Source of the DNA: Paenibacillaceae bacterium
Lineage (GTDB): Bacteria > Bacillota > Bacilli > Paenibacillales > NBRC-103111
Reading direction: 5' to 3'
DNA: 64,000 nt
Assembly: GCA_029256185.1 (NCBI GenBank)
Contig: JAQSYI010000004.1
Location: 62,001-126,000, forward strand
A program made the translations under genes and the position numbers. Shown here piece by piece: positions 1 through 64,000 of the stretch (position 1 is the stretch's first letter; every line of letters starts with the position of its first letter). Under the pieces are notes generated by a model. The model did not search any database. It was given only the letters and a program-made list of their open reading frames with translations, and was not told where the DNA came from.

Positions 1-2
1 CG

Positions 3-3000
3 GGTGCGCCGGTTGTTTATCTGGCCTTCCACGGCAACGGCAATATTGCCGTCATGAAGGACGGCTCGTGGCAATCCCTCAAGCCCTATGAGGCCAACCG
101 CTGGTACCGGTTCGATCTGGCCTTGGATGCGGCGGCGGGAGTATATGAGCTGTATATCGACGGGGAAGCGGTCGGCGCGCCCCTGGGGCTGATCGCTGCG
201 CTGGATGAGGTGAAGCAGGTCCAGTTCGGCATCTACGGGCAATCCGCGGGAAGCGCTTATTTTGACGATATCAATTATTACAGCTACAAGCCTGCAACCG
301 GTGTGGAGCTGGCAAGCCCGCCGCCGCAGCTGGCCATTGGGGATGCCGCTGCCCTGCAAGCCCGGATGATTCCGGCCAACGCCACCTTTAGCGCCGTCAC
401 CTGGACCAGCAGCGCTCCGGAAATCATCGGTGTGGATGAATTCGGCTTGGCCCGGGCGCTGGCGGCAGGAGAGGCCATAATCACCGTCACCGCACGGGAC
501 GGAGGCTACACAGCTTCGGCGGCCATACAGAGCTATGTGCAGGCTGCGGAAGGAATTATGCTTGATCCGTCCGCCTTCACGCTGCCGCTGGGATCGGACC
601 GCCTTCTGCAAGCCGCTGTGCTGCCGCCCAACGCCACCGATAAGAATGTGACCTGGAGCAGCAGCAATCCGGCAGTGGCCTATGTGAATGAAAGCGGACG
701 GGTCTATTCTGCAGGGCTGGGCACGGCGGTGATAACAGCGGCTGCTGCCGACGGATTGCATACGGCGCACAGCGAGGTAACCGTCGTTTCGCGCACGGTG
801 CAGGAGACGTATTATGTGGCTCCTGACGGGAACGACAGCAATCCTGGGACGCTCGCACAGCCTTTTCAGACCATCCAGAAGGCCCGGGATCTTATCCGCA
901 GTCAGAACGGCAATATGACGGGAGATATTGTCGTGTACCTGCGCGCAGGCAGCTACAACCAGCAGGAGACCCTGCTGTTCGACGAGCGGGATTCGGGGAG
1001 CAACGGATACCGGATTATCTACAGGGCGTATGAGGAAGAGAATCCGGTTATTGAGGGCGGCCGGCAAGTCACAGGCTGGACGCTGCATGATGGAGAGAGA
1101 GGGATCTACAAGGCTGCGGCGGGAGGAGAGCTGGAGACGCGGCAGCTGTATGTCAACGGCATCCGGGCCGTCCGCGCCAGAAGCCAGGGAGGACTGATCA
1201 ATCCGGTCCGCACGGAAACCGGCTACCTCTCCGATGACACCGCTCTGGCTGGCTGGGGCAATATCAGCGACCTGGAATTCGTGTTCAAGGCGGAATGGAC
1301 CAATCCCCGCAACGGTGTAGCATCGGTGGAGGAGGCCGGCGGGAAAGCGGTCATCACCATGAAGCAGCCGGGTTGGCGCTATGTGACCGTGCGTCCCTCC
1401 GTGGTCCATCCCTGGTATCTGGAGAACGCCTACGAGCTGCTGGATGAACCGGGAGAATGGTACCTGGACCGCAGTACGGATACCTTCTACTACATGCCCC
1501 GGCCGGGAGAGAATATGGCTTTCGCCCATGTGGTGGCTCCGGTGGTGGAGGAGCTGGTCAAGGTAGAGGGCAGCTCTCTGGACGCTCCGGTGCATGACAT
1601 TTCATTCGAGGGACTGACCTTCTCCTATACCACCTGGCTGCGTCCCAGCTCGGATATGGGCCATGCGGACGCCCAGAACAATCTGCTGCGCTACGGCATC
1701 GACACGCTGCCGATCTCGGCGGTAACCGTACAGCGGGCCGACCATATCCGGTTTCTTGGCAATACCTTTTCCAAGCTGGGCATTATGGGGCTGAAGATGG
1801 TCAACGGCGTCCAGGAAAGTCTGATTCAAGGCAACCGCTTCTTCGATATTTCCGGTGGCGCCATCAATATCGGCGATCCCACCAAGCTGGACCCGGAAAT
1901 ATCCAATCCCTCCGATCCGCGCAAGTGGATTGTCAATGTAGATATTCTGAACAACTATATTCACCATATCGGGGTGGATTACCGCTCCTCTGCGGCGATT
2001 GGGGTGGCGTTCCCGGTGGATATGGATATCAGCCATAACGAGATATTCGATGTGCCCTATGACGGCATCACCATCGGCTACGGCTTGGCTCATGTGAAGA
2101 CCTCCACGCTGCGCAACGCCAGGATTCAGCATAATTTCATTCACGACATCATGGGCGAGGAAATTTATGACGGCGGCGCTATCTATACTCTGGGCGGGAC
2201 GGGGGCATCCGCTGAAGCGCCCAATCTGATTACGGACAATTATATCCGCAATCAGATGAACCGGTACGGCGCCATCTACAACGATCAGGGCTCCTCCTTC
2301 TGGCACAGCGAGCGCAATGTGGTGGATCTGAGCGAAACGCCCGTCTGGGATGAAATTTTCCCTGCCACCTGGGGATTTGTCAACGGCGTGCTGGAGAGCC
2401 ATCATATCACCTTCAACAATAATTACGCGACTACCGAAGAGGTGAAGGTGGTGGGGGTGAACAGCTCCGTTGCCAATACCCATGTGTATCCCGATGCCCA
2501 GTGGCCTCAGGCTGCGCTTGATATCATTGCCCAGGCGGGACTTCAACCGGCTTATGAGGGGCTGAAGGGAGATACCCCGGAACGGATTGCAGTTCCATCC
2601 AAGCTTCAACTGGAGACTGGGGACACCTATGCGCTCCAGGTATCCGCCGTGACAGGCAAGGATGAGCCGGTGGATCTGTCCGTGACCACCGTAACGTACA
2701 GCACCGGCAATCCGGCAGTAGCCGTGGTGGACGGGACGGGTCTGGTTGAAGCCATCGGTCCCGGCTCCGCCGTGATTACGGTCCATGCGCTGTATGACGG
2801 CGTGCTGAAGCATAAGAAGGTGCCGGTTTATGTGGATGACCAGTTTGACCGGCTGCAGGTGTACTATGCGGAGAACAAAACGAAGAACCTCATCGGCGAA
2901 GAGCTGTCCATGGTATTGGGCGGCACAATGGCCCTGAAGACAGAGGCGCTCTCGCTCTACGGACAGAAGCTGGAAATGCCTGCTCTGTCCTTCGCCAGCA

Positions 3001-3749
3001 GCAATCCGGCGGCAGCGCAGATTGACAGTCAGGGCGTGTTGACGGTAACAGGCATCGGCACTGCCGAGATCACTGTATCCGCCATGGTGGAGGGGGTGCT
3101 GCGGACCCGCGTAATCGCCTTCAGCTCCAACCAGTACGGCGATCCTGCCGGGCTGCTCTATGACCCTTACTCTCTGGAGGACGTGATCGCCGATGACAGC
3201 CGGTGGTACGTCTATGCCACCGGCGGAGGAGGCAGCCTTACCGCGGAGGAGGGGAGCCTGACTATTTCCACGCCGGGAGGCTTCGCCTCCTATCAGGGAG
3301 AGCAGTTCCAGGATGAGCTTTTCACCATGGATCTCAAGATCAACGGCACCGGCGGCTGGCCCTCCCTGGCGCTGCGCAACCAGCGTTGGGACCGGGCGTT
3401 CACCTCGGCCGACAATTCCCTGTATCTGATTTGCTTCAAGCCCGACGTGATCGAGCTGCACCGCTTCAACAACGGCGAGCGCACGGTGATCTACGGCAAT
3501 GTGCCGGGCTACACCAGTATCGGGGGGAATGCCGCTCCCAACCAGAACCTTCCCTTCAATGAGGTTCGGCGGGTTCAGGCGGGAGCGGTCAACGAAGCCG
3601 GCGGCGTCCGTCTGATCGTCAATATCGACGGAGTCAATATCTTCTATTTCCTGGATACGGCGGCGGAGCGGCTGGAGAGCCCGGGTTATTTCGGATTATA
3701 TGCCCGCTCCGGCAGCATGACGCTGATCGATCCCCAATTGCAGGAGTAG
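3..3749 (+). CDS. Partial (5' end outside window) large secreted protein: LamG-like segment, several bacterial Ig-like (Big2) repeats and right-handed parallel beta-helix; probable polysaccharide-active enzyme
   Basis: Frame open to window edge upstream of ATG 54; repeated 'WSSSNPAVAYVNESGRV..GTAVITA' Big2 motifs; 'YYVAPDGNDSNPGTLAQPFQTIQKA' start of beta-helix domain. Confidence 0.85.
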   Translation, partial: GAPVVYLAFHGNGNIAVMKDGSWQSLKPYEANRWYRFDLALDAAAGVYELYIDGEAVGAPLGLIAALDEVKQVQFGIYGQSAGSAYFDDINYYSYKPATGVELASPPPQLAIGDAAALQARMIPANATFSAVTWTSSAPEIIGVDEFGLARALAAGEAIITVTARDGGYTASAAIQSYVQAAEGIMLDPSAFTLPLGSDRLLQAAVLPPNATDKNVTWSSSNPAVAYVNESGRVYSAGLGTAVITAAAADGLHTAHSEVTVVSRTVQETYYVAPDGNDSNPGTLAQPFQTIQKARDLIRSQNGNMTGDIVVYLRAGSYNQQETLLFDERDSGSNGYRIIYRAYEEENPVIEGGRQVTGWTLHDGERGIYKAAAGGELETRQLYVNGIRAVRARSQGGLINPVRTETGYLSDDTALAGWGNISDLEFVFKAEWTNPRNGVASVEEAGGKAVITMKQPGWRYVTVRPSVVHPWYLENAYELLDEPGEWYLDRSTDTFYYMPRPGENMAFAHVVAPVVEELVKVEGSSLDAPVHDISFEGLTFSYTTWLRPSSDMGHADAQNNLLRYGIDTLPISAVTVQRADHIRFLGNTFSKLGIMGLKMVNGVQESLIQGNRFFDISGGAINIGDPTKLDPEISNPSDPRKWIVNVDILNNYIHHIGVDYRSSAAIGVAFPVDMDISHNEIFDVPYDGITIGYGLAHVKTSTLRNARIQHNFIHDIMGEEIYDGGAIYTLGGTGASAEAPNLITDNYIRNQMNRYGAIYNDQGSSFWHSERNVVDLSETPVWDEIFPATWGFVNGVLESHHITFNNNYATTEEVKVVGVNSSVANTHVYPDAQWPQAALDIIAQAGLQPAYEGLKGDTPERIAVPSKLQLETGDTYALQVSAVTGKDEPVDLSVTTVTYSTGNPAVAVVDGTGLVEAIGPGSAVITVHALYDGVLKHKKVPVYVDDQFDRLQVYYAENKTKNLIGEELSMVLGGTMALKTEALSLYGQKLEMPALSFASSNPAAAQIDSQGVLTVTGIGTAEITVSAMVEGVLRTRVIAFSSNQYGDPAGLLYDPYSLEDVIADDSRWYVYATGGGGSLTAEEGSLTISTPGGFASYQGEQFQDELFTMDLKINGTGGWPSLALRNQRWDRAFTSADNSLYLICFKPDVIELHRFNNGERTVIYGNVPGYTSIGGNAAPNQNLPFNEVRRVQAGAVNEAGGVRLIVNIDGVNIFYFLDTAAERLESPGYFGLYARSGSMTLIDPQLQE

Positions 3750-3925
3750 CTTCCTCCCTCGCGCAGGGAACCGGCATACGGCAAAAAGCATGATGCCGCC
3801 GCCGGTTCCTCTTGCCGGAGGGAACTGAAATCACGTTATATACGAAAAATCCATCAATAAATCCAATAAAAGTAAATTAAATCGTTGTATACTAAGGTAT
3901 ATACGTCTGTCCAGCAGGAGGCATC

Positions 3926-4978
3926 ATGTTCAATTATGGGATGACTTACCGTGAAGCGGTTAACGCCGCCAATCCTTACAGAGTACGGGAGGAGCGGGAG
4001 CTTGCTGATTTTATTGCCCGCTCCAGACAGGAGGCGGAGCGGGACAGAACGGCGTACTTCCAGCCGGACTGTTCCTCGGAGGGGGCGTATACCCGCTCCT
4101 CAACCGCTTACCGGGAGGATCTGGTCCGCATGCTGGGATGGCCCTTATGCGGAATGGCGGAGCAGCGGGAGACGCCGGAGGCCGTTGCAGCCCATGTGGC
4201 CCGGGAAGCGCTGTGCGACATCTGGAGGCTGGAGATTGCCGCGGCTCGGGGGCTGACTTTGTACGGCCTGCTTTTTTTGCCTCCGTCATCCGGTCCTCAT
4301 CACCTTGTGGTTGTCCAGCATGGAGGCTCGGGGACGCCGGAGTGGTGCGCGGGCTTTAACGGCGAGAGCAATTACAACGGATTCATCGCCCGCTGCTTGC
4401 AGCAGGGCCGGGCGGTGTTCGCTCCCCAGCTGTACCTGTGGGCGCCGGAGCATGGGACCCAGAAGGACCGGGCGGGCAGAGACAGCCAGTTAAAGCAGTT
4501 GGGCGGTTCCTTGGCCGCACTGGAAATCTTCAAGCTGAGGCGGGGGATCGATTATCTGCTGTCCCGCCCCGATATAATAGGAGAGAAGCTGGTGATGGCC
4601 GGGCTGTCCTACGGCGGGTTCTATACTTTGTTTACTGCTGCGGTGGACCTGCGGATCAAGGGGGCGCTGGTATCCTGTTTCGTCAACGACCGGTTCCGCT
4701 ACGACTGGCCGGACTGGACATGGTTCAATGCAGGCAGGACTCTGCTGGATGCGGAGATTGCCGCGCTGATCTGTCCCCGGCCGCTGTTTCTGGAGCTGGG
4801 TTCGGAAGACGAGCTGTTCGGCGCAGATACGGGAGTGCGGGAGGCGGAGAAGATTGGGCAATGGTATGCCCGTCTGGGATGCCAAGGAAGGTTCCGCACC
4901 AAGGTATTCCAAGGCATGCATGAGTTTGATAAGGAAGACGATGGCCTTCAGTTTTTGCTGGGGCTGCAGGATGGTTAA
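3926..4978 (+). CDS. Alpha/beta hydrolase (dienelactone hydrolase / acetyl-xylan-esterase-like)
   Basis: 350 aa ORF, nucleophile elbow GLSYGG, SD 'aggagg' upstream. Confidence 0.75.
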   Translation: MFNYGMTYREAVNAANPYRVREERELADFIARSRQEAERDRTAYFQPDCSSEGAYTRSSTAYREDLVRMLGWPLCGMAEQRETPEAVAAHVAREALCDIWRLEIAAARGLTLYGLLFLPPSSGPHHLVVVQHGGSGTPEWCAGFNGESNYNGFIARCLQQGRAVFAPQLYLWAPEHGTQKDRAGRDSQLKQLGGSLAALEIFKLRRGIDYLLSRPDIIGEKLVMAGLSYGGFYTLFTAAVDLRIKGALVSCFVNDRFRYDWPDWTWFNAGRTLLDAEIAALICPRPLFLELGSEDELFGADTGVREAEKIGQWYARLGCQGRFRTKVFQGMHEFDKEDDGLQFLLGLQDG

Positions 4979-5045
4979 GCGGCTGGAAGCAGTGAACGGC
5001 AGTTTGTCGGCATAACCGAACGAATCAAACATTGGGGTTGGAGAA

Positions 5046-6062
5046 ATGGAGCGTTTATACACATACGAGGACCAGGCTTTTGAGTTTGAAGGCAGCATAT
5101 CGGTGGAGCGGCTTGGAGAGCTGGTCCGGCCCTGGCGCATTCCCTGTGAGCAGGGGGATTTTTTCCCGGAGCTTTATATGGAAGGCAGAGGCGCCAGCTG
5201 CAGCGGGGTGAGGCTGGTCTTTGCCACGGATGCGGAGCGGGCGGCATTGGAGCTGGCGGATGTGAGGGAAGGCATGCGCATGGACCTGTATTGCGGTGGC
5301 CGCATGGTGGAAACGATGGAGGCGCAGGAGGGGCAGACCCGCTTCCCTCTGGAGCTGGGCCGGGGATACAAGCAAGTGGCCATCTGGTTGGATCAGCGGT
5401 ATCAGGCGTCCGTCCGGGGCATCTGGGCCGATGAACGGAGCCGGGTCCGCAGACTGGACAACACGCAGAAGAAGTGGATTCATTACGGCAGTTCCATCAG
5501 CCAGGCCGGTTCGGCGCAGTCGCCGTCCATGATCTGGGCGGCAATAGCGGCAAGAGAAGCGGGCCTGAACCTGACCAATCTGGGCTTTGGCGGCAGATGC
5601 ATTCTTGCTCCCATGATGGGCAGACTCATCCGCGATCTGCCCTGTGATCTGATTACATTGAAGCTGGGCATCAATGTTCATGGCGGCAGGCTGGGCGAGC
5701 TTACCTATACCGCCAATGCCATCGGCCTGATTGCCCTGATCCGTGAGAAGCATCCGGACACGCCGCTGCTCGTTATCTCGCCGGTGTTCGGAACCTACCG
5801 CGAGGAGGACCGGGTGATCGAGCGGGGACTGACCCTTCAGGAGATGCGGACAGAGCTTGAGCAGGTGGTTCAGACGTTCCGGCGGCATGGTGACCGGCAT
5901 ATGGATTATCTGAGCGGCCTGGACCTGTTCGGGGAGGCGGAGGCGGATTTGCTGCCGGATGGCCTGCATCCCAATGCCCTGGCGCAGCCGCTGATCGCTT
6001 CGCGCATTCTGCCGCATCTGAAGCGGCTGACGGAAGACGGTTCCGGGTTCCTGCCCCAATAA
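5046..6062 (+). CDS. SGNH/GDSL hydrolase family protein
   Basis: 338 aa; 'WIHYGSSISQAG', 'GFGGRCILAP', 'LPDGLHPN' blocks typical of SGNH hydrolases. Confidence 0.75.
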   Translation: MERLYTYEDQAFEFEGSISVERLGELVRPWRIPCEQGDFFPELYMEGRGASCSGVRLVFATDAERAALELADVREGMRMDLYCGGRMVETMEAQEGQTRFPLELGRGYKQVAIWLDQRYQASVRGIWADERSRVRRLDNTQKKWIHYGSSISQAGSAQSPSMIWAAIAAREAGLNLTNLGFGGRCILAPMMGRLIRDLPCDLITLKLGINVHGGRLGELTYTANAIGLIALIREKHPDTPLLVISPVFGTYREEDRVIERGLTLQEMRTELEQVVQTFRRHGDRHMDYLSGLDLFGEAEADLLPDGLHPNALAQPLIASRILPHLKRLTEDGSGFLPQ

Positions 6063-6127
6063 TGCTTTTCATCGCCGGCAGCGTCTTGCGACCTGCGATC
6101 ATAACGAATCCAAGGAAGGTAGCGCAT

Positions 6128-8338
6128 ATGATTAAGCTTCATTTTGAAAAGCTGTCCCGTTATGCCCGTTCCGGAGAATTTGTGGAATGCTCAGTCCCTT
6201 TTGCGATTGGCAAGCTTACTGACGCAGCCAAAGTGCTCATATCCCATGGAGACCGCTGCTTCCGCCCCCAGACGGCCGTTTGCGCCCGGTGGGAGGACGG
6301 CTCCATCAAGTGGCTGCATCTGTCGTTTTTGGCGGAGCTGCCGGCCAATGCGGCCGCAGATTATTACTTGACCACTGAGGATATCCCTCCCAATTGCCAA
6401 TTGCCTTCGATTGAAGCGGACTTGGCATCCCGGACTGTAGATACGGGCGCATTGCATGCCGTTCTCGCCGGGAAGGGAAGCTCCTGCCTGTTCAAGGAGC
6501 TTGGCTGCGCGGACTTTGTCTTCTCCGGCTTCGAGCTGGCGGGACCGTTTCTTGTCTCAGGGGGAAATTCATATACGGTCCGGCTGGAGGAGGATTGGAA
6601 GCTTAGCGGGCACGGTCCCTTCCGGGTTATTGCGGAGAATCAAGGCAGGCATTATGACGAAAAGGGCAACAGTCTGTTCAGCTTTCACGTGAGGCTGCAT
6701 TTTACGGCGGGCCATCCCTGGTTTCAGCTGGAATACCGGTTTATTCACAAGGAAGAGGCGGCGGAGCTGCCGCTGGAGGCCCTTTTCTTTTTGGTCCGCG
6801 AGCATGATGCAGGAGCGAAGACGGCGTTGTGCATCTCCAATTATGCCTCGGACATTGTCCGGGGAAGCGGGGAGACGGAAGTTTACAAGCTGATCGATGC
6901 GGAGTACCTGCTGTATGATGCCAATGAGCAGGCTCCTCAAACACTTTACGGCACTTTTTTGGCGGATTGGACGAATGGGGAGAAGGGAATATGCGCCACT
7001 GTTTATCAAGCCCACCAGAACTTCCCCAAGGCGCTGCGGGCCGGCCCGTTTGGCCTGGAGGTATCCTTGATGCCCGCCTCACATGCACCGGTTCATGTGC
7101 TTCAGGGCATGTCCAAGACCCACTCCATCTTTCTTCATCTGCATGACCCCCGTGTTGAGTTCAGCGAATTGAATATCCGCTCTTTGCAGATGCAGCTTCC
7201 CGACCGTCCGGTGCTGGAGCCTGCCGTATACCGTGAAGCGGGGGTAACGGAGGACATCCATATGGACGCCTTGGCGCCCCGGGTGGAAGCCCATCTCATG
7301 TCCCGCGCGGACGCAACGGGCAGCGCTTACGGGATGCTCTGCTGGGGAGACGTGCCGGACCTTGGCTATACCAGACAAGGGAGAGGACAAGGGCGGCTGG
7401 TATGGACCAACAACGAATACGATTATCCCCATGCCTGCTTCCTGATGTATGTCCGCACGGGTGAACGCCGTTATCTGGATATGCTGGCTGCAGCGGCGCG
7501 CCACTGGATGGATGTGGATATTTGCCACTACAGCGCCGACCCCCTCCGCCAAGGGGCGCAAATTGTCCACAGCGCCAATCATGTCACCGAGAGAGCGGTG
7601 CCCAGTCATGAATGGGTGGAGGGGCTGCTGGATTATTATCATCTTACGGGAGAAATGCGGGGACTGGAGCTTGCACTGGGGATTGGAGAAAATGTGCTGC
7701 GGCTGCTGGAAACCCCGATGTTTCAGAACAAAGGGGAGATCAATGCCCGGGAAACAGGCTGGGCGCTGCGCTCCCTGACAGCGCTGTATGTGGAGACGCA
7801 TGACGAGAAGTGGCTGTCCAAATGCGAATGGATTGTTGGACATTTTACGGAATGGAGGGAAGAGCTCGGCGGTTGGCTTGCGCCCTACACGGATCATACG
7901 GCCATCCGGGTGCCGTTCATGATTTCTGTGGCGGCAGGCAGTCTGATGCGCTATTACCGCGTGCGTCCCGCCGGGCATATCCGCGGGATGATCCTGGCGG
8001 CCATGGACGATCTGCTGGAGAACGCGCTGCTGCCCTCCGGGCTGTTCTACTACAAGGAATTGCCCAGTCTGCGGCGGATCAGTCTGAATCCTATTGTTCT
8101 CGAAGCGCTGGCCTATGCTTATGAACTAAGCGGGGATGCCCGCTATGTAGAGGCTGGAATTCCGCTGTTTGAGGCCATCCTGGCCAAATCGGATTCATCG
8201 GGCGGGGGCAAGACCATTATGGAGGACGCCCTGGTCTGCAGCGGAGCGGGCTCCAAGGTGTTTGCCCAATCCCATTTGCCCACCGCTATTTTTGCCAAGG
8301 CGCTGGAGCAGTCCGGGAAGATAGACCGGATAAGATGA
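6128..8338 (+). CDS. PcRGLX/YetA-like protein, putative exo-rhamnogalacturonan lyase family
   Basis: ORF 6062-8338; internal ATG 6128 follows 'aaggaaggtagc' SD; N-terminal RIFT-barrel-like sequence and YetA-like body. Confidence 0.65.
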   Translation: MIKLHFEKLSRYARSGEFVECSVPFAIGKLTDAAKVLISHGDRCFRPQTAVCARWEDGSIKWLHLSFLAELPANAAADYYLTTEDIPPNCQLPSIEADLASRTVDTGALHAVLAGKGSSCLFKELGCADFVFSGFELAGPFLVSGGNSYTVRLEEDWKLSGHGPFRVIAENQGRHYDEKGNSLFSFHVRLHFTAGHPWFQLEYRFIHKEEAAELPLEALFFLVREHDAGAKTALCISNYASDIVRGSGETEVYKLIDAEYLLYDANEQAPQTLYGTFLADWTNGEKGICATVYQAHQNFPKALRAGPFGLEVSLMPASHAPVHVLQGMSKTHSIFLHLHDPRVEFSELNIRSLQMQLPDRPVLEPAVYREAGVTEDIHMDALAPRVEAHLMSRADATGSAYGMLCWGDVPDLGYTRQGRGQGRLVWTNNEYDYPHACFLMYVRTGERRYLDMLAAAARHWMDVDICHYSADPLRQGAQIVHSANHVTERAVPSHEWVEGLLDYYHLTGEMRGLELALGIGENVLRLLETPMFQNKGEINARETGWALRSLTALYVETHDEKWLSKCEWIVGHFTEWREELGGWLAPYTDHTAIRVPFMISVAAGSLMRYYRVRPAGHIRGMILAAMDDLLENALLPSGLFYYKELPSLRRISLNPIVLEALAYAYELSGDARYVEAGIPLFEAILAKSDSSGGGKTIMEDALVCSGAGSKVFAQSHLPTAIFAKALEQSGKIDRIR

Positions 8339-8346
8339 CCACATAC

Positions 8347-8395
8347 AAGAAGCCTCTCAAACCACTGCCAAGGTGGAAGGGAGGCTTCTTTTTTG
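8347..8395 (+). terminator. Intrinsic terminator after YetA-like gene
   Basis: AAGAAGCCTC...GAGGCTTCTT stem followed by T run. Confidence 0.85.
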
Positions 8396-8439
8396 AAGGT
8401 ATATAACCAGGCTATAGTGTTCACCAAATTGGTATTGAG

Positions 8440-8700
8440 ACGACCTTCGAAAATAAGGGAAGGATGTTTCCTCTATTGTCCCAGCCGTGGGCTGATTTTC
8501 TGGAATAAGGGAACGTATTTTCCCTTATTGTCATTTTTAGAGCCCGTTTTGGGCGGCTTGGAAGGAGATAAGGGAAAAAGGAGGGTCTTATTTCCCGGAA
8601 ATGATCTCCTGTCTGAGCAATAACTGAAAAACCAGGGCCTTATTTCTAGGCCTTTTCCTGACGCCAGGCATGTTAGCAAATTAACGAAGGAAGGCATATG
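8440..8700. repeat. Intergenic repeat family 'AATAAGGGAA', copy 1
   Basis: Near-identical to 17064-17370; contains inverted repeat AATAAGGGAACGTATTTTCCCTTATT. Confidence 0.85.
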
Positions 8701-8733
8701 ACGCGAGACCACTAAAGGGGGGCCATCAACCCA

Positions 8734-9429
8734 TCAACCCATTAGCGCCGCTCTGTACTGCTGCAGCCGCTCCGGCTCGCTCTGCCGCTGGTCCCTCGGG
8801 ATATCGATAGCGAATTGCCGGACTATTGACAGCGGCGGTCCTGCAAGCACATGGACCGTGTCCGCCAATTGCAGCGCTTCATCCGGATCATGGGTGACGA
8901 GGAGAATCGTTCTGCTCCCTTTGTCTCCATACTCCAGCACCTGCCGGAACAGCGTCTGCTTCAGCGCATGATGGAGCCCCTTGAAGGGCTCATCCAACAA
9001 CAGGACGCTTCCGCCGTATGCCAGAGCTCTGGCGATGCTGACCCGCTGCTTCATGCCGCCGCTTAGCTCATCAGGGTAGGCGAGGGCGAACTCCGCCAGC
9101 TCCACCCGTTCAAGCTCTCTTAGGGCAAGAGAGTCCGCTTCCTTGCGGGGCATGGCGCTCTCCAGAACCAGCCGGATATTCTCCTGCACGTTCAGCCAGG
9201 GCAGCAGTCGGTGCTCCTGGAAGACAAAGGAGAAGCTCTCCTCACGCACACCCTGCAGCTCTCCCCCGTCAGGTTCGGTAAGACCGGCCAGCAGGTGGAG
9301 CAAGGTGGTTTTGCCGCAGCCGGAGGGCCCGAACAGACAATGAACGCGGCCGGGCTGGAAACCGATGCTGAATTCCCGCATCACTTCCAACCGGTTGTAA
9401 CGCTTGCTGATGCCGTTAAGGCTAAGCAT
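8734..9429 (-). CDS. ABC transporter ATP-binding protein (SsuB/TauB-type)
   Basis: Walker A GPSGCGKTT, signature LSGGMKQR, Walker B LLLDEPF. Confidence 0.9.
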   Translation of the reverse strand: MLSLNGISKRYNRLEVMREFSIGFQPGRVHCLFGPSGCGKTTLLHLLAGLTEPDGGELQGVREESFSFVFQEHRLLPWLNVQENIRLVLESAMPRKEADSLALRELERVELAEFALAYPDELSGGMKQRVSIARALAYGGSVLLLDEPFKGLHHALKQTLFRQVLEYGDKGSRTILLVTHDPDEALQLADTVHVLAGPPLSIVRQFAIDIPRDQRQSEPERLQQYRAALMG

Positions 9430-10215
9430 CCGCTATCATCACCGCCTTCTTGTCCGACTTCAGCCTGCGGATCAGAATAGAGAAGGTTTTCTCGAACAGC
9501 ATGCTCAGGGCGATCACCACCAGCGTCCAGGCAAACAATTCCGTGGAATCCAGGTAAGCCTTGGCTTCATACAAGTGGCTGCCGATGGAATTCTTGGGGT
9601 GGCTCAGCACCTCTGCCGCTACTCCCACCTTCCAGCCGAAGCCCAGGGCCGTCAGACAGGCCGGGGAGAAGAAAGGGATGAGCGAGGGGAGATAGACCCT
9701 TCTGATTCTGACGGACAGCTTGACCCGGAAGACTCTGGTCATCTCCAGATAGCTCCTGTCCAAGCTGCGTATGCCTTCCACCATATGAGTCCATACAATG
9801 GGAAAGCACATCAGGAAGCAGATGAACACCGGTACCCGGCCGGAAGAAAACCAGAACAGAGCAATCATGATGAAGGACATGACGGGAGTGGCCTTGATGG
9901 CCGTTACCAGCGGGTTCAGCAGCATATGCACATAGGCATTCAGCCCGGAGAGAACGCCCAGCACCGCCGCCGCGGCGACGGACAAGGCGAAGCCGCAGAC
10001 AATCCGGACCACGGACATGCCCGTGTCCTTCCAGAACAGCGGCTCCCGCACCAAGCCCGACAGCCGCTCCAGCACAGAGAGAGGCGAGGGCAGATACAGC
10101 TCCCGGTCCACAAGCAGATAAACCCCATGCCAGACCAGCAGCCAGAAGACGGCAACGGCCAACTGCAGCAGCAGTCCTGTACCCTTGCGCTTACTTGGAG
10201 TAGTAGAAGCCATCA
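9422..10215 (-). CDS. ABC transporter permease (SsuC-type)
   Basis: ORF 9422-10249; hydrophobic permease with EAA-like region; start 10215 overlaps end of upstream gene. Confidence 0.85.
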
Positions 10216-11264
10216 TCCGCCAGCTTGCCCCCAACCGACTTAGGCTCAAAATCGAACAGCACCTTGTAGAATTGCTCCAGGAAAGGCTTGGCCTCCTGCG
10301 CCCCGATATAGGTAATATTGGACAGGGGAATGGCCTTCTTGGCTACATTGGCGTTGGGCAGAATCGTGTACTTGGCGATCAGCTCGGCGGCTTTGTCCAG
10401 ATCCGCATGGACAAAATGGGCGGAAGCCTCGTATTCGGTCAAGAAGGCTTGAAGGGCAGCCTTGTCTGCCTCCACGGCCTTCTTCTGTACAATGAGGCTG
10501 CCCATGGCCAGCTTCCCGGCGCTGCCTGCCACCGCTTCCCATTCTTTGGTCACATCAAGGGCAACCCGCAGGCCAGGCTCCTTCAGCATGGCTGTGGTCA
10601 CATGGGGCTGGGGCAGCAGAGCGATGGGGGCGTCCCCGGAGGCGGCTGCAGCTGCCAGCTCGGCATGCTGGAGCTTGTAGTCCAGCGTAACATCCTTATC
10701 GGGGTCAAGGCCGTTTTGCTTCAGAATATAGCGGAAGGCGAAGTCCTGAGTAGCGCCCTTGCCGCTGGTGTGGATGGTCTTACCCTTCAGGTCGGCTACG
10801 GAATGGACCGTGTCCCCTTTCTCCAGCACATACAGCACTCCCAGGGTATTGACCGCTGCCAGTTGGATGGCTCCGCCGGTTTTGTTATACAGAGTGAGCG
10901 CCAGGTTCGTGGGAACCGCTGCGGCATCCAGCTCCCCGTTAATGATCTTGGCAGTCATGTCATCGGGACTGTCCAGCAGGGTGAACTCATAATCCACTGC
11001 CGAGGCTCCCAAGCTGTCCTGTTCCATCAGTTGGGCCATTCCCATCCCGGTAGGTCCCTTCAAGGCGCCTACGCGCAGCTTGGATTTGGGCTTGGCGGCG
11101 GTGGATGGCTGCGGAGACGGAGATTGGGCTGCCACTGCGCTGACGGCAGGTGTAGCGGTTGCGGCTGCCGGAGCGCCGTTGTCTTTGCCGCCGCAGGCTG
11201 CTGCGGTGACAAGAAGCCCTGCAGCGATACATGCTGATACCGCTTTCTTGAAAATTCGATTCAT
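10191..11264 (-). CDS. ABC transporter substrate-binding lipoprotein (NMT1/SsuA-like)
   Basis: Signal peptide with lipobox 'VTAAACGG'; 'LRVGALKGPTGMGMAQLM' start of the binding domain. Confidence 0.85.
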   Translation of the reverse strand: MNRIFKKAVSACIAAGLLVTAAACGGKDNGAPAAATATPAVSAVAAQSPSPQPSTAAKPKSKLRVGALKGPTGMGMAQLMEQDSLGASAVDYEFTLLDSPDDMTAKIINGELDAAAVPTNLALTLYNKTGGAIQLAAVNTLGVLYVLEKGDTVHSVADLKGKTIHTSGKGATQDFAFRYILKQNGLDPDKDVTLDYKLQHAELAAAAASGDAPIALLPQPHVTTAMLKEPGLRVALDVTKEWEAVAGSAGKLAMGSLIVQKKAVEADKAALQAFLTEYEASAHFVHADLDKAAELIAKYTILPNANVAKKAIPLSNITYIGAQEAKPFLEQFYKVLFDFEPKSVGGKLADDGFYYSK

Positions 11265-11363
11265 GGTTGTACCCCTCCTGATAATTGGTAATCACCCTTT
11301 TTTAGGAGACATTCTCTAAATCTTCTCATGAAAAAATTCTTCCATGGAGAGATTTGCCTCCGG

Positions 11364-11407
11364 TGAAAATTATTCTCATTGTAGGTCTGCTTTTCACGAA
11401 ATGTCAA
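11364..11407 (-). promoter_or_regulatory. Promoter (TTGACA-N18-TACAAT on minus strand) overlapped by Fur-box-like operator TGAGAATAATTTTCA
   Basis: Read directly: -35 at 11402-11407, -10 at 11378-11383, 7-1-7 palindrome at 11364-11378 with two mismatches to TGATAATNATTATCA. Confidence 0.7.
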
Positions 11408-11698
11408 TGTTCAAAAACCGACACTTTTCATTGCTTCGGCAAAATCCGCTTTTTTCTCAGCATTGCAAAACAGCGGGGGTTTTAAGAATGCTGCCTGAAG
11501 CAGGATTTTATAGAGACAACAAAAGATGCCTATGCGATAATTAGGAATAATCCGGGATAGGCGGTTGCCATCCGAGTGTCTGGGACTGTCTGATGCGAGT
11601 CCAACCCGCTCCGGCAGACAGATCCGTTTCAGAAGGATTGCTGCCCGCAGCCCGGTTATGGCGGCAGTAGGCAGTTTGGCGCAGGAGGGGATGGAAGG

Positions 11699-12390
11699 TT
11701 GGCGAAGCCGAGAGTAAGGGTGAGGCTGGACAAAGGAATGCTGTACGGGGCAGTGACTGTGCTGTCGCTGGTTTTTATGATCAACCACGTATACGGTTAT
11801 TCTCTGGGAGACTCTCTTCTGGAGCTTGCGGGCATCTCTCCCTGGACGGAGCCGGGCCAAAACGGCTTCCATCTGACGGTTATCATCGGTTTTATCGGGC
11901 TTGCGGCCGGCTGCGGAGCGACTGTCGTCTATTACCGGAAGCGGAACAGGCGGGACTTCTGCTGGCCGCCGTCTGCCTGCTAGTAGCCTTGAATTATAAT
12001 TGGGTGACGGAGAAAGGGCTTCTGCTGGTTAAGTCTGGTAGTGAAGGCATTGTTTCCGTGGAGATTGTCAGCCAGTCCATCGAATGTCACTCAAGAGGTG
12101 GAGAGCGGCTGTTGCTGGATTGCAATTTCTCCGCACTTAACTTTGGCGGGGTCAAAACGGTAATGCTTACCCCCAATCTTCAATACAGCAGCTGGTGGAA
12201 TCAGCCTCTGCTCTATGACCCGGAGATTTACTTCGGACCCCTGGAAGTGGAATTGATCGCCCGCGGCAAACGGCATTATTCCCTCACTTTCCTGAGCAAT
12301 AAGGCGGGAGCTTACGGAGGCTCGGGTGGAGAGCAGGAGTTCGCCATTGACCTTGCGTGGAACGGGCAAGTCAGAACGTTTATTAGATGA
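11699..12390 (+). pseudogene. Membrane protein gene split by apparent -1 frameshift near 11941 (ORFs 11699-11983 and 11989-12390)
   Basis: TTG-initiated ORF with two TM segments; a third TM-like segment AEQAGLLLAAVCLLVALNYNWV is open in the -1 frame and continues into the next ORF. Confidence 0.5.
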
Positions 12391-12525
12391 GGGACGGGAA
12401 GGGTAAGCCAGAACCTTCATCAAGAATGGGCAATTCAGAACGTTAAACGAATATAGAAGAAAAGGGGCAATTCAGAACCTTGATCGGTTAGATTGAAAAC
12501 GGGTCATTCAGAATGTTGATCAGAT
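12361..12525. repeat. Degenerate tandem repeat, about 37 bp, 5 copies, first copy inside the CDS 3' end
   Basis: Core GGGCAATTCAGAACSTT at 12364, 12401, 12428, 12465, 12501. Confidence 0.8.
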
Positions 12526-12581
12526 GGAAAAGCAGGACGGCAAGCGGGTTTTGCCGCCACATGAAACGGAGGCGTTCATAG

Positions 12582-13154
12582 ATGGGCAAGGTGCTTTGTT
12601 TTATCTCTGATTCATTCGCTGATTTCGAGATCACGCTGGTCTTTCACAAGCTCAGGAACGTAGGCCGCAAGGAAGTGGTAACTGTCGGCTATAGCCGGGA
12701 CGCTGTCACAAGCGAGTCCGGACTCCTCTACCTGCCCCATGCAACGGTCCGGGAAGCTATAGGCTGGACGGATGTGGAAGGGCTCATCATTCCCGGAGGG
12801 CCGATCCGTCCGCAGCAGCCGGAGTTAACCGAGCTGATCCGCAAGCTGGACCGGGAGCAAATTATGCTCGCTGCTATCTGCAACGGTCCGCAATATTTGG
12901 GCAGAGCGGGCATATTGGACACCGCTGCCTATACCACCTCCTGTTCTCCGGACAAGATGCGGGAGCTGGGCTCGGACAATCCTTTCCCGGCAGCCAACTA
13001 TGTGGAAGAGCGCGTTGTGGCCGACAGGCATATTATTACCGGCAAAGGACGGGCGTTTGTGGATTTTTCCTTCGCCATATTTGAATACCTGGATATCTAC
13101 CGGGGTCGGTATCCCGAGCAGGCGAAGCTCTATCAGGATATTGTGAACAACTGA
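12582..13154 (+). CDS. DJ-1/PfpI family protein
   Basis: 190 aa; 'LIIPGG', 'AAICNGPQYLGRAGILD' with the nucleophilic-elbow cysteine. Confidence 0.85.
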   Translation: MGKVLCFISDSFADFEITLVFHKLRNVGRKEVVTVGYSRDAVTSESGLLYLPHATVREAIGWTDVEGLIIPGGPIRPQQPELTELIRKLDREQIMLAAICNGPQYLGRAGILDTAAYTTSCSPDKMRELGSDNPFPAANYVEERVVADRHIITGKGRAFVDFSFAIFEYLDIYRGRYPEQAKLYQDIVNN

Positions 13155-13212
13155 GGCTACGGGGTCGATGAGAGGGCGGTCCGTACAGATACAGGCGCAA
13201 AGGAGCAGAAAG

Positions 13213-13992
13213 ATGGAATACATCATTGAAATGAACGATATTTTGTGGAGACGCGAGAACAAGACTATCCTGACGGAGGTGAACTGGCAGGTGGCCCGGG
13301 GAGAGCACTGGGCGGTGCTGGGACTGAACGGATCGGGCAAAACGACGATCCTCAATATGATCAACGGGTACATCTGGCCCACCAAGGGAACGGTGTCGGT
13401 GCTGGGCAAGCGCTTCGGCACCGTGGATTTAAGGGAGCTGCGCAAGGCAATCGGCTGGGTGAGCTCCTCCTTGCAGGAACGGATTCCGTATAACGATAAG
13501 ACGGAGAGCGTGGTGATCAGCGGCAAGCACGCGTCCATCGGTCTGTACGAGAAGGTGAGCGGCGAGGACGAGGGGCGGGCGTATGGGCTGATGACCGAGC
13601 TGGGCTGCAGCCACCTGATCGGACGGACCTATCAGACCTGCTCCCAGGGGGAGAAGCAAAAGCTGCTGATCGCCCGGGCGCTCATGTCCGAGCCGAAGCT
13701 GCTGATCCTGGATGAAGCCTGCAACGGGCTTGATTTTCTGTCGCGGGAGGCACTGCTCTCGAGTATCGGCGCCTTGGCTGCCAAGCCGGAGGCACCCACG
13801 ATGCTGTTCGTCACCCACCATATCGAAGAGATTCTGCCGGTGTTCACCCACTCCCTGCTGATCCGCCGCGGCACCGTTTATGCCAGCGGCAGGTCCCAAG
13901 AGGTGCTGAGCAGTGAAGGACTGTCGGATTTTTTTGAAACTCCGGTGCATGTAAGCTGGCAGAAGGAGCGGGCTTGGCTCTCCATTCCCTGA
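13213..13992 (+). CDS. ABC transporter ATP-binding protein (YlmA/ModF-like)
   Basis: GLNGSGKTT, CSQGEKQKLLIARAL, LLILDEACNGLD; SD 'aaaggag' before ATG 13213. Confidence 0.85.
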   Translation: MEYIIEMNDILWRRENKTILTEVNWQVARGEHWAVLGLNGSGKTTILNMINGYIWPTKGTVSVLGKRFGTVDLRELRKAIGWVSSSLQERIPYNDKTESVVISGKHASIGLYEKVSGEDEGRAYGLMTELGCSHLIGRTYQTCSQGEKQKLLIARALMSEPKLLILDEACNGLDFLSREALLSSIGALAAKPEAPTMLFVTHHIEEILPVFTHSLLIRRGTVYASGRSQEVLSSEGLSDFFETPVHVSWQKERAWLSIP

Positions 13993-14086
13993 TTGTCCGG
14001 ACCTGAGGCAGCCGTTCCTGATTGTCCGGATCTGGGACAGTTGTTGCTGATTGACTGGACATACGGCAGCCGTTCCTTGATAACGG
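13988..14086. repeat. 29-bp tandem repeat, 3 copies plus partial fourth, starting at the stop codon
   Basis: CCTGATTGTCCGGAYCTG... at 13988, 14017, 14046, partial 14075; exact 29-bp spacing. Confidence 0.8.
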
Positions 14087-14128
14087 GGCGGCTACAGCGG
14101 GGACCGCGGACATGAAGGAGCATATACA

Positions 14129-14641
14129 ATGGCTGAACGCACAAGGGTGATTAAGGTTGTGCCTTACGATCCCGCTTGGAAAACGCAATTCGAGGGGATC
14201 AAGGCGATGGTCACGGAGCATATCGGCGATTTGATCATCAAGGTGGAGCATGTGGGCAGCACGTCGGTTGAGGGACTCTCTGCCAAGCCGATCATTGATC
14301 TGGATGTGGTGATGGACAGCTATGATAGCTTTCCCGAGATCATCAGCCGCTTGGCCGCAGCGGGATTTGAACATCAGGGTGATCTGGGGATTAAGGGAAG
14401 AGAGGCCTTCCGCCGGACCATTGCCGACGAGTTTATGCCTTACCACCTGTATGTGTGCCCCAAGGATGGTCGCGGGCATCTGGAGCATATTGCCTTCCGT
14501 GATTACCTGCGCGGGAATGAAGCGGCCAAACGGGCCTATGAAGCGTTGAAGCTCCAACTGGCCCAAGACCATCCACGCGATATTGACAGCTACTGCAACG
14601 GTAAAACTGCATTTGTCCGGGAAATTCTAAGCAAGGTTTAA
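14129..14641 (+). CDS. GrpB family (UPF0157-like) protein
   Basis: 'VKVVPYDPAWKTQFEGIK', 'VEHVGSTSVEGLSAKPIIDLDV' typical of the family. Confidence 0.85.
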   Translation: MAERTRVIKVVPYDPAWKTQFEGIKAMVTEHIGDLIIKVEHVGSTSVEGLSAKPIIDLDVVMDSYDSFPEIISRLAAAGFEHQGDLGIKGREAFRRTIADEFMPYHLYVCPKDGRGHLEHIAFRDYLRGNEAAKRAYEALKLQLAQDHPRDIDSYCNGKTAFVREILSKV

Positions 14642-14910
14642 CTGGACAGATCCGTAACCGTTATGGGAAAAAGGGTTGCCGATTTAGCTCCTTGCATTAG
14701 TGAGAAGGCCCATTTCCGCTGTGGAAGCTATACTGACATGGGTTATGACAGGATTACCCCAGACAGAACCCGCATCAAACGCTGCTGCCTCCCCCTTCTC
14801 TACATCGACCCATCCCTGCGGTGTCCAACAAATAAAATCCATGTTATAATAGGTAACATGCAAGTGACCTCGAATATACTAAACTTAAAGATACCGCGCA
14901 ATGTGAGGGG

Positions 14911-15963
14911 ATGACCGATATGGGAGCAAAAACAAGGAAGGTGGCAATTGTCGGCACGGGGATGGTGGGCTCAAGCTGCGCCTACGCCATGATTAACCAG
15001 TCCATTTGCGAAGAACTGATGCTGATTAACAGGAGCGAGGACCAGGCATTGGCTCAGGCTTTGGATCTGTCCCATTGCATGGACTTCACCTCCTTCCGGA
15101 CGAAGGTATATGCGGGAAGCTACGAGCGCTGTCAGGATATGGACGTGGTGATACTGGCCGTGGGGGGCGACGACAAGAAGCTGACCAGCCGCCTTGACAG
15201 CCTGGGCGCTTCTATAGCGATCATGGAGGACATCATTCCCAGAATTATGAAAAGCGGCTTCAGCGGCGTTTTCGTGGTTGCGACCAACCCGGTGGATATT
15301 ATTACCTATGCTGTCTGGAAGCTCTCCGGACTTCCGAGGAGCCGGGTCATTGGTACGGGGACGTCCATTGATTCCTCCAGATTGAAGACCCTGTTGTCCG
15401 AGGTATTCCCGGTAGAGCCCAGAAGTGTGCAGGGCTTCGTAATGGGCGAGCATGGGGAATCGCAATTTGTCGCCTGGTCCCATGTCACCATCGGCGGCAA
15501 GCCCATCCGGCAGATCATCCGCCAGCACCCCGACCGCTTCGGTTATCTGGACTTGGACGAGGTGGCGGACCGCACCAGGCTCGCCGGTTGGGAAATCTAC
15601 AAGCGCAAGGGATCGACCTACTTTGGCATCGGCAATGCCCTGGCCTTCATCACCCGGTCTGTGCTGAACGACGATCACAAGATTATAGCCGTATCGGCAA
15701 TCCTGGAGGGAGAATACGGGATGCATGCCGTATGTGTAGGAGTACCTGCCATTATCTCCGCCTCCGGCGTGCATGAGGTATTGGAGCTTAACCTGGACGA
15801 GGAGGAGCAGGAAAAGTTCAGGAAATCCTGCGATCTGATGCGCAGCTTCTTAAGATCCGCCAAGCTTACCGAAGAAGAGAGCGGGACCGGAGAGGAGCTG
15901 GCCGGGCTAGCCGTGGAGAAGACGGCAGGAGACTCGGCCGCTTCAGCGGATTACGCCATTTAG
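14911..15963 (+). CDS. L-lactate dehydrogenase-family 2-hydroxyacid dehydrogenase
   Basis: NAD-binding [29 protein letters not shown], catalytic GEHGES. Confidence 0.85.
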
Positions 15964-15984
15964 TTTGAGAGAAGCATGGCCGCA

Positions 15985-16026
15985 GCGGGTATAAGGCTTT
16001 CCTCTCATGGAAGCCGGAATACCCGC
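15985..16026 (+). terminator. Hairpin downstream of LDH-family gene (no clear U tract)
   Basis: GCGGGTAT/ATACCCGC plus GGCTTTCC/GGAAGCC. Confidence 0.45.
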
Positions 16027-16124
16027 AGCGGGAGGATGTCGCAACCGAAGGAGCGGCCAAGCAGGCCGAATCCGCAGATGTGCCCGTCTTGCGAAACCGG
16101 GGGCCATTTGTCCGTTGTGAGCAC

Positions 16125-16208
16125 CGTCAAGGCCATTCTATGCGAAATTTCATACAGAATCAGGTGCTGCAGTCATCGTCAAGGCCATTCTATGCGAAAT
16201 TTCATACA
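16125..16208. repeat. 32-bp perfect direct repeat, 52-bp spacing
   Basis: CGTCAAGGCCATTCTATGCGAAATTTCATACA at 16125 and 16177. Confidence 0.9.
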
Positions 16209-16268
16209 CATTTGGCTATTGGTGCTCAATGTATTCGCCAGATTTCTGCTTCAGGAAATAACAGATCC

Positions 16269-16784
16269 TTATGCATGGCCCAACGGGTTTCTTTTTCTAA
16301 GCACCCATGCTTTTATTTGTCCGGCTACTTCAGTGACCCCGGTATTTGAAGTGTCTATAATCGGCATTGGTGGAGAATAGGCTTTAACAGCATTTTCGAT
16401 CAACCATTTTGCGAAGTTTTTATGCTCCAGGATCATTTCGTCTGACCACTTTCTCGCACGCAGCCTCATTTCACGGGTTTCGTCATCACAATGCAAGTTT
16501 AAGTAATAAACATTGCTGAAAAAAGAGTAATCTTCACATTTTTCTATATCCCAGGGCATCATAGTTCCACATATGATGGTTATTCGTCCACACTGAGCAA
16601 TGTTTCTGGCAACTCGAAGCCAGATATTTTGTATTTTATGCCAGTCGTCTCCAATAAACTTATGAGTAGCGTCCACATCGAAGACATCCAAATCAGGCAA
16701 TATTCTCCTAAGCTCTTTAATAACTGTTGTTTTCCCTGCACCGCTGGCACCTGTCACGATAAATAAAGGGAAGCTCCCGTCCAC
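16269..16784 (-). CDS. P-loop ATPase / nucleoside-kinase-like protein
   Basis: Walker A GASGAGKTT; visibly AT-richer than flanking genes. Confidence 0.7.
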   Translation of the reverse strand: MDGSFPLFIVTGASGAGKTTVIKELRRILPDLDVFDVDATHKFIGDDWHKIQNIWLRVARNIAQCGRITIICGTMMPWDIEKCEDYSFFSNVYYLNLHCDDETREMRLRARKWSDEMILEHKNFAKWLIENAVKAYSPPMPIIDTSNTGVTEVAGQIKAWVLRKRNPLGHA

Positions 16785-17063
16785 TTGCTATCTCTCCTTT
16801 GGCAAACTGTATAATTCCACTTTATAGAAATACTCCCGTTTGGAAAGGGAAAAAATAGGTATAGATAACATCCATTTATTCAACACAGTTATTTTGACGT
16901 GAAAAGCCAAGAACCCTTTGAAATCAAGAGTTCCAGATCTGAGAGACGTTATTTGCGTAAAAAGCAGGGGGTTAGCGCGGCTAGCGGACTGGAAGACCTT
17001 GTTGTGGAGTAGGAGACTGTTCGGAGCAGGTCAGGCGGAGGGGACCGGGGCTGGCGTTGGAGA

Positions 17064-17370
17064 GTGCCTAGGAAAATAAGGGAAGCGTTTTTCCTTTATT
17101 GTTCTTCCCGTTGGCCGATTTCCTTGAATAAGGGAACGTATTTTCCCTTATTCCAATTTTTGAAGCCCATTTTGGGTGGTTTGGAAGGGGATAAGGGAAA
17201 AAGGAGGGCCTTATTGCCAGGAAATGACCTCCTGTCTGAGCAATAGGGGAAAAACGAGGGCCTTATTTCAATTCAGACCTCGTGTCTGAGCAATAAGAGG
17301 AAAAAGCGGAGTCTTATTTCTATCCAGGCCTTTTTCCTATGCCCTTTTCCTGGGGCCAGGGCGTATTTGC
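17064..17370. repeat. Intergenic repeat family 'AATAAGGGAA', copy 2 (with internal tandem unit)
   Basis: Same sequence order as 8440-8700; internal repeats of CTGTCTGAGCAATAR(G)GGAAAAA..CTTATTT. Confidence 0.85.
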
Positions 17371-17418
17371 AAACCAACGAGGGAAGGTTCATACCGCGAG
17401 CCCGGTGAACAGGGGTGG

Positions 17419-17457
17419 AATGAGCACTTTGTTTCCGCAGGAAACAAAGTGCTCATT
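17419..17457. repeat. Perfect 18-bp inverted repeat with 3-nt loop
   Basis: AATGAGCACTTTGTTTCC-GCA-GGAAACAAAGTGCTCATT. Confidence 0.9.
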
Positions 17458-17644
17458 CATATATACCAATAATCGAAACCATCAGGATAACATGACCCGG
17501 CAGCATAAAAAAAGCATCTATCGAAGCACTTCGAAGAAGCGGGTTCGTCTTTAGCGGTACCTTTTTATGCCGATTCAGGAAGTACCCCTTCGTAGCCTTG
17601 CTACACGCGCCTTCACGCTGTAAAGCGCTTAAACATTCTGGCGA

Positions 17645-17676
17645 AAACGCCTGACGGTGTCTGCCGCCAGGCGTTT
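17645..17676 (-). terminator. Terminator-like hairpin of the dehydratase operon
   Basis: AAACGCCTG...CAGGCGTTT inverted repeat just after the minus-strand stop. Confidence 0.6.
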
Positions 17677-17684
17677 ATTCTCGG

Positions 17685-18893
17685 CTATGTCAGCATCTCG
17701 ACGAAGGTTTTGACCCGCATGATTTGTTCCTCCGAAGGGCGCTCCTTATGCACATTGGTTTCCAGGGTGATGACCGGCACGTTAAGGCCCTTGAAATAGT
17801 CCCGCTCGGTCTTTTGCACGACGCTTCCGTACGGGCAGCCGGTAATGGCGGAGGAGATGATGCCCTTGGCGCCGGTTTGCTTGATCAGCTCCTCCACCCG
17901 AAACCGTCTGTAGGTTGCCGAGGTGCCTGCGCCCTCTCCAAGCTCTCCCTGTTTTTGGGAATCGAGGAGATAGTGGGCAATGGATTCCAGCGGCGGAACG
18001 TCCAGACGGTAGTCCTCCGTCCCCACTGCCACCCAGCCGACAATGGCTCCGTGGGACTCTTCGATCACCTTCAGAATCTCCTTGCCGCCGCTGCCTCCGG
18101 CCAGCACGATGGGGATGAAGAACCGCTCCTCCGGAGCTTGTGCCGCCAAGGTCAGCTCCTCAATCAATTGATCCAGCAGCGCAATGTAACGCTCCGGTTG
18201 TCCGAAGTAATGGGTGGAGCCCAGAAGCAATTCCATGGTGGGCACGCTGGACAGATATAAGGGCGCTTTAACCCGCAAATCCAGGATGGTGCGGATTTTT
18301 TGGGACACCAGATTCTTGCGCTTGATCTCTGCCCACAGCTTTTCTTCATCCAGAGGCTTGCCGTCATTAAGCCACAAGGCAACCCGCTCCAACTCCTTGA
18401 CCAGGAACGAGACCACTTCCGGACGCTTGTCTTCGGTTTTGAAGGCCGTCACATTCTCGATGCAGAACACATCGTAGTTATCGCTCTTGGCCAATTCATA
18501 CACGCTGGCGATAGGCTCGCAGACGGACCCGAAATAAATCACCTTGTTGATGGGATCGGGAGCCCGCAGATGCAGCCGTCCGATCATCGCCTTGATCATG
18601 GAGCAAAACTCGGGAGGTATCTGGAAATAATTCTCGGCTACACTTTCGGCGGCGCGGCTTTCGTCCCGCCATAGCTCACTGATGCCCACCGGAATGGTAT
18701 CGCAGGCGTAGATGAGAGGCGCCTCCCACGAAAGACCGCCCCAGATGGCTTTTTGACCTTGGGCAACCAGTTTTTCGATGTAGGAGAGATTATAGGTTTT
18801 TACCAGCTCCTTGATTTCGGCGGTGGCCGATGATTGTGCACCGGCGGCATCTGCCGGCGCATTCCCTTTGTTACCTAGCCACAACGCGCTCAT
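17685..18893 (-). CDS. 2-hydroxyacyl-CoA dehydratase D-component family protein (HgdB/YjiM-like)
   Basis: 402 aa; 'ACDTIPVGISELWR', 'FGSVCEPI', 'SAITGCPYGS' Cys-containing blocks of the family. Confidence 0.75.
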   Translation of the reverse strand: MSALWLGNKGNAPADAAGAQSSATAEIKELVKTYNLSYIEKLVAQGQKAIWGGLSWEAPLIYACDTIPVGISELWRDESRAAESVAENYFQIPPEFCSMIKAMIGRLHLRAPDPINKVIYFGSVCEPIASVYELAKSDNYDVFCIENVTAFKTEDKRPEVVSFLVKELERVALWLNDGKPLDEEKLWAEIKRKNLVSQKIRTILDLRVKAPLYLSSVPTMELLLGSTHYFGQPERYIALLDQLIEELTLAAQAPEERFFIPIVLAGGSGGKEILKVIEESHGAIVGWVAVGTEDYRLDVPPLESIAHYLLDSQKQGELGEGAGTSATYRRFRVEELIKQTGAKGIISSAITGCPYGSVVQKTERDYFKGLNVPVITLETNVHKERPSEEQIMRVKTFVEMLT

Positions 18894-20934
18894 GGGCTTT
18901 GCTCCTTTTCGCTTGAATCACTTCAATGAATGCTTCGATGCGGGTTTTGATCTGTCCGTGATCGCTGCCCGAGTAGTCGCTTGACAGGTCGAGCACCGGG
19001 ATGTCGAGACTCTGGAAATGGTCGAGAAACGGTTTTTTGGTGATGCCATAGCAGGAGCAGAATTTCAGATAGACATACAGCACGCCGTCGGCCTGGTATT
19101 CCTGGGCCAACTGCCCGGCAAAGCTGATGTTGTCCTCCAGTGTTTTCATGCGGGCGCACGGGGCCTGGTCCAGATATCCGTTAGCCAAGGCCAGGTACGG
19201 ATCGCCTGTCTCGTCGACCGTATCATAGAACGGCTTCAGTCCTGCGCAATGATCCTCCACTACCACATTTACACCCAATTCCCCTTCCAGAATATCCAGA
19301 AGACGCCGGTCTCCGTCAGCTGCAATGCTTCCGCTGATCATTATGCGAAGCGGGCGCGCGCCCGTATCCTTAACCGCAGCGAGCTCGCGGTAGATGCTTT
19401 CGTATGCGTCGATCAGCTTTTCCGGGGGTACATAATAGAAGGCCTTGGCCAGCTCGACAAAATCTCTGCCCGACAGCGGCGGATCGTCCCGCTTGCGCAA
19501 TTCGGAGATGCGCTTGATGAGTCTGCGCAGCGCGTTGTAGTTCACGATCTGTTCCCGGACGCTGTAATCGGGGATCTCCTGTCCCGTCAGCTCCGACAAG
19601 TCCCGCTTCAGCTCCAGAATCTCATCGCGGAAGAACAGGCGGGAAGCTTCCTTGTCCCGCAGCTTGGGCAGATTGAGCAGCTTGATGGGAACGAATTCTT
19701 CAATGACCTCCGTTGCCCGTTTCATGGAGGCGCATGTGTGGAAATTATACAGCTTGTCGACGGCGGTATAGAACGGATCGCCTTGCGCGAAACCGCCGAT
19801 GCAGCTTTTGCTGAAATCGCAGAACACGCTTTGGGTGTACAGCTCTCCCGCCGCCACCGTATCCGAATCACCCGCCTGAAAAAGCCTGGCATGATCCACG
19901 CCAGCGGCCTGAAGCACTTCGACGGGGGTATAGGCGCAGAAATAGCCAATCCTCCGGCGTTCATCGGACTTATCGGAAAAGGCCGACTGCTCCCGGTCAA
20001 TCAATTCCAGAATCTGTCCGGCGGCATCATGCCGCTTGCCGGTGGAAGCCGCTGCAACGCCCGCTGTGCTCTGCGCCTGCTGTGTGGCGTATACTGCCGC
20101 ACCAAGAGCGCCGGCATAAATCATGTTGAAGGCGGATTGGATAAAGGGGGTGCCGATCAGTTCCTCCAGCACATGCCGCATGCCCGGATTATTGGATACT
20201 CCGCCGGTGAAGATCAGCTCGGGCTCGTTGCCCACGCGGCCAAGCAGATTGTTGACGCGGCGGGCCGCCGAATAATGAATTCCCGCGGCAATGTTGGCGA
20301 TGGCGTCGCTGTCGTTGGCCCGCGCACCCTTGGCCCGGAGGGAGATCATCTCCGATTCGGCAAATACCACGCATTGGCTGCTGATATTGGCCGGGTTCTT
20401 CGCATGGAGCGCGTATTTGCCCATCTGTTCAAGGGTAATGCCCAGGAGCACGGCCGATTTCTCCAGAAACTGTCCGGTTCCTGCAGCGCACTTGTCATTC
20501 ATGACGAATTCAACCACCTTGCCTGTGGCCCGGTCCACCTTGATGGCCTTGGAGTCCTGCCCTCCAATGTCAATGATGGTGCGGGTCTGGGGATACAGGG
20601 CGTGGGCGCCCATGGCGTGGCAGGATATTTCCGTCACCACGTCGAAGGGGATGTCGTCGAAGGCAAGGACGATCCGGCCATAGCCGGTGCTTGTAATAAA
20701 TCCAATCTCGCTCCGCTGCACATTGGCAAACTCCAGCAGCTTCCCGATCAGCTCATCGGCTGTCTCCTGCATGAACAGCCCGGTTGCGATATGGGCCGCA
20801 AATATGGTTTGACCCGTGAGCAATACCCCTTTTGAAGCGCGGGAGCCCAGATCAAGCCCGATAACCGGACGGTCGTATGCAAATCTCCAAGCCCGCCCCG
20901 CCGTGAAGTCGCTAATACTGTACTTGATTGTCAT
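18871..20934 (-). CDS. Fusion: BcrAD/BadFG/HgdC-type ASKHA activator plus 2-hydroxyacyl-CoA dehydratase-like domain
   Basis: N-terminal GLDLGSRASKGVLL, IDIGGQDSKAIK, MNDKCAAGTGQFLE; C-terminal FCDFSKSC, HTCASMKR, APCARMKT, KFCSCYG. Confidence 0.8.
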   Translation of the reverse strand: MTIKYSISDFTAGRAWRFAYDRPVIGLDLGSRASKGVLLTGQTIFAAHIATGLFMQETADELIGKLLEFANVQRSEIGFITSTGYGRIVLAFDDIPFDVVTEISCHAMGAHALYPQTRTIIDIGGQDSKAIKVDRATGKVVEFVMNDKCAAGTGQFLEKSAVLLGITLEQMGKYALHAKNPANISSQCVVFAESEMISLRAKGARANDSDAIANIAAGIHYSAARRVNNLLGRVGNEPELIFTGGVSNNPGMRHVLEELIGTPFIQSAFNMIYAGALGAAVYATQQAQSTAGVAAASTGKRHDAAGQILELIDREQSAFSDKSDERRRIGYFCAYTPVEVLQAAGVDHARLFQAGDSDTVAAGELYTQSVFCDFSKSCIGGFAQGDPFYTAVDKLYNFHTCASMKRATEVIEEFVPIKLLNLPKLRDKEASRLFFRDEILELKRDLSELTGQEIPDYSVREQIVNYNALRRLIKRISELRKRDDPPLSGRDFVELAKAFYYVPPEKLIDAYESIYRELAAVKDTGARPLRIMISGSIAADGDRRLLDILEGELGVNVVVEDHCAGLKPFYDTVDETGDPYLALANGYLDQAPCARMKTLEDNISFAGQLAQEYQADGVLYVYLKFCSCYGITKKPFLDHFQSLDIPVLDLSSDYSGSDHGQIKTRIEAFIEVIQAKRSKAHERVVAR

Positions 20935-20964
20935 CCGTTCACATCCATAACCCGTTATAGTTTG

Positions 20965-21115
20965 GAAAAAAAGAAAACCAGAAATGAAATGCGCATAGAG
21001 ATACGCTTTTCGTCTCTGGTTTACCAGTAGAGATGGGAATTATTCAATTTAAACAATTCCAATAAGCTAACTTTGAATTAGTGTATTCCTAGTTGGCAGG
21101 TTTGTCAATAGCCTA
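20965..21115 (-). promoter_or_regulatory. Promoter plus attenuator-like leader of the dehydratase operon
   Basis: Minus strand: TTGACA-N17-TACACT, then TCTCTACTGGTAAACCAGAGA alternative hairpin and AAACCAGA...TCTGGTTTTCTTTTTTT terminator before the ATG at 20934. Confidence 0.5.
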
Positions 21116-21118
21116 ATG

Positions 21119-21889
21119 TCAGATGTGAATGCGGAAGCTTTTGAACGCAAATTTTCCCTTGCCCTGCATGAGCTCACCCCGGTTATGAATATAGGCGAAC
21201 GCGTCGCTGATTTCACCGATGATACTATTGGGGACATCCAAAGAATAGTGGGCAGGCAGTATTTTCTTCACTGGCAGGCTCCGCACTTTGTTGACAGAAT
21301 TCATAAAATCCACCGGGCTGGTGCTGGGATAATAGGCGTCCAAGGTTCCCTTATAAATGAGATCCCCTGAGAACAAGTAGCCGGTTTCGTCTTCGTACAG
21401 ACAAATATGGCCGGGAGAATGGCCGGGGGTATGGATTACCTGCAGCTGCCGGCCACCCAAATCCACCATGTCCCCTTCATGTAGAATATGGGCGGGATTT
21501 CCCCGGAAAACCGCATATTTATCTATGTCAAAACCCGAGGGAAATACGCACGGCTCCTTTAAAAGATTGCCCTTAACTGCTTCCAGCGGCAGGGGAAAGC
21601 CGTGGATAAGCCAATTGGCGTCACCATGGTGAATACGGATATCGTCAAACAGGCAGTGGCCGCCAATATGATCCCAATGGGCATGAGTCGTGATAACCTG
21701 GATCGGCAGCCCGGTCAGACGAAGCGCTGCCTCCCTGATATTGCCGACACCCAGACCGGTATCGATCAGGGCGGCTGATTTACAGCCAATCACCAGGTAA
21801 GAATGCATTTGTTCCCAGTGCCTGTATTCACTTATGGCATATGTGGACTTGTCTACGCTCTCGATTGTAAACCAGCTGTCCATTTCCAC
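21119..21889 (-). CDS. MBL-fold metallo-hydrolase
   Basis: THAHWDHIGG, 'HTPGHSPGHICLYE', 'FSGDLIYKG'. Confidence 0.85.
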   Translation of the reverse strand: MEMDSWFTIESVDKSTYAISEYRHWEQMHSYLVIGCKSAALIDTGLGVGNIREAALRLTGLPIQVITTHAHWDHIGGHCLFDDIRIHHGDANWLIHGFPLPLEAVKGNLLKEPCVFPSGFDIDKYAVFRGNPAHILHEGDMVDLGGRQLQVIHTPGHSPGHICLYEDETGYLFSGDLIYKGTLDAYYPSTSPVDFMNSVNKVRSLPVKKILPAHYSLDVPNSIIGEISDAFAYIHNRGELMQGKGKFAFKSFRIHI

Positions 21890-21903
21890 TCTCCTCTCCT
21901 CCT

Positions 21904-21960
21904 GCCGCTATACCACTCTCTTGTCGCTATACCACTCTACTGTCGTCATATGCCTTGCTG
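21904..21960. repeat. 19-bp short tandem repeat upstream of MBL gene
   Basis: CGCTATACCACTCT at 21906 and 21925, degenerate third at 21944. Confidence 0.7.
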
Positions 21961-22332
21961 CCGTTACACAGCGGACAAGGCTGCTTTGTGCTGAATTATA
22001 CCATGATGAGGCGTAGGCCTGCCCGGGAAATCTCTGCATTCTCCAAGGGGCATGAGAGAAAAAGAATGTTTAAATTCATGTTATATTATCTTCCGCAACC
22101 CAAGCGAAAGGAATGATATATAAACCATTAAAACAAAAATACGCACATAAACATAACATTAAACTGCCGCAACAATTGCAAAAAACAGTAAAAGGACATA
22201 AAATAATAATAATTCTAACAATTATATAACATGGTTTGTCCGCTGAGAAAACAGGATTTCCCGTTTTTGCCCTCCATGTGGGCATAACGGTATTGCATCC
22301 TGAGAGACGGCATTTCGAAAGAGGGTGGTTTC

Positions 22333-23655
22333 ATGGCAAGTCTGTTAATCCGCAACGCTGTCATCATGACCATGAATCCTAACGATGAGGTTCTGCAAGG
22401 CGATGTTCTGATCGAGGGCAACCGGATTGCGAAGGTGGAGTCCGGCATTGCCGACGGCGCCGACCGTGTGCTGGACGCGGGAGGCAAGGTGCTGCTGCCG
22501 GGCTTCGTCCAGACTCATATCCACCTCTGCCAGACTCTGTTCCGCGGCAGAGCGGATGATCTGGCATTGATCGACTGGCTGAGGAAGCGGATCTGGCCGC
22601 TGGAGGCGGCGCACGATGAGGAGTCCGTGTACTATTCGGCCATGCTCGGTTTGGGAGAGCTGATCCGCAGCGGGACCACCACCATTCTTGATATGGAGAC
22701 GGTGCATCATACGGATGCGGCGTTTCAGGCAATCCGGGAGAGCGGCATGCGGGCCTTGTCCGGCAAGGTGATGATGGATCACGGCACGGAGGTGCCCCTG
22801 CCCCTGCAGGAGAAGACGTCGTCCTCTCTGGAAGAGAGTGTCCGTCTGCTGGAGAAGTGGGACGGGGCGGGCAACGGACGGATCAGGTACGCTTTTTGTC
22901 CCCGGTTCGTGGTGTCGTGTACGGAGGAGCTGCTGACGGGAGTGCGGGATCTGGCGGAGCACTACGGGGTGATGATTCATACCCACGCCTCCGAGAACGA
23001 GACGGAAATCGCCCTGGTGGAAGCGGAGCGGGGCATGCGCAACGTTATCTATCTGGATCATATCGGGCTGGCGCGGCCCAACCTGATTCTGGCCCACAGC
23101 ATATGGCTGAACGAAGAAGAGAAGCGGATCATCCGGGAGCGCGGGGTGAAGGTCACCCATTGTCCCGGCTCCAATCTGAAGCTGGCCTCCGGCATTGCTC
23201 AGGTGCCTGAGCTTCTGGCTTCGGGAATCCACGTAGGAATCGGGGCGGATGGCGCCGCCTGCAATAATAATCTGGATATGTTCCAGGAAATGAGGCTGAC
23301 CGCCTTCATCCAGAAGGTACAGCATGGCCCGACGGTAATGAATGCCAGATCCGTGCTGCGGATGGCTACCATGGGCGGGGCTGCCGTACTGGGGCTCGCG
23401 GATAAGATCGGCAGTGTGGAGCCGGGGAAACTCGCGGATTTGCAGCTGCTGGATCTGGAGGACTTTCATGTGTATCCCTCCTATGATGCGGACTGGTATT
23501 CCCGGGTGGTCTATGCAGCCACGCGGGGCGATGTGGATACGGTAGTGATAGACGGGGAAATCGTGATGCAGGGCAAGCAGGTGCGCACGATTGACAAGAG
23601 CAGGGTGCTTCGGGAATCCGACCGCGCGCTCTCCAGGCTGCTCAGCCGGCTGTAA
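22333..23655 (+). CDS. Amidohydrolase family deaminase (guanine/8-oxoguanine/5'-deoxyadenosine deaminase-like)
   Basis: HIHLCQTLFRGRADDLALIDWL metal motif; 'HASENETE'; 'GIGADGAACNNNLDMFQEMRL'. Confidence 0.8.
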   Translation: MASLLIRNAVIMTMNPNDEVLQGDVLIEGNRIAKVESGIADGADRVLDAGGKVLLPGFVQTHIHLCQTLFRGRADDLALIDWLRKRIWPLEAAHDEESVYYSAMLGLGELIRSGTTTILDMETVHHTDAAFQAIRESGMRALSGKVMMDHGTEVPLPLQEKTSSSLEESVRLLEKWDGAGNGRIRYAFCPRFVVSCTEELLTGVRDLAEHYGVMIHTHASENETEIALVEAERGMRNVIYLDHIGLARPNLILAHSIWLNEEEKRIIRERGVKVTHCPGSNLKLASGIAQVPELLASGIHVGIGADGAACNNNLDMFQEMRLTAFIQKVQHGPTVMNARSVLRMATMGGAAVLGLADKIGSVEPGKLADLQLLDLEDFHVYPSYDADWYSRVVYAATRGDVDTVVIDGEIVMQGKQVRTIDKSRVLRESDRALSRLLSRL

Positions 23656-23673
23656 GGAGCTTGCGGCAGTGAG

Positions 23674-24417
23674 GTGGGAGATATGGAGGTTGCAGGATTG
23701 TATCTGGCGGCGGGCAAGAGCAGCAGAATGGGCTTTTCCAAGCTGTCCGCCCCGCTTATCCCCGGATTCGGCATTCCATTGGGAAGCGCTGCTCTTAAGG
23801 AACTGTACCGCTGCGGACTGGAACAGATAGCTGTGGTTGTGCGGCCTGACGATCCGCTGGATTGGCTTGCCGGAGCTCCGGAACGCAGCCCCGGGAGGGA
23901 AGGCGGTCTTGACCTATGGCGGGAAGGGGAGCCGGGAGAGGAAGAGGCACATGCTGCCAGGCCTCCTGGCAACTCCCGTCCATGGATTGTTGCACCGTGC
24001 AAGGAAGCTGACGAGGGAATGTCCGCCTCGCTCCGCTGCGGCTTGCAGGCATTGGAGGCAGCCGGAGAGCCGGAGGCGGTGATGGTGCTGCTGGCGGATC
24101 AGCCCTTGGTTGACGCTGATTGGCTGCGGGAACTGCTGCGGCTCTACAGGAACAATCCCGGGCTGGATTATGCAGCGAGCCAAAGCGGACCGGTTCTGAT
24201 GCCCCCGGTCATTCTGTCTTGGAACCTGTGCCGGGAAGCCAAGGTCCGGCTGCGGGGTGACAGGGGCGCGGGAGCGCTGCTGTCATCGGGAGAATTCAAA
24301 GGGCTGGCATTGATTCAGCCGGAGGGAGCGCATCTGCTGATGGATGTGGACAGTCCCGGGGATCTGGAGCAGGGCCGGCGCTATTGGAGCTTGCGCGCAA
24401 GCGGCCGGGAGCTTTAG
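23674..24417 (+). CDS. pucB: Molybdenum cofactor nucleotidyltransferase (MocA/PucB-like)
   Basis: 'VAGLYLAAGKSSRMGFSKL', 'VMVLLADQPLVD'; directly precedes XdhC/XDH genes. Confidence 0.75.
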   Translation: MGDMEVAGLYLAAGKSSRMGFSKLSAPLIPGFGIPLGSAALKELYRCGLEQIAVVVRPDDPLDWLAGAPERSPGREGGLDLWREGEPGEEEAHAARPPGNSRPWIVAPCKEADEGMSASLRCGLQALEAAGEPEAVMVLLADQPLVDADWLRELLRLYRNNPGLDYAASQSGPVLMPPVILSWNLCREAKVRLRGDRGAGALLSSGEFKGLALIQPEGAHLLMDVDSPGDLEQGRRYWSLRASGREL

Positions 24418-24513
24418 GAGCGGCGGCGCACATATGCTGGTGCAGTGACAGTGATGGAGCGGGAAGGCGAAGCGGCCGGCAAAATGCAAGCTGCGCATAC
24501 CCGGGATGGATAG

Positions 24514-25542
24514 ATGAAAGGGAGGATCATCATGAACGGGATACATGAGTTGCTGGAGCGGTGGAATCCGGCGGAGCGGGAACAATTGGCGGTGGCTACT
24601 CTTTTGTCGGCGAGGGGCCACTCTTACCGGAAGCAGGGGGCAGTTATGCTGTTCGGCCCAAACGGGCCGGTTGCCGGCAGTTTGAGTCCGGGCTGCATGG
24701 AGGCGGATCTGGCAGGGCATGCGGCCTTGGTGCTGGAGGAGGGAACCGCTTCTACCGTTACTTATGATATGTCCTCGGAGGAGGACCCGCTGTGGGGTGA
24801 GACTTCCTTCTGCGGCGGCTCGGTTTCTGTGCTGCTGGAGCCGCTGGAGGGTCATCTGAAGGATGCGCTGCTGCAGCTGAAGTACTGGCTGTCCCAAGGA
24901 CTTGCCACAGAGATGATCCGCATCTTCGACAACCGGGGCAGGGTGCAGGCTTACAGGCTGAATCTGCAAGGAGGAACAAGCCGCAGATTCGGCAGCGTGA
25001 TCCGCTCCTTCTGGACCTGGTCCACGCTCTATTTCCCCAGGCCGCGTTTAATCCTATTCGGGGCAGGCCCGGACAGCCGTCCGGTGGCGGAGTTGGCCGG
25101 ACGCGCGGGCTTCCATGTTATCGCGAGCGATTGGCGGGATATCGCGGAGGATGTGGCGGCGGCAGCCTGTGAACGGGTGAACGCCCCGTTATCATCCATT
25201 CTGAACGAGGCCGGGTTGCGGCCGGGGGACCGGATTTTGCTGATGAGCCATCAATACCGGCAAGACCGGGAAATCCTGGAGCAGCTTATCCCCCTGCCGG
25301 TCCGTTACATTGGCATTCTCGGCTCCAAAACCCGGGTCGCCCGGCTGCTTGAAGGGCTGGCGGACCTGCCTGATCCCCGGATTCATGGACCGGTAGGTCT
25401 TCCCATCGGAGCGGCAGGTCCCGAGCAGATCGCCATTAGCATCGTGGGGGAGCTTATTCAAGATAGAAGCTTGGAGATGGCGGAACTGGCAGCCGCCAAG
25501 ACGGCCCCAAATGAGCAGATGACCGGCAGAGGGAGGAGTTGA
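24514..25542 (+). CDS. pucA: XdhC/CoxI family xanthine dehydrogenase maturation protein
   Basis: 'ATLLSARGHSYRKQGAVMLF', 'GSLSPGCMEADL', C-terminal Rossmann domain 'ILGSKTR'. Confidence 0.8.
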   Translation: MKGRIIMNGIHELLERWNPAEREQLAVATLLSARGHSYRKQGAVMLFGPNGPVAGSLSPGCMEADLAGHAALVLEEGTASTVTYDMSSEEDPLWGETSFCGGSVSVLLEPLEGHLKDALLQLKYWLSQGLATEMIRIFDNRGRVQAYRLNLQGGTSRRFGSVIRSFWTWSTLYFPRPRLILFGAGPDSRPVAELAGRAGFHVIASDWRDIAEDVAAAACERVNAPLSSILNEAGLRPGDRILLMSHQYRQDREILEQLIPLPVRYIGILGSKTRVARLLEGLADLPDPRIHGPVGLPIGAAGPEQIAISIVGELIQDRSLEMAELAAAKTAPNEQMTGRGRS

Positions 25543-26447
25543 GCGAGATGGCCATGGAATCCCATGAGTTGCACCTTGGCCCTGGCGAGACAACGGTATG
25601 GCGCCCCAATTCGGTAGAGGAGGCGTGGCAATACAAGCAGCGCTTCGGCGGGTCTGCGCTGTATGTTGCCGGAGGAACCTGGCTTCGCACCCGTTGGGAA
25701 GCACGGCAGTTGCCAAGCCCGCCGGACTGCATCATCAGTCTGGAAAATATAGCGGGACTGCGGTCCCTTTCTTTTCAACAAGACAGGGAGCTGACCATCG
25801 GCGCCTGTGTCAGATTGGCGGAGCTGTTGAGCAGCGGCGTTATTGCGGAGAGCTTCCCGCTGATTATGCTGGCGGCAGCCAATATCGCGGCTCCCTCCAT
25901 CCGCAACCAGGCCACCATCGGCGGCAATGTGATGTCCGGGGTTGGCGATCTGCTGCCTGCGCTGATTGCCGCCGAAGCGGAGATGCTGATATATGACGGA
26001 AGGCGGACGGACAGGATTCCGGTGGAGGACTGGGTGGAATTGAAGTCAAGGCCTGAAGAACTGCTCCTGACTGGCCTGCGGCTTCATGCGGTTGCCGTGA
26101 AGCACAGATGCTTCTTTCACAAAATCGGCCGCCGGGAGCAGTTCACTCCTTCGATAATTACAGCCGCAGGCTGGTATCATGCGGAAGCGGACGGGCAGAT
26201 TGCCAAGATCCGGCTGGCGGCGGGCAGCTCGGCCATGAAGCCCATGCGGCTGCGTCAAGCGGAGATTGCTGCCCTGATCGGCAAACCCGCCAGTCTGGCG
26301 GCCGACGTGCACCGTGCAGTCCGCTCGGAGCTGCCGGAGCTTGCCGATGATTATGCATCCGCGGACTACCGCAAGCTGGCGGCCGCCAATCTTATTGCCG
26401 CCGAACTGCTCAATAACGGAGGTGGAACAGATGCCGCTAAACCGTGA
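25539..26447 (+). CDS. pucC: Xanthine dehydrogenase FAD-binding subunit
   Basis: 'LYVAGGTWLR', 'NIAAPSIRNQATIGGNVM' FAD motif. Confidence 0.85.
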   Translation: MSEMAMESHELHLGPGETTVWRPNSVEEAWQYKQRFGGSALYVAGGTWLRTRWEARQLPSPPDCIISLENIAGLRSLSFQQDRELTIGACVRLAELLSSGVIAESFPLIMLAAANIAAPSIRNQATIGGNVMSGVGDLLPALIAAEAEMLIYDGRRTDRIPVEDWVELKSRPEELLLTGLRLHAVAVKHRCFFHKIGRREQFTPSIITAAGWYHAEADGQIAKIRLAAGSSAMKPMRLRQAEIAALIGKPASLAADVHRAVRSELPELADDYASADYRKLAAANLIAAELLNNGGGTDAAKP

Positions 26448-28698
26448 GTCGCGCAAGGGAAAGTGGATGGTCCGGCCGGACGGCAAGGACAAGGTAACGG
26501 GGAAACTGGCCTATCTTACGGATCTGACCCATCCGGACATGCTCTACGGAAAGGTGCTCCGCAGCAAATACCCTCACGCCCTGATCCTGTCGGTGGATAC
26601 CCGTGCCGCTGCCGCTCTGCCCGGCGTGCATGCGGTGCTCACGGCCAAGGATGTGCCCGGGCTGAATTTATTCGGCATCGCCACGCCGGACCAGCCGGTA
26701 TTCTGTGACAGCCATGTCCGGCATATGGGAGATGCTGTGGCCGCAGTAGCCGCAGACAGCCTGGAGACGGCGGCGGAGGCGCTGGCGCTCATCCGGGTGG
26801 AATACGAGCCGCTGCCCGGGGTTCATGATCCGGAGTCGGCATTGGAGCCGGACTCCCCCAAGCTTCACCCCCAAGGCAATCTGCTGCACAAGACCCATGT
26901 ATCAAGAGGGGATGTCAATCCGGCTTTTGCCGCCTGCACTCATATCGTGGAGCAAACCTATATCACCCCCCGGCAGCTTCACCTCTATATGGAAACGGAA
27001 GGCGGACTGTTCGTGCCGGAGGATAACGGACGGCTTACCGTCTATTCGCCGACCCAGCACGGCTATAAGGACAGGATGCAGCTGGCCCGGATTCTCGATA
27101 TGCCGGAGTCCATGCTCCGGATTGTCTCGAGCCCCATCGGCGGCTCCTTCGGGGGCAAGGATGAACTGAATGTCCAGCCGTACGGCGCTTTGCTTGCCCT
27201 AGCCAGCGGCAGACCGGTCAAGATTCACAACAGCAGGCGCGAATCCATTGTGGCCAGCATCAAGCGTCATCCCATGAAGATCAGGATGAGGACGGGAGTG
27301 GATGAATCCGGCCGCATTATCGCCCACGAAACGCATATATTGGCGGATACGGGAGCATACGCCACTCTGGGGCGGGAGGTGCTGCAGTTTGCGACGGAGC
27401 ATGCGGCCGGGGCTTACCGCATTCCCAATCTGGAGATCCGCGGAAAAAGCGTCTATACCAACAACGGCGTAGCCGGGGAATTCAGGGGCTTTGGCGGCAA
27501 TCAGGTGATTTTTGCGGTGGAAGGCCAGATGGACCGGCTGGCGGATAAGCTGGGAATGGACCCTTGGGAGCTGCGCCGCATCAATTTGCGGGAATGCCGT
27601 GATCCCGGGCCTCTGGGCCAGGAGATCGTCCCCACAGACGGGGCCTTCCAGGTATGGCGCCGGGCCGGCGAGTCCCCGCTGATGAAGCTTAGGGGCATCC
27701 GTTCCTCACCTTCGGGCGAGCCATGGCTGCGTAGAGGAATCGGGGCTGCCGTGGTGATGCACGGAGGCGGACTGGGCTTCGGCATTCCCGATCCGGCCGG
27801 CGGCAGACTGGTTCTTACCCCGGAGGGGAAGATTCAGGCCGCTTTCGGATTTGAGGAGTTCGGGCAAGGAATCTTGTCGGTGTTGACGATTCTGCTGACG
27901 GAGCGGTTCCGCTGCTCTCCGGAGGATCTGCTCATTACCATCGGGGATACGGATGCCGTGCCCCATACCGGCTCCGCAACTGCATCCCGGGCTACGGCTA
28001 TGGCCTGGCAGGCGCTGCAGCGTCTCGCCCCGGTCTTCGAAGCCAAGCTGCTGGAGGCTGCTTCGGTACAGACCGGCAGGCCGGTTCAGACTCTGAAGAC
28101 AGGCCCCGGCGGTATCCATAGCGTTGCGGATTCGGGTGCGGCCTTGCTGCTGTCCTATAGGGAAGCGGCCGCCTGCTTCGAGGAGCCGCTGGTTGTGGAT
28201 ACCAGCTTCTCATTTCCGGTAACACCCAGCCCTGATCCTGTACCCGGCTCCCATTTTCTCTATACGTACGCTTCGGTGATCGTGGAGGTGGAGGTGAACC
28301 TGCTTACCGGCAAGCCAAGAGTGCTGCGCATGGATCATGCCGTTGCCGCCGGTCCGGTGGTCAACCCCATGGGCTATCTGGGACAGATTGAAGGCGGCGG
28401 CGTGATGGCGCTGGGTTTTACGCTCACAGAAGATGTCAGGATGCTCGAAGGGCAGTATCTCCGCGGACAATTGGATACCTACATGATTCCTACGGTAGGG
28501 GATATCCCGGAATTCGTTCATGTGGACGCCATTGAGGAATTGCCGGAGGGGGATGCCTTCGGTCCCCGGGGAGTAGGGGAAATCGGCACCATTGCAGTGG
28601 CCCCGGCCATAGCGGCGGCCATCCGGGATGCCTGCGGGCAATGGGTGGACCGTTTGCCGGTGCCGCCTGAGCAACTTCAGCGGAGCTTGTTCGATTAA
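26431..28698 (+). CDS. pucD: Xanthine dehydrogenase molybdopterin subunit
   Basis: 'GGSFGGKDE', 'GEFRGFGGNQ', 'GVGEIGTIAVAPAIAAAI'; start 26431 preceded by ggaggtgg. Confidence 0.9.
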   Translation: MPLNRESRKGKWMVRPDGKDKVTGKLAYLTDLTHPDMLYGKVLRSKYPHALILSVDTRAAAALPGVHAVLTAKDVPGLNLFGIATPDQPVFCDSHVRHMGDAVAAVAADSLETAAEALALIRVEYEPLPGVHDPESALEPDSPKLHPQGNLLHKTHVSRGDVNPAFAACTHIVEQTYITPRQLHLYMETEGGLFVPEDNGRLTVYSPTQHGYKDRMQLARILDMPESMLRIVSSPIGGSFGGKDELNVQPYGALLALASGRPVKIHNSRRESIVASIKRHPMKIRMRTGVDESGRIIAHETHILADTGAYATLGREVLQFATEHAAGAYRIPNLEIRGKSVYTNNGVAGEFRGFGGNQVIFAVEGQMDRLADKLGMDPWELRRINLRECRDPGPLGQEIVPTDGAFQVWRRAGESPLMKLRGIRSSPSGEPWLRRGIGAAVVMHGGGLGFGIPDPAGGRLVLTPEGKIQAAFGFEEFGQGILSVLTILLTERFRCSPEDLLITIGDTDAVPHTGSATASRATAMAWQALQRLAPVFEAKLLEAASVQTGRPVQTLKTGPGGIHSVADSGAALLLSYREAAACFEEPLVVDTSFSFPVTPSPDPVPGSHFLYTYASVIVEVEVNLLTGKPRVLRMDHAVAAGPVVNPMGYLGQIEGGGVMALGFTLTEDVRMLEGQYLRGQLDTYMIPTVGDIPEFVHVDAIEELPEGDAFGPRGVGEIGTIAVAPAIAAAIRDACGQWVDRLPVPPEQLQRSLFD

Positions 28699-28806
28699 AG
28701 CTGCGCCCCCGAAACGGCTCAGGCGCAGAAGGGAGCTTGGAAGCAAGGACAACGATCAGGAGGGAAGGTCCCAAGGAAGGGGCTTTCCCGTACAGGGGGA
28801 ATCGGC

Positions 28807-29301
28807 ATGATTGAGACTGGCTTTCGCCTTACCTGCAAAGTGAACGGACAGCATATCTCCCTTAAGGTGCCTCCCGCGCTGCGGCTTATGGATCTGCTGC
28901 GCAGCGGCATGGGGCTCACCGGGGTGAAGCCCGGCTGCGAAGTGGGACGCTGCGGCTCCTGCATGGTGCTGGTGGATGGAGAACCCATGAATGCTTGCCT
29001 GCTGATGGCCTATCAGTGTCAAGGCAAGCATATTGTTACAATAGAGGGTGTGGGCGAGACGGGCTTGCATCCGGTGCAGCAGGCGCTTCTGGAACAAGGG
29101 GGGCTGCAATGCGGTTACTGTACTCCAGGCATGGTGATCAGCCTGAAGGCGCTGTTCGACAGGACTCCTGTGCCCACCCGGGAGATGATCCAGGAGGCCA
29201 TCTCCGGCAATCTCTGCCGTTGCACCGGCTATGAGGGAATTATCAAGGCGGCTCTGTATCTGTCGGCCCGCAACAGCGCCGCAGGGGAGCAAGTGTTATG
29301 A
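28807..29301 (+). CDS. pucE: Xanthine dehydrogenase 2Fe-2S subunit
   Basis: CEVGRCGSCMV and CGYCTPGM...CRCTGYEGI cysteine motifs. Confidence 0.9.
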   Translation: MIETGFRLTCKVNGQHISLKVPPALRLMDLLRSGMGLTGVKPGCEVGRCGSCMVLVDGEPMNACLLMAYQCQGKHIVTIEGVGETGLHPVQQALLEQGGLQCGYCTPGMVISLKALFDRTPVPTREMIQEAISGNLCRCTGYEGIIKAALYLSARNSAAGEQVL

Positions 29302-29837
29302 GCGGCGGCCGGTGGACCCTGGAGCAATTGAATGCCATGGACCAGCCGGAATTCACCCGGGCCGTAGGGGGAATCTTCGAGCAATCCCCTTGGATTGTCC
29401 GGGAAGCCTGGCAGCGGCGTCCTTTTCCCGGGAAAAAGGAGCTTCACGCCCGGATGTGCGCGGTGATCGGCGAGGCGGATGAGGACGCGAAGCTTGCGCT
29501 GTTGCGGGCCCACCCTGATCTGGGAGCCCGTATCGCCATGACTGACCAGTCCAGGCTGGAACAGGCCGGCGCCGGATTGGACCGCTTAAGCCGGCGTGAG
29601 TTCCGCTATCTGACAGCGCTGAACCGCCTGTACCGGGAGAAGTTCCGATTTCCCTTCATTATTGCGGTCAAGGGCAAGTCGGTGGACGAGATCATCTCGG
29701 CCATGAGGCGCAGAATCCGCAACCCCCGGGAAGAAGAGCTGCGGCAGGCGCTCGCGGAAGTGGAGCGAATCGCCGGGTTTAGGCTGGACGATCTGCTCAA
29801 TGAAGGTTACGATAAGGAAGAGAGGAACGGATCATGA
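29298..29837 (+). CDS. OHCU (2-oxo-4-hydroxy-4-carboxy-5-ureidoimidazoline) decarboxylase, stand-alone
   Basis: 'LRAHPDLGARIAM', 'KFRFPFIIAVKGKS' family motifs; ends without a uricase domain. Confidence 0.85.
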   Translation: MSGGRWTLEQLNAMDQPEFTRAVGGIFEQSPWIVREAWQRRPFPGKKELHARMCAVIGEADEDAKLALLRAHPDLGARIAMTDQSRLEQAGAGLDRLSRREFRYLTALNRLYREKFRFPFIIAVKGKSVDEIISAMRRRIRNPREEELRQALAEVERIAGFRLDDLLNEGYDKEERNGS

Positions 29838-30214
29838 GCGGCAGAATCACAACCCATGCGCTGGATCTGTCCAGCGGAAAGCCGGCTGCCGGGATGCGGG
29901 TGGAATTGTGGGCAATGGGCCTGAAAGCAGCCGGGGGCCATGACGCCTCTGCGCTTATGAACAGCGGAGGGGCGGCGCTTCTTGCAGACATCCGGCTCAA
30001 CGAAGACGGACGCTGCTCCACTCCGCTCTTGGAAGGGGAGCTTACGGCAGGTGTTTATGAACTCCGGTTTCATGTGCGGAGTTATTATGGGGACGAAGCG
30101 ACGGTATTCCTCGATCTGGTGCCCGTCCGCTTCGTGGCAGGCGAGCCGGATTCCCACTATCATGTTCCCCTCCTGCTATCTCCCGGAGGCTACAGCACCT
30201 ACCGGGGCAGCTAG
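29834..30214 (+). CDS. pucM: 5-hydroxyisourate hydrolase (transthyretin-like)
   Basis: 'ITTHALDLSSGKPAAGMRVEL' N-term and 'HYHVPLLLSPGGYSTYRGS' C-term. Confidence 0.95.
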   Translation: MSGRITTHALDLSSGKPAAGMRVELWAMGLKAAGGHDASALMNSGGAALLADIRLNEDGRCSTPLLEGELTAGVYELRFHVRSYYGDEATVFLDLVPVRFVAGEPDSHYHVPLLLSPGGYSTYRGS

Positions 30215-30245
30215 AATACGCCAATTACGGGAAGGATTGGAGCTT

Positions 30246-31664
30246 ATGGGCCATACATATGACCGTATTATCGTGAATGGAACTGTCCTTACAGCAGAAG
30301 GAATGCAGCGGCTGGATATCGGCATCCGAAACGGCAGGATCGCTTGTCTGACCGCTTCCATTCCCGCATCGGAAGCGGAAGCGCCTCCTGTGGATGCGCA
30401 AGGGTGCTGGGTGCTGCCGGGAGTAATCGACGCACATGTGCATCTGAATGAGCCGGGAATGGGAGCCTGGGAAGGGTTCGACACAGGCTCGGCGGCATTG
30501 GCGGCAGGGGGAGTCACCACCTACATCGACATGCCCTTGAACGGCCTGCCGCCAACGGTGGATGCCAAGTCGCTGGAACTGAAGCTGGCGGCAGCCCAGG
30601 GCCAGTCCCATGTGGACTATGCTCTCTGGGGCGGGTTGGTTCCATGGAATTTGGACCGTCTGGAGGAGCTGGCGCGTGCAGGCGTTGTCGGCTACAAAGC
30701 GTTCATGTCCAATCCGGGAGGCGTAGGGGAAGGGGCGTTCCAGGAGGTGGATGAAATTACCCTCTTCGAGGGAATGTCCTGCATCGCCCGGATGGGAGGC
30801 GTGCTGGCCCTTCATGCGGAGAGCGAGGCTATCGTATCCAAGCTCGCCTCCCGGTCGCTCGCTGCCGGGAAGACGGCCGCGGCTGATTTTGCCGCCTCGC
30901 GCCCGGTTCTGGCTGAGTTGGAGGCCGTGAACCGGGCACTTCTGTTCGCGGAGCTGACAGGGTGTGCCCTGCACTTCGTTCATATCAGCAGCTCGGCTGC
31001 GGTGAAGCGGATCATGAGAGCCAAGGAGTGGGGGTTGTCCGTTACCGTGGAGACCTGCCCCCATTATCTGGTGTTGACCGATGAAGATATGGGATCCCTG
31101 GGACCGGTGGCCAAATGCGCTCCCCCGTTGCGCAACCGCAAGGAGCAGGAGCGGTTATGGAGCGATGTGCGTTCTGGACGGATCGATTGGATCGCCTCCG
31201 ACCATTCGCCTTGCCCCACGCCGTTGAAGCAGCAGGGGGACGGGAATTACTTCGCCGCATGGGGCGGCATCTCCGGTGCGCAAAGCACCTTGGAGCTGAT
31301 GATAACAGAAGGTGTGCTCCGGCGGGGCATTCCCCCCAGACTGATCTCCCGCATGCTTTCGGAGGCACCCGCCCGCCGCTTCGGCCTATACCCGCATAAA
31401 GGAATCATCGCGGTGGGAGCAGACGCCGACCTGGTTGTGCTGGACACGGATATGCCGTACACGCTTGCTGCCGGCGATCTGCTTTATAGACACACGCATA
31501 GTCCTTATGTGGGCTACCGGATGGGATGCAGGGTGAAGACCACGGTCTCCAGAGGTGCAGTAGTGTATGAGCTTGGACGGGGAATCGTGACGCCGGGCAG
31601 AGGGAAATGGCTGCGTCCGTTGACGGGCTTCGCCTCTGCGGTCAAGAAGGAAGGGATTGGATGA
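30246..31664 (+). CDS. pucH: Allantoinase
   Basis: 'DAHVHLNEPG', 'TTYIDMPLN', 'GLVPWN', 'SDHSPC'. Confidence 0.85.
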   Translation: MGHTYDRIIVNGTVLTAEGMQRLDIGIRNGRIACLTASIPASEAEAPPVDAQGCWVLPGVIDAHVHLNEPGMGAWEGFDTGSAALAAGGVTTYIDMPLNGLPPTVDAKSLELKLAAAQGQSHVDYALWGGLVPWNLDRLEELARAGVVGYKAFMSNPGGVGEGAFQEVDEITLFEGMSCIARMGGVLALHAESEAIVSKLASRSLAAGKTAAADFAASRPVLAELEAVNRALLFAELTGCALHFVHISSSAAVKRIMRAKEWGLSVTVETCPHYLVLTDEDMGSLGPVAKCAPPLRNRKEQERLWSDVRSGRIDWIASDHSPCPTPLKQQGDGNYFAAWGGISGAQSTLELMITEGVLRRGIPPRLISRMLSEAPARRFGLYPHKGIIAVGADADLVVLDTDMPYTLAAGDLLYRHTHSPYVGYRMGCRVKTTVSRGAVVYELGRGIVTPGRGKWLRPLTGFASAVKKEGIG

Positions 31665-32965
31665 ACAGAGAGCCGCAAACCCGGTTATGGGAAAATAATT
31701 ACGGAGGCAATCCCCGGGCAGCCTTGGCCCGGGAGGTCTCCAGATGGATTGTCTGGCTGGCCCGCTACGGGGCAGGTCCCGACGGGGGAGTCACGCGTCT
31801 TCTCTATGATGATGCATGGCAAGCCGGACAAAGGGCGCTTATCGACCGTATGGAGAGCCTGGGTCTGGAGGTGCGGACCGACAGAGTGGGCAACACCCTG
31901 GGAAGGCTGGCCGGAACAGATCCGTCCCTGGGACCGGTGGGAGTTGGCTCTCATCTGGATACGGTCAAGGACGGGGGACGGTACGACGGGGCATACGGGA
32001 TTATCGCTGCGATGATTGCGGTAAACACGCTTCAGGTGGCTTACGGGCAGCCGAGAAGAAGCGTTGAGATCGCCGCCTTCTGTGAGGAGGAAGGCAGCCG
32101 GTTTCCTCTGGCTTACTGGGGCTCCGGCTCCATTACCGGGGCCCGCAAGCCCGAGGATATCATGGGGCTTGCCGATCCCGGCGGAATAAGCATGACGGAG
32201 GCCATGCGCTACGCGGGTTATGGCGGGGAATCCTTGCCTGATCCCCGGCAAACCGCCTGGGTCTCTTTTATCGAGCTTCATATTGAGCAAGGGCCGGTGC
32301 TGGAGGCGGAGAATAAGTCCATCGGCATAGCAGAGGCGATCGTCGGCCAGAAGCGGTATGCTTTCCGGCTCTTCGGGAAGGCCAACCATGCCGGAACCAC
32401 TCCCATGGACAGCAGAACGGACGCGCTGGCCGGGGCTGCCGCCATGATCAGCCTGACTGAAGAGCTGGCGAAGCAGGCGGGTGAGCCGTTGGTGGCTACG
32501 GTAGGGAGACTTGAGGTGTATCCCAATACGCCCAATGTGATTCCCGGATTAATTACCTTCACGGTTGATGTGCGCCATCCTGATTCCGGAGTTCTGGACG
32601 CCTTCAGCCAAGAGCTTACAGAGCGCTTCCTGCAGATTGCGGAAGCCCGGCAGCTCGGGGTGTCCTCCTCCTTATGGGTGGATACAAGCCCTGTGCCGCT
32701 TGACCCGGGGCTGGCCAAGCTTGCGCTTGAGAGCGCCCGGGCCAGGGGATTGTCCTGCCGCACCATGGCCAGCGGTGCGGGGCATGATGCGCAGATGCTT
32801 CAGGCCGTCTGCCCTGCGGCACTTCTGTTTGTGCCGAGCAGAGGGGGAGTCAGCCATTCCCCGGAGGAATTCACCGAATCCGAGCAATTGGCAGACGGCA
32901 TCATGGTGCTGATTGATCTGTTGTACACATTGGCATACGAGGAGCAGACACATGAAACGCTATAA
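31661..32965 (+). CDS. pucF: Allantoate deiminase/amidohydrolase (M20 family)
   Basis: 'GSHLDTVKDGGRYDGAYG', 'FCEEEGSRFP', 'HIEQGPVLEAE', 'NHAGTTPMDSRTDAL'. Confidence 0.85.
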   Translation: MNREPQTRLWENNYGGNPRAALAREVSRWIVWLARYGAGPDGGVTRLLYDDAWQAGQRALIDRMESLGLEVRTDRVGNTLGRLAGTDPSLGPVGVGSHLDTVKDGGRYDGAYGIIAAMIAVNTLQVAYGQPRRSVEIAAFCEEEGSRFPLAYWGSGSITGARKPEDIMGLADPGGISMTEAMRYAGYGGESLPDPRQTAWVSFIELHIEQGPVLEAENKSIGIAEAIVGQKRYAFRLFGKANHAGTTPMDSRTDALAGAAAMISLTEELAKQAGEPLVATVGRLEVYPNTPNVIPGLITFTVDVRHPDSGVLDAFSQELTERFLQIAEARQLGVSSSLWVDTSPVPLDPGLAKLALESARARGLSCRTMASGAGHDAQMLQAVCPAALLFVPSRGGVSHSPEEFTESEQLADGIMVLIDLLYTLAYEEQTHETL

Positions 32966-34184
32966 CGATTTGGCTCCCTCCCTGCGCACGATTATGACTC
33001 CAGGACCGGTGGAAGTGGACCCCCGGGTGCTCCGGGCCATGAGCTACCCCATCCTTGGCCAGTTTGACCCGGAATTCACCGGCATAATGAACGAGACCAT
33101 GGAGATGCTCCGGCTGCTGTTTCGAACAACCAATCAGTGGGCGTATCCCGTTGACGGCACCTCCCGCTCCGGACTTGAAGCGGTATTATGCAGCATCATT
33201 GAACCGGGGGACAAGGTGCTGGTGCCCATCTTCGGGCGGTTCGGCTATCTGCTTCAGGAAATTGCCGAGAGGTGCGGAGCACAGGTTGTGGTGCTGGAGA
33301 AGGAGTGGGGTACTGTTTTTGAACCGGAGGAGATTATCCGGGCTATGGAGCGGGAGCGTCCCGCCGTTGTGGCTCTGGTCCATGGCGAGACCTCTACAGG
33401 ACGGCTCCAGCCTTTGGCGGAGATCGGCCAAGCCTGCCGGAAGCAGGACGTGCTGCTGGTGGTGGACGCGGTGGCCACCATCGGCGGAGTGCCGGTGGAA
33501 ACCGATGCCTGGCAGCTGGATGCCGTGATCGGAGGCACGCAGAAATGCCTGTCTGTCCCCTCGGGCATGTCTCCGCTGACCTATAACGACCGTATCGAAC
33601 GCAAGATCCTCAGCCGCAAAAAGACAGAGCGGGGCATTGCTCCGCCGGGAGAAGTTTTCCGGGAGGGGATTGTCCCCGTCCGCAGCAATTATTTTGATCT
33701 GGGCATGCTTCAGGACTATTGGAGTCCGGCCAGGCTCAACCATCATACAGAGGCCACCACGATGCTGTATGCCCTGCGGGAGGGGCTGCGGCTTGTGCTG
33801 GAGGAAGGGCTTGAAGAACGCTTTGCCCGGCATATTCTTCATGAACGGGCGCTGATGGCGGGGCTGTATGCCATGAATCTGGAGCTGTACGGCGATCTGG
33901 CCTGCAAGCTGCCGGTTGTGGCGTGTGTGCTGGTGCCTGACGGAGTCAGCGAGGAGGGGGTGCGCAGGATGCTGCTGGAGCATTTTGGCATCGAAATCGC
34001 CGGTTCCTTCGGACCGTTGAAAGGGAAAATATGGAGGATCGGCACCATGGGCTTCAGTGCCAGGGAGAAAAATGTGCTGCACTTTCTGGGTGCCTTCGAG
34101 GCGGTGCTGCTGCGTCACGGGGTGCAGGTTCCGGCCGGGGCGGGAGTTCAGGCAGCCTTGCAGGTGTACGGGGCTGTCCCGTGA
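32952..34184 (+). CDS. pucG: (S)-ureidoglycine-glyoxylate aminotransferase
   Basis: 'MTPGPVEVDPRVLRAMSYPILGQFDPEF', 'GGTQKCLSVPSGMSPLTYNDR' PLP site; C-terminal gene of puc cluster. Confidence 0.85.
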   Translation: MKRYNDLAPSLRTIMTPGPVEVDPRVLRAMSYPILGQFDPEFTGIMNETMEMLRLLFRTTNQWAYPVDGTSRSGLEAVLCSIIEPGDKVLVPIFGRFGYLLQEIAERCGAQVVVLEKEWGTVFEPEEIIRAMERERPAVVALVHGETSTGRLQPLAEIGQACRKQDVLLVVDAVATIGGVPVETDAWQLDAVIGGTQKCLSVPSGMSPLTYNDRIERKILSRKKTERGIAPPGEVFREGIVPVRSNYFDLGMLQDYWSPARLNHHTEATTMLYALREGLRLVLEEGLEERFARHILHERALMAGLYAMNLELYGDLACKLPVVACVLVPDGVSEEGVRRMLLEHFGIEIAGSFGPLKGKIWRIGTMGFSAREKNVLHFLGAFEAVLLRHGVQVPAGAGVQAALQVYGAVP

Positions 34185-34312
34185 GACGCTTGCCGGCGGA
34201 CTCCTGATTTATTCAGGGATATCGTCATCGATTTAACAACGGTCCAGCCTTGTGGTATAACTAAAATATCACACAGTTGTCACTTCTGTGACGGCGGACA
34301 GGAGAACAATAT

Positions 34313-34810
34313 ATGACAGTAGGCCATGTCACTTCGCTTCTGGCTTCACTGCTGGGCGGCCTCATGATTATTTTCCTGAGGATCAGGGCCGCGAAGAAAC
34401 CGGTAAGCTTGCGCAAGATCGTCATTCCGCCCCTGGGTATGGCAACAGGGTTCTCCATGTTTGTTGTGCCGGATATCCGCATTCCATGGTTGTGGGCGCT
34501 GATTGCCTTTTCTGTAGGAGCGGCGTTCTTCTCCGTTCCCCTGATCCGCACCTCCCGCATGGAATTCCTGGACGGAGAAGTGTATATCAAGCGCTCCAAG
34601 GCATTCGTATGGATTATCTTCGGCATGCTGGCGCTCCGGATCCTGCTTCATGACTGGATAGGCAATTACATAAGCGTCGTACAGTCGGCCGGCGTATTCT
34701 TTATATTGGCCTTCGGGATGATTCTGACCTGGAGGCTGTTTATGCTGAGAGCCTATCTGCAAGCGGTGAAGACCCCCGCGGCAGTGGCGCATAAGGGGGC
34801 AGGACAATGA
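34313..34810 (+). CDS. CcdC-like membrane protein (DUF1453-type)
   Basis: Multi-TM 165 aa with 'RKIVIPPLGMATGFSMFVVP'. Confidence 0.75.
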   Translation: MTVGHVTSLLASLLGGLMIIFLRIRAAKKPVSLRKIVIPPLGMATGFSMFVVPDIRIPWLWALIAFSVGAAFFSVPLIRTSRMEFLDGEVYIKRSKAFVWIIFGMLALRILLHDWIGNYISVVQSAGVFFILAFGMILTWRLFMLRAYLQAVKTPAAVAHKGAGQ

Positions 34811-35805
34811 AACTGGGGATATTGGATCATGTTCAGATTAGTGAAGGAAGGACAGCGGCGGATGCGCTTAAGGAGTCGGCGGCCCTTGCCCGGGAGGCGG
34901 AACGGCTCGGATACTCCCGCTTCTGGGTCTCGGAGCATCATGGAACCCGGGCTCTGGCCGCCTCCAGCCCGGAGATCCTGATCGCCCATCTGGCGGCGGC
35001 AACCTCCCGCATCCGGGTAGGCTCCGGCGGGGTTATGCTGCCGCATTACAGCGCCTATAAGGTGGCGGAAAATTTCCGGCTGCTGGAGGCGCTCTACCCT
35101 GGCCGGATTGACCTGGGGCTTGGCCGGGCGCCCGGAGGCATGTATCTGGCAACAAGAGCCTTGCAGGAGGGCAAGAACGTGCAGATCCGCCAATATCCGG
35201 AGCAGGTGGCCGATCTTGCCGGATATCTCCATGATGCTCTGCCGCATAACCACCGTTTTGCCGGGCTGAGCGCTGCCCCTGTCATTGCTTCTGCCCCTGA
35301 GCTGTGGCTGTTGGGTTCAAGCGGCGAAAGCGCCAGAATCGCCGCGGAAGAAGGGGCGGCTTTTGCCTTCGCCCAGTTCTTCGGTGCTCCCGGCGGGGAA
35401 GAGGCGATTCGAAGCTACAAGCGCCATTTTTTGCCTTCCATCCTAAATGATGCTCCCCGCACCATGATTGCGGTGATGGCGGTGTGCGCCGATACCCAAG
35501 AGGAGGCGGACTACCTGGCAGGCAGCAGTGAGCTGTACTTCCTCAAGCTGGCAGGGAATATGGAGCTGTCCGCCATTCCTTCCGCAGAGACGGCCGCCAA
35601 TTATCCGTATACTCCCTTTGAACGGGAGGCGATGAGCGCCAGGAGAGCTGCCCGGAATACAGGCACGCCCCAGGAGGTGAAGGAAAAGCTGGAGCAGTTG
35701 GCTGAACGCTATGAGGCCGATGAGCTGATTGTGGTGGTTCCGGTCCATGATTTTGCCGCGCGGCTCCGGTCTGTCCAACTGCTTGCGGAGGCTTTTGGCT
35801 TATAA
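34807..35805 (+). CDS. LLM-class (bacterial luciferase-like) oxidoreductase
   Basis: 'LGYSRFWVSEHHG', 'IRVGSGGVMLPHYSAYKVAENFRLLEALYPGRIDLGLGRAPG'. Confidence 0.85.
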   Translation: MKLGILDHVQISEGRTAADALKESAALAREAERLGYSRFWVSEHHGTRALAASSPEILIAHLAAATSRIRVGSGGVMLPHYSAYKVAENFRLLEALYPGRIDLGLGRAPGGMYLATRALQEGKNVQIRQYPEQVADLAGYLHDALPHNHRFAGLSAAPVIASAPELWLLGSSGESARIAAEEGAAFAFAQFFGAPGGEEAIRSYKRHFLPSILNDAPRTMIAVMAVCADTQEEADYLAGSSELYFLKLAGNMELSAIPSAETAANYPYTPFEREAMSARRAARNTGTPQEVKEKLEQLAERYEADELIVVVPVHDFAARLRSVQLLAEAFGL

Positions 35806-35922
35806 GCCTTGCGTTCGGCTATGTCTGCGGTTTGGCTTGACGCAGGCAGTTGAATAATGTATACTAACTTACATAAAGTAATTAAATAACTTTTTATAAC
35901 AATTGAAAAGGGGTGTTGATGT

Positions 35923-36696
35923 ATGATCTCTCCTGTATTCATAGCCCACGGCTCTCCTATGATGGCTCTGGAGGATACGGCTGCCTCCCGGTTTCTGGAG
36001 GAGCTGGGCGGCAAGCTCCGTCCCAAGGCGGTTGTTGTGTTCACCGCACATTGGGAAGACCGTGAGCTGAAGCTGTCCTCTCCCGACGGTCCTTTCGAGA
36101 CGATCTACGATTTCGGCGGCTTCTCTCCTGAATTATATGCGAAGAAATATCCGGCACCGGGTTGGCCTGAGCTTAGAAGCCAGCTGGCGCAGCGTTTCCG
36201 GGAGGCGGGGATAGCGGTGAAGGAGACTGACAGAGGGCTTGACCACGGTTCATGGGTCCCTCTGTCAAGGATGTATCCGGAAGCCCATATCCCGGTAGTC
36301 CAGATATCGGTTAATCCCAACCTGTCCCCCGAGGAGCACTTTAGGATCGGTTCGGTACTGAGGGGGCTGCCGGAAGAGGATATTCTGGTGATGGGCAGCG
36401 GCGTAACCGTCCATAACCTTCGCCGGATCGAATGGGGCAAGCCGAGAGACAGAGCGGTGGAGCCGTGGGCAGCCGCCTTCGACGATTGGCTTATTGAGAA
36501 GCTGGAGCGCCATGATCTGAACGCGCTGTTCTCATATGAGCAGCAAGCGCCTCATGCCCGCGAGGCTGTGCCCACGCCTGAGCACTTCGTACCGTTGTTC
36601 ATCGCGGCAGGCAGCGCCAGTCCCGGCAGCAAGCCTGCGGTTATTCACAGAAGTTACGAGTTTGGGGTGCTGAGCTATCTGAGCCTGCAGTTCTGA
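35923..36696 (+). CDS. Class III extradiol dioxygenase (4,5-DOPA dioxygenase-like)
   Basis: 'ISPVFIAHGSPMMAL', 'VVFTAHWED', 'GLDHGSWVPLSRMYPEA'. Confidence 0.85.
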   Translation: MISPVFIAHGSPMMALEDTAASRFLEELGGKLRPKAVVVFTAHWEDRELKLSSPDGPFETIYDFGGFSPELYAKKYPAPGWPELRSQLAQRFREAGIAVKETDRGLDHGSWVPLSRMYPEAHIPVVQISVNPNLSPEEHFRIGSVLRGLPEEDILVMGSGVTVHNLRRIEWGKPRDRAVEPWAAAFDDWLIEKLERHDLNALFSYEQQAPHAREAVPTPEHFVPLFIAAGSASPGSKPAVIHRSYEFGVLSYLSLQF

Positions 36697-36718
36697 CCAT
36701 CCCCCGGGTTGAAGCAGA

Positions 36719-36752
36719 GCAAGCCCGCATCCCTTCACAGATGCGGGCTTGC
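36719..36752. terminator. Bidirectional terminator between convergent genes
   Basis: 12-bp perfect stem GCAAGCCCGCAT/ATGCGGGCTTGC. Confidence 0.75.
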
Positions 36753-36769
36753 AGGCTTGTAGTCGGGCT

Positions 36770-37012
36770 TCAGAAGGTCTCTTCAAGCCGCATGGCGTAG
36801 TCCATGAACTGGTCAAACCGCCGGATGCCGATTCCTTCCGTGTAAAATTCACACAATTCCCGGAATTCTGGGCTTCTGAACATACGGTAGGTGGTAATTC
36901 TTCGCGGGTCATCGCCCAGCTGGCTGATCAGCCGTTTACGCAGCTGTGCGTATCCAGCAGTCTTATGCGCTGATGTTCTCATCCAATCGTACCTCCAATA
37001 AGTCTGCTGCAT
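36770..37012 (-). CDS. Conserved-looking small hypothetical protein, 80 aa
   Basis: Own ORF between terminator and SD-like 'ggaggt' on minus strand. Confidence 0.55.
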   Translation of the reverse strand: MQQTYWRYDWMRTSAHKTAGYAQLRKRLISQLGDDPRRITTYRMFRSPEFRELCEFYTEGIGIRRFDQFMDYAMRLEETF

Positions 37013-37111
37013 TTAAGTTTGGACAATGACTGCCGATTACATACTTCATCTCTTCTCGGAGGGGAAAGAATCCGCGCGAGGACGCTGCAAAAAGTTTTTT
37101 CACTCAAACTA

Positions 37112-37168
37112 TTGACAACAGACAATAAAAAGGTTATCTTTATAAACGAGATTGATAATCATTATCAA
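37112..37168 (+). promoter_or_regulatory. Promoter (TTGACA-N17-TATCTT) with perfect Fur box TTGATAATCATTATCAA
   Basis: 37112-37117 and 37135-37140; 17-bp perfect palindrome 37152-37168. Confidence 0.8.
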
Positions 37169-37213
37169 CCAAATTCATCAAGCTGATCAATCGAGCATTC
37201 TGAATCGCACCAT

Positions 37214-37345
37214 ATGGTTGTGCTGAGCAACTCGTCGTCGAGCGCCTGCACAGAACCATGCGGTTACGGCGAGCAACTGGCCATCAAGCGTTCCACACCG
37301 CGTCAACATGGTTGTGCCGAGCAACACGCATGACAGCGCAAGCGA
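37214..37345. repeat. Degenerate 46-48-bp tandem repeat, 3 copies
   Basis: ATGGTTGTGCYGAGCAAC core; GAGCAAC at 37225, 37271, 37319. Confidence 0.7.
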
Positions 37346-37416
37346 ATGCCCTAGCAGCTTCACATGCTTTACCCGACTATCGCGTCTCACCATTTTCCAT
37401 AGTTATCCTCATTTTA

Positions 37417-37471
37417 CCGCCTGCATGTGAAGATCCGGCTTTTGGATCTGCGCGTCAGGCGGACTTTTTTT
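37417..37471 (+). terminator. Intrinsic terminator ending the Fur-box leader
   Basis: CCGCCTG/CAGGCGG and AGATCC/GGATCT stems followed by T7. Confidence 0.75.
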
Positions 37472-37481
37472 GGAGGGCAAA

Positions 37482-37568
37482 ATGAACGAACACAATGACC
37501 CCGGCAGATGTGAGGGAGATAGCCCGCCAATCCATTTTCGACCCATAGAGGAGGCGTTTTTTCGCTAA
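37482..37568 (+). CDS. Possible 28-aa small ORF (MNEHNDPGRCEGDSPPIHFRPIEEAFFR)
   Basis: SD GGAGG 6 nt upstream, starts 10 nt after terminator T run; could be a remnant. Confidence 0.3.
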   Translation: MNEHNDPGRCEGDSPPIHFRPIEEAFFR

Positions 37569-37679
37569 TCCTTTTTTCTCCCCGTCGCAGGAGTACGCTT
37601 AGCCAGCCGCGGAAACACTACGACAACTCACCATAGAAGGTGCTGTCGCAGATATTGTCGCTCGGCCTGTAACGGACTG

Positions 37680-37860
37680 TATAGACCCTATCGGGGCTAT
37701 TTTTCGCATTTCTAGGTTATAGCGGACATCAGCGCTCTTATTTGCTCATTTTGGGCTGACACGCTACGTTTTCCCCAAAATAGCGGCGCTGAGGTCCGTC
37801 AAGATTTTAGAAAGCGTTTTCTTTAACGAATAGCGTCCCCTCAGTCCGTTAGCGCTCCTG
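37680..37860. repeat. Intergenic repeat of the AATAGCG(G)...GCTGAGGTCCG type
   Basis: Imperfect inverted arms AGCGGACATCAGCGCTCTTATT and AATAGCGGCGCTGAGGTCCGTC plus a third related segment AATAGCGTCCCCTCAGTCCG. Confidence 0.65.
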
Positions 37861-38100
37861 CTTCTCCCAACCCCCTGTTTACTGCACTCTAGCTGCCCTC
37901 AGCCCCCTGTTCACCACACTCCAACAGCGCCTCACAACCGGTTTGTTGCCCCCATGTGCCACCCCGCACCCGGACATTGAGATCCATCAGCCCTGTGCTG
38001 ATGGAGCCGGTCCCCGTCACCTGCTGCTCAGGGCCGTAGGGTGTTACGGCCAACCTGGCAATGGGGCGATTTCAAACCCTACGCGGCTCCTCTTCTCACC

Positions 38101-38208
38101 TGGAACAATGATGCCCCGCAGGCGGATTGACTGGCCTGGAACAACGATGCCCCGCAGGTGGGTTGGCCCTTCTGGAACAATGATGCCCCGCAGGCCGGTT
38201 GACTGGCT
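38101..38208. repeat. 36-bp tandem repeat, 3 copies
   Basis: TGGAACAAYGATGCCCCGCAGG at 38101, 38137, 38173. Confidence 0.9.
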
Positions 38209-38273
38209 GTCCGTTTTGCGGCATGATAGGAGGTATAGAGCACATGATCAGATCCCGGAGGTTATCTTAGAAG

Positions 38274-38504
38274 ATGAAGCGGCTTGCCCAGGCTCCGATC
38301 CGGTTCTACCGGAAATTTCTCTCTCCCTTGAAGCCGCCTACCTGCCGCTTCTATCCCACCTGCTCGGAATACGCGCTGGAGGCCATTGAGACCCACGGGG
38401 CGCTCAAAGGGTCGGTATTGGCCGCCATCCGGATCAGCAAGTGTCATCCGCTGCATCCCGGGGGAATCGACAAAGTGCCTGCCAAGGGCAGATGGAAGCC
38501 TTGA
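38274..38504 (+). CDS. yidD: Membrane protein insertion efficiency factor YidD
   Basis: '[60 protein letters not shown]'. Confidence 0.95.
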
Positions 38505-38557
38505 CACGCTCCGGCTTTTTCGCTATATTGTGAATAATTGTATGACAACACCTTCCA

Positions 38558-38860
38558 TGAAGGGATAAGTAAGAAGGGGAGCCTGCAGCAGAGAGCCGGG
38601 TCAGGTGCAAGCCGGTGCAGGAGAGCCTTCCGAAGATGGTCCCGGAGAACTGCCTTCGAGCAGGCGCGCTTCCAGCGTCTGTAAGGGGGCGGCGCGGTTT
38701 CCGGCGTTATCTGGAGCAGCTTCGTTTGCGGCGCTTTTTATGAGACCGCAGGCAAGCTGGCAGAGCCCCAAGCCATTACAGCGCGGGGGAACCTGGGTGG
38801 TACCACGTGAGCAGCCTCTCGTCCCAATACGGACGGGAGTTTTTTGTGTTTTAACCCATA
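38558..38860 (+). promoter_or_regulatory. T-box leader (probably Met-specific) of metG
   Basis: T-box AACCTGGGTGGTACCACG followed by CTCTCGTCCCAATACGGACGGGAGTTTTTT terminator directly before metG. Confidence 0.9.
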
Positions 38861-38876
38861 TTTTTAGGAGGCTTGA

Positions 38877-40937
<2,061 letters not shown>

Positions 40938-40966
40938 TCCGTTTACATTCTGCAAGCAACAGTCAG

Positions 40967-41162
40967 GCTGCCCTCTTCCTAGGGCGTGTCTGCAAACCCG
41001 CTAGAGGGCATCTTTCAGCGCCTTTTCGCCCCATGCTTCGTTACTTTTGCTTGACGTACCCTCCGGTACGCCTTCACAAAAGTGCCTTGCCTGGAACGAA
41101 AATTCACTAAAATCTGCTCCTCTCGGCGTTTGCAAACACGCCCCAATGAGGGCAGCTTTTTC
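40967..41162 (+). terminator. metG terminator arms GCTGCCCTC...GAGGGCAGC-TTTTT, separated by a ~165-bp palindromic element
   Basis: Arms at 40967-40975 and 41148-41156 followed by TTTTTCTTTTT. Confidence 0.6.
40980..41145. mobile_element. Palindromic MITE-like element
   Basis: Terminal inverted arms GGGCGTGTCTGCAAACCCGCTAGAG / CTCTCGGCGTTTGCAAACACGCCC with nested stem ending CGTACC-ctcc-GGTACG; no coding capacity. Confidence 0.55.
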
Positions 41163-41246
41163 TTTTTCCCCCGCTTCTCTCCTGTATTGGCGAATATTTG
41201 CCGTGGCTTCAGCAGAAAATAGCGTAAAAGCAGAGGGGGAATAAAG

Positions 41247-41483
41247 ATGAAATACTTGGTGGTCCTTCTCTTGATAACCGTCCTGGTTTTTTTCTACCCG
41301 CGCCCGCAGGCGGCTGACAAGGCAGATAACCCAAGCCGCAAGGAAAAGGGAGCCTATCTTGCCTTGGCAGCTATTACATTGAGTCTGGGGATTATGAATA
41401 TGCTGGAAATATTCCCGGTGTTGGCCGGTTGGATGGATGATGTGATGGAGGTTATGTTCCGCATGACCGGGGGTAAAATATGA
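41247..41483 (+). CDS. Small two-TM protein, candidate ger receptor D subunit
   Basis: 78 aa, ATGA overlap with GerA gene start. Confidence 0.55.
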   Translation: MKYLVVLLLITVLVFFYPRPQAADKADNPSRKEKGAYLALAAITLSLGIMNMLEIFPVLAGWMDDVMEVMFRMTGGKI

Positions 41484-43033
41484 AGATATCCAAAAGCTGG
41501 AGAAGGCGGTCTGCACAGCAAGCGGCTGCGGAAAATCCCAACAGCGTCAAAGCTCTCGATAATTTTCCCCAAGGGGATATCACCGCCAGTTTGGATGAGA
41601 CGCTGGCATTTATCCGCAGTATGATGGCTCTGTCAAGCGACCTTGTTGCCAAGGAAACCGTAGTCCGGATACAGGGGGAAGGACGGACGGTCCGTATTGC
41701 GGTTATCTATATAGACGGATTGGCGGACAAACAGCTGGTCCATCAATTTATTATGCAGCCGATGGCTGAGCGTGAGCTGGCTCAAGCCAGCATCGGCTGC
41801 TTGGAGCAGTTCTTGGTCGCAAGCAATATAAGGCGGGAACGCTCCAAAGCCAAGCTCGCCCAAGCGCTTCTGTACAGCAGCACCTTGGTATTTCTTGACG
41901 GTGCAGATGAGGGCTTGACCGTATCCACAGAGGGCTGGGAGCACCGTTTTGTGGGAGAACCGGTGACAGAACCGATTATCCGGGGGCCGCAGGATGCCTT
42001 CAATGAAGTATTGCGGTCCAATACGGCGTTGGTCCGCAGGCGGATCAAGGACCCGGCTCTGGCCGTGGAGGCCCTCCAGATCGGCACCCGCAGTCTGACT
42101 GACGTAGCGGTGATCTACCTTCAGGACGTGGCGCATCCCCCGCTGGTCAGAGAGGTCATCCGCAGGCTGCAGGGCATTGAGGTGGACAGTGTCATGGACG
42201 GGGGCCAGATCGAGGAATATCTGGAGGATAATCCGTTTTCGCCTTTTCCGCAGATTGCTTATTCGGAGCGGGTGGACAAGATCGTGGCGGCTGTGCTCGA
42301 GGGGAAGGTTGCCGTAATCCTGGACGGTTCTCCCTATGCCTTATCCATGCCTGCCACCTTCACCTCTTTTCTGTTCTCTCCCGAGGATTATTACGGCAAA
42401 TTCATGGGGGCTACCTTCATCCGCTGGTTCAGGGCGATTGCGCTGGTCATGGCCTTGTTTCTGCCGTCTATGTACATCGCCTTGATTACCTATCATCAGG
42501 AAATGCTGCCGACCACCTTGATGCTCTCAAGCGCCGCCAACCGTACCGGCATTCCCTTCCCCTCTTTTGTGGAGGCGTTGTTAATGGAGATCAGCATCGA
42601 GCTCCTGCGGGAAGCGAGCCTTCGGTTGCCCGGCTCAATGGGGCAAACCATTGGAATAGTAGGAGCGCTGGTGATTGGCCAGGCTGCTGTGGAGGCCGGA
42701 ATCGTGGGGCCCATCCTCACCATTATTGTCTCTTTTACCGCCATCGGCTCCTTCGTAATTCCAAGCTACAATACGTCCATAGCCATACGGATGCTGCGGT
42801 TTCCCATGATGCTGCTTGCGGCATCCTTGGGCATCTTTGGCATCATCTTCGGCGGCGCGGCGATTCTGATTCACCTGATCAGCCTGACTCCCTTTGGCGT
42901 AGGTTATATGGAGCCGTTCCGGCCATCCCGCTGGGATCATATAGACGATTCCCTGTTCCTTAGAAAACCGTCCTATGCCATGCGCTTCCGGCAGCGGTAC
43001 TTAGGACTGCAGCAATTGCGAAGGAGAAAGTAG
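41480..43033 (+). CDS. GerA-family spore germination protein (A subunit)
   Basis: 'ASIGCLEQFLVASNIRRERSKAKLAQALLYSSTLVFLDG', 'RGPQDAFNEVLRSNTALVRRRIKDPAL'. Confidence 0.9.
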   Translation: MKISKSWRRRSAQQAAAENPNSVKALDNFPQGDITASLDETLAFIRSMMALSSDLVAKETVVRIQGEGRTVRIAVIYIDGLADKQLVHQFIMQPMAERELAQASIGCLEQFLVASNIRRERSKAKLAQALLYSSTLVFLDGADEGLTVSTEGWEHRFVGEPVTEPIIRGPQDAFNEVLRSNTALVRRRIKDPALAVEALQIGTRSLTDVAVIYLQDVAHPPLVREVIRRLQGIEVDSVMDGGQIEEYLEDNPFSPFPQIAYSERVDKIVAAVLEGKVAVILDGSPYALSMPATFTSFLFSPEDYYGKFMGATFIRWFRAIALVMALFLPSMYIALITYHQEMLPTTLMLSSAANRTGIPFPSFVEALLMEISIELLREASLRLPGSMGQTIGIVGALVIGQAAVEAGIVGPILTIIVSFTAIGSFVIPSYNTSIAIRMLRFPMMLLAASLGIFGIIFGGAAILIHLISLTPFGVGYMEPFRPSRWDHIDDSLFLRKPSYAMRFRQRYLGLQQLRRRK

Positions 43034-43061
43034 ATCCTGATGATACGACGGGAGTGGCACA

Positions 43062-44159
43062 ATGGATAAAGGAAAACTGACCCAGAAGCAGCTCTTTTTT
43101 ATGTCCAGCTTCTATATCTTCGGGACGATGCTGATCACCCTGCCCCGAACCCTAACAGAAGTGGCCCAGCATGCCGGCTGGTTGTGCATTATGATTGCAA
43201 TGACTTTGTTTGCCGGCTATTCCTGGCTGCTTGCACAGATCATAACGGGCATGAAGCAAACCGATTTCATTCCCTTTGTGCATTCTTTTCTCGGCAAGTG
43301 GCTGGGGCCTCCTGTAACGCTGGTGCTGATTCTGATTCCGGCTCTGTTCTATTCATCTTATGTCATGAGGCTGGTTGTGGAGCTGTTCGAAACTCTCGTT
43401 ATCCCGGAAACGCCCGTCGAGATATTGCTCATCTTGACAATCACCCTGCGATTTTGGGCCGTGCGGGGGGGAATCCGAACTGTAGGCATGCTGTCCGAAC
43501 TGCTTTTGCCAACCATGCTGATTGTCATGATTACCATGCTTGCCTTATCCGGAGCAAAAGTTCAAATGACCAGTCTTCAGCCGTTTTTCGATACGGATGC
43601 TAATGGAATCTTCAAGGGGAGCATGGCCGTGCTGTCCAATTATATGGAGGTGGGCGTTCTTCTCTTCGCGGCAACCCGGATCAAGGAGTCCCAAAAGACC
43701 CTGAAGTCCCTGCTGGCCGTAAATGTAACAGTGGGATTTATATTTTTGTGCACCTACTGGCTGTGTCTGGGCAACTTCGGAACGGCCTATACCAAGCGGC
43801 TGGCCTTTCCTACTGTGGAGATGATCCGCAATATCAGCCTGGCCAATTTTTTTGAACATGTGGAGGTCATTTTTCTGGCTATGTGGGTGCTGATGAATCT
43901 GGTGAAGGGATCCATGACCTATTATGCCTGCTGCGTGGGATTCCAGAGCTGGTTCGGGTTGAAGAGCTACAAGCTGATCATGATGCCCGTGCTGCTGATT
44001 ATCTATTATCTGTCGATGATTCCCCAGAATCTGCTTCAGGCGGTTTTCCGCTTTGAGCAGTTTAAGGCGGTTGTCTATCCGTATTACGGGCTTGCGTTTA
44101 TTGTTGTGCTGTATGGTCTGGTCCGTCTTAGGAACAGAAGCAAGGGGGCGGCAGGATGA
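43062..44159 (+). CDS. GerB-family endospore germination permease
   Basis: 365 aa multi-TM, follows GerA subunit. Confidence 0.9.
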   Translation: MDKGKLTQKQLFFMSSFYIFGTMLITLPRTLTEVAQHAGWLCIMIAMTLFAGYSWLLAQIITGMKQTDFIPFVHSFLGKWLGPPVTLVLILIPALFYSSYVMRLVVELFETLVIPETPVEILLILTITLRFWAVRGGIRTVGMLSELLLPTMLIVMITMLALSGAKVQMTSLQPFFDTDANGIFKGSMAVLSNYMEVGVLLFAATRIKESQKTLKSLLAVNVTVGFIFLCTYWLCLGNFGTAYTKRLAFPTVEMIRNISLANFFEHVEVIFLAMWVLMNLVKGSMTYYACCVGFQSWFGLKSYKLIMMPVLLIIYYLSMIPQNLLQAVFRFEQFKAVVYPYYGLAFIVVLYGLVRLRNRSKGAAG

Positions 44160-45367
44160 AAAAGCGGCTGTCATTGCTCATGCTGTTCCTAGTGCTGCTG
44201 ACAGGTTGCTGGAACAGCAGAGAATCTGACAAAATCGATTATGTGTTTGCGGTGGGAATCGATTTGTCGGAGGCGGACGAGATCATTCTGACCATTCAGA
44301 CGCCGGTGCTGGAGGCGCTTAAGCCCAATGCGCCCGGCGGGGAGAAGAAATACAAAACGATAAGCGTCAAAGGAAAAACCACCTTTGAGGGAATCCGCAA
44401 TTATATCGATGTCACGGGGCAGAAGCTTTTTTGGGGTCACACCCAAACGTATGTTATAGGTGAGGAGGCGGCCCGTAAAGGAGTAGGGCGCTTTCTGGAT
44501 TTCTTCTCTGCTGACCCGGAGCTCCGCGGCACTTCCTACGTTGCCGTTTGCAAGGGCAAGGCGAAGGATCTGCTGGAGGCCAACCCCCAGTTTACTCCTA
44601 TTCCCGCTACATACATGAACAATCTGGTCAAAAATGCTGTTCTGAACGGAAAGAGTCCTACGGTCATGTTTGCCGATTTCAACCGGATGCTGGCCGAGCC
44701 TACCGGAAGTCAGCCGTATCTGCCGTTGATGGAGCTTATGACCCGGGAGGAGTATGACAAAAAGCATGCCAGCATCTTAGGCAAATATATGGATTATTCC
44801 AAACAAACTCCTGTGTACTATACCGTTGGAACAGCCGTTTTTCATGGTACGAAGCTTGTAGGGTACTTAAACGAGAAGGAAACCCGCGGCTTGAACTGGA
44901 CAAAGAATACGCTGAAATCCGCATTGGTCACAGTGGATTGCGGTGAGTACGGCATCGCCTCTCTGGAGCTGATCGGAGGAGTCAAGGAGCGGCAGAAGGT
45001 CAAGGTAGAGGGGGATAAGGCCATGGTGGAAGTGAAGGTCAAGGCTAATCTCAATATTGCCGACCGGTCAGGCTTTCTGGACGTCTCGGAGGAGGCGGTG
45101 ATCCGCAAGCTGGAGAAGGGTTTCGCCGATGTGGTGACCGCGGAAATAGAAGCGGCCTTCAACAAGGCCATCCGCAAATACCATAGTGATATTATGGCAT
45201 TCGGCAATACCGTAAGCGACGCCAACCCCAAGCTCTGGGAGCAAATTAAGTCCAGATGGGAGAATGAAATACTCCCCCGTGCCGAGCTTTCCATCACTGT
45301 CGAAGGGCGTATCAGACGTACGTCGAGAACCCTGTATTCTCCTTGGGTTAAATCTCCGTCGGATTAG
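44156..45367 (+). CDS. Ger(x)C-family germination lipoprotein
   Basis: Lipobox 'LLTGCWNSRESDKIDYVFAVGID'. Confidence 0.9.
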   Translation: MKKRLSLLMLFLVLLTGCWNSRESDKIDYVFAVGIDLSEADEIILTIQTPVLEALKPNAPGGEKKYKTISVKGKTTFEGIRNYIDVTGQKLFWGHTQTYVIGEEAARKGVGRFLDFFSADPELRGTSYVAVCKGKAKDLLEANPQFTPIPATYMNNLVKNAVLNGKSPTVMFADFNRMLAEPTGSQPYLPLMELMTREEYDKKHASILGKYMDYSKQTPVYYTVGTAVFHGTKLVGYLNEKETRGLNWTKNTLKSALVTVDCGEYGIASLELIGGVKERQKVKVEGDKAMVEVKVKANLNIADRSGFLDVSEEAVIRKLEKGFADVVTAEIEAAFNKAIRKYHSDIMAFGNTVSDANPKLWEQIKSRWENEILPRAELSITVEGRIRRTSRTLYSPWVKSPSD

Positions 45368-45393
45368 CGGGCGGAGGCCCTTTTTCCGGCAAC

Positions 45394-45434
45394 GCAACAG
45401 AACCTGGCGGTATTCCTCCGCCAGGTTTTGTTGC
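45394..45434. terminator. Hairpin terminator after ger operon
   Basis: GCAACAGAACCTGGCGG...CCGCCAGGTTTTGTTGC. Confidence 0.8.
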
Positions 45435-45545
45435 ACCTACGGGAAAAATGAGTCATGGCGGTTATGCTGGGGATGTCCGTGTTATCTCGTTATTTTTGCG
45501 GATTGCCGTTGACAATTGGGCCTGGGGGAAATATAATCAACTTCG

Positions 45546-45568
45546 TTAATAAAAATAATTACGATTTA
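45546..45568 (+). promoter_or_regulatory. Candidate Zur box upstream of zinc transporter
   Basis: TTAATAAAAATAATTACGATTTA: perfect right half, 7/11 left half of AAATCGTAATNATTACGATTT-type consensus. Confidence 0.6.
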
Positions 45569-45599
45569 CATATTCCTAAAAACGGGAGGGGCTTTACTA

Positions 45600-46588
45600 T
45601 GATAAGGCGCGCATCTTTTAAAACGGCATCCCTGGCATCCATCATCCTTCTTGCGGCGGCTGTTCTGGCCGGCGGCTGCGGCAATAACTCCAAGATTCAA
45701 TTGTCAGAGGATAAGGTTAACGTAGTTGCCAGCTTCTACCCCTTGTATGACTTTGCCCTCAAGATAGGGGGAGAGCATGTCCACGCTGTGAGCGCAACTC
45801 CCTCGGGAGTAGAGCCCCATGATTGGGAGCCCAAGAGCATGGATATTTCCCAGATTCTGAAGGCCGATCTGTTCGTGTATCAAGGCGCGGGTCTGGAGGG
45901 GTGGGTGGAAGAGCTTCTGAAGAGCAAGAAACCCAACGCCAAGGTGGTTGAGGTGGAGGCGAGCGCCGGTCTGGAGCTCATCAAGGCTGAGGAAGAGCAT
46001 GAGGACGGGCACGGGGAAGAGGGCGAGCATGAGGATGAGGACGGGGAGCACGGGCACGATCATGGCGAATTCGATCCGCATGCCTGGCTGAGTCCCGCCA
46101 ATGCCAAGAAGATGGCCGAGAACATCAAGGCCGGGCTGGTAAAGGTGGATGCCGCGCATCAAGCGGACTATGAAGCCAATTACAAGAAGCTCTCCGAACA
46201 GTTGGACCAGTTGGACCGTCAATTCAAGGAGGAGTTAGGCAAGGTCAGCAAGAAGGACGTGGTTGTCTCCCACAAGGCATTCGCTTACCTGTGCCGCGAT
46301 TACGGCTTGAACCAGAAGCCTATTATGGGTCTTGCGCCCGATTCCGAGCCTACTGCACAGGATATGAAGGAAATCAATCATTTTGTCAAGGACAACAATG
46401 TGAAGTATATATTCTTCGAAGAGCTGGTCTCCGACAAGCTGGCCAAGACGCTGGCCAATGATCTGAAGATCGAGACAATGGTGCTCAATCCCTTGGAGGG
46501 ACTGACTGAACAACAGATCAAGGACGGCGACGATTATTTCTCCGTCATGAAGAGGAATTTGCAAAATCTTGTGAAAGCCTTACAATAG
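45600..46588 (+). CDS. znuA: Zinc ABC transporter substrate-binding lipoprotein
   Basis: Lipobox LAGGCGNN; His/Asp/Glu-rich loop EEEHEDGHGEEGEHEDEDGEHGHDHGEFDPHAWLSP. Confidence 0.9.
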
Positions 46589-46628
46589 GAATAGCGATAT
46601 ACAAGAGAATTCCGGAGGAGAGCTACTC

Positions 46629-47411
46629 ATGAATGTGAATCAGCAGGCAGGCCATTGTCATGATCCGGTGGTGTCGCTTGAGTCTGTTGCATTCTCCTAC
46701 GAGAACAGAAACGTGATCCAAGATTTAAGCTTTCAAGTGCTGCAGCGGGATTTTGTCGGTCTGGTCGGCGCGAACGGCGCAGGCAAGACCACCCTTCTCC
46801 GCATTATTGTAGGCCTGATCAAGCCGACCCGGGGGCAAGTCCGGCTCTTCGGTCAGGCCTTCTCTTCATTTGACGGCTGGGACCGGATCGGCTATGTGCC
46901 GCAGAAGAATGCCTTTAACCCATTGTTTCCCGCCACCGTGCGGGAGGTGGTCTTATCCGGTCTTTACGGGCGCAAGAAGCTGTTCGTCCGTCTGACCAAG
47001 GAGGACTACAGAAAATGTGACGATGCTCTGGAAGTGATGGGCATTGTTGATTTGGCGGACCGGCGGATCGGCCAGCTGTCGGGAGGCCAGCAGCAGCGGG
47101 TGTTTCTGGCCCGTTCCCTGATCAACAATCCGGAATTGCTGATCTTGGATGAGCCGACAGTAGGGATCGATGCGGAAACCCAGGAAGGTTTTTTTCGCCT
47201 GATCCGTCATATGCACCAGCACCATGCCATAACCTTCCTTATGGTATCCCACGATATTGATATGCTGGAGGATTACATCGGCTCCGGTCCGGTGCAAACC
47301 TCGGGCAAGCTTAAATTTTATGTCAAGCATACCCACGATCCGGAGAATTGCGCGGAAACCAGCTTGGCGCATTCTCTGAAGGGATTCAGAGAAAAAATTG
47401 AAGTGTGGTAA
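46629..47411 (+). CDS. znuC: Zinc ABC transporter ATP-binding protein
   Basis: GANGAGKTT, LSGGQQQR, LLILDEPTVGID. Confidence 0.9.
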   Translation: MNVNQQAGHCHDPVVSLESVAFSYENRNVIQDLSFQVLQRDFVGLVGANGAGKTTLLRIIVGLIKPTRGQVRLFGQAFSSFDGWDRIGYVPQKNAFNPLFPATVREVVLSGLYGRKKLFVRLTKEDYRKCDDALEVMGIVDLADRRIGQLSGGQQQRVFLARSLINNPELLILDEPTVGIDAETQEGFFRLIRHMHQHHAITFLMVSHDIDMLEDYIGSGPVQTSGKLKFYVKHTHDPENCAETSLAHSLKGFREKIEVW

Positions 47412-47418
47412 GGAGCTA

Positions 47419-48231
47419 ATGAAAGTGGATATTTTTGCCGAGCTTTTTTTTCAGCGTGCCCTGGCAGGAGGAGTGTTAATCGGTATTACCGCCCCGCTCC
47501 TGGGCATTTTTCTTGTTTTGCGCCGCCTGTCCATGATTGGGGACACCTTGTCCCATGTGTCCATCGCAGGTGTTGCCCTTGGCTTTCTTATTGGCGTATA
47601 TCCGATCCTGATGGGTCTGATCTTTTCACTGCTGGCCTGCTTTGCCATTGAGAAGCTGCGCCGGACCTACAAGACCTACGCGGAACTTTCCATTGCCATT
47701 ATTATGTCCGGAGGAGTAGCCCTTGCGGCGTTCCTGTTCACCATGGGCAAAAATTTTAACCTCAATGTAACAAGCTATATGTTCGGCAGCATTCTTACCC
47801 TGGACCGGATGGACCTGTGGATGGTGCTTGGGGTGACCGTTGTTGTGGTGATTTTCATGATGGTCAACCACAAGGAAGTGTTCCTGCTGGCCTTCGATGA
47901 GGATGCAGCGGGTGTAAGCGGGTTACCTGTACGATTGTACAACATGCTCATTACTATGCTGACGGCGCTGGTGATCAGTGTCGCCATCAAGATTGTGGGA
48001 GCGCTTCTGGTATCCGCCCTTCTGACCATTCCTGTTGCGAGCAGTCTGTTGGTGGCCCGGAGCTTCCGCAACGCCGTATGGATATCCGTTATCTATTCGG
48101 AAATCGGCGTGGTGGGCGGACTGGTTCTGGCAGGGTTGTGGAACTACGCTCCAGGCGCTTCCATCGTTTTGCTGTTGATTGTGATGCTGGCAGGCACCCT
48201 GCTTGTCCGCAAGGGACTGAAGATCGTCTGA
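47419..48231 (+). CDS. znuB: Zinc ABC transporter permease
   Basis: ZnuB/AdcB-like 'RRLSMIGDTLSHVSIAGVALGFLIG'. Confidence 0.9.
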   Translation: MKVDIFAELFFQRALAGGVLIGITAPLLGIFLVLRRLSMIGDTLSHVSIAGVALGFLIGVYPILMGLIFSLLACFAIEKLRRTYKTYAELSIAIIMSGGVALAAFLFTMGKNFNLNVTSYMFGSILTLDRMDLWMVLGVTVVVVIFMMVNHKEVFLLAFDEDAAGVSGLPVRLYNMLITMLTALVISVAIKIVGALLVSALLTIPVASSLLVARSFRNAVWISVIYSEIGVVGGLVLAGLWNYAPGASIVLLLIVMLAGTLLVRKGLKIV

Positions 48232-48270
48232 CACGGTTGGCTCACTTAAACGGACTAAGGGGGATGGAAT

Positions 48271-48984
48271 ATGAGGGATGTAACGGTGTGGATGGCTTTT
48301 CTGGCAGGGATGGCTTCTTTTATCTCCCCGTGCTGTCTGCCGCTGTACCCTTCCTACTTGTCTTATATGACCGGAATATCGGTGAGCGAACTGAAGTCCG
48401 GCTCCGACAACGGACGGGCCCGCATCCGGACGGTGCTGCACTCCGTCTGTTTTTCATTCGGCTTCTCCGTGGTATTCTTCACTCTGGGCTGGGGAGCGGG
48501 GCAGCTGTCGGATCTGTTTATCGATTATAAGGATTTGATCCGCCAGTTGGCGGCTATTCTGATCCTCTTGATGGGACTGTTCATGCTGGGCGTCTTCCAG
48601 CCGCAGTTTCTGATGAAAGAACGCAAGTGGCGCGTATCGGCGAAGCCGGCGGGTTATGCAGGCTCGTTCCTGATCGGCGTCGGCTTCGCGGCAGGCTGGT
48701 CCCCCTGCGTGGGACCCATTCTGTCTGCCATCCTTGCGTTGTCGCTGGCAAGGAACGGGGAATGGCTTTCCTTGATTTCCGCCTATTCGCTGGGCTTTGC
48801 CATCCCCTTCATTATCCTTGCCTTGTTCATCGGCTCCACCCGTGCCATTCTCCGCTATTCAGGATTCTTGATGAAAGCCGGAGGAGGAATGATGGTGCTC
48901 ATCGCCGTTCTGCTCTATACCGACAGGATGACCAGGATTACCATCTGGTTCAACCGGCATACTCCCGACTGGCTTCAATTTTGA
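48271..48984 (+). CDS. ccdA: CcdA-family cytochrome c biogenesis protein
   Basis: 'FLAGMASFISPCCLPLYPSYLSYMTGIS', 'GFAAGWSPCVGPILSAIL'. Confidence 0.9.
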   Translation: MRDVTVWMAFLAGMASFISPCCLPLYPSYLSYMTGISVSELKSGSDNGRARIRTVLHSVCFSFGFSVVFFTLGWGAGQLSDLFIDYKDLIRQLAAILILLMGLFMLGVFQPQFLMKERKWRVSAKPAGYAGSFLIGVGFAAGWSPCVGPILSAILALSLARNGEWLSLISAYSLGFAIPFIILALFIGSTRAILRYSGFLMKAGGGMMVLIAVLLYTDRMTRITIWFNRHTPDWLQF

Positions 48985-48993
48985 ACCGTGCAA

Positions 48994-50100
48994 TCAGGTG
49001 AAATAATCAATGGTGGATGACGGGAAATGCTCGAAGATCCGCTCGGTGATGAATTCCCGGAGTGCGGCTGCCTGCTCGTCCTGGTAGACATATTTCCCCT
49101 GCCCCCAGCGGCCCCATTTGTATTTGCGCTTCGCTTCGTCCATCTCCAGCTTCGTCTTCGGATAGCGTTCCAGAATGACCCGTTTGGCGGTTTTGGTGAA
49201 CCGGTGCTGGATCAGCTCGAAGGTCATGGTTTTTTCCGCCTCGGGGGGAACAGTAGCCTTCAGCTTCTCCAACAGCCGTGAATAGCCTTCTTCCCAGCCT
49301 TCGAACCAGATGATCGGGGCAATCAGGAAGCCAAGAGGATAGCCCGCTTTGGCTACCTTGCCGGCAGCTTCAATCCGGTCGTTGAAGCCGGATGTGTTGG
49401 GCTCGAAATGTTTGATGACATAATCCGCATTCACACTGAACCGGATTCGCGTATGCCCGTTGTGCTCCACGCCAAGCAGAGGCTCCACATGATGGAATTT
49501 GGTGACAAACCGGAGACGGCCCAGCGGCTGGCGGGCCATAAAGGTGATCAGCTCTTGCAGGGAACCGCTGATATGCTCCAGTGATACAGGGTCCGAAGTG
49601 CAAGCCGCTTCGAAACGGGTAATCTCGGGAGCGCGCTCCTCCATATAAGCTGCCGCGGCTTCCATAATATCATCCGTGTTCACATAGATCCGGATATAGG
49701 GCTTCGCGCCAAGTGTTGTTTGGAGATAGCAATAATGGCAGTGGGCCATGCAGCCGGTAGCGATGGGAATGGCATATTCCGCCGAAGGCATGGATTGGTC
49801 GAACTTTAGGGTTTTGCGGATGCCCACCACCAGCGTCCGTTTGGCAATCTTGTACTTCTCCAGTTCGGATTCTCCCGGAAGGCCTGTGATGCGGTTATGG
49901 GAAGAAGTCATCCGGACGGGCAATCCTGCCGCTTCCGCCCACTTCATGATTTTCTGGCCTTTGGGATAGTTAAGGGCATCCGGCTCAAAATACACAAGCT
50001 CCGGCACAAACGCCGTAAGCTCTGTATTGGGCCGGCTCAGCAATTCGGTAGCCATACAGGCGACAGCCTCCTTCGATGAGCTGTAATCAGCTGCAATCAT
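48994..50100 (-). CDS. splB: Spore photoproduct lyase
   Basis: '[31 protein letters not shown]' radical SAM motif; C-terminal '[14 protein letters not shown]'. Confidence 0.93.
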
Positions 50101-50261
50101 GCTTATTGTGTGTCTTGCTGCGGGACCGGAATCATGGGAAATTCACCTTGCCCAAAGATTCTTTTTTTCTTAAGACTTGCCTTTGGCCGGGAAAATCAGG
50201 TATCATACAAAGGTGTCCGAACAGACATCGCCTGTTAGTTGGAGTGAGGGAGGAAACCCGT

Positions 50262-50696
50262 GTGGCGGCAACACCAAGCATGGAGGATTATCTGGAAAGA
50301 ATATACAAGCTTATTGACGAGAAGGGGTACGCGCGAGTTTCCGATATTGCTGAAGGGTTGGAAGTGCATCCCTCTTCAGTGACCAAGATGATTCAGAAGC
50401 TGGACAAGGACAACTATCTCGTCTACGAAAAGTACCGCGGTTTGATCTTGACCTCGAAGGGCAAGAAGCTGGGCAAGCGTCTGGTGGACCGCCACAAGCT
50501 TCTTGAGGAGTTCCTGCAATTAATCGGAGTGCAGGAGCAGAATATTTACAAGGATGTGGAAGGAATCGAGCATCATCTAAGCGCGGATTCCATCTCCTGC
50601 ATCGGCACGCTGCTGGAATATTTCTCGAGAGAGCCGTCCCGGCTGGATCATCTCCGCAATCTGCGCTCCGAGCTGGAGAACGACGATCCCGCATAA
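50262..50696 (+). CDS. mntR: Manganese-responsive regulator MntR
   Basis: GTG start; '[56 protein letters not shown]'. Confidence 0.92.
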
Positions 50697-50849
50697 CCGT
50701 TAGCCTGCACCCGAAGACAAAGCTCCACATTGTGGGGCTATTTGGCATATCTTCCCGAAAGGACCGCCATAGAAGCTTGTTCTACGTCTGTGACAGCCCC
50801 CTATCCTCATATACATGCAAGGGAGGACACCTTGCACGGGAAGAAGGGG

Positions 50850-51827
50850 ATGGGGATGAAGATAAATGCGGTATTTGAGGGCGGGGGAGTAAAAGCAGTC
50901 GGTTTGGCCGGGGCTGTAGCGGAAACGGAAAAGCGGGGGTTCAAGTTCTACCATATGGCAGGAACATCGTCCGGCTCGATTATCGCAGCTATGCTCGCAG
51001 CAGGCTATACCGGCGAACAGCTTAGATCCATTATTGAAGCGACGCCCTTCTCTTCCTTTCTCAAGAAAACCTGGATTCACCGGATGCAGTGGGTAGGACC
51101 TGCGATCCGGGTGTTTGTGAAGAAGGGGCTGTACTCCGGGGAGGCGCTGGAGCAATGGGTCCAGCAGATACTTGCGGCCAGGGGAGTGCGTACATTCGGA
51201 GACTTGGCCCCCAACCAATTGAGGATTATCGCTTCGGATATCAGCCAGGGCAAGCTGATGGTGCTTCCGGATGACATTGCCCAGTACGGGATGGATCCCA
51301 AGAAGTTTTCCGTTGCCCGGGCGATCCGCATGAGCACCAGCATCCCTTATTTTTTCGATCCGGTGATGTTGTGCAAGCAGAAGCCGGGCATACTGAAAGG
51401 TGAAGCATTCCGCAAGCAGTTTGTATATGTGGTAGACGGAGGGATACTGAGCAATTTCCCCCTATGGATCTTCGATAAGGAGAAGGAGAAGGCGGATGAG
51501 AAGGGAATTCCGGTTATCGGATACCAACTCGTAGGTCGGACAGACAAGGAGCCCAAGCACATATCCGGCCCGATCAGCATGTTTCAAGCCTTGTTCAGTA
51601 CGATGATGGATGCCCATGACGAGCGTTATATTGAAGAATTCAACCAGTACCGCACCGTGAAAATTCCTACAGTCGGCGTTCAGGCAACCCAATTCAATCT
51701 TTCGCCGGAAAAAAGTGAAGAGCTTTACCAATCGGGGGTCAGGTCGGCGGCCAAATATTTCGATCAGTGGTCCATCTCTACATACCAGAAAAATTGCGAT
51801 AAGTACCCGCCCAAGCTGTTGATTTAA
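50850..51827 (+). CDS. Patatin-like phospholipase
   Basis: 'FEGGGVKAVGLAGAV', 'GTSSGSIIAAMLAAGY', 'VVDGGILSNFP'. Confidence 0.9.
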   Translation: MGMKINAVFEGGGVKAVGLAGAVAETEKRGFKFYHMAGTSSGSIIAAMLAAGYTGEQLRSIIEATPFSSFLKKTWIHRMQWVGPAIRVFVKKGLYSGEALEQWVQQILAARGVRTFGDLAPNQLRIIASDISQGKLMVLPDDIAQYGMDPKKFSVARAIRMSTSIPYFFDPVMLCKQKPGILKGEAFRKQFVYVVDGGILSNFPLWIFDKEKEKADEKGIPVIGYQLVGRTDKEPKHISGPISMFQALFSTMMDAHDERYIEEFNQYRTVKIPTVGVQATQFNLSPEKSEELYQSGVRSAAKYFDQWSISTYQKNCDKYPPKLLI

Positions 51828-51845
51828 CAGTTCAACAGACAGCCG

Positions 51846-52325
51846 CTATTGCCGCGGGAAAAAGCGGTTGGCCGCCCAGACACCTATCCCCAGTCCCAGG
51901 AAGAGCAGAATCGCTCCCGCAAAGACAGGTCCGATCTTCTCCAGCCCCAAAAACGGCTTGGCGCCTGAGCTGACGATTACGATTACGGTTCCCACAAAGC
52001 AGGTGAAGAAGAACGGGATAAACACATATCTGGAATAAACTCGCCCAGTCTGGCAGCAGCAGTCGTGATAGGCATCGAAGATGGCGAACACATACATGCA
52101 AGGATAGAACAGCAGCCATTCGAAATCGATCGACTGCTGGGACTGATGGACATCGAACAGCCAGGAGTGGAAAATGGCCACATTCAAATGGGAATTCAGA
52201 TTGATCAAGAATTCCAAGATGATGAAAACGATAGCTTTGACATACTTCCCATTATATATTTGTCCGAAGCCGGGAATGGCGACAGACCATAAAGCAGCGG
52301 CCAACGGACTGCGCGGAATTTTCAT
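51846..52325 (-). CDS. Hypothetical multi-TM protein
   Basis: 'MKIPRSPLAAALWSVAIPGFGQIYNGKYVKAI' (TM2-like 'GFGQIYNGKY'). Confidence 0.65.
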   Translation of the reverse strand: MKIPRSPLAAALWSVAIPGFGQIYNGKYVKAIVFIILEFLINLNSHLNVAIFHSWLFDVHQSQQSIDFEWLLFYPCMYVFAIFDAYHDCCCQTGRVYSRYVFIPFFFTCFVGTVIVIVSSGAKPFLGLEKIGPVFAGAILLFLGLGIGVWAANRFFPRQ

Positions 52326-52396
52326 AGTACACCCTGCCCCTTCTTTCATAAATAGAGGTTCAGAATACAGTATTCCCATAATCCATGGATAAATAT

Positions 52397-52455
52397 GTAA
52401 AAACAAAGAAAAAAGCCTTCTTTTCTGCAAAGAGGGCTTTTTTCTTTGTTTTTAC
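52397..52455. terminator. Very long symmetric hairpin (21-bp perfect stem, extended)
   Basis: GTAAAAACAAAGAAAAAAGCC...GGCTTTTTTCTTTGTTTTTAC. Confidence 0.85.
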
Positions 52456-52559
52456 AGGTGCAAGCATAGATGATTGTTCGACTTCCGGACAAATGCACGG
52501 CATCAAAAGAGGCTGCCACAGGCCATTTATCCTCAGTGTCAAGCCGGCAAAGGTTCCGC

Positions 52560-52868
52560 TCAATGATACCGCGGAGGTTCTTCCTCGGAATCCGGCTTGT
52601 TGCCATAGATTACCCGGAAGCTGCTTTTGCGGCGTTCCTTGTCCTGCCGTCTCTGCTGCCCGGGAGAAGGTTTCCTGTTGGTCACATGAACCTTGCCTTG
52701 TCTGCGCAGATGGCTTGGCGGAAATTTGTACAGCAGGAAAATGACACCGAATACCAAAAGCGGAATAAGCAACGGACCGGGATTATGGAGAAAGCTGGCG
52801 ACGATCCCGATAACCAGCAATCCATAGACAATGTAATCGGGTGTTGACAAACGTCTGTACATACTCAT
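52560..52868 (-). CDS. Small membrane hypothetical protein
   Basis: Two hydrophobic segments then basic tail; SD 'ggaggggtgag' on minus strand. Confidence 0.6.
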   Translation of the reverse strand: MSMYRRLSTPDYIVYGLLVIGIVASFLHNPGPLLIPLLVFGVIFLLYKFPPSHLRRQGKVHVTNRKPSPGQQRRQDKERRKSSFRVIYGNKPDSEEEPPRYH

Positions 52869-52887
52869 CTCACCCCTCCTAAATTAT

Positions 52888-52986
52888 CCCGCCAAAGTGA
52901 AGCGAGCCTTCGAAGCTTAATCCGGATACTTTGGCGGGGACCCAAGTGATGGAAGCCCGCCAAAGTGAAGCGAGCCTTCGAAGCTT
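52888..52986. repeat. 31-bp perfect direct repeat (68-bp spacing) with internal inverted repeat
   Basis: CCCGCCAAAGTGAAGCGAGCCTTCGAAGCTT at 52888 and 52956; ACTTTGGCGGGG between them. Confidence 0.9.
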
Positions 52987-52987
52987 G

Positions 52988-53923
52988 TCAGTTGGAAGCT
53001 TGCTGATCTCGCATGTCAAGCTCGCGGACCCGGTTGAACGAAGCGATGGACACCTCTACCTGGGAATCATCCGGCTCTTTGGTTGTGAGCTTCTGCAGCC
53101 ATAAGCCCGGATAGCCAAGAAACCGCAGCACAGGAGTATCACGCAGGGAATTGGTGAAGCGCAGCGCCTCGTATGACACCATAATGACAACAGGAAGCAG
53201 AATAATCCGCTGAAGAATCCGGTCCCACAGTCCTTCATGAGGAACGAAGGAATAGATGACGACCCCGATTATGACAGTGAAGACGATAAAACTGCTGCCG
53301 CAGCGGTAGTGCAGGGTGTTGAACTTCTGCACATTGGCAACGGTCAGTTCCATGCCGGCTTCATATGCGCTGATAACCTTGTGCTCGGCCCCGTGGTACT
53401 GGAACAGCCGCTTGATGATGGGCGTCAAGGAAATGATATAGATGTATACGAGGAGGAGTACAATCTTTATGACACCTTCAAGCAGATTGTGCAGAATCCG
53501 GCCGCCAAATAAATCGCGGAAGATCAGTTCTTCCAATGCAGCCGGCACCAGTGTAAAAATCAGCTTGCCGAAGATAAAGGACAGCACGCCTACTACGGCT
53601 ACACCCAGAATCAGCCCTACTTTGTCAAACAAGCTTTCCTTCTTCTCCTGCGGCTCGCCTTCCTCCTCGGCAAATACTTCGGCGGAGAAATTGAGATGGC
53701 GGGAGCCCTTGGCGCTGGAATTGATGATCCCCACAAGGCCGCGGATAAGCGGAATCTTGGCGAGCGTCTGGACCCAGGGAATATCCTTGCGCGGCACCTC
53801 GAAGAAGCTTATTTCATTGTTCTTGCGTCTGACGGCGGTCACATGGGCGGTTTTCCCCGCAAACATAACCCCTTCAATAACTGCTTGTCCACCATAGATG
53901 TTTTGGCTTTGCGACAATTCCAT
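52988..53923 (-). CDS. yqhQ: DUF1385 family protein YqhQ
   Basis: 'IYGGQAVIEGVMF', 'YHGAEHKVISAYEAG', 'HYRCGSSFIVF'. Confidence 0.9.
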   Translation of the reverse strand: MELSQSQNIYGGQAVIEGVMFAGKTAHVTAVRRKNNEISFFEVPRKDIPWVQTLAKIPLIRGLVGIINSSAKGSRHLNFSAEVFAEEEGEPQEKKESLFDKVGLILGVAVVGVLSFIFGKLIFTLVPAALEELIFRDLFGGRILHNLLEGVIKIVLLLVYIYIISLTPIIKRLFQYHGAEHKVISAYEAGMELTVANVQKFNTLHYRCGSSFIVFTVIIGVVIYSFVPHEGLWDRILQRIILLPVVIMVSYEALRFTNSLRDTPVLRFLGYPGLWLQKLTTKEPDDSQVEVSIASFNRVRELDMRDQQASN

Positions 53924-54064
53924 TTCACCTTCTTTATCACAATTAAAAAACGGTCTTCTTCTTTTATTGTAGCGGATTGCAGGAACGAATGCCACTTTGA
54001 TTTAACTCCGGCAGCTTAGCGCATACTATTCCCAAAAACTCCATTGAAAAGAGGAAGCTGACAG

Positions 54065-54589
54065 ATGAAGCTGCATGCCAAATACCGGAATAAAAAGCAG
54101 GGGCATAAAACAACCAACCCGATTATCTTTTCGGTTTACATCGGTTATTTTGCCGGAATTTTATGGGGCGGGGTCAAGCTGCTCGAATTTGCCATGAAGT
54201 TCACTGAAGTTGTGCCAGGTTTTTTGCTGGAACCCTTCTTCCGGCATTCCTTTCTTATCGCCTGGCAGGGGCTGGCGCTGGGTTATGCCAGCTTTGTGGG
54301 CTTATCAGTCCTTGCCGCGGCCATCTACGGCATGTTCTTGCGCAAGCTGAAGGGACCTTGGCCGGGGATCGGCTACGGGTTGGCCTGGTGGTGCGTCTTG
54401 TATCTGCTGGTCGGGCCCTTGACAGAGATGGTGCCGGCTATCACCCAGCTTGACCTGAACTCTTTTGTGACCGATCTCTGCTTGTTCATGGTCTGGGGGC
54501 TGTTCATCGGCTTCTCGATCGCCATGGAGTTTACCGAAGAGCGTATCCGCGAGCCTGGCGGGCGTGCGAAGACTCCTGCGCTGAAATAA
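54065..54589 (+). CDS. yqhR: YqhR family membrane protein
   Basis: 174 aa membrane protein in yqhQ-R-aroQ synteny. Confidence 0.8.
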   Translation: MKLHAKYRNKKQGHKTTNPIIFSVYIGYFAGILWGGVKLLEFAMKFTEVVPGFLLEPFFRHSFLIAWQGLALGYASFVGLSVLAAAIYGMFLRKLKGPWPGIGYGLAWWCVLYLLVGPLTEMVPAITQLDLNSFVTDLCLFMVWGLFIGFSIAMEFTEERIREPGGRAKTPALK

Positions 54590-54685
54590 CAGTCTCTTCT
54601 TCAAGAAACATTCCTCAATCCCGAGGGAATATGGTAAAATGTAGCCGTTCGCAAATCCTCTGCAGAGAAGCCAGGTGACAGAATC

Positions 54686-55129
54686 ATGAAGCAAATTCTT
54701 GTTATGAACGGTCCCAATCTGAATATGTTGGGAATTCGTGAGCCGGGCGTGTACGGCACCCTTTCGCTGGAGGCGATTAATGCGGGGCTGGAAGCCGCTG
54801 CCGGAGCATGGGGGATATCGCTTGAATTCTTCCAGTCCAATCATGAGGGGGCGCTGATCGACAAGATCCATGAGGCATATGGAGTGAAGGACGGCATTGT
54901 CATTAATCCCGGGGCGTTCACCCATTACAGCTATGCCATCCGGGATGCGTTATCCGGGATATCGCTGCCGGTGATAGAGGTCCATCTGTCCAATATTCAT
55001 AAGCGCGAGCCGTTCCGGCACACCTCGGTGCTGGCCCCGGTATGCATCGGCCAGATCGCGGGCTTCGGCGCGTACACCTATGAGCTGGGACTTGCGGCAA
55101 TGGCTCATTATCTTAAGGAAAACGGGTGA
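54686..55129 (+). CDS. aroQ: Type II 3-dehydroquinate dehydratase
   Basis: '[19 protein letters not shown]', '[16 protein letters not shown]', '[18 protein letters not shown]'. Confidence 0.95.
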
Positions 55130-55135
55130 GGGTAC

Positions 55136-56206
55136 ATGACAGTCAATCGGTTGATAAGCTTAAGAAGTGCCTTGCAGCAGTTGGGGCTGGAGGCGCTTCT
55201 GATTACAAATCCCTATAACCGTCGTTACATCAGCGGCTTTACCGGCAGCGCCGGATTTGTGCTGGTTACGGCTGACCGCGCCTTCTTCCTGGCGGATTTC
55301 CGCTATGTAACCCAGGCCAAGCAGCAGGCTCCCGCCCTGGAGGTTGTGGAGCATGCCAGCCGTCCCATGGAAACGGTGAAGGAATTGTTGGACGGCCTGG
55401 GGCTTGGCCGGGTAGGGTTCGAGCAGAATGATCTCACCTTCGCCGGTTACCGCAGCTATGAAGCCGACCTGGCGGGCATTGAGGTGGTGGCGACTTCCCA
55501 TGTGGTCGAAAAGCTGCGCATGTACAAAGACGAGGATGAGATTGCGGTGATGCAAGAAGCGGCCGACCTGGCCGACCAGGCATTCAGTCATATCCTGTCC
55601 TACCTGAAGCCTGGCGTATCGGAGCGGGAGGTTGCGCTGGAACTGGAATTCTTCATGCGCAGGAACGTTGCCTCCTCCACCTCATTTGATACCATCATCG
55701 CCTCCGGAGAGCGTTCCGCGCTGCCCCACGGTGTGGCAAGCGACCGGAAATTGGGGAATAATGAGTTCGTCAAGATGGATTACGGTGCGCTTTTGAAGGG
55801 CTATTGCTCCGACATTACCCGCACTGTGGTATTGGGGCAGCCGACGGACAAGCACAAGGAAATCTACAGCATCGTCAAGGAAGCCCAACTGGCTTGTCTG
55901 GCCGGACTGAAGCCGGGGATGACCGGCGTGGAAGGGGATGCGCTGGCCCGGGATATCATCAAGAAGGCAGGCTACGGCGCTTGCTTCGGACATGGCACCG
56001 GACATAGTCTGGGCCTGGAGATCCATGAAAACCCGCGGCTTTCCCCCTCCTGTGATGTGGTGTTTGAGCCGGGGATGACCGTGACTGTAGAGCCCGGCAT
56101 CTACCTGCCCGGCTTCGGGGGAGTACGGATTGAGGATGACGTGGTTTTCACGGAGAACGGGATCCGGATTCTCACGAAATCCACCAAAGAGCTTTTATTG
56201 TTGTGA
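55136..56206 (+). CDS. Xaa-Pro dipeptidase/aminopeptidase
   Basis: M24 motifs 'MDYGALLKGYCSDITRTV', 'GHGTGHSLGLEIHE', 'VTVEPGIYLP'. Confidence 0.93.
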   Translation: MTVNRLISLRSALQQLGLEALLITNPYNRRYISGFTGSAGFVLVTADRAFFLADFRYVTQAKQQAPALEVVEHASRPMETVKELLDGLGLGRVGFEQNDLTFAGYRSYEADLAGIEVVATSHVVEKLRMYKDEDEIAVMQEAADLADQAFSHILSYLKPGVSEREVALELEFFMRRNVASSTSFDTIIASGERSALPHGVASDRKLGNNEFVKMDYGALLKGYCSDITRTVVLGQPTDKHKEIYSIVKEAQLACLAGLKPGMTGVEGDALARDIIKKAGYGACFGHGTGHSLGLEIHENPRLSPSCDVVFEPGMTVTVEPGIYLPGFGGVRIEDDVVFTENGIRILTKSTKELLLL

Positions 56207-56291
56207 CCGGCCGGAATTTGGATTATAATGACGAGATGGATACAGAACTTAAAGCTCTGTAAGCGAAAAACTCTTAGGAGGAACCAATTGC

Positions 56292-56849
56292 ATGATTTCC
56301 GTTAATGATTTTCGGACAGGCCTTACCATCGAGACCGACGGCGACCCTTTTACCGTTGTTGAATTCCAGCATGTCAAGCCCGGCAAAGGCGCCGCATTCG
56401 TCCGCTCCAAGCTGAAGAACCTGAAGAACGGCAACGTGGTGGAAAAAACCTTCCGTGCAGGCGAAACGGTCAGCCGCGCCATCGTAGAAAACCGCGAAAC
56501 CCAATATTTGTACAACAGCGGAAGCGAATATACATTTATGGACAACGAGAGCTACGATCAATTCGAGCTGTCTGCCAAGCAACTGGAATGGGAGCGTAAT
56601 TTCCTGAAGGAAAATATGCTGGTTAATATCGTGAGCTATCAAGGCTCCATCCTGGGCATTAACCTGCCGAACAGCGTAGAGCTGGAAGTTACCGAAACCG
56701 AGCCGGGCATCAAGGGCAACACCGCCACCGGCGCAACCAAGAACGCCACGATGGAAACAGGCTTGACTGTTCAGGTTCCGCTGTTCATCAACCAGGGCGA
56801 CCGCTTGCTGATCGATACCCGTGAAGGAAAATACATCTCACGGGCGTAA
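56292..56849 (+). CDS. efp: Elongation factor P
   Basis: 185 aa typical EF-P '[19 protein letters not shown]'. Confidence 0.97.
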
Positions 56850-56861
56850 GTTAATGATAAA

Positions 56862-56899
56862 ACCCCCGCAGCCTGCTTGCAGGCCCGCGGGGGTTTTTA
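56862..56899 (+). terminator. efp terminator
   Basis: AAACCCCCGC-AGCCTGCTTGCAGGCC-CGCGGGGGTTTTT hairpin. Confidence 0.85.
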
Positions 56900-57233
56900 T
56901 CTGAAAGTCTCAGAACGTTATAAACGTGGAAGAGGCTCGGTTTCTTGACAAACGCGCGGCGGCAAAAAGAATGCCGTCAGCCCTCCGGCCCGTCAGGCGC
57001 TTATCTTCTGTAGATCAGACTTCCATGCCGCTTGGGCGGCACCACTGATGAATGAAATGACGGGGTTCCTGTTATTTCAGGGCAGGGCAGTATACACATC
57101 TGAGAATAGGAGTCTTTTCCTCGTAGATCAAGTGCTGAAGGAGTTGGCAATAAAGGTCCATGGGGCAGCTTAGCGGAAAAAATTTCCGTTAGAAAGTAGC
57201 AGGACCGGACACATTCTCACGGAAAACACTGGT

Positions 57234-57330
57234 GCATGCATACGAAGGAGGGTTCCTTGCGGAGAGTGCTTAGCGCATGCTTGCGAAGGAAGGTTCCTCT
57301 GCGGAAACCGCAAGCCTATGCTTCGGATGC
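57234..57330. repeat. About 41-bp degenerate tandem repeat, 2-3 copies
   Basis: GCATGCWTRCGAAGGARGGTTCCT at 57234 and 57275; partial CTATGCTTCGG at 57316. Confidence 0.65.
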
Positions 57331-57608
57331 CGTATTATCGCGATCACTCACATTGCTTTTAAGACCCGGCGATAATCCTTCCCTCAGGTTTTGCTTAGTG
57401 CTGGCAAGCGGTGTTTCTCGCCGGGTTTTCGTTATGGAATGCCGCAAAGATTTTTGAGAAATGTTATTTTCAGGGGGGGCAATTGGTGATATAATAGGAA
57501 AATCATTTTGGCATCCGTCTGCCTGCTTTAGCGCTTTAGCGTGGTGTGGACGGAAAGGCCCGCCGGAAGCGGCTGATACCATTCAGTGATTGTAGGGAGT
57601 GTTGAGAG

Positions 57609-58862
57609 TTGTCGTTAATTGTGATGAAATTCGGTGGAAGCTCCGTTGGAACCCCCGAGCGGATGAAGCGCGTCGCCCAGCGGATTATAGACAGAAAGCG
57701 GGAAGGACATCAATGTGTGGTTGTAGTTTCAGCCATGGGGGATACCACCGATGAACTGATTGATTTGTCCAAGCAGATTTGCGACACTGCGCCTCCCGCG
57801 CGCGAGATGGATATGCTCCTGACCACAGGCGAACAGGTATCCGTTGCGCTGTTGTCCATGGCTATTCAGAGCATGGGTGAAAAAGCCAAATCCTATACCG
57901 GCTGGCAAACCGGAATCTATACGGAAGCCGTACACGCCAAAGCCCGTATCAGCAAGATCGAGCCTGCGCGTGTGCTTGAAGCGCTGGAGACCGGCCATGT
58001 GGTTATTGTAGCAGGCTTTCAGGGCATGACGGAAGAAGGCGAGATCACCACTCTGGGCCGCGGCGGCTCCGATACCACTGCAGTTGCCGTTGCTGCAGCC
58101 ATCAAGGCTGATCTGTGCGAGATTTACACCGACGTGGACGGGGTATATTCCACCGACCCGCGTATTGTGAAATGCGCCCGCAAATTAAACGAGATTTCTT
58201 ACGACGAAATGCTGGAGCTTGCCAATCTGGGAGCGGCTGTGCTGCATCCCCGGGCTGTTGAATGCGCGAAGCACAATAAAGTGCTGCTCGTGGTCCGTTC
58301 CAGCTTTAACCATAATGAAGGCACGCATGTGAAGGAGGAAGCGGTAATGGAGCAGGGGATTGTAGTAAGCGGAATTGCCTATGACAAGAATGTGGCCCGG
58401 GTCAGCATTCTGGGAGTTCCCGAGAAGCCGGGCCAACTGGCTAAGGTATTTTCGGCTCTGGCCAAAGAGAAGATCGACGTGGATATTATTGTCCAAAGCG
58501 GTGTGCATGACGCGGCGGATTTCTCCTTTACAGTGGCAATGAACGATCTGGACCGGGCACTCACGATCATTGACGGAATCAAGAGCGCAGTCGGCTACCG
58601 GGAGACCACCTCGGAGACCGGACTGGTCAAGGTTTCCATCGTCGGCGCCGGCATGGTGAGCAACCCCGGTGTAGCCGCCAAAATGTTCGAGGCCATCTCT
58701 GAGCTGGGCATCAGCATCAATATGGTCAGCACGTCGGAGATCAAGGTATCCTGCGTCATCGCCAACAACCGGTTGAACGAAGTGATTCAGGCGCTGCATA
58801 CTGCGTACGGTCTGGATACGGATTCCACCGTCTCCGTAGGCGGCCCGCAGGAACGGCGGTAG
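57609..58862 (+). CDS. lysC: Aspartate kinase
   Basis: 'IVMKFGGSSVGTPERMKRVAQRI', 'TLGRGGSDTTAVAVAAA', ACT domains; TTG start 57609. Confidence 0.93.
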   Translation: MSLIVMKFGGSSVGTPERMKRVAQRIIDRKREGHQCVVVVSAMGDTTDELIDLSKQICDTAPPAREMDMLLTTGEQVSVALLSMAIQSMGEKAKSYTGWQTGIYTEAVHAKARISKIEPARVLEALETGHVVIVAGFQGMTEEGEITTLGRGGSDTTAVAVAAAIKADLCEIYTDVDGVYSTDPRIVKCARKLNEISYDEMLELANLGAAVLHPRAVECAKHNKVLLVVRSSFNHNEGTHVKEEAVMEQGIVVSGIAYDKNVARVSILGVPEKPGQLAKVFSALAKEKIDVDIIVQSGVHDAADFSFTVAMNDLDRALTIIDGIKSAVGYRETTSETGLVKVSIVGAGMVSNPGVAAKMFEAISELGISINMVSTSEIKVSCVIANNRLNEVIQALHTAYGLDTDSTVSVGGPQERR

Positions 58863-58897
58863 TCGGGGAGCTTTCCCCACGCAATAACATAGATAAT

Positions 58898-58935
58898 AAA
58901 CCAGAGAGACCCCCGGCAGGAGGGTCTCTCTGGTT
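58898..58935. terminator. Bidirectional terminator between convergent lysC and MCP genes
   Basis: AAACCAGAGAGACCC...GGGTCTCTCTGGTTT. Confidence 0.9.
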
Positions 58936-58973
58936 TTTAGTTTTTGGTTCAGCTTGGGGGCAAGCAAGGCGGT

Positions 58974-61007
58974 CTATACCCGGAATTTGGCAGCCGCTTC
59001 ACGGAGATCGGCGGCCATGGCCGCCAAGGCCTCGCTTGACGCAGCAACCTCTTCCATCGTAGCGGCTTGCTCCTGGGTGGCCGCGGAGGCGGTCTCGGAC
59101 TCGGCTGCGGTGGTTTTGCTCGCTGAGTCCACTTCTCCGGCGGAAGCCGCCAACTGCCGGCTATGGCCGGTGATTCTGCCGATCGCTTCCGATATGTGCT
59201 CCATCTGACCGGAGAGCTGCACGATGGAAGCCGCGATAGTTTCAAACGCCGTTCCTGCTGCACTTACCATCTCAATGGCCTCACGGGTGGCGGCAAGCCC
59301 CTTGCGGGTGGCGTCAACGGTGGAACTGGTATTGGTCTGGTTGCGGCTGATCAGGGCTGCGATCTGCTGGGCAGCTTTCCCTGCTTCCTCCGCCAGCTTG
59401 CGAATCTCTCCGGACACCACAGCGAATCCCCGGCCGTGCTCTCCTGCCCGCGCCGCTTCAATTGCGGCATTGAGCGCCAGCAGATTGGTCTGACTGGAGA
59501 TGGAGGAGATCAGGGAGGCAATCTCGCTGATTTCCTCCGCATCTTTGCTGAGGCTTGTCATGGCGCTGTCGATGTAGACCGTACCCTTGCCGACCTCCTG
59601 CATATGGCTGACAGTCTGTCCGACAGTTGCCTGTCCGTCCCGGGCGGAGCGGGAGGCCTCCAGGGCAATGGTTGCCGCCTCATCCACTACACCGGCAATC
59701 TCGTTGGTATTCTCCGCCATATCCCGGGCCAATGTCGTCAGGATAGAGGAGGCGGCCGCCTGAGTGTCCGCATTCTGGGCAATCACGGAATAGGAATCGG
59801 CCACCACATTGACAGCCTCCGCTGCCTGCTGGGCGCTTGCGGTCAGCTCCTCGCTGGATGCGGCTACATGCTCGGCCTGGAAATGCACCTGGGCAACCAA
59901 TTGGCGGAGCTTGTTCCTCATTTCCTGGAAGCCTGAGGCCAATTGGCCGATTTCATCGTTGGAAACCACCCGGAGAGGCTGCTCCCGGAAATCTCCTTCC
60001 ATCAACAGCATGCATTCGTCGCGGAGAATCGCAACCGGCTTGGCAATCCGCCGGCTGATGAACACAATGGCCGCCGCAGCTGCCACGAGACACAGGGCGG
60101 CGGTTGTCAGCATGCTGCGGGTCAATTCGGTCAGACCTTGATTAAGCTCGGAAAACGGGGCAGTCACCATCATGATCCACCGCTGGCCGCCCGGGAGGTT
60201 AAAGGGAGTGAATACAGTGGAATACCGGATGCCGTCAATGAAAACATAATCGCCCCTTGTCTGCTCCCCTGTATCGGCGGATGACTTGAACAATTGAATG
60301 AAGCTTTCGTCCAGTTCCTTCTCCTTCATGTTCAATTCTGGAGCGACGGCCGCTTCTGTCAGATTCAGCACTCCCGACAGTTCGGGCATGCGGGGATGAA
60401 CAATGATCTGGCCGGCGGCGTCGGCCAGGAAGCCGTACCCCTGACTCAGAAACTTCAAATCCCCGATAAGAATGCCCAGCTTGTCGTTGGCGAAGGAGCC
60501 GGTCATCACGCCGAGGGTCTGTCCATCCTTCTTGACCGGAACGGCTACGTTAAAGGCCAGCTTGCCAGTGGTCCGGGAGAGGAGCAGCTCGGAAACCACC
60601 GCTTCTCCGGTAGACATCACCTGTTGGAAGTAAGTCCGGTCGCCCAAATCCAGGGTTGTCCCATCGGAACGGACGGCAGAACCGTCAGGGAAAATGAAAA
60701 CCGAACTTTCTAAATACTGGGAATTACTCTTGTTATTGGCCAAAGCCTGCACCAATGCGGGCAGATTGGCGGTTTCCCTCATACCCGGCATATCGGCAAA
60801 AGCCGTCGATTGGACAATGGCCTCCCGGATGTAGGACTCGATCCGGTTGGCATAGTCCGTTCCGACAGCTTCGGCGGTGCTCTTCATACTGGAGGATAAG
60901 GACTGCTGGGACAGATAGAAGCTGATCCCTGACAGTAAACCAAGGGAAACCAGAAAACAGGGCAGCAGCAAAAGCAGCAGCTTGGTATTAAGGCGAGTAA
61001 TTCTCAT
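58974..61007 (-). CDS. Methyl-accepting chemotaxis protein (dCache-type sensor, HAMP, MA domain)
   Basis: '[42 protein letters not shown]'. Confidence 0.95.
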
Positions 61008-61110
61008 GGTGGCTTGTCCTTTCGGAAGATGATTTTTATGTACTGGTGTGATTATTAATAAATATTAATCCTTTCTAATCACATACGTCTACATAAAATA
61101 TCACTGCCGT

Positions 61111-61566
61111 TCATTTGAAGAATAATTGGCTGATTTTCAGAATCATCGCCGTAATCCCTGCGGCCATCAACGGACCCACCGGTATGCCCCGCAGAAAAAT
61201 AATCCCGAAGATCGACCCAATCACCAGCCCTACGATCAGTTGGGGATCGAACTTCAGAAGATCGAGCCCTTTGCCGTTCATCCAGGTGGCAAGGGCTCCA
61301 CCGGTCAAGGCGATGATGCCGGGCCAGGTGGTGAAGACGGAGGTCACGTCCTTCAACTGGATTCTCTCGCTGGCGAAGGGAACCAGTACGCCCATGGTCA
61401 GGAAGAGCAAGCCCAACTCAAGACCCCTCCGTTCAATTGTGGGCAGGAAACGCTCCAGATTGATCAGCTTCACAATCAGCAGGACGCATGCCGCTGTAGT
61501 GATAATAGGAGAACGCCCCAGCATGCCGATGATGATTAATGCAATGAGCAGTATGTTCCCGTTCAT
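61111..61566 (-). CDS. DUF441 family membrane protein (YtwI-like)
   Basis: '[35 protein letters not shown]'. Confidence 0.85.
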
Positions 61567-61805
61567 AGGTGGTTGCCCCTTGTCCGATGATTATCCCGCA
61601 TAGCCCCTCCGCCCGGCAATATTGTGGAAGGTTGTCCGGCGGAACGGCGGTGATGAATCCATTCGGACAGGCTCCCGGCGGTGATGCCGCAAATAACCGG
61701 AAACACCGGACTGTCCGGCTTCATCATGGCGCAGTCCGGCCTCGCTTTGCAGGTCTAATCTAGTTTATGTGGGACAGGGGGGCTTAGAACTTGTATGACT
61801 GCTCA

Positions 61806-62534
61806 TCACCGCCTGCTGGCGCAGCCTTCGGCCACCAACAGCCCGTTATGCAGCACCGGCACAAGCTCAAGCAGATTGGTCCTGCCGCAATATTCCACAT
61901 CAGCCCGGTAACCCAGCTTCACAAGACGCTTGCCGTTGGCCGAAGCCAGAAGCGCCTCCCCCAGATGATCCCGGCTGTGGGAATACGCCGCATGCATGGC
62001 AAGACCGAAGTCATTGCACTCCACTGCGCCGCCTGCAGCCCGCTGCAATTCATCCACGGCCATTCCGGCGCACAGGCCGTCCTCATGGGCGAATGCATCC
62101 TGCGTACCTGCGCAGAGAATGCAGATATCCCTGCCCGCAGCAAGTGCAGCCTCCGCGCAGGCGGCAACGTTAAGCAAGGAGCAGGCGAACACCTTGTGGG
62201 CCCTTTGGGTTTTCTGAATAGCCCGCGTTCCGTTGGTGGTTGTCATGCAAATCCGCTTGCCCGCGATCCGCTCCTCCATATATTCGAAGGGAGAGTTGCC
62301 CAGGTCAAACCCGGCAGGCATCCTGCAGTTGCGTTCTCCACCGAGAAGAATATCCGCTTCCCGCATGCTTTTGGCCTGCTGCACCGTCTCCACCGGCAGA
62401 ATCCCCCGGCACCCGTGGGCGAGAGCCGTCACCATATTACTCGTTGCCCGCAGGACATCGATCACCAGAACCGTCTTCCCCGTCATATCCTCGGAACGGG
62501 CTTCATTCACATTGGAGATAACTTCAACGAGCAT
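61806..62534 (-). CDS. comB: 2-phosphosulfolactate phosphatase (ComB family)
   Basis: 'VLVIDVLRATSNMVTALAHG', 'LGGERNCRMPAGFDLGNSPFEY', 'TTTNGTRAI'. Confidence 0.88.
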   Translation of the reverse strand: MLVEVISNVNEARSEDMTGKTVLVIDVLRATSNMVTALAHGCRGILPVETVQQAKSMREADILLGGERNCRMPAGFDLGNSPFEYMEERIAGKRICMTTTNGTRAIQKTQRAHKVFACSLLNVAACAEAALAAGRDICILCAGTQDAFAHEDGLCAGMAVDELQRAAGGAVECNDFGLAMHAAYSHSRDHLGEALLASANGKRLVKLGYRADVEYCGRTNLLELVPVLHNGLLVAEGCASRR

Positions 62535-62554
62535 GCCTGTTTCCCCGCCTCCGC

Positions 62555-63355
62555 CTAAAATTGCTGCAATTCAAACGTATCTGAACGAAGCCCTCTCCGC
62601 AGAGCTTCCAGGGCAATCACATCCTGCGGCGCAATATTGCCCAGATGAATATCCGCCCCGAGCCATTTGAGCAGATGAGCCTGCTGGGATTTTTGCGGCG
62701 CCTCCCACAGCAGGAGATACGGGCTTGAGACTCCTTGCAGCACCGCCTGCACCTCAGCATCGCGGCAAGCCCCGGTTTCATCGAAAATGCCCACGCCTGT
62801 TCCGGCTTCACGCGCTTCTATAGTAACCAATTCGGCGCCCGCTTCAACATCAATCCGCACCGTCTCGATCAGATCGTCCACGGAGACGCGCGAGCCCCAG
62901 CATTTCTTGCCGTATTCGGTGTATACCTGCATACCTGTCTCCACACCCTGGCGGATCAGTTCAGTCCGGAGCGTTCTGTCCAGTTCAATGGTGCCGTCGG
63001 AAACCTCAATTCCGGTAAATCCCAGCTTGCGGACCTGATCAAAGAAAGCGTCTGTCACCGATCCCGCCACAGCAGCTTCCAGGAAGGTCCCTCCGGGCAT
63101 GACCGTTATTCCCGCTTCCCGGGCGATGGCTATTTTGGTCCGCAGCAGATCCTCCGGATACAGCGGAGCTGTTCCGAAGCCAAGCTTAATAATATCGATG
63201 TAAGAAGAGGCTGTGTCCAGCATATCTGCAAAAGCGTAGAGCCCCAGCCCCTTGTCGATGACCATGGTTTTGCCCAAAGTTCTGGGTTTATGCGACCGTC
63301 TGCCGGTAGGATCAAGCAAGTGCGGATGCCAGACGGCGGGAGTTATGGCTTCCAT
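62555..63355 (-). CDS. comA: Phosphosulfolactate synthase (ComA family)
   Basis: 'MVIDKGLGL', 'IDIIKLGFGTA', 'MPGGTFLEAA', 'GFTGIEVSDGTIEL'. Confidence 0.88.
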   Translation of the reverse strand: MEAITPAVWHPHLLDPTGRRSHKPRTLGKTMVIDKGLGLYAFADMLDTASSYIDIIKLGFGTAPLYPEDLLRTKIAIAREAGITVMPGGTFLEAAVAGSVTDAFFDQVRKLGFTGIEVSDGTIELDRTLRTELIRQGVETGMQVYTEYGKKCWGSRVSVDDLIETVRIDVEAGAELVTIEAREAGTGVGIFDETGACRDAEVQAVLQGVSSPYLLLWEAPQKSQQAHLLKWLGADIHLGNIAPQDVIALEALRRGLRSDTFELQQF

Positions 63356-63700
63356 CAAGAATTCTCCTCGCGTAATTAAGAATGGGTAGGCTATTGACAC
63401 ATCATATGCAAAAAAAATAAGGGAGTGCGGGATTATTCCTAAAAGCGGGCAAGCCTGCATATCGTAGATTAAGCGGGGATGAGCGCCTGACGGTGTCCTT
63501 CTGATGCCGTACGTTCGCCAAGAAGCCTAAGCCGCATCCCCGTCTATACTTTCTGGCGTGAGACTTGAACAAGCCCGGACATGTCCGGATACGCTTATGC
63601 AAATCTACCGGACACTCTCTTATTTACTTGATATGCGCAGGCAGATAGGGTTGGAAAATAATGCTAGTCTTGCAGCAACTTCATTAGCGGGAGGAATAGT

Positions 63701-63967
63701 ATGATGGATAAATTCGTAGCGGGCATGGCGTCGCTTAGGCTGCTGTCAGGTACGGTTGAGATTGCCGCGGCTGTGCTGATGCTTCGTTATATGCAGGTGG
63801 AGAAGGCGCTTCTGATTAATTCCGGCCTGGCTTTTGTGGGTCCCTTCATTCTGCTGGCGACCACCACCATCGGGTTGGTGGGTATGGCCGACAAGCTGTC
63901 GGCGGGGAAGCTTCTGTGGATTTTGCTGGGAGTATCTTGCATTTTTTTTGGAATTCTCAAAAAATAA
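63701..63967 (+). CDS. yqhV: YqhV family (DUF2619-like) membrane protein
   Basis: 88 aa two/three-TM protein; SD gggagg; expected upstream neighbour of spoIIIA operon. Confidence 0.8.
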   Translation: MMDKFVAGMASLRLLSGTVEIAAAVLMLRYMQVEKALLINSGLAFVGPFILLATTTIGLVGMADKLSAGKLLWILLGVSCIFFGILKK

Positions 63968-64000
63968 CGGGGTGTCATATTTATGAGGGTCAAGCATATA

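Follow-up and report, generated by a model that had tools for sequence, protein, structure and literature searches.

A palindromic MITE in the loop of the metG terminator of a Paenibacillaceae bacterium

RUP of Streptococcus pneumoniae is a short palindromic MITE that targets TA and whose ends pair in RNA, and its movement in trans has been proposed (PMC3049150, PMC2229807). The ERIC/IRU and Correia/NEMIS elements are likewise short palindromes with TA at their termini, and they are transcribed as long hairpins (PMC2229807). The YPAL (RU-2) elements of Yersinia are palindromic and about 168 bp long, and their target sites cover or border on dyad symmetries (PMC2229807). Here we describe a 162-bp element of this general kind that lies behind metG in a 64,000-nucleotide stretch of DNA (the window, which is the whole stretch analysed) from a Paenibacillaceae bacterium. 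ERIC/IRU and Correia/NEMIS occur in other hosts and are set apart from it by description, with different sequences and sizes. RUP differs in being 107 bp long and AT-rich, whereas YPAL has no TA at its termini, and the duplications that it generates are 3-26 bp long.

The metG terminator and its insert

Homologues of the window's metG, with 59-82% identity, were found in 30 of the 31 genomes searched and in 80 loci with organism names, and the gene name given in an earlier sequence-only reading of this DNA fits these matches. Among metG genes from named organisms, the closest belongs to Paenibacillus sp. (77% identity), and on sequence grounds the source organism is Paenibacillus-like. Downstream of metG the sequence runs AGGCTGCCCTC, TTCC, TA, a near-perfect palindrome of 162 bp, CA, AT, GAGGGCAGCTT and a T-tract that ends at 41167 (Table 1). 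The sequence-only reading had set GCTGCCCTC at 40967-40975 against its exact complement GAGGGCAGC at 41148-41156; the bases are as it described, TTTTTCTTTTT comes next, and its coordinates for both arms and for the palindrome between them are correct. Pairing continues to a length of 11 bp, giving the G+C-rich stem followed by TTTTTCTTTTT that is expected of an intrinsic terminator.

Table 1 Features of the metG locus and related sites. Positions refer to the window unless a locus (L) is named.
Feature	Position	Strand	Basis or remark
metG, methionyl-tRNA synthetase, 685 aa	38880..40937	+	open frame; gene upstream of terminator
Intrinsic terminator 5' arm AGGCTGCCCTC	40965..40975	+	pairs with 41148-41158
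Left copy of duplicated TA, YTAR target (CTAA)	40980..40981	+	sequence
Palindromic non-autonomous element (MITE), 162 bp	40982..41143	+	boundaries from copy alignment
Left terminal inverted repeat GGGCGTGTCTGCAAAC	40982..40997	+	present in every copy, varying between subfamilies
Right terminal inverted repeat, GTTTGCAAACACGCCC on + strand	41128..41143	-	present in every copy, varying between subfamilies
Right copy of duplicated TA, now CA	41144..41145	+	sequence
Terminator 3' arm GAGGGCAGCTT	41148..41158	+	sequence and folding
T-tract TTTTTCTTTTT	41157..41167	+	sequence
Full copies in terminator loops	L108:1503-1667; L164:16984-17146; L144:1357-1516; window copy		arms intact
MITE copies nested in larger repeat	L120:2037-2201; L138:15260-15421; L128:8976-9138; L165:6597-6755; L125:1042-1203; L109:1145
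22-bp remnants	L099:1503; L134:8472; L138:1503; L155:1503; about 20 others		also in G001 and G002

The metG copy of the MITE sits at CTAA, and the CA on its right is the decayed second TA. With the element and one TA removed, the site becomes an 8-nt loop, TTCCTAAT, on a perfect stem of 11 bp, followed by the T-tract, and the 79-nt stretch folds at -22.0 kcal/mol. A palindromic MITE that moved in trans has very probably inserted at CTAA in the 8-nt loop of the metG terminator, where a long hairpin can still form. The insertion would have taken place within TTCCTAAT and duplicated the TA.

Loci in relatives bear on this reconstruction. None of the 109 other metG loci carries the MITE behind metG, and among these loci are two same-genus ones whose surroundings are conserved; only one of the 109 contains it at all, upstream of metG. 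The two same-genus genomes, G001 and G002 (metG identity 81-82%), carry in this position normal terminators whose loops are short and free of the element: AGGGCCGGTTCTC...GAGAGCCGGCCCT and AAGAGCCGTTCTCCC...GGGAGGACGGCTCTTTTT, respectively. These relatives provide the empty site that the sequence-only reading proposed to look for in so far as their metG terminators have short loops and no element; their sequences differ from the window's, so that they are same-locus controls and not base-exact pre-insertion sites. A base-exact empty site of the metG terminator would have an intact CTTCCTAATG loop.

Copies, target site and mobilising enzyme

The sequence-only reading took the palindrome to be a nonautonomous element in the terminator loop, and multiple copies, TA duplications and the element-free loci of relatives support this; neither of the two outcomes that it named as contrary, the insert behind metG in all relatives or a lack of further copies, was observed. 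A search of the bacterium's own genome with the palindrome gave 137 candidates, of which 40 were scored, and all 40 matched. The genome thus holds at least 40 homologues, and the palindrome is not a chance product. A pattern for the ends had 257 genome matches at no more than three mismatches, compared with 19 for a control pattern, and an internal pattern had 58 matches genome-wide, compared with 2 for its control. To these we added a sample of 80 stretches chosen around hits, 1.55 Mb together with the window, and in these targeted stretches we found 74 elements, 55 of them full-length. Measured end to end, the elements form two groups, one of 151-166 bp and another, with 23 cases, of exactly 22 bp; only five have intermediate lengths.

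The copies carry inverted repeats, GGGCGTGTNTGNAAAC, at both ends. For the target-site statistics we used 50 full copies, leaving out five that are nested in another repeat. TA stands on the left in 45 of the 50, on the right in 46 and on both sides in 41; among those with both TAs, the preceding base is Y in 41/41 and the following base is R in 38/41, while YTAR makes up 17% of intergenic TAs. The flanking Y and R, with TA on both sides, indicate that the target of the MITE is YTAR and that its TA is duplicated. The elements are short, occupy many unrelated sites, have terminal inverted repeats, duplicate their target and have insert-free counterparts, as expected of MITEs.

The full MITE is present in 6 of 105 genomes of the family, namely the bacterium's own, two from its genus and three more. 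One replicon with a copy, from Paenibacillus cellulosilyticus, was found in a plasmid collection, and a phage collection yielded no match. A search of a library of papers for the end sequences and for Paenibacillus MITEs returned nothing. The family is apparently a new, undescribed one of the Paenibacillaceae, otherwise ordinary and of a known kind.

Two observations concern other repeats and ends. A second, larger repeat with imperfect inverted ends of its own (around GTAAATTCGTTCC) has spread carrying the MITE inside it (Table 1). In the window, a lone half-match to the MITE end, CAGGGCGTATTTGCAAAC at 17359-17376, lies beside a strong terminator-like hairpin, and no second end was found there.

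The YTAR rule led us to consider the IS5 family as the source of the mobilising enzyme. The target motif of IS5 is YTAR (PMC10359306), and IS427-group elements are about 830-865 bp long and mostly make 2-bp duplications (PMC3281130); a YTAR target with a 2-bp TA duplication is what an IS5/IS427 derivative should show. In G033, a genome of the same family but of another genus, we found an 829-bp IS5-family element (L302:897-1725) with ends similar to those of the MITE, bounded by CTA-GAGTGTGTCTTCAAAC and GTTTGAAGACACGCTC-TAG, whose transposase is in three separate pieces (NF033580, E 6e-15 to 1e-12). The likeness lies in the ends (GAGCGTGTCTTCAAAC / GAGTGTGTCTTCAAAC in the G033 element) and in the target, CTAG with its TA duplicated. 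The MITE differs in its 162-bp length and its lack of a transposase, and the G033 element, the only one with similar ends, belongs to another genus. In the sampled part of the bacterium's own genome no IS5-type transposase had the GGGCGTGT ends of the MITE, and PF13340 had no match in that genome or in either same-genus relative. Since no matching IS5-type element was found at home, we infer the enzyme from the relative: the transposase that moves the MITE is probably of the IS5/IS427 type. Such an enzyme would cut YTAR, leave a 2-bp TA duplication and be supplied in trans, now or in the past.

An origin from IS630/Tc1-mariner was rejected. PF13358 matches, checked in the bacterium's own genome and in four of the five element-bearing relatives, were few, and no IS630-type transposase locus bore the MITE ends at its borders; RUP, by contrast, is tied to IS630-Spn1. 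The own genome does hold IS630-type transposase fragments with other ends, at L092:1082-1822 (the end of contig C83) and in L091.

The sequence-only reading suggested a search for insertions into other hairpin loops, and three more full copies lie in terminator loops (Table 1). The family could actively prefer terminator hairpins or their loops, for instance through a transposase that favours extruded or bent DNA. The counts lean this way: terminator loops hold 4 of the 50 non-nested full copies, compared with 1.1% of intergenic TAs (173 of 15,909; P 0.002) or 1.5% of intergenic YTAR sites (38 of 2,595; P 0.006), and some 22-bp remnants also lie in such loops, such as L309:1493 (recognised by eye, its automatic T-run test being negative) and L150:1495. 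When remnants are counted, borderline ones included, about 7 of 132 sites are in terminator loops (P 0.003). However, against TAs near stop codons (1.9% background) P is only 0.015, hairpins in general are not enriched (4/50 versus 6.4%), and in five other genomes all 35 full copies lie outside terminator loops. The thresholds that define a terminator loop were set after the metG case was known, and survival bias towards harmless insertions would yield an equal excess. We consider an active preference unlikely; the excess is mild and too weak to claim targeting, and we read it as tolerance more than targeting.

Folding of the composite hairpin

The minimum-energy fold of the stretch is the one that the sequence-only reading had proposed, with the terminator stem, a small internal loop and the long hairpin of the element. 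The whole stretch folds at -91.5 kcal/mol, compared with -54.3 +/- 3.9 for dinucleotide shuffles (z -9.5), and the MITE alone folds at -69.7 kcal/mol. With the element present, pair probabilities in the terminator stem are 0.90-1.00 for the inner ten pairs and 0.62 for the outermost. Because the palindromic element has both of its ends within the loop, it would draw the terminator arms together as it folds, and a single long hairpin followed by a U-tract could still form.

The palindrome is preserved across the family. We aligned 38 copies, drawn from seven genomes if the P. cellulosilyticus plasmid record is taken as one, and their column identity averages 86%. When the structure of the window copy is imposed on this alignment, 87.6% of cells pair, and all slid structures score far lower. 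Compensatory changes occur in 60 cells, interior helices included, compared with 22.9 expected from shuffles, and 20 pairs are changed on both sides, compared with 9.8 expected. Folded one at a time, almost all 38 copies pair from end to end, although RNAalifold returned a weak consensus only. Complementarity of the arms is thus maintained farther inward than the terminal repeats of the MITE, in a comparison that controls only partly for the relatedness of the copies.

In equilibrium folds of a growing transcript, the 5' arm of the terminator pairs first with the left end of the element (40981-40989) and switches to the 3' arm once the element's right end has been transcribed. Termination behind metG is likely retained with the element in the loop, as far as these models go. 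Since the 5' arm must first be released from 40981-40989, the insertion may have made termination slower or less efficient. The same early sequestration of the 5' arm would suit a regulatory RNA structure of metG, either a conditional terminator or an RNase III processing site, and RNase III has been suggested to act on double-stranded RNA of Correia/NEMIS elements (PMC2229807). The arrangement at metG is, however, conserved in no relative, and no sequence feature marks the composite as selected, so that we regard a regulatory role as improbable, even more so than active targeting. That the stretch is simply an unusually long native metG terminator or structured 3' RNA, as its folding into one continuous hairpin could suggest, is refuted by the MITE copies elsewhere: its inner 162 bp occur, flanked by TA at both ends, at dozens of unrelated places, and they lie downstream of metG at none of the 109 other loci; nor does the stretch match Rfam.

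Probable 22-bp remnants

The elements of exactly 22 bp are palindromes, GGGCGTGTTTGCAAACACGCCC, between TAs and correspond to both MITE ends fused. These TA-flanked forms are probably deletion scars of the MITE and look like products of slippage. One G002 remnant could be compared with the corresponding site in the bacterium's own genome (L308 against L162), which lacks exactly the 22 bp and one TA, a gap of 24 bp. We compared 40 loci of relatives, and at none of them did one species carry the full form where another carried the 22-bp form. G006 and G033 contain short palindromes but no full MITE, and their palindromes must therefore derive from related elements.

Two end types of the MITE are GTTTGCAAAC and GTTTTCAGAC. 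The centre TTTGCAAA occurs in 16 of 24 remnants, whereas GCAAAC is found at both ends in only 3 of 55 full copies (P 2e-8). In G010, G018 and G073, where no remnants occur, the copies examined have the other type of end. When GTTTGCAAAC stands at both ends it repeats in both orientations, direct and inverted, and slippage would for this reason be expected to yield an exact 22-bp product. We tentatively propose, as a reading that may or may not hold, that the subfamily with GTTTGCAAAC ends trims itself by slippage across the hairpin to a fixed 22-bp palindrome between TAs. The remnants offer a testable case of palindrome-driven deletion that leaves a fixed footprint; if the proposal is true, many apparent short palindromes in these genomes would be footprints of old insertions. 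The metG locus itself provides a natural example of why palindromic elements can be tolerated in regulatory hairpins: folding predicts that the hairpin stays closed when the loop of a terminator takes up a palindrome.
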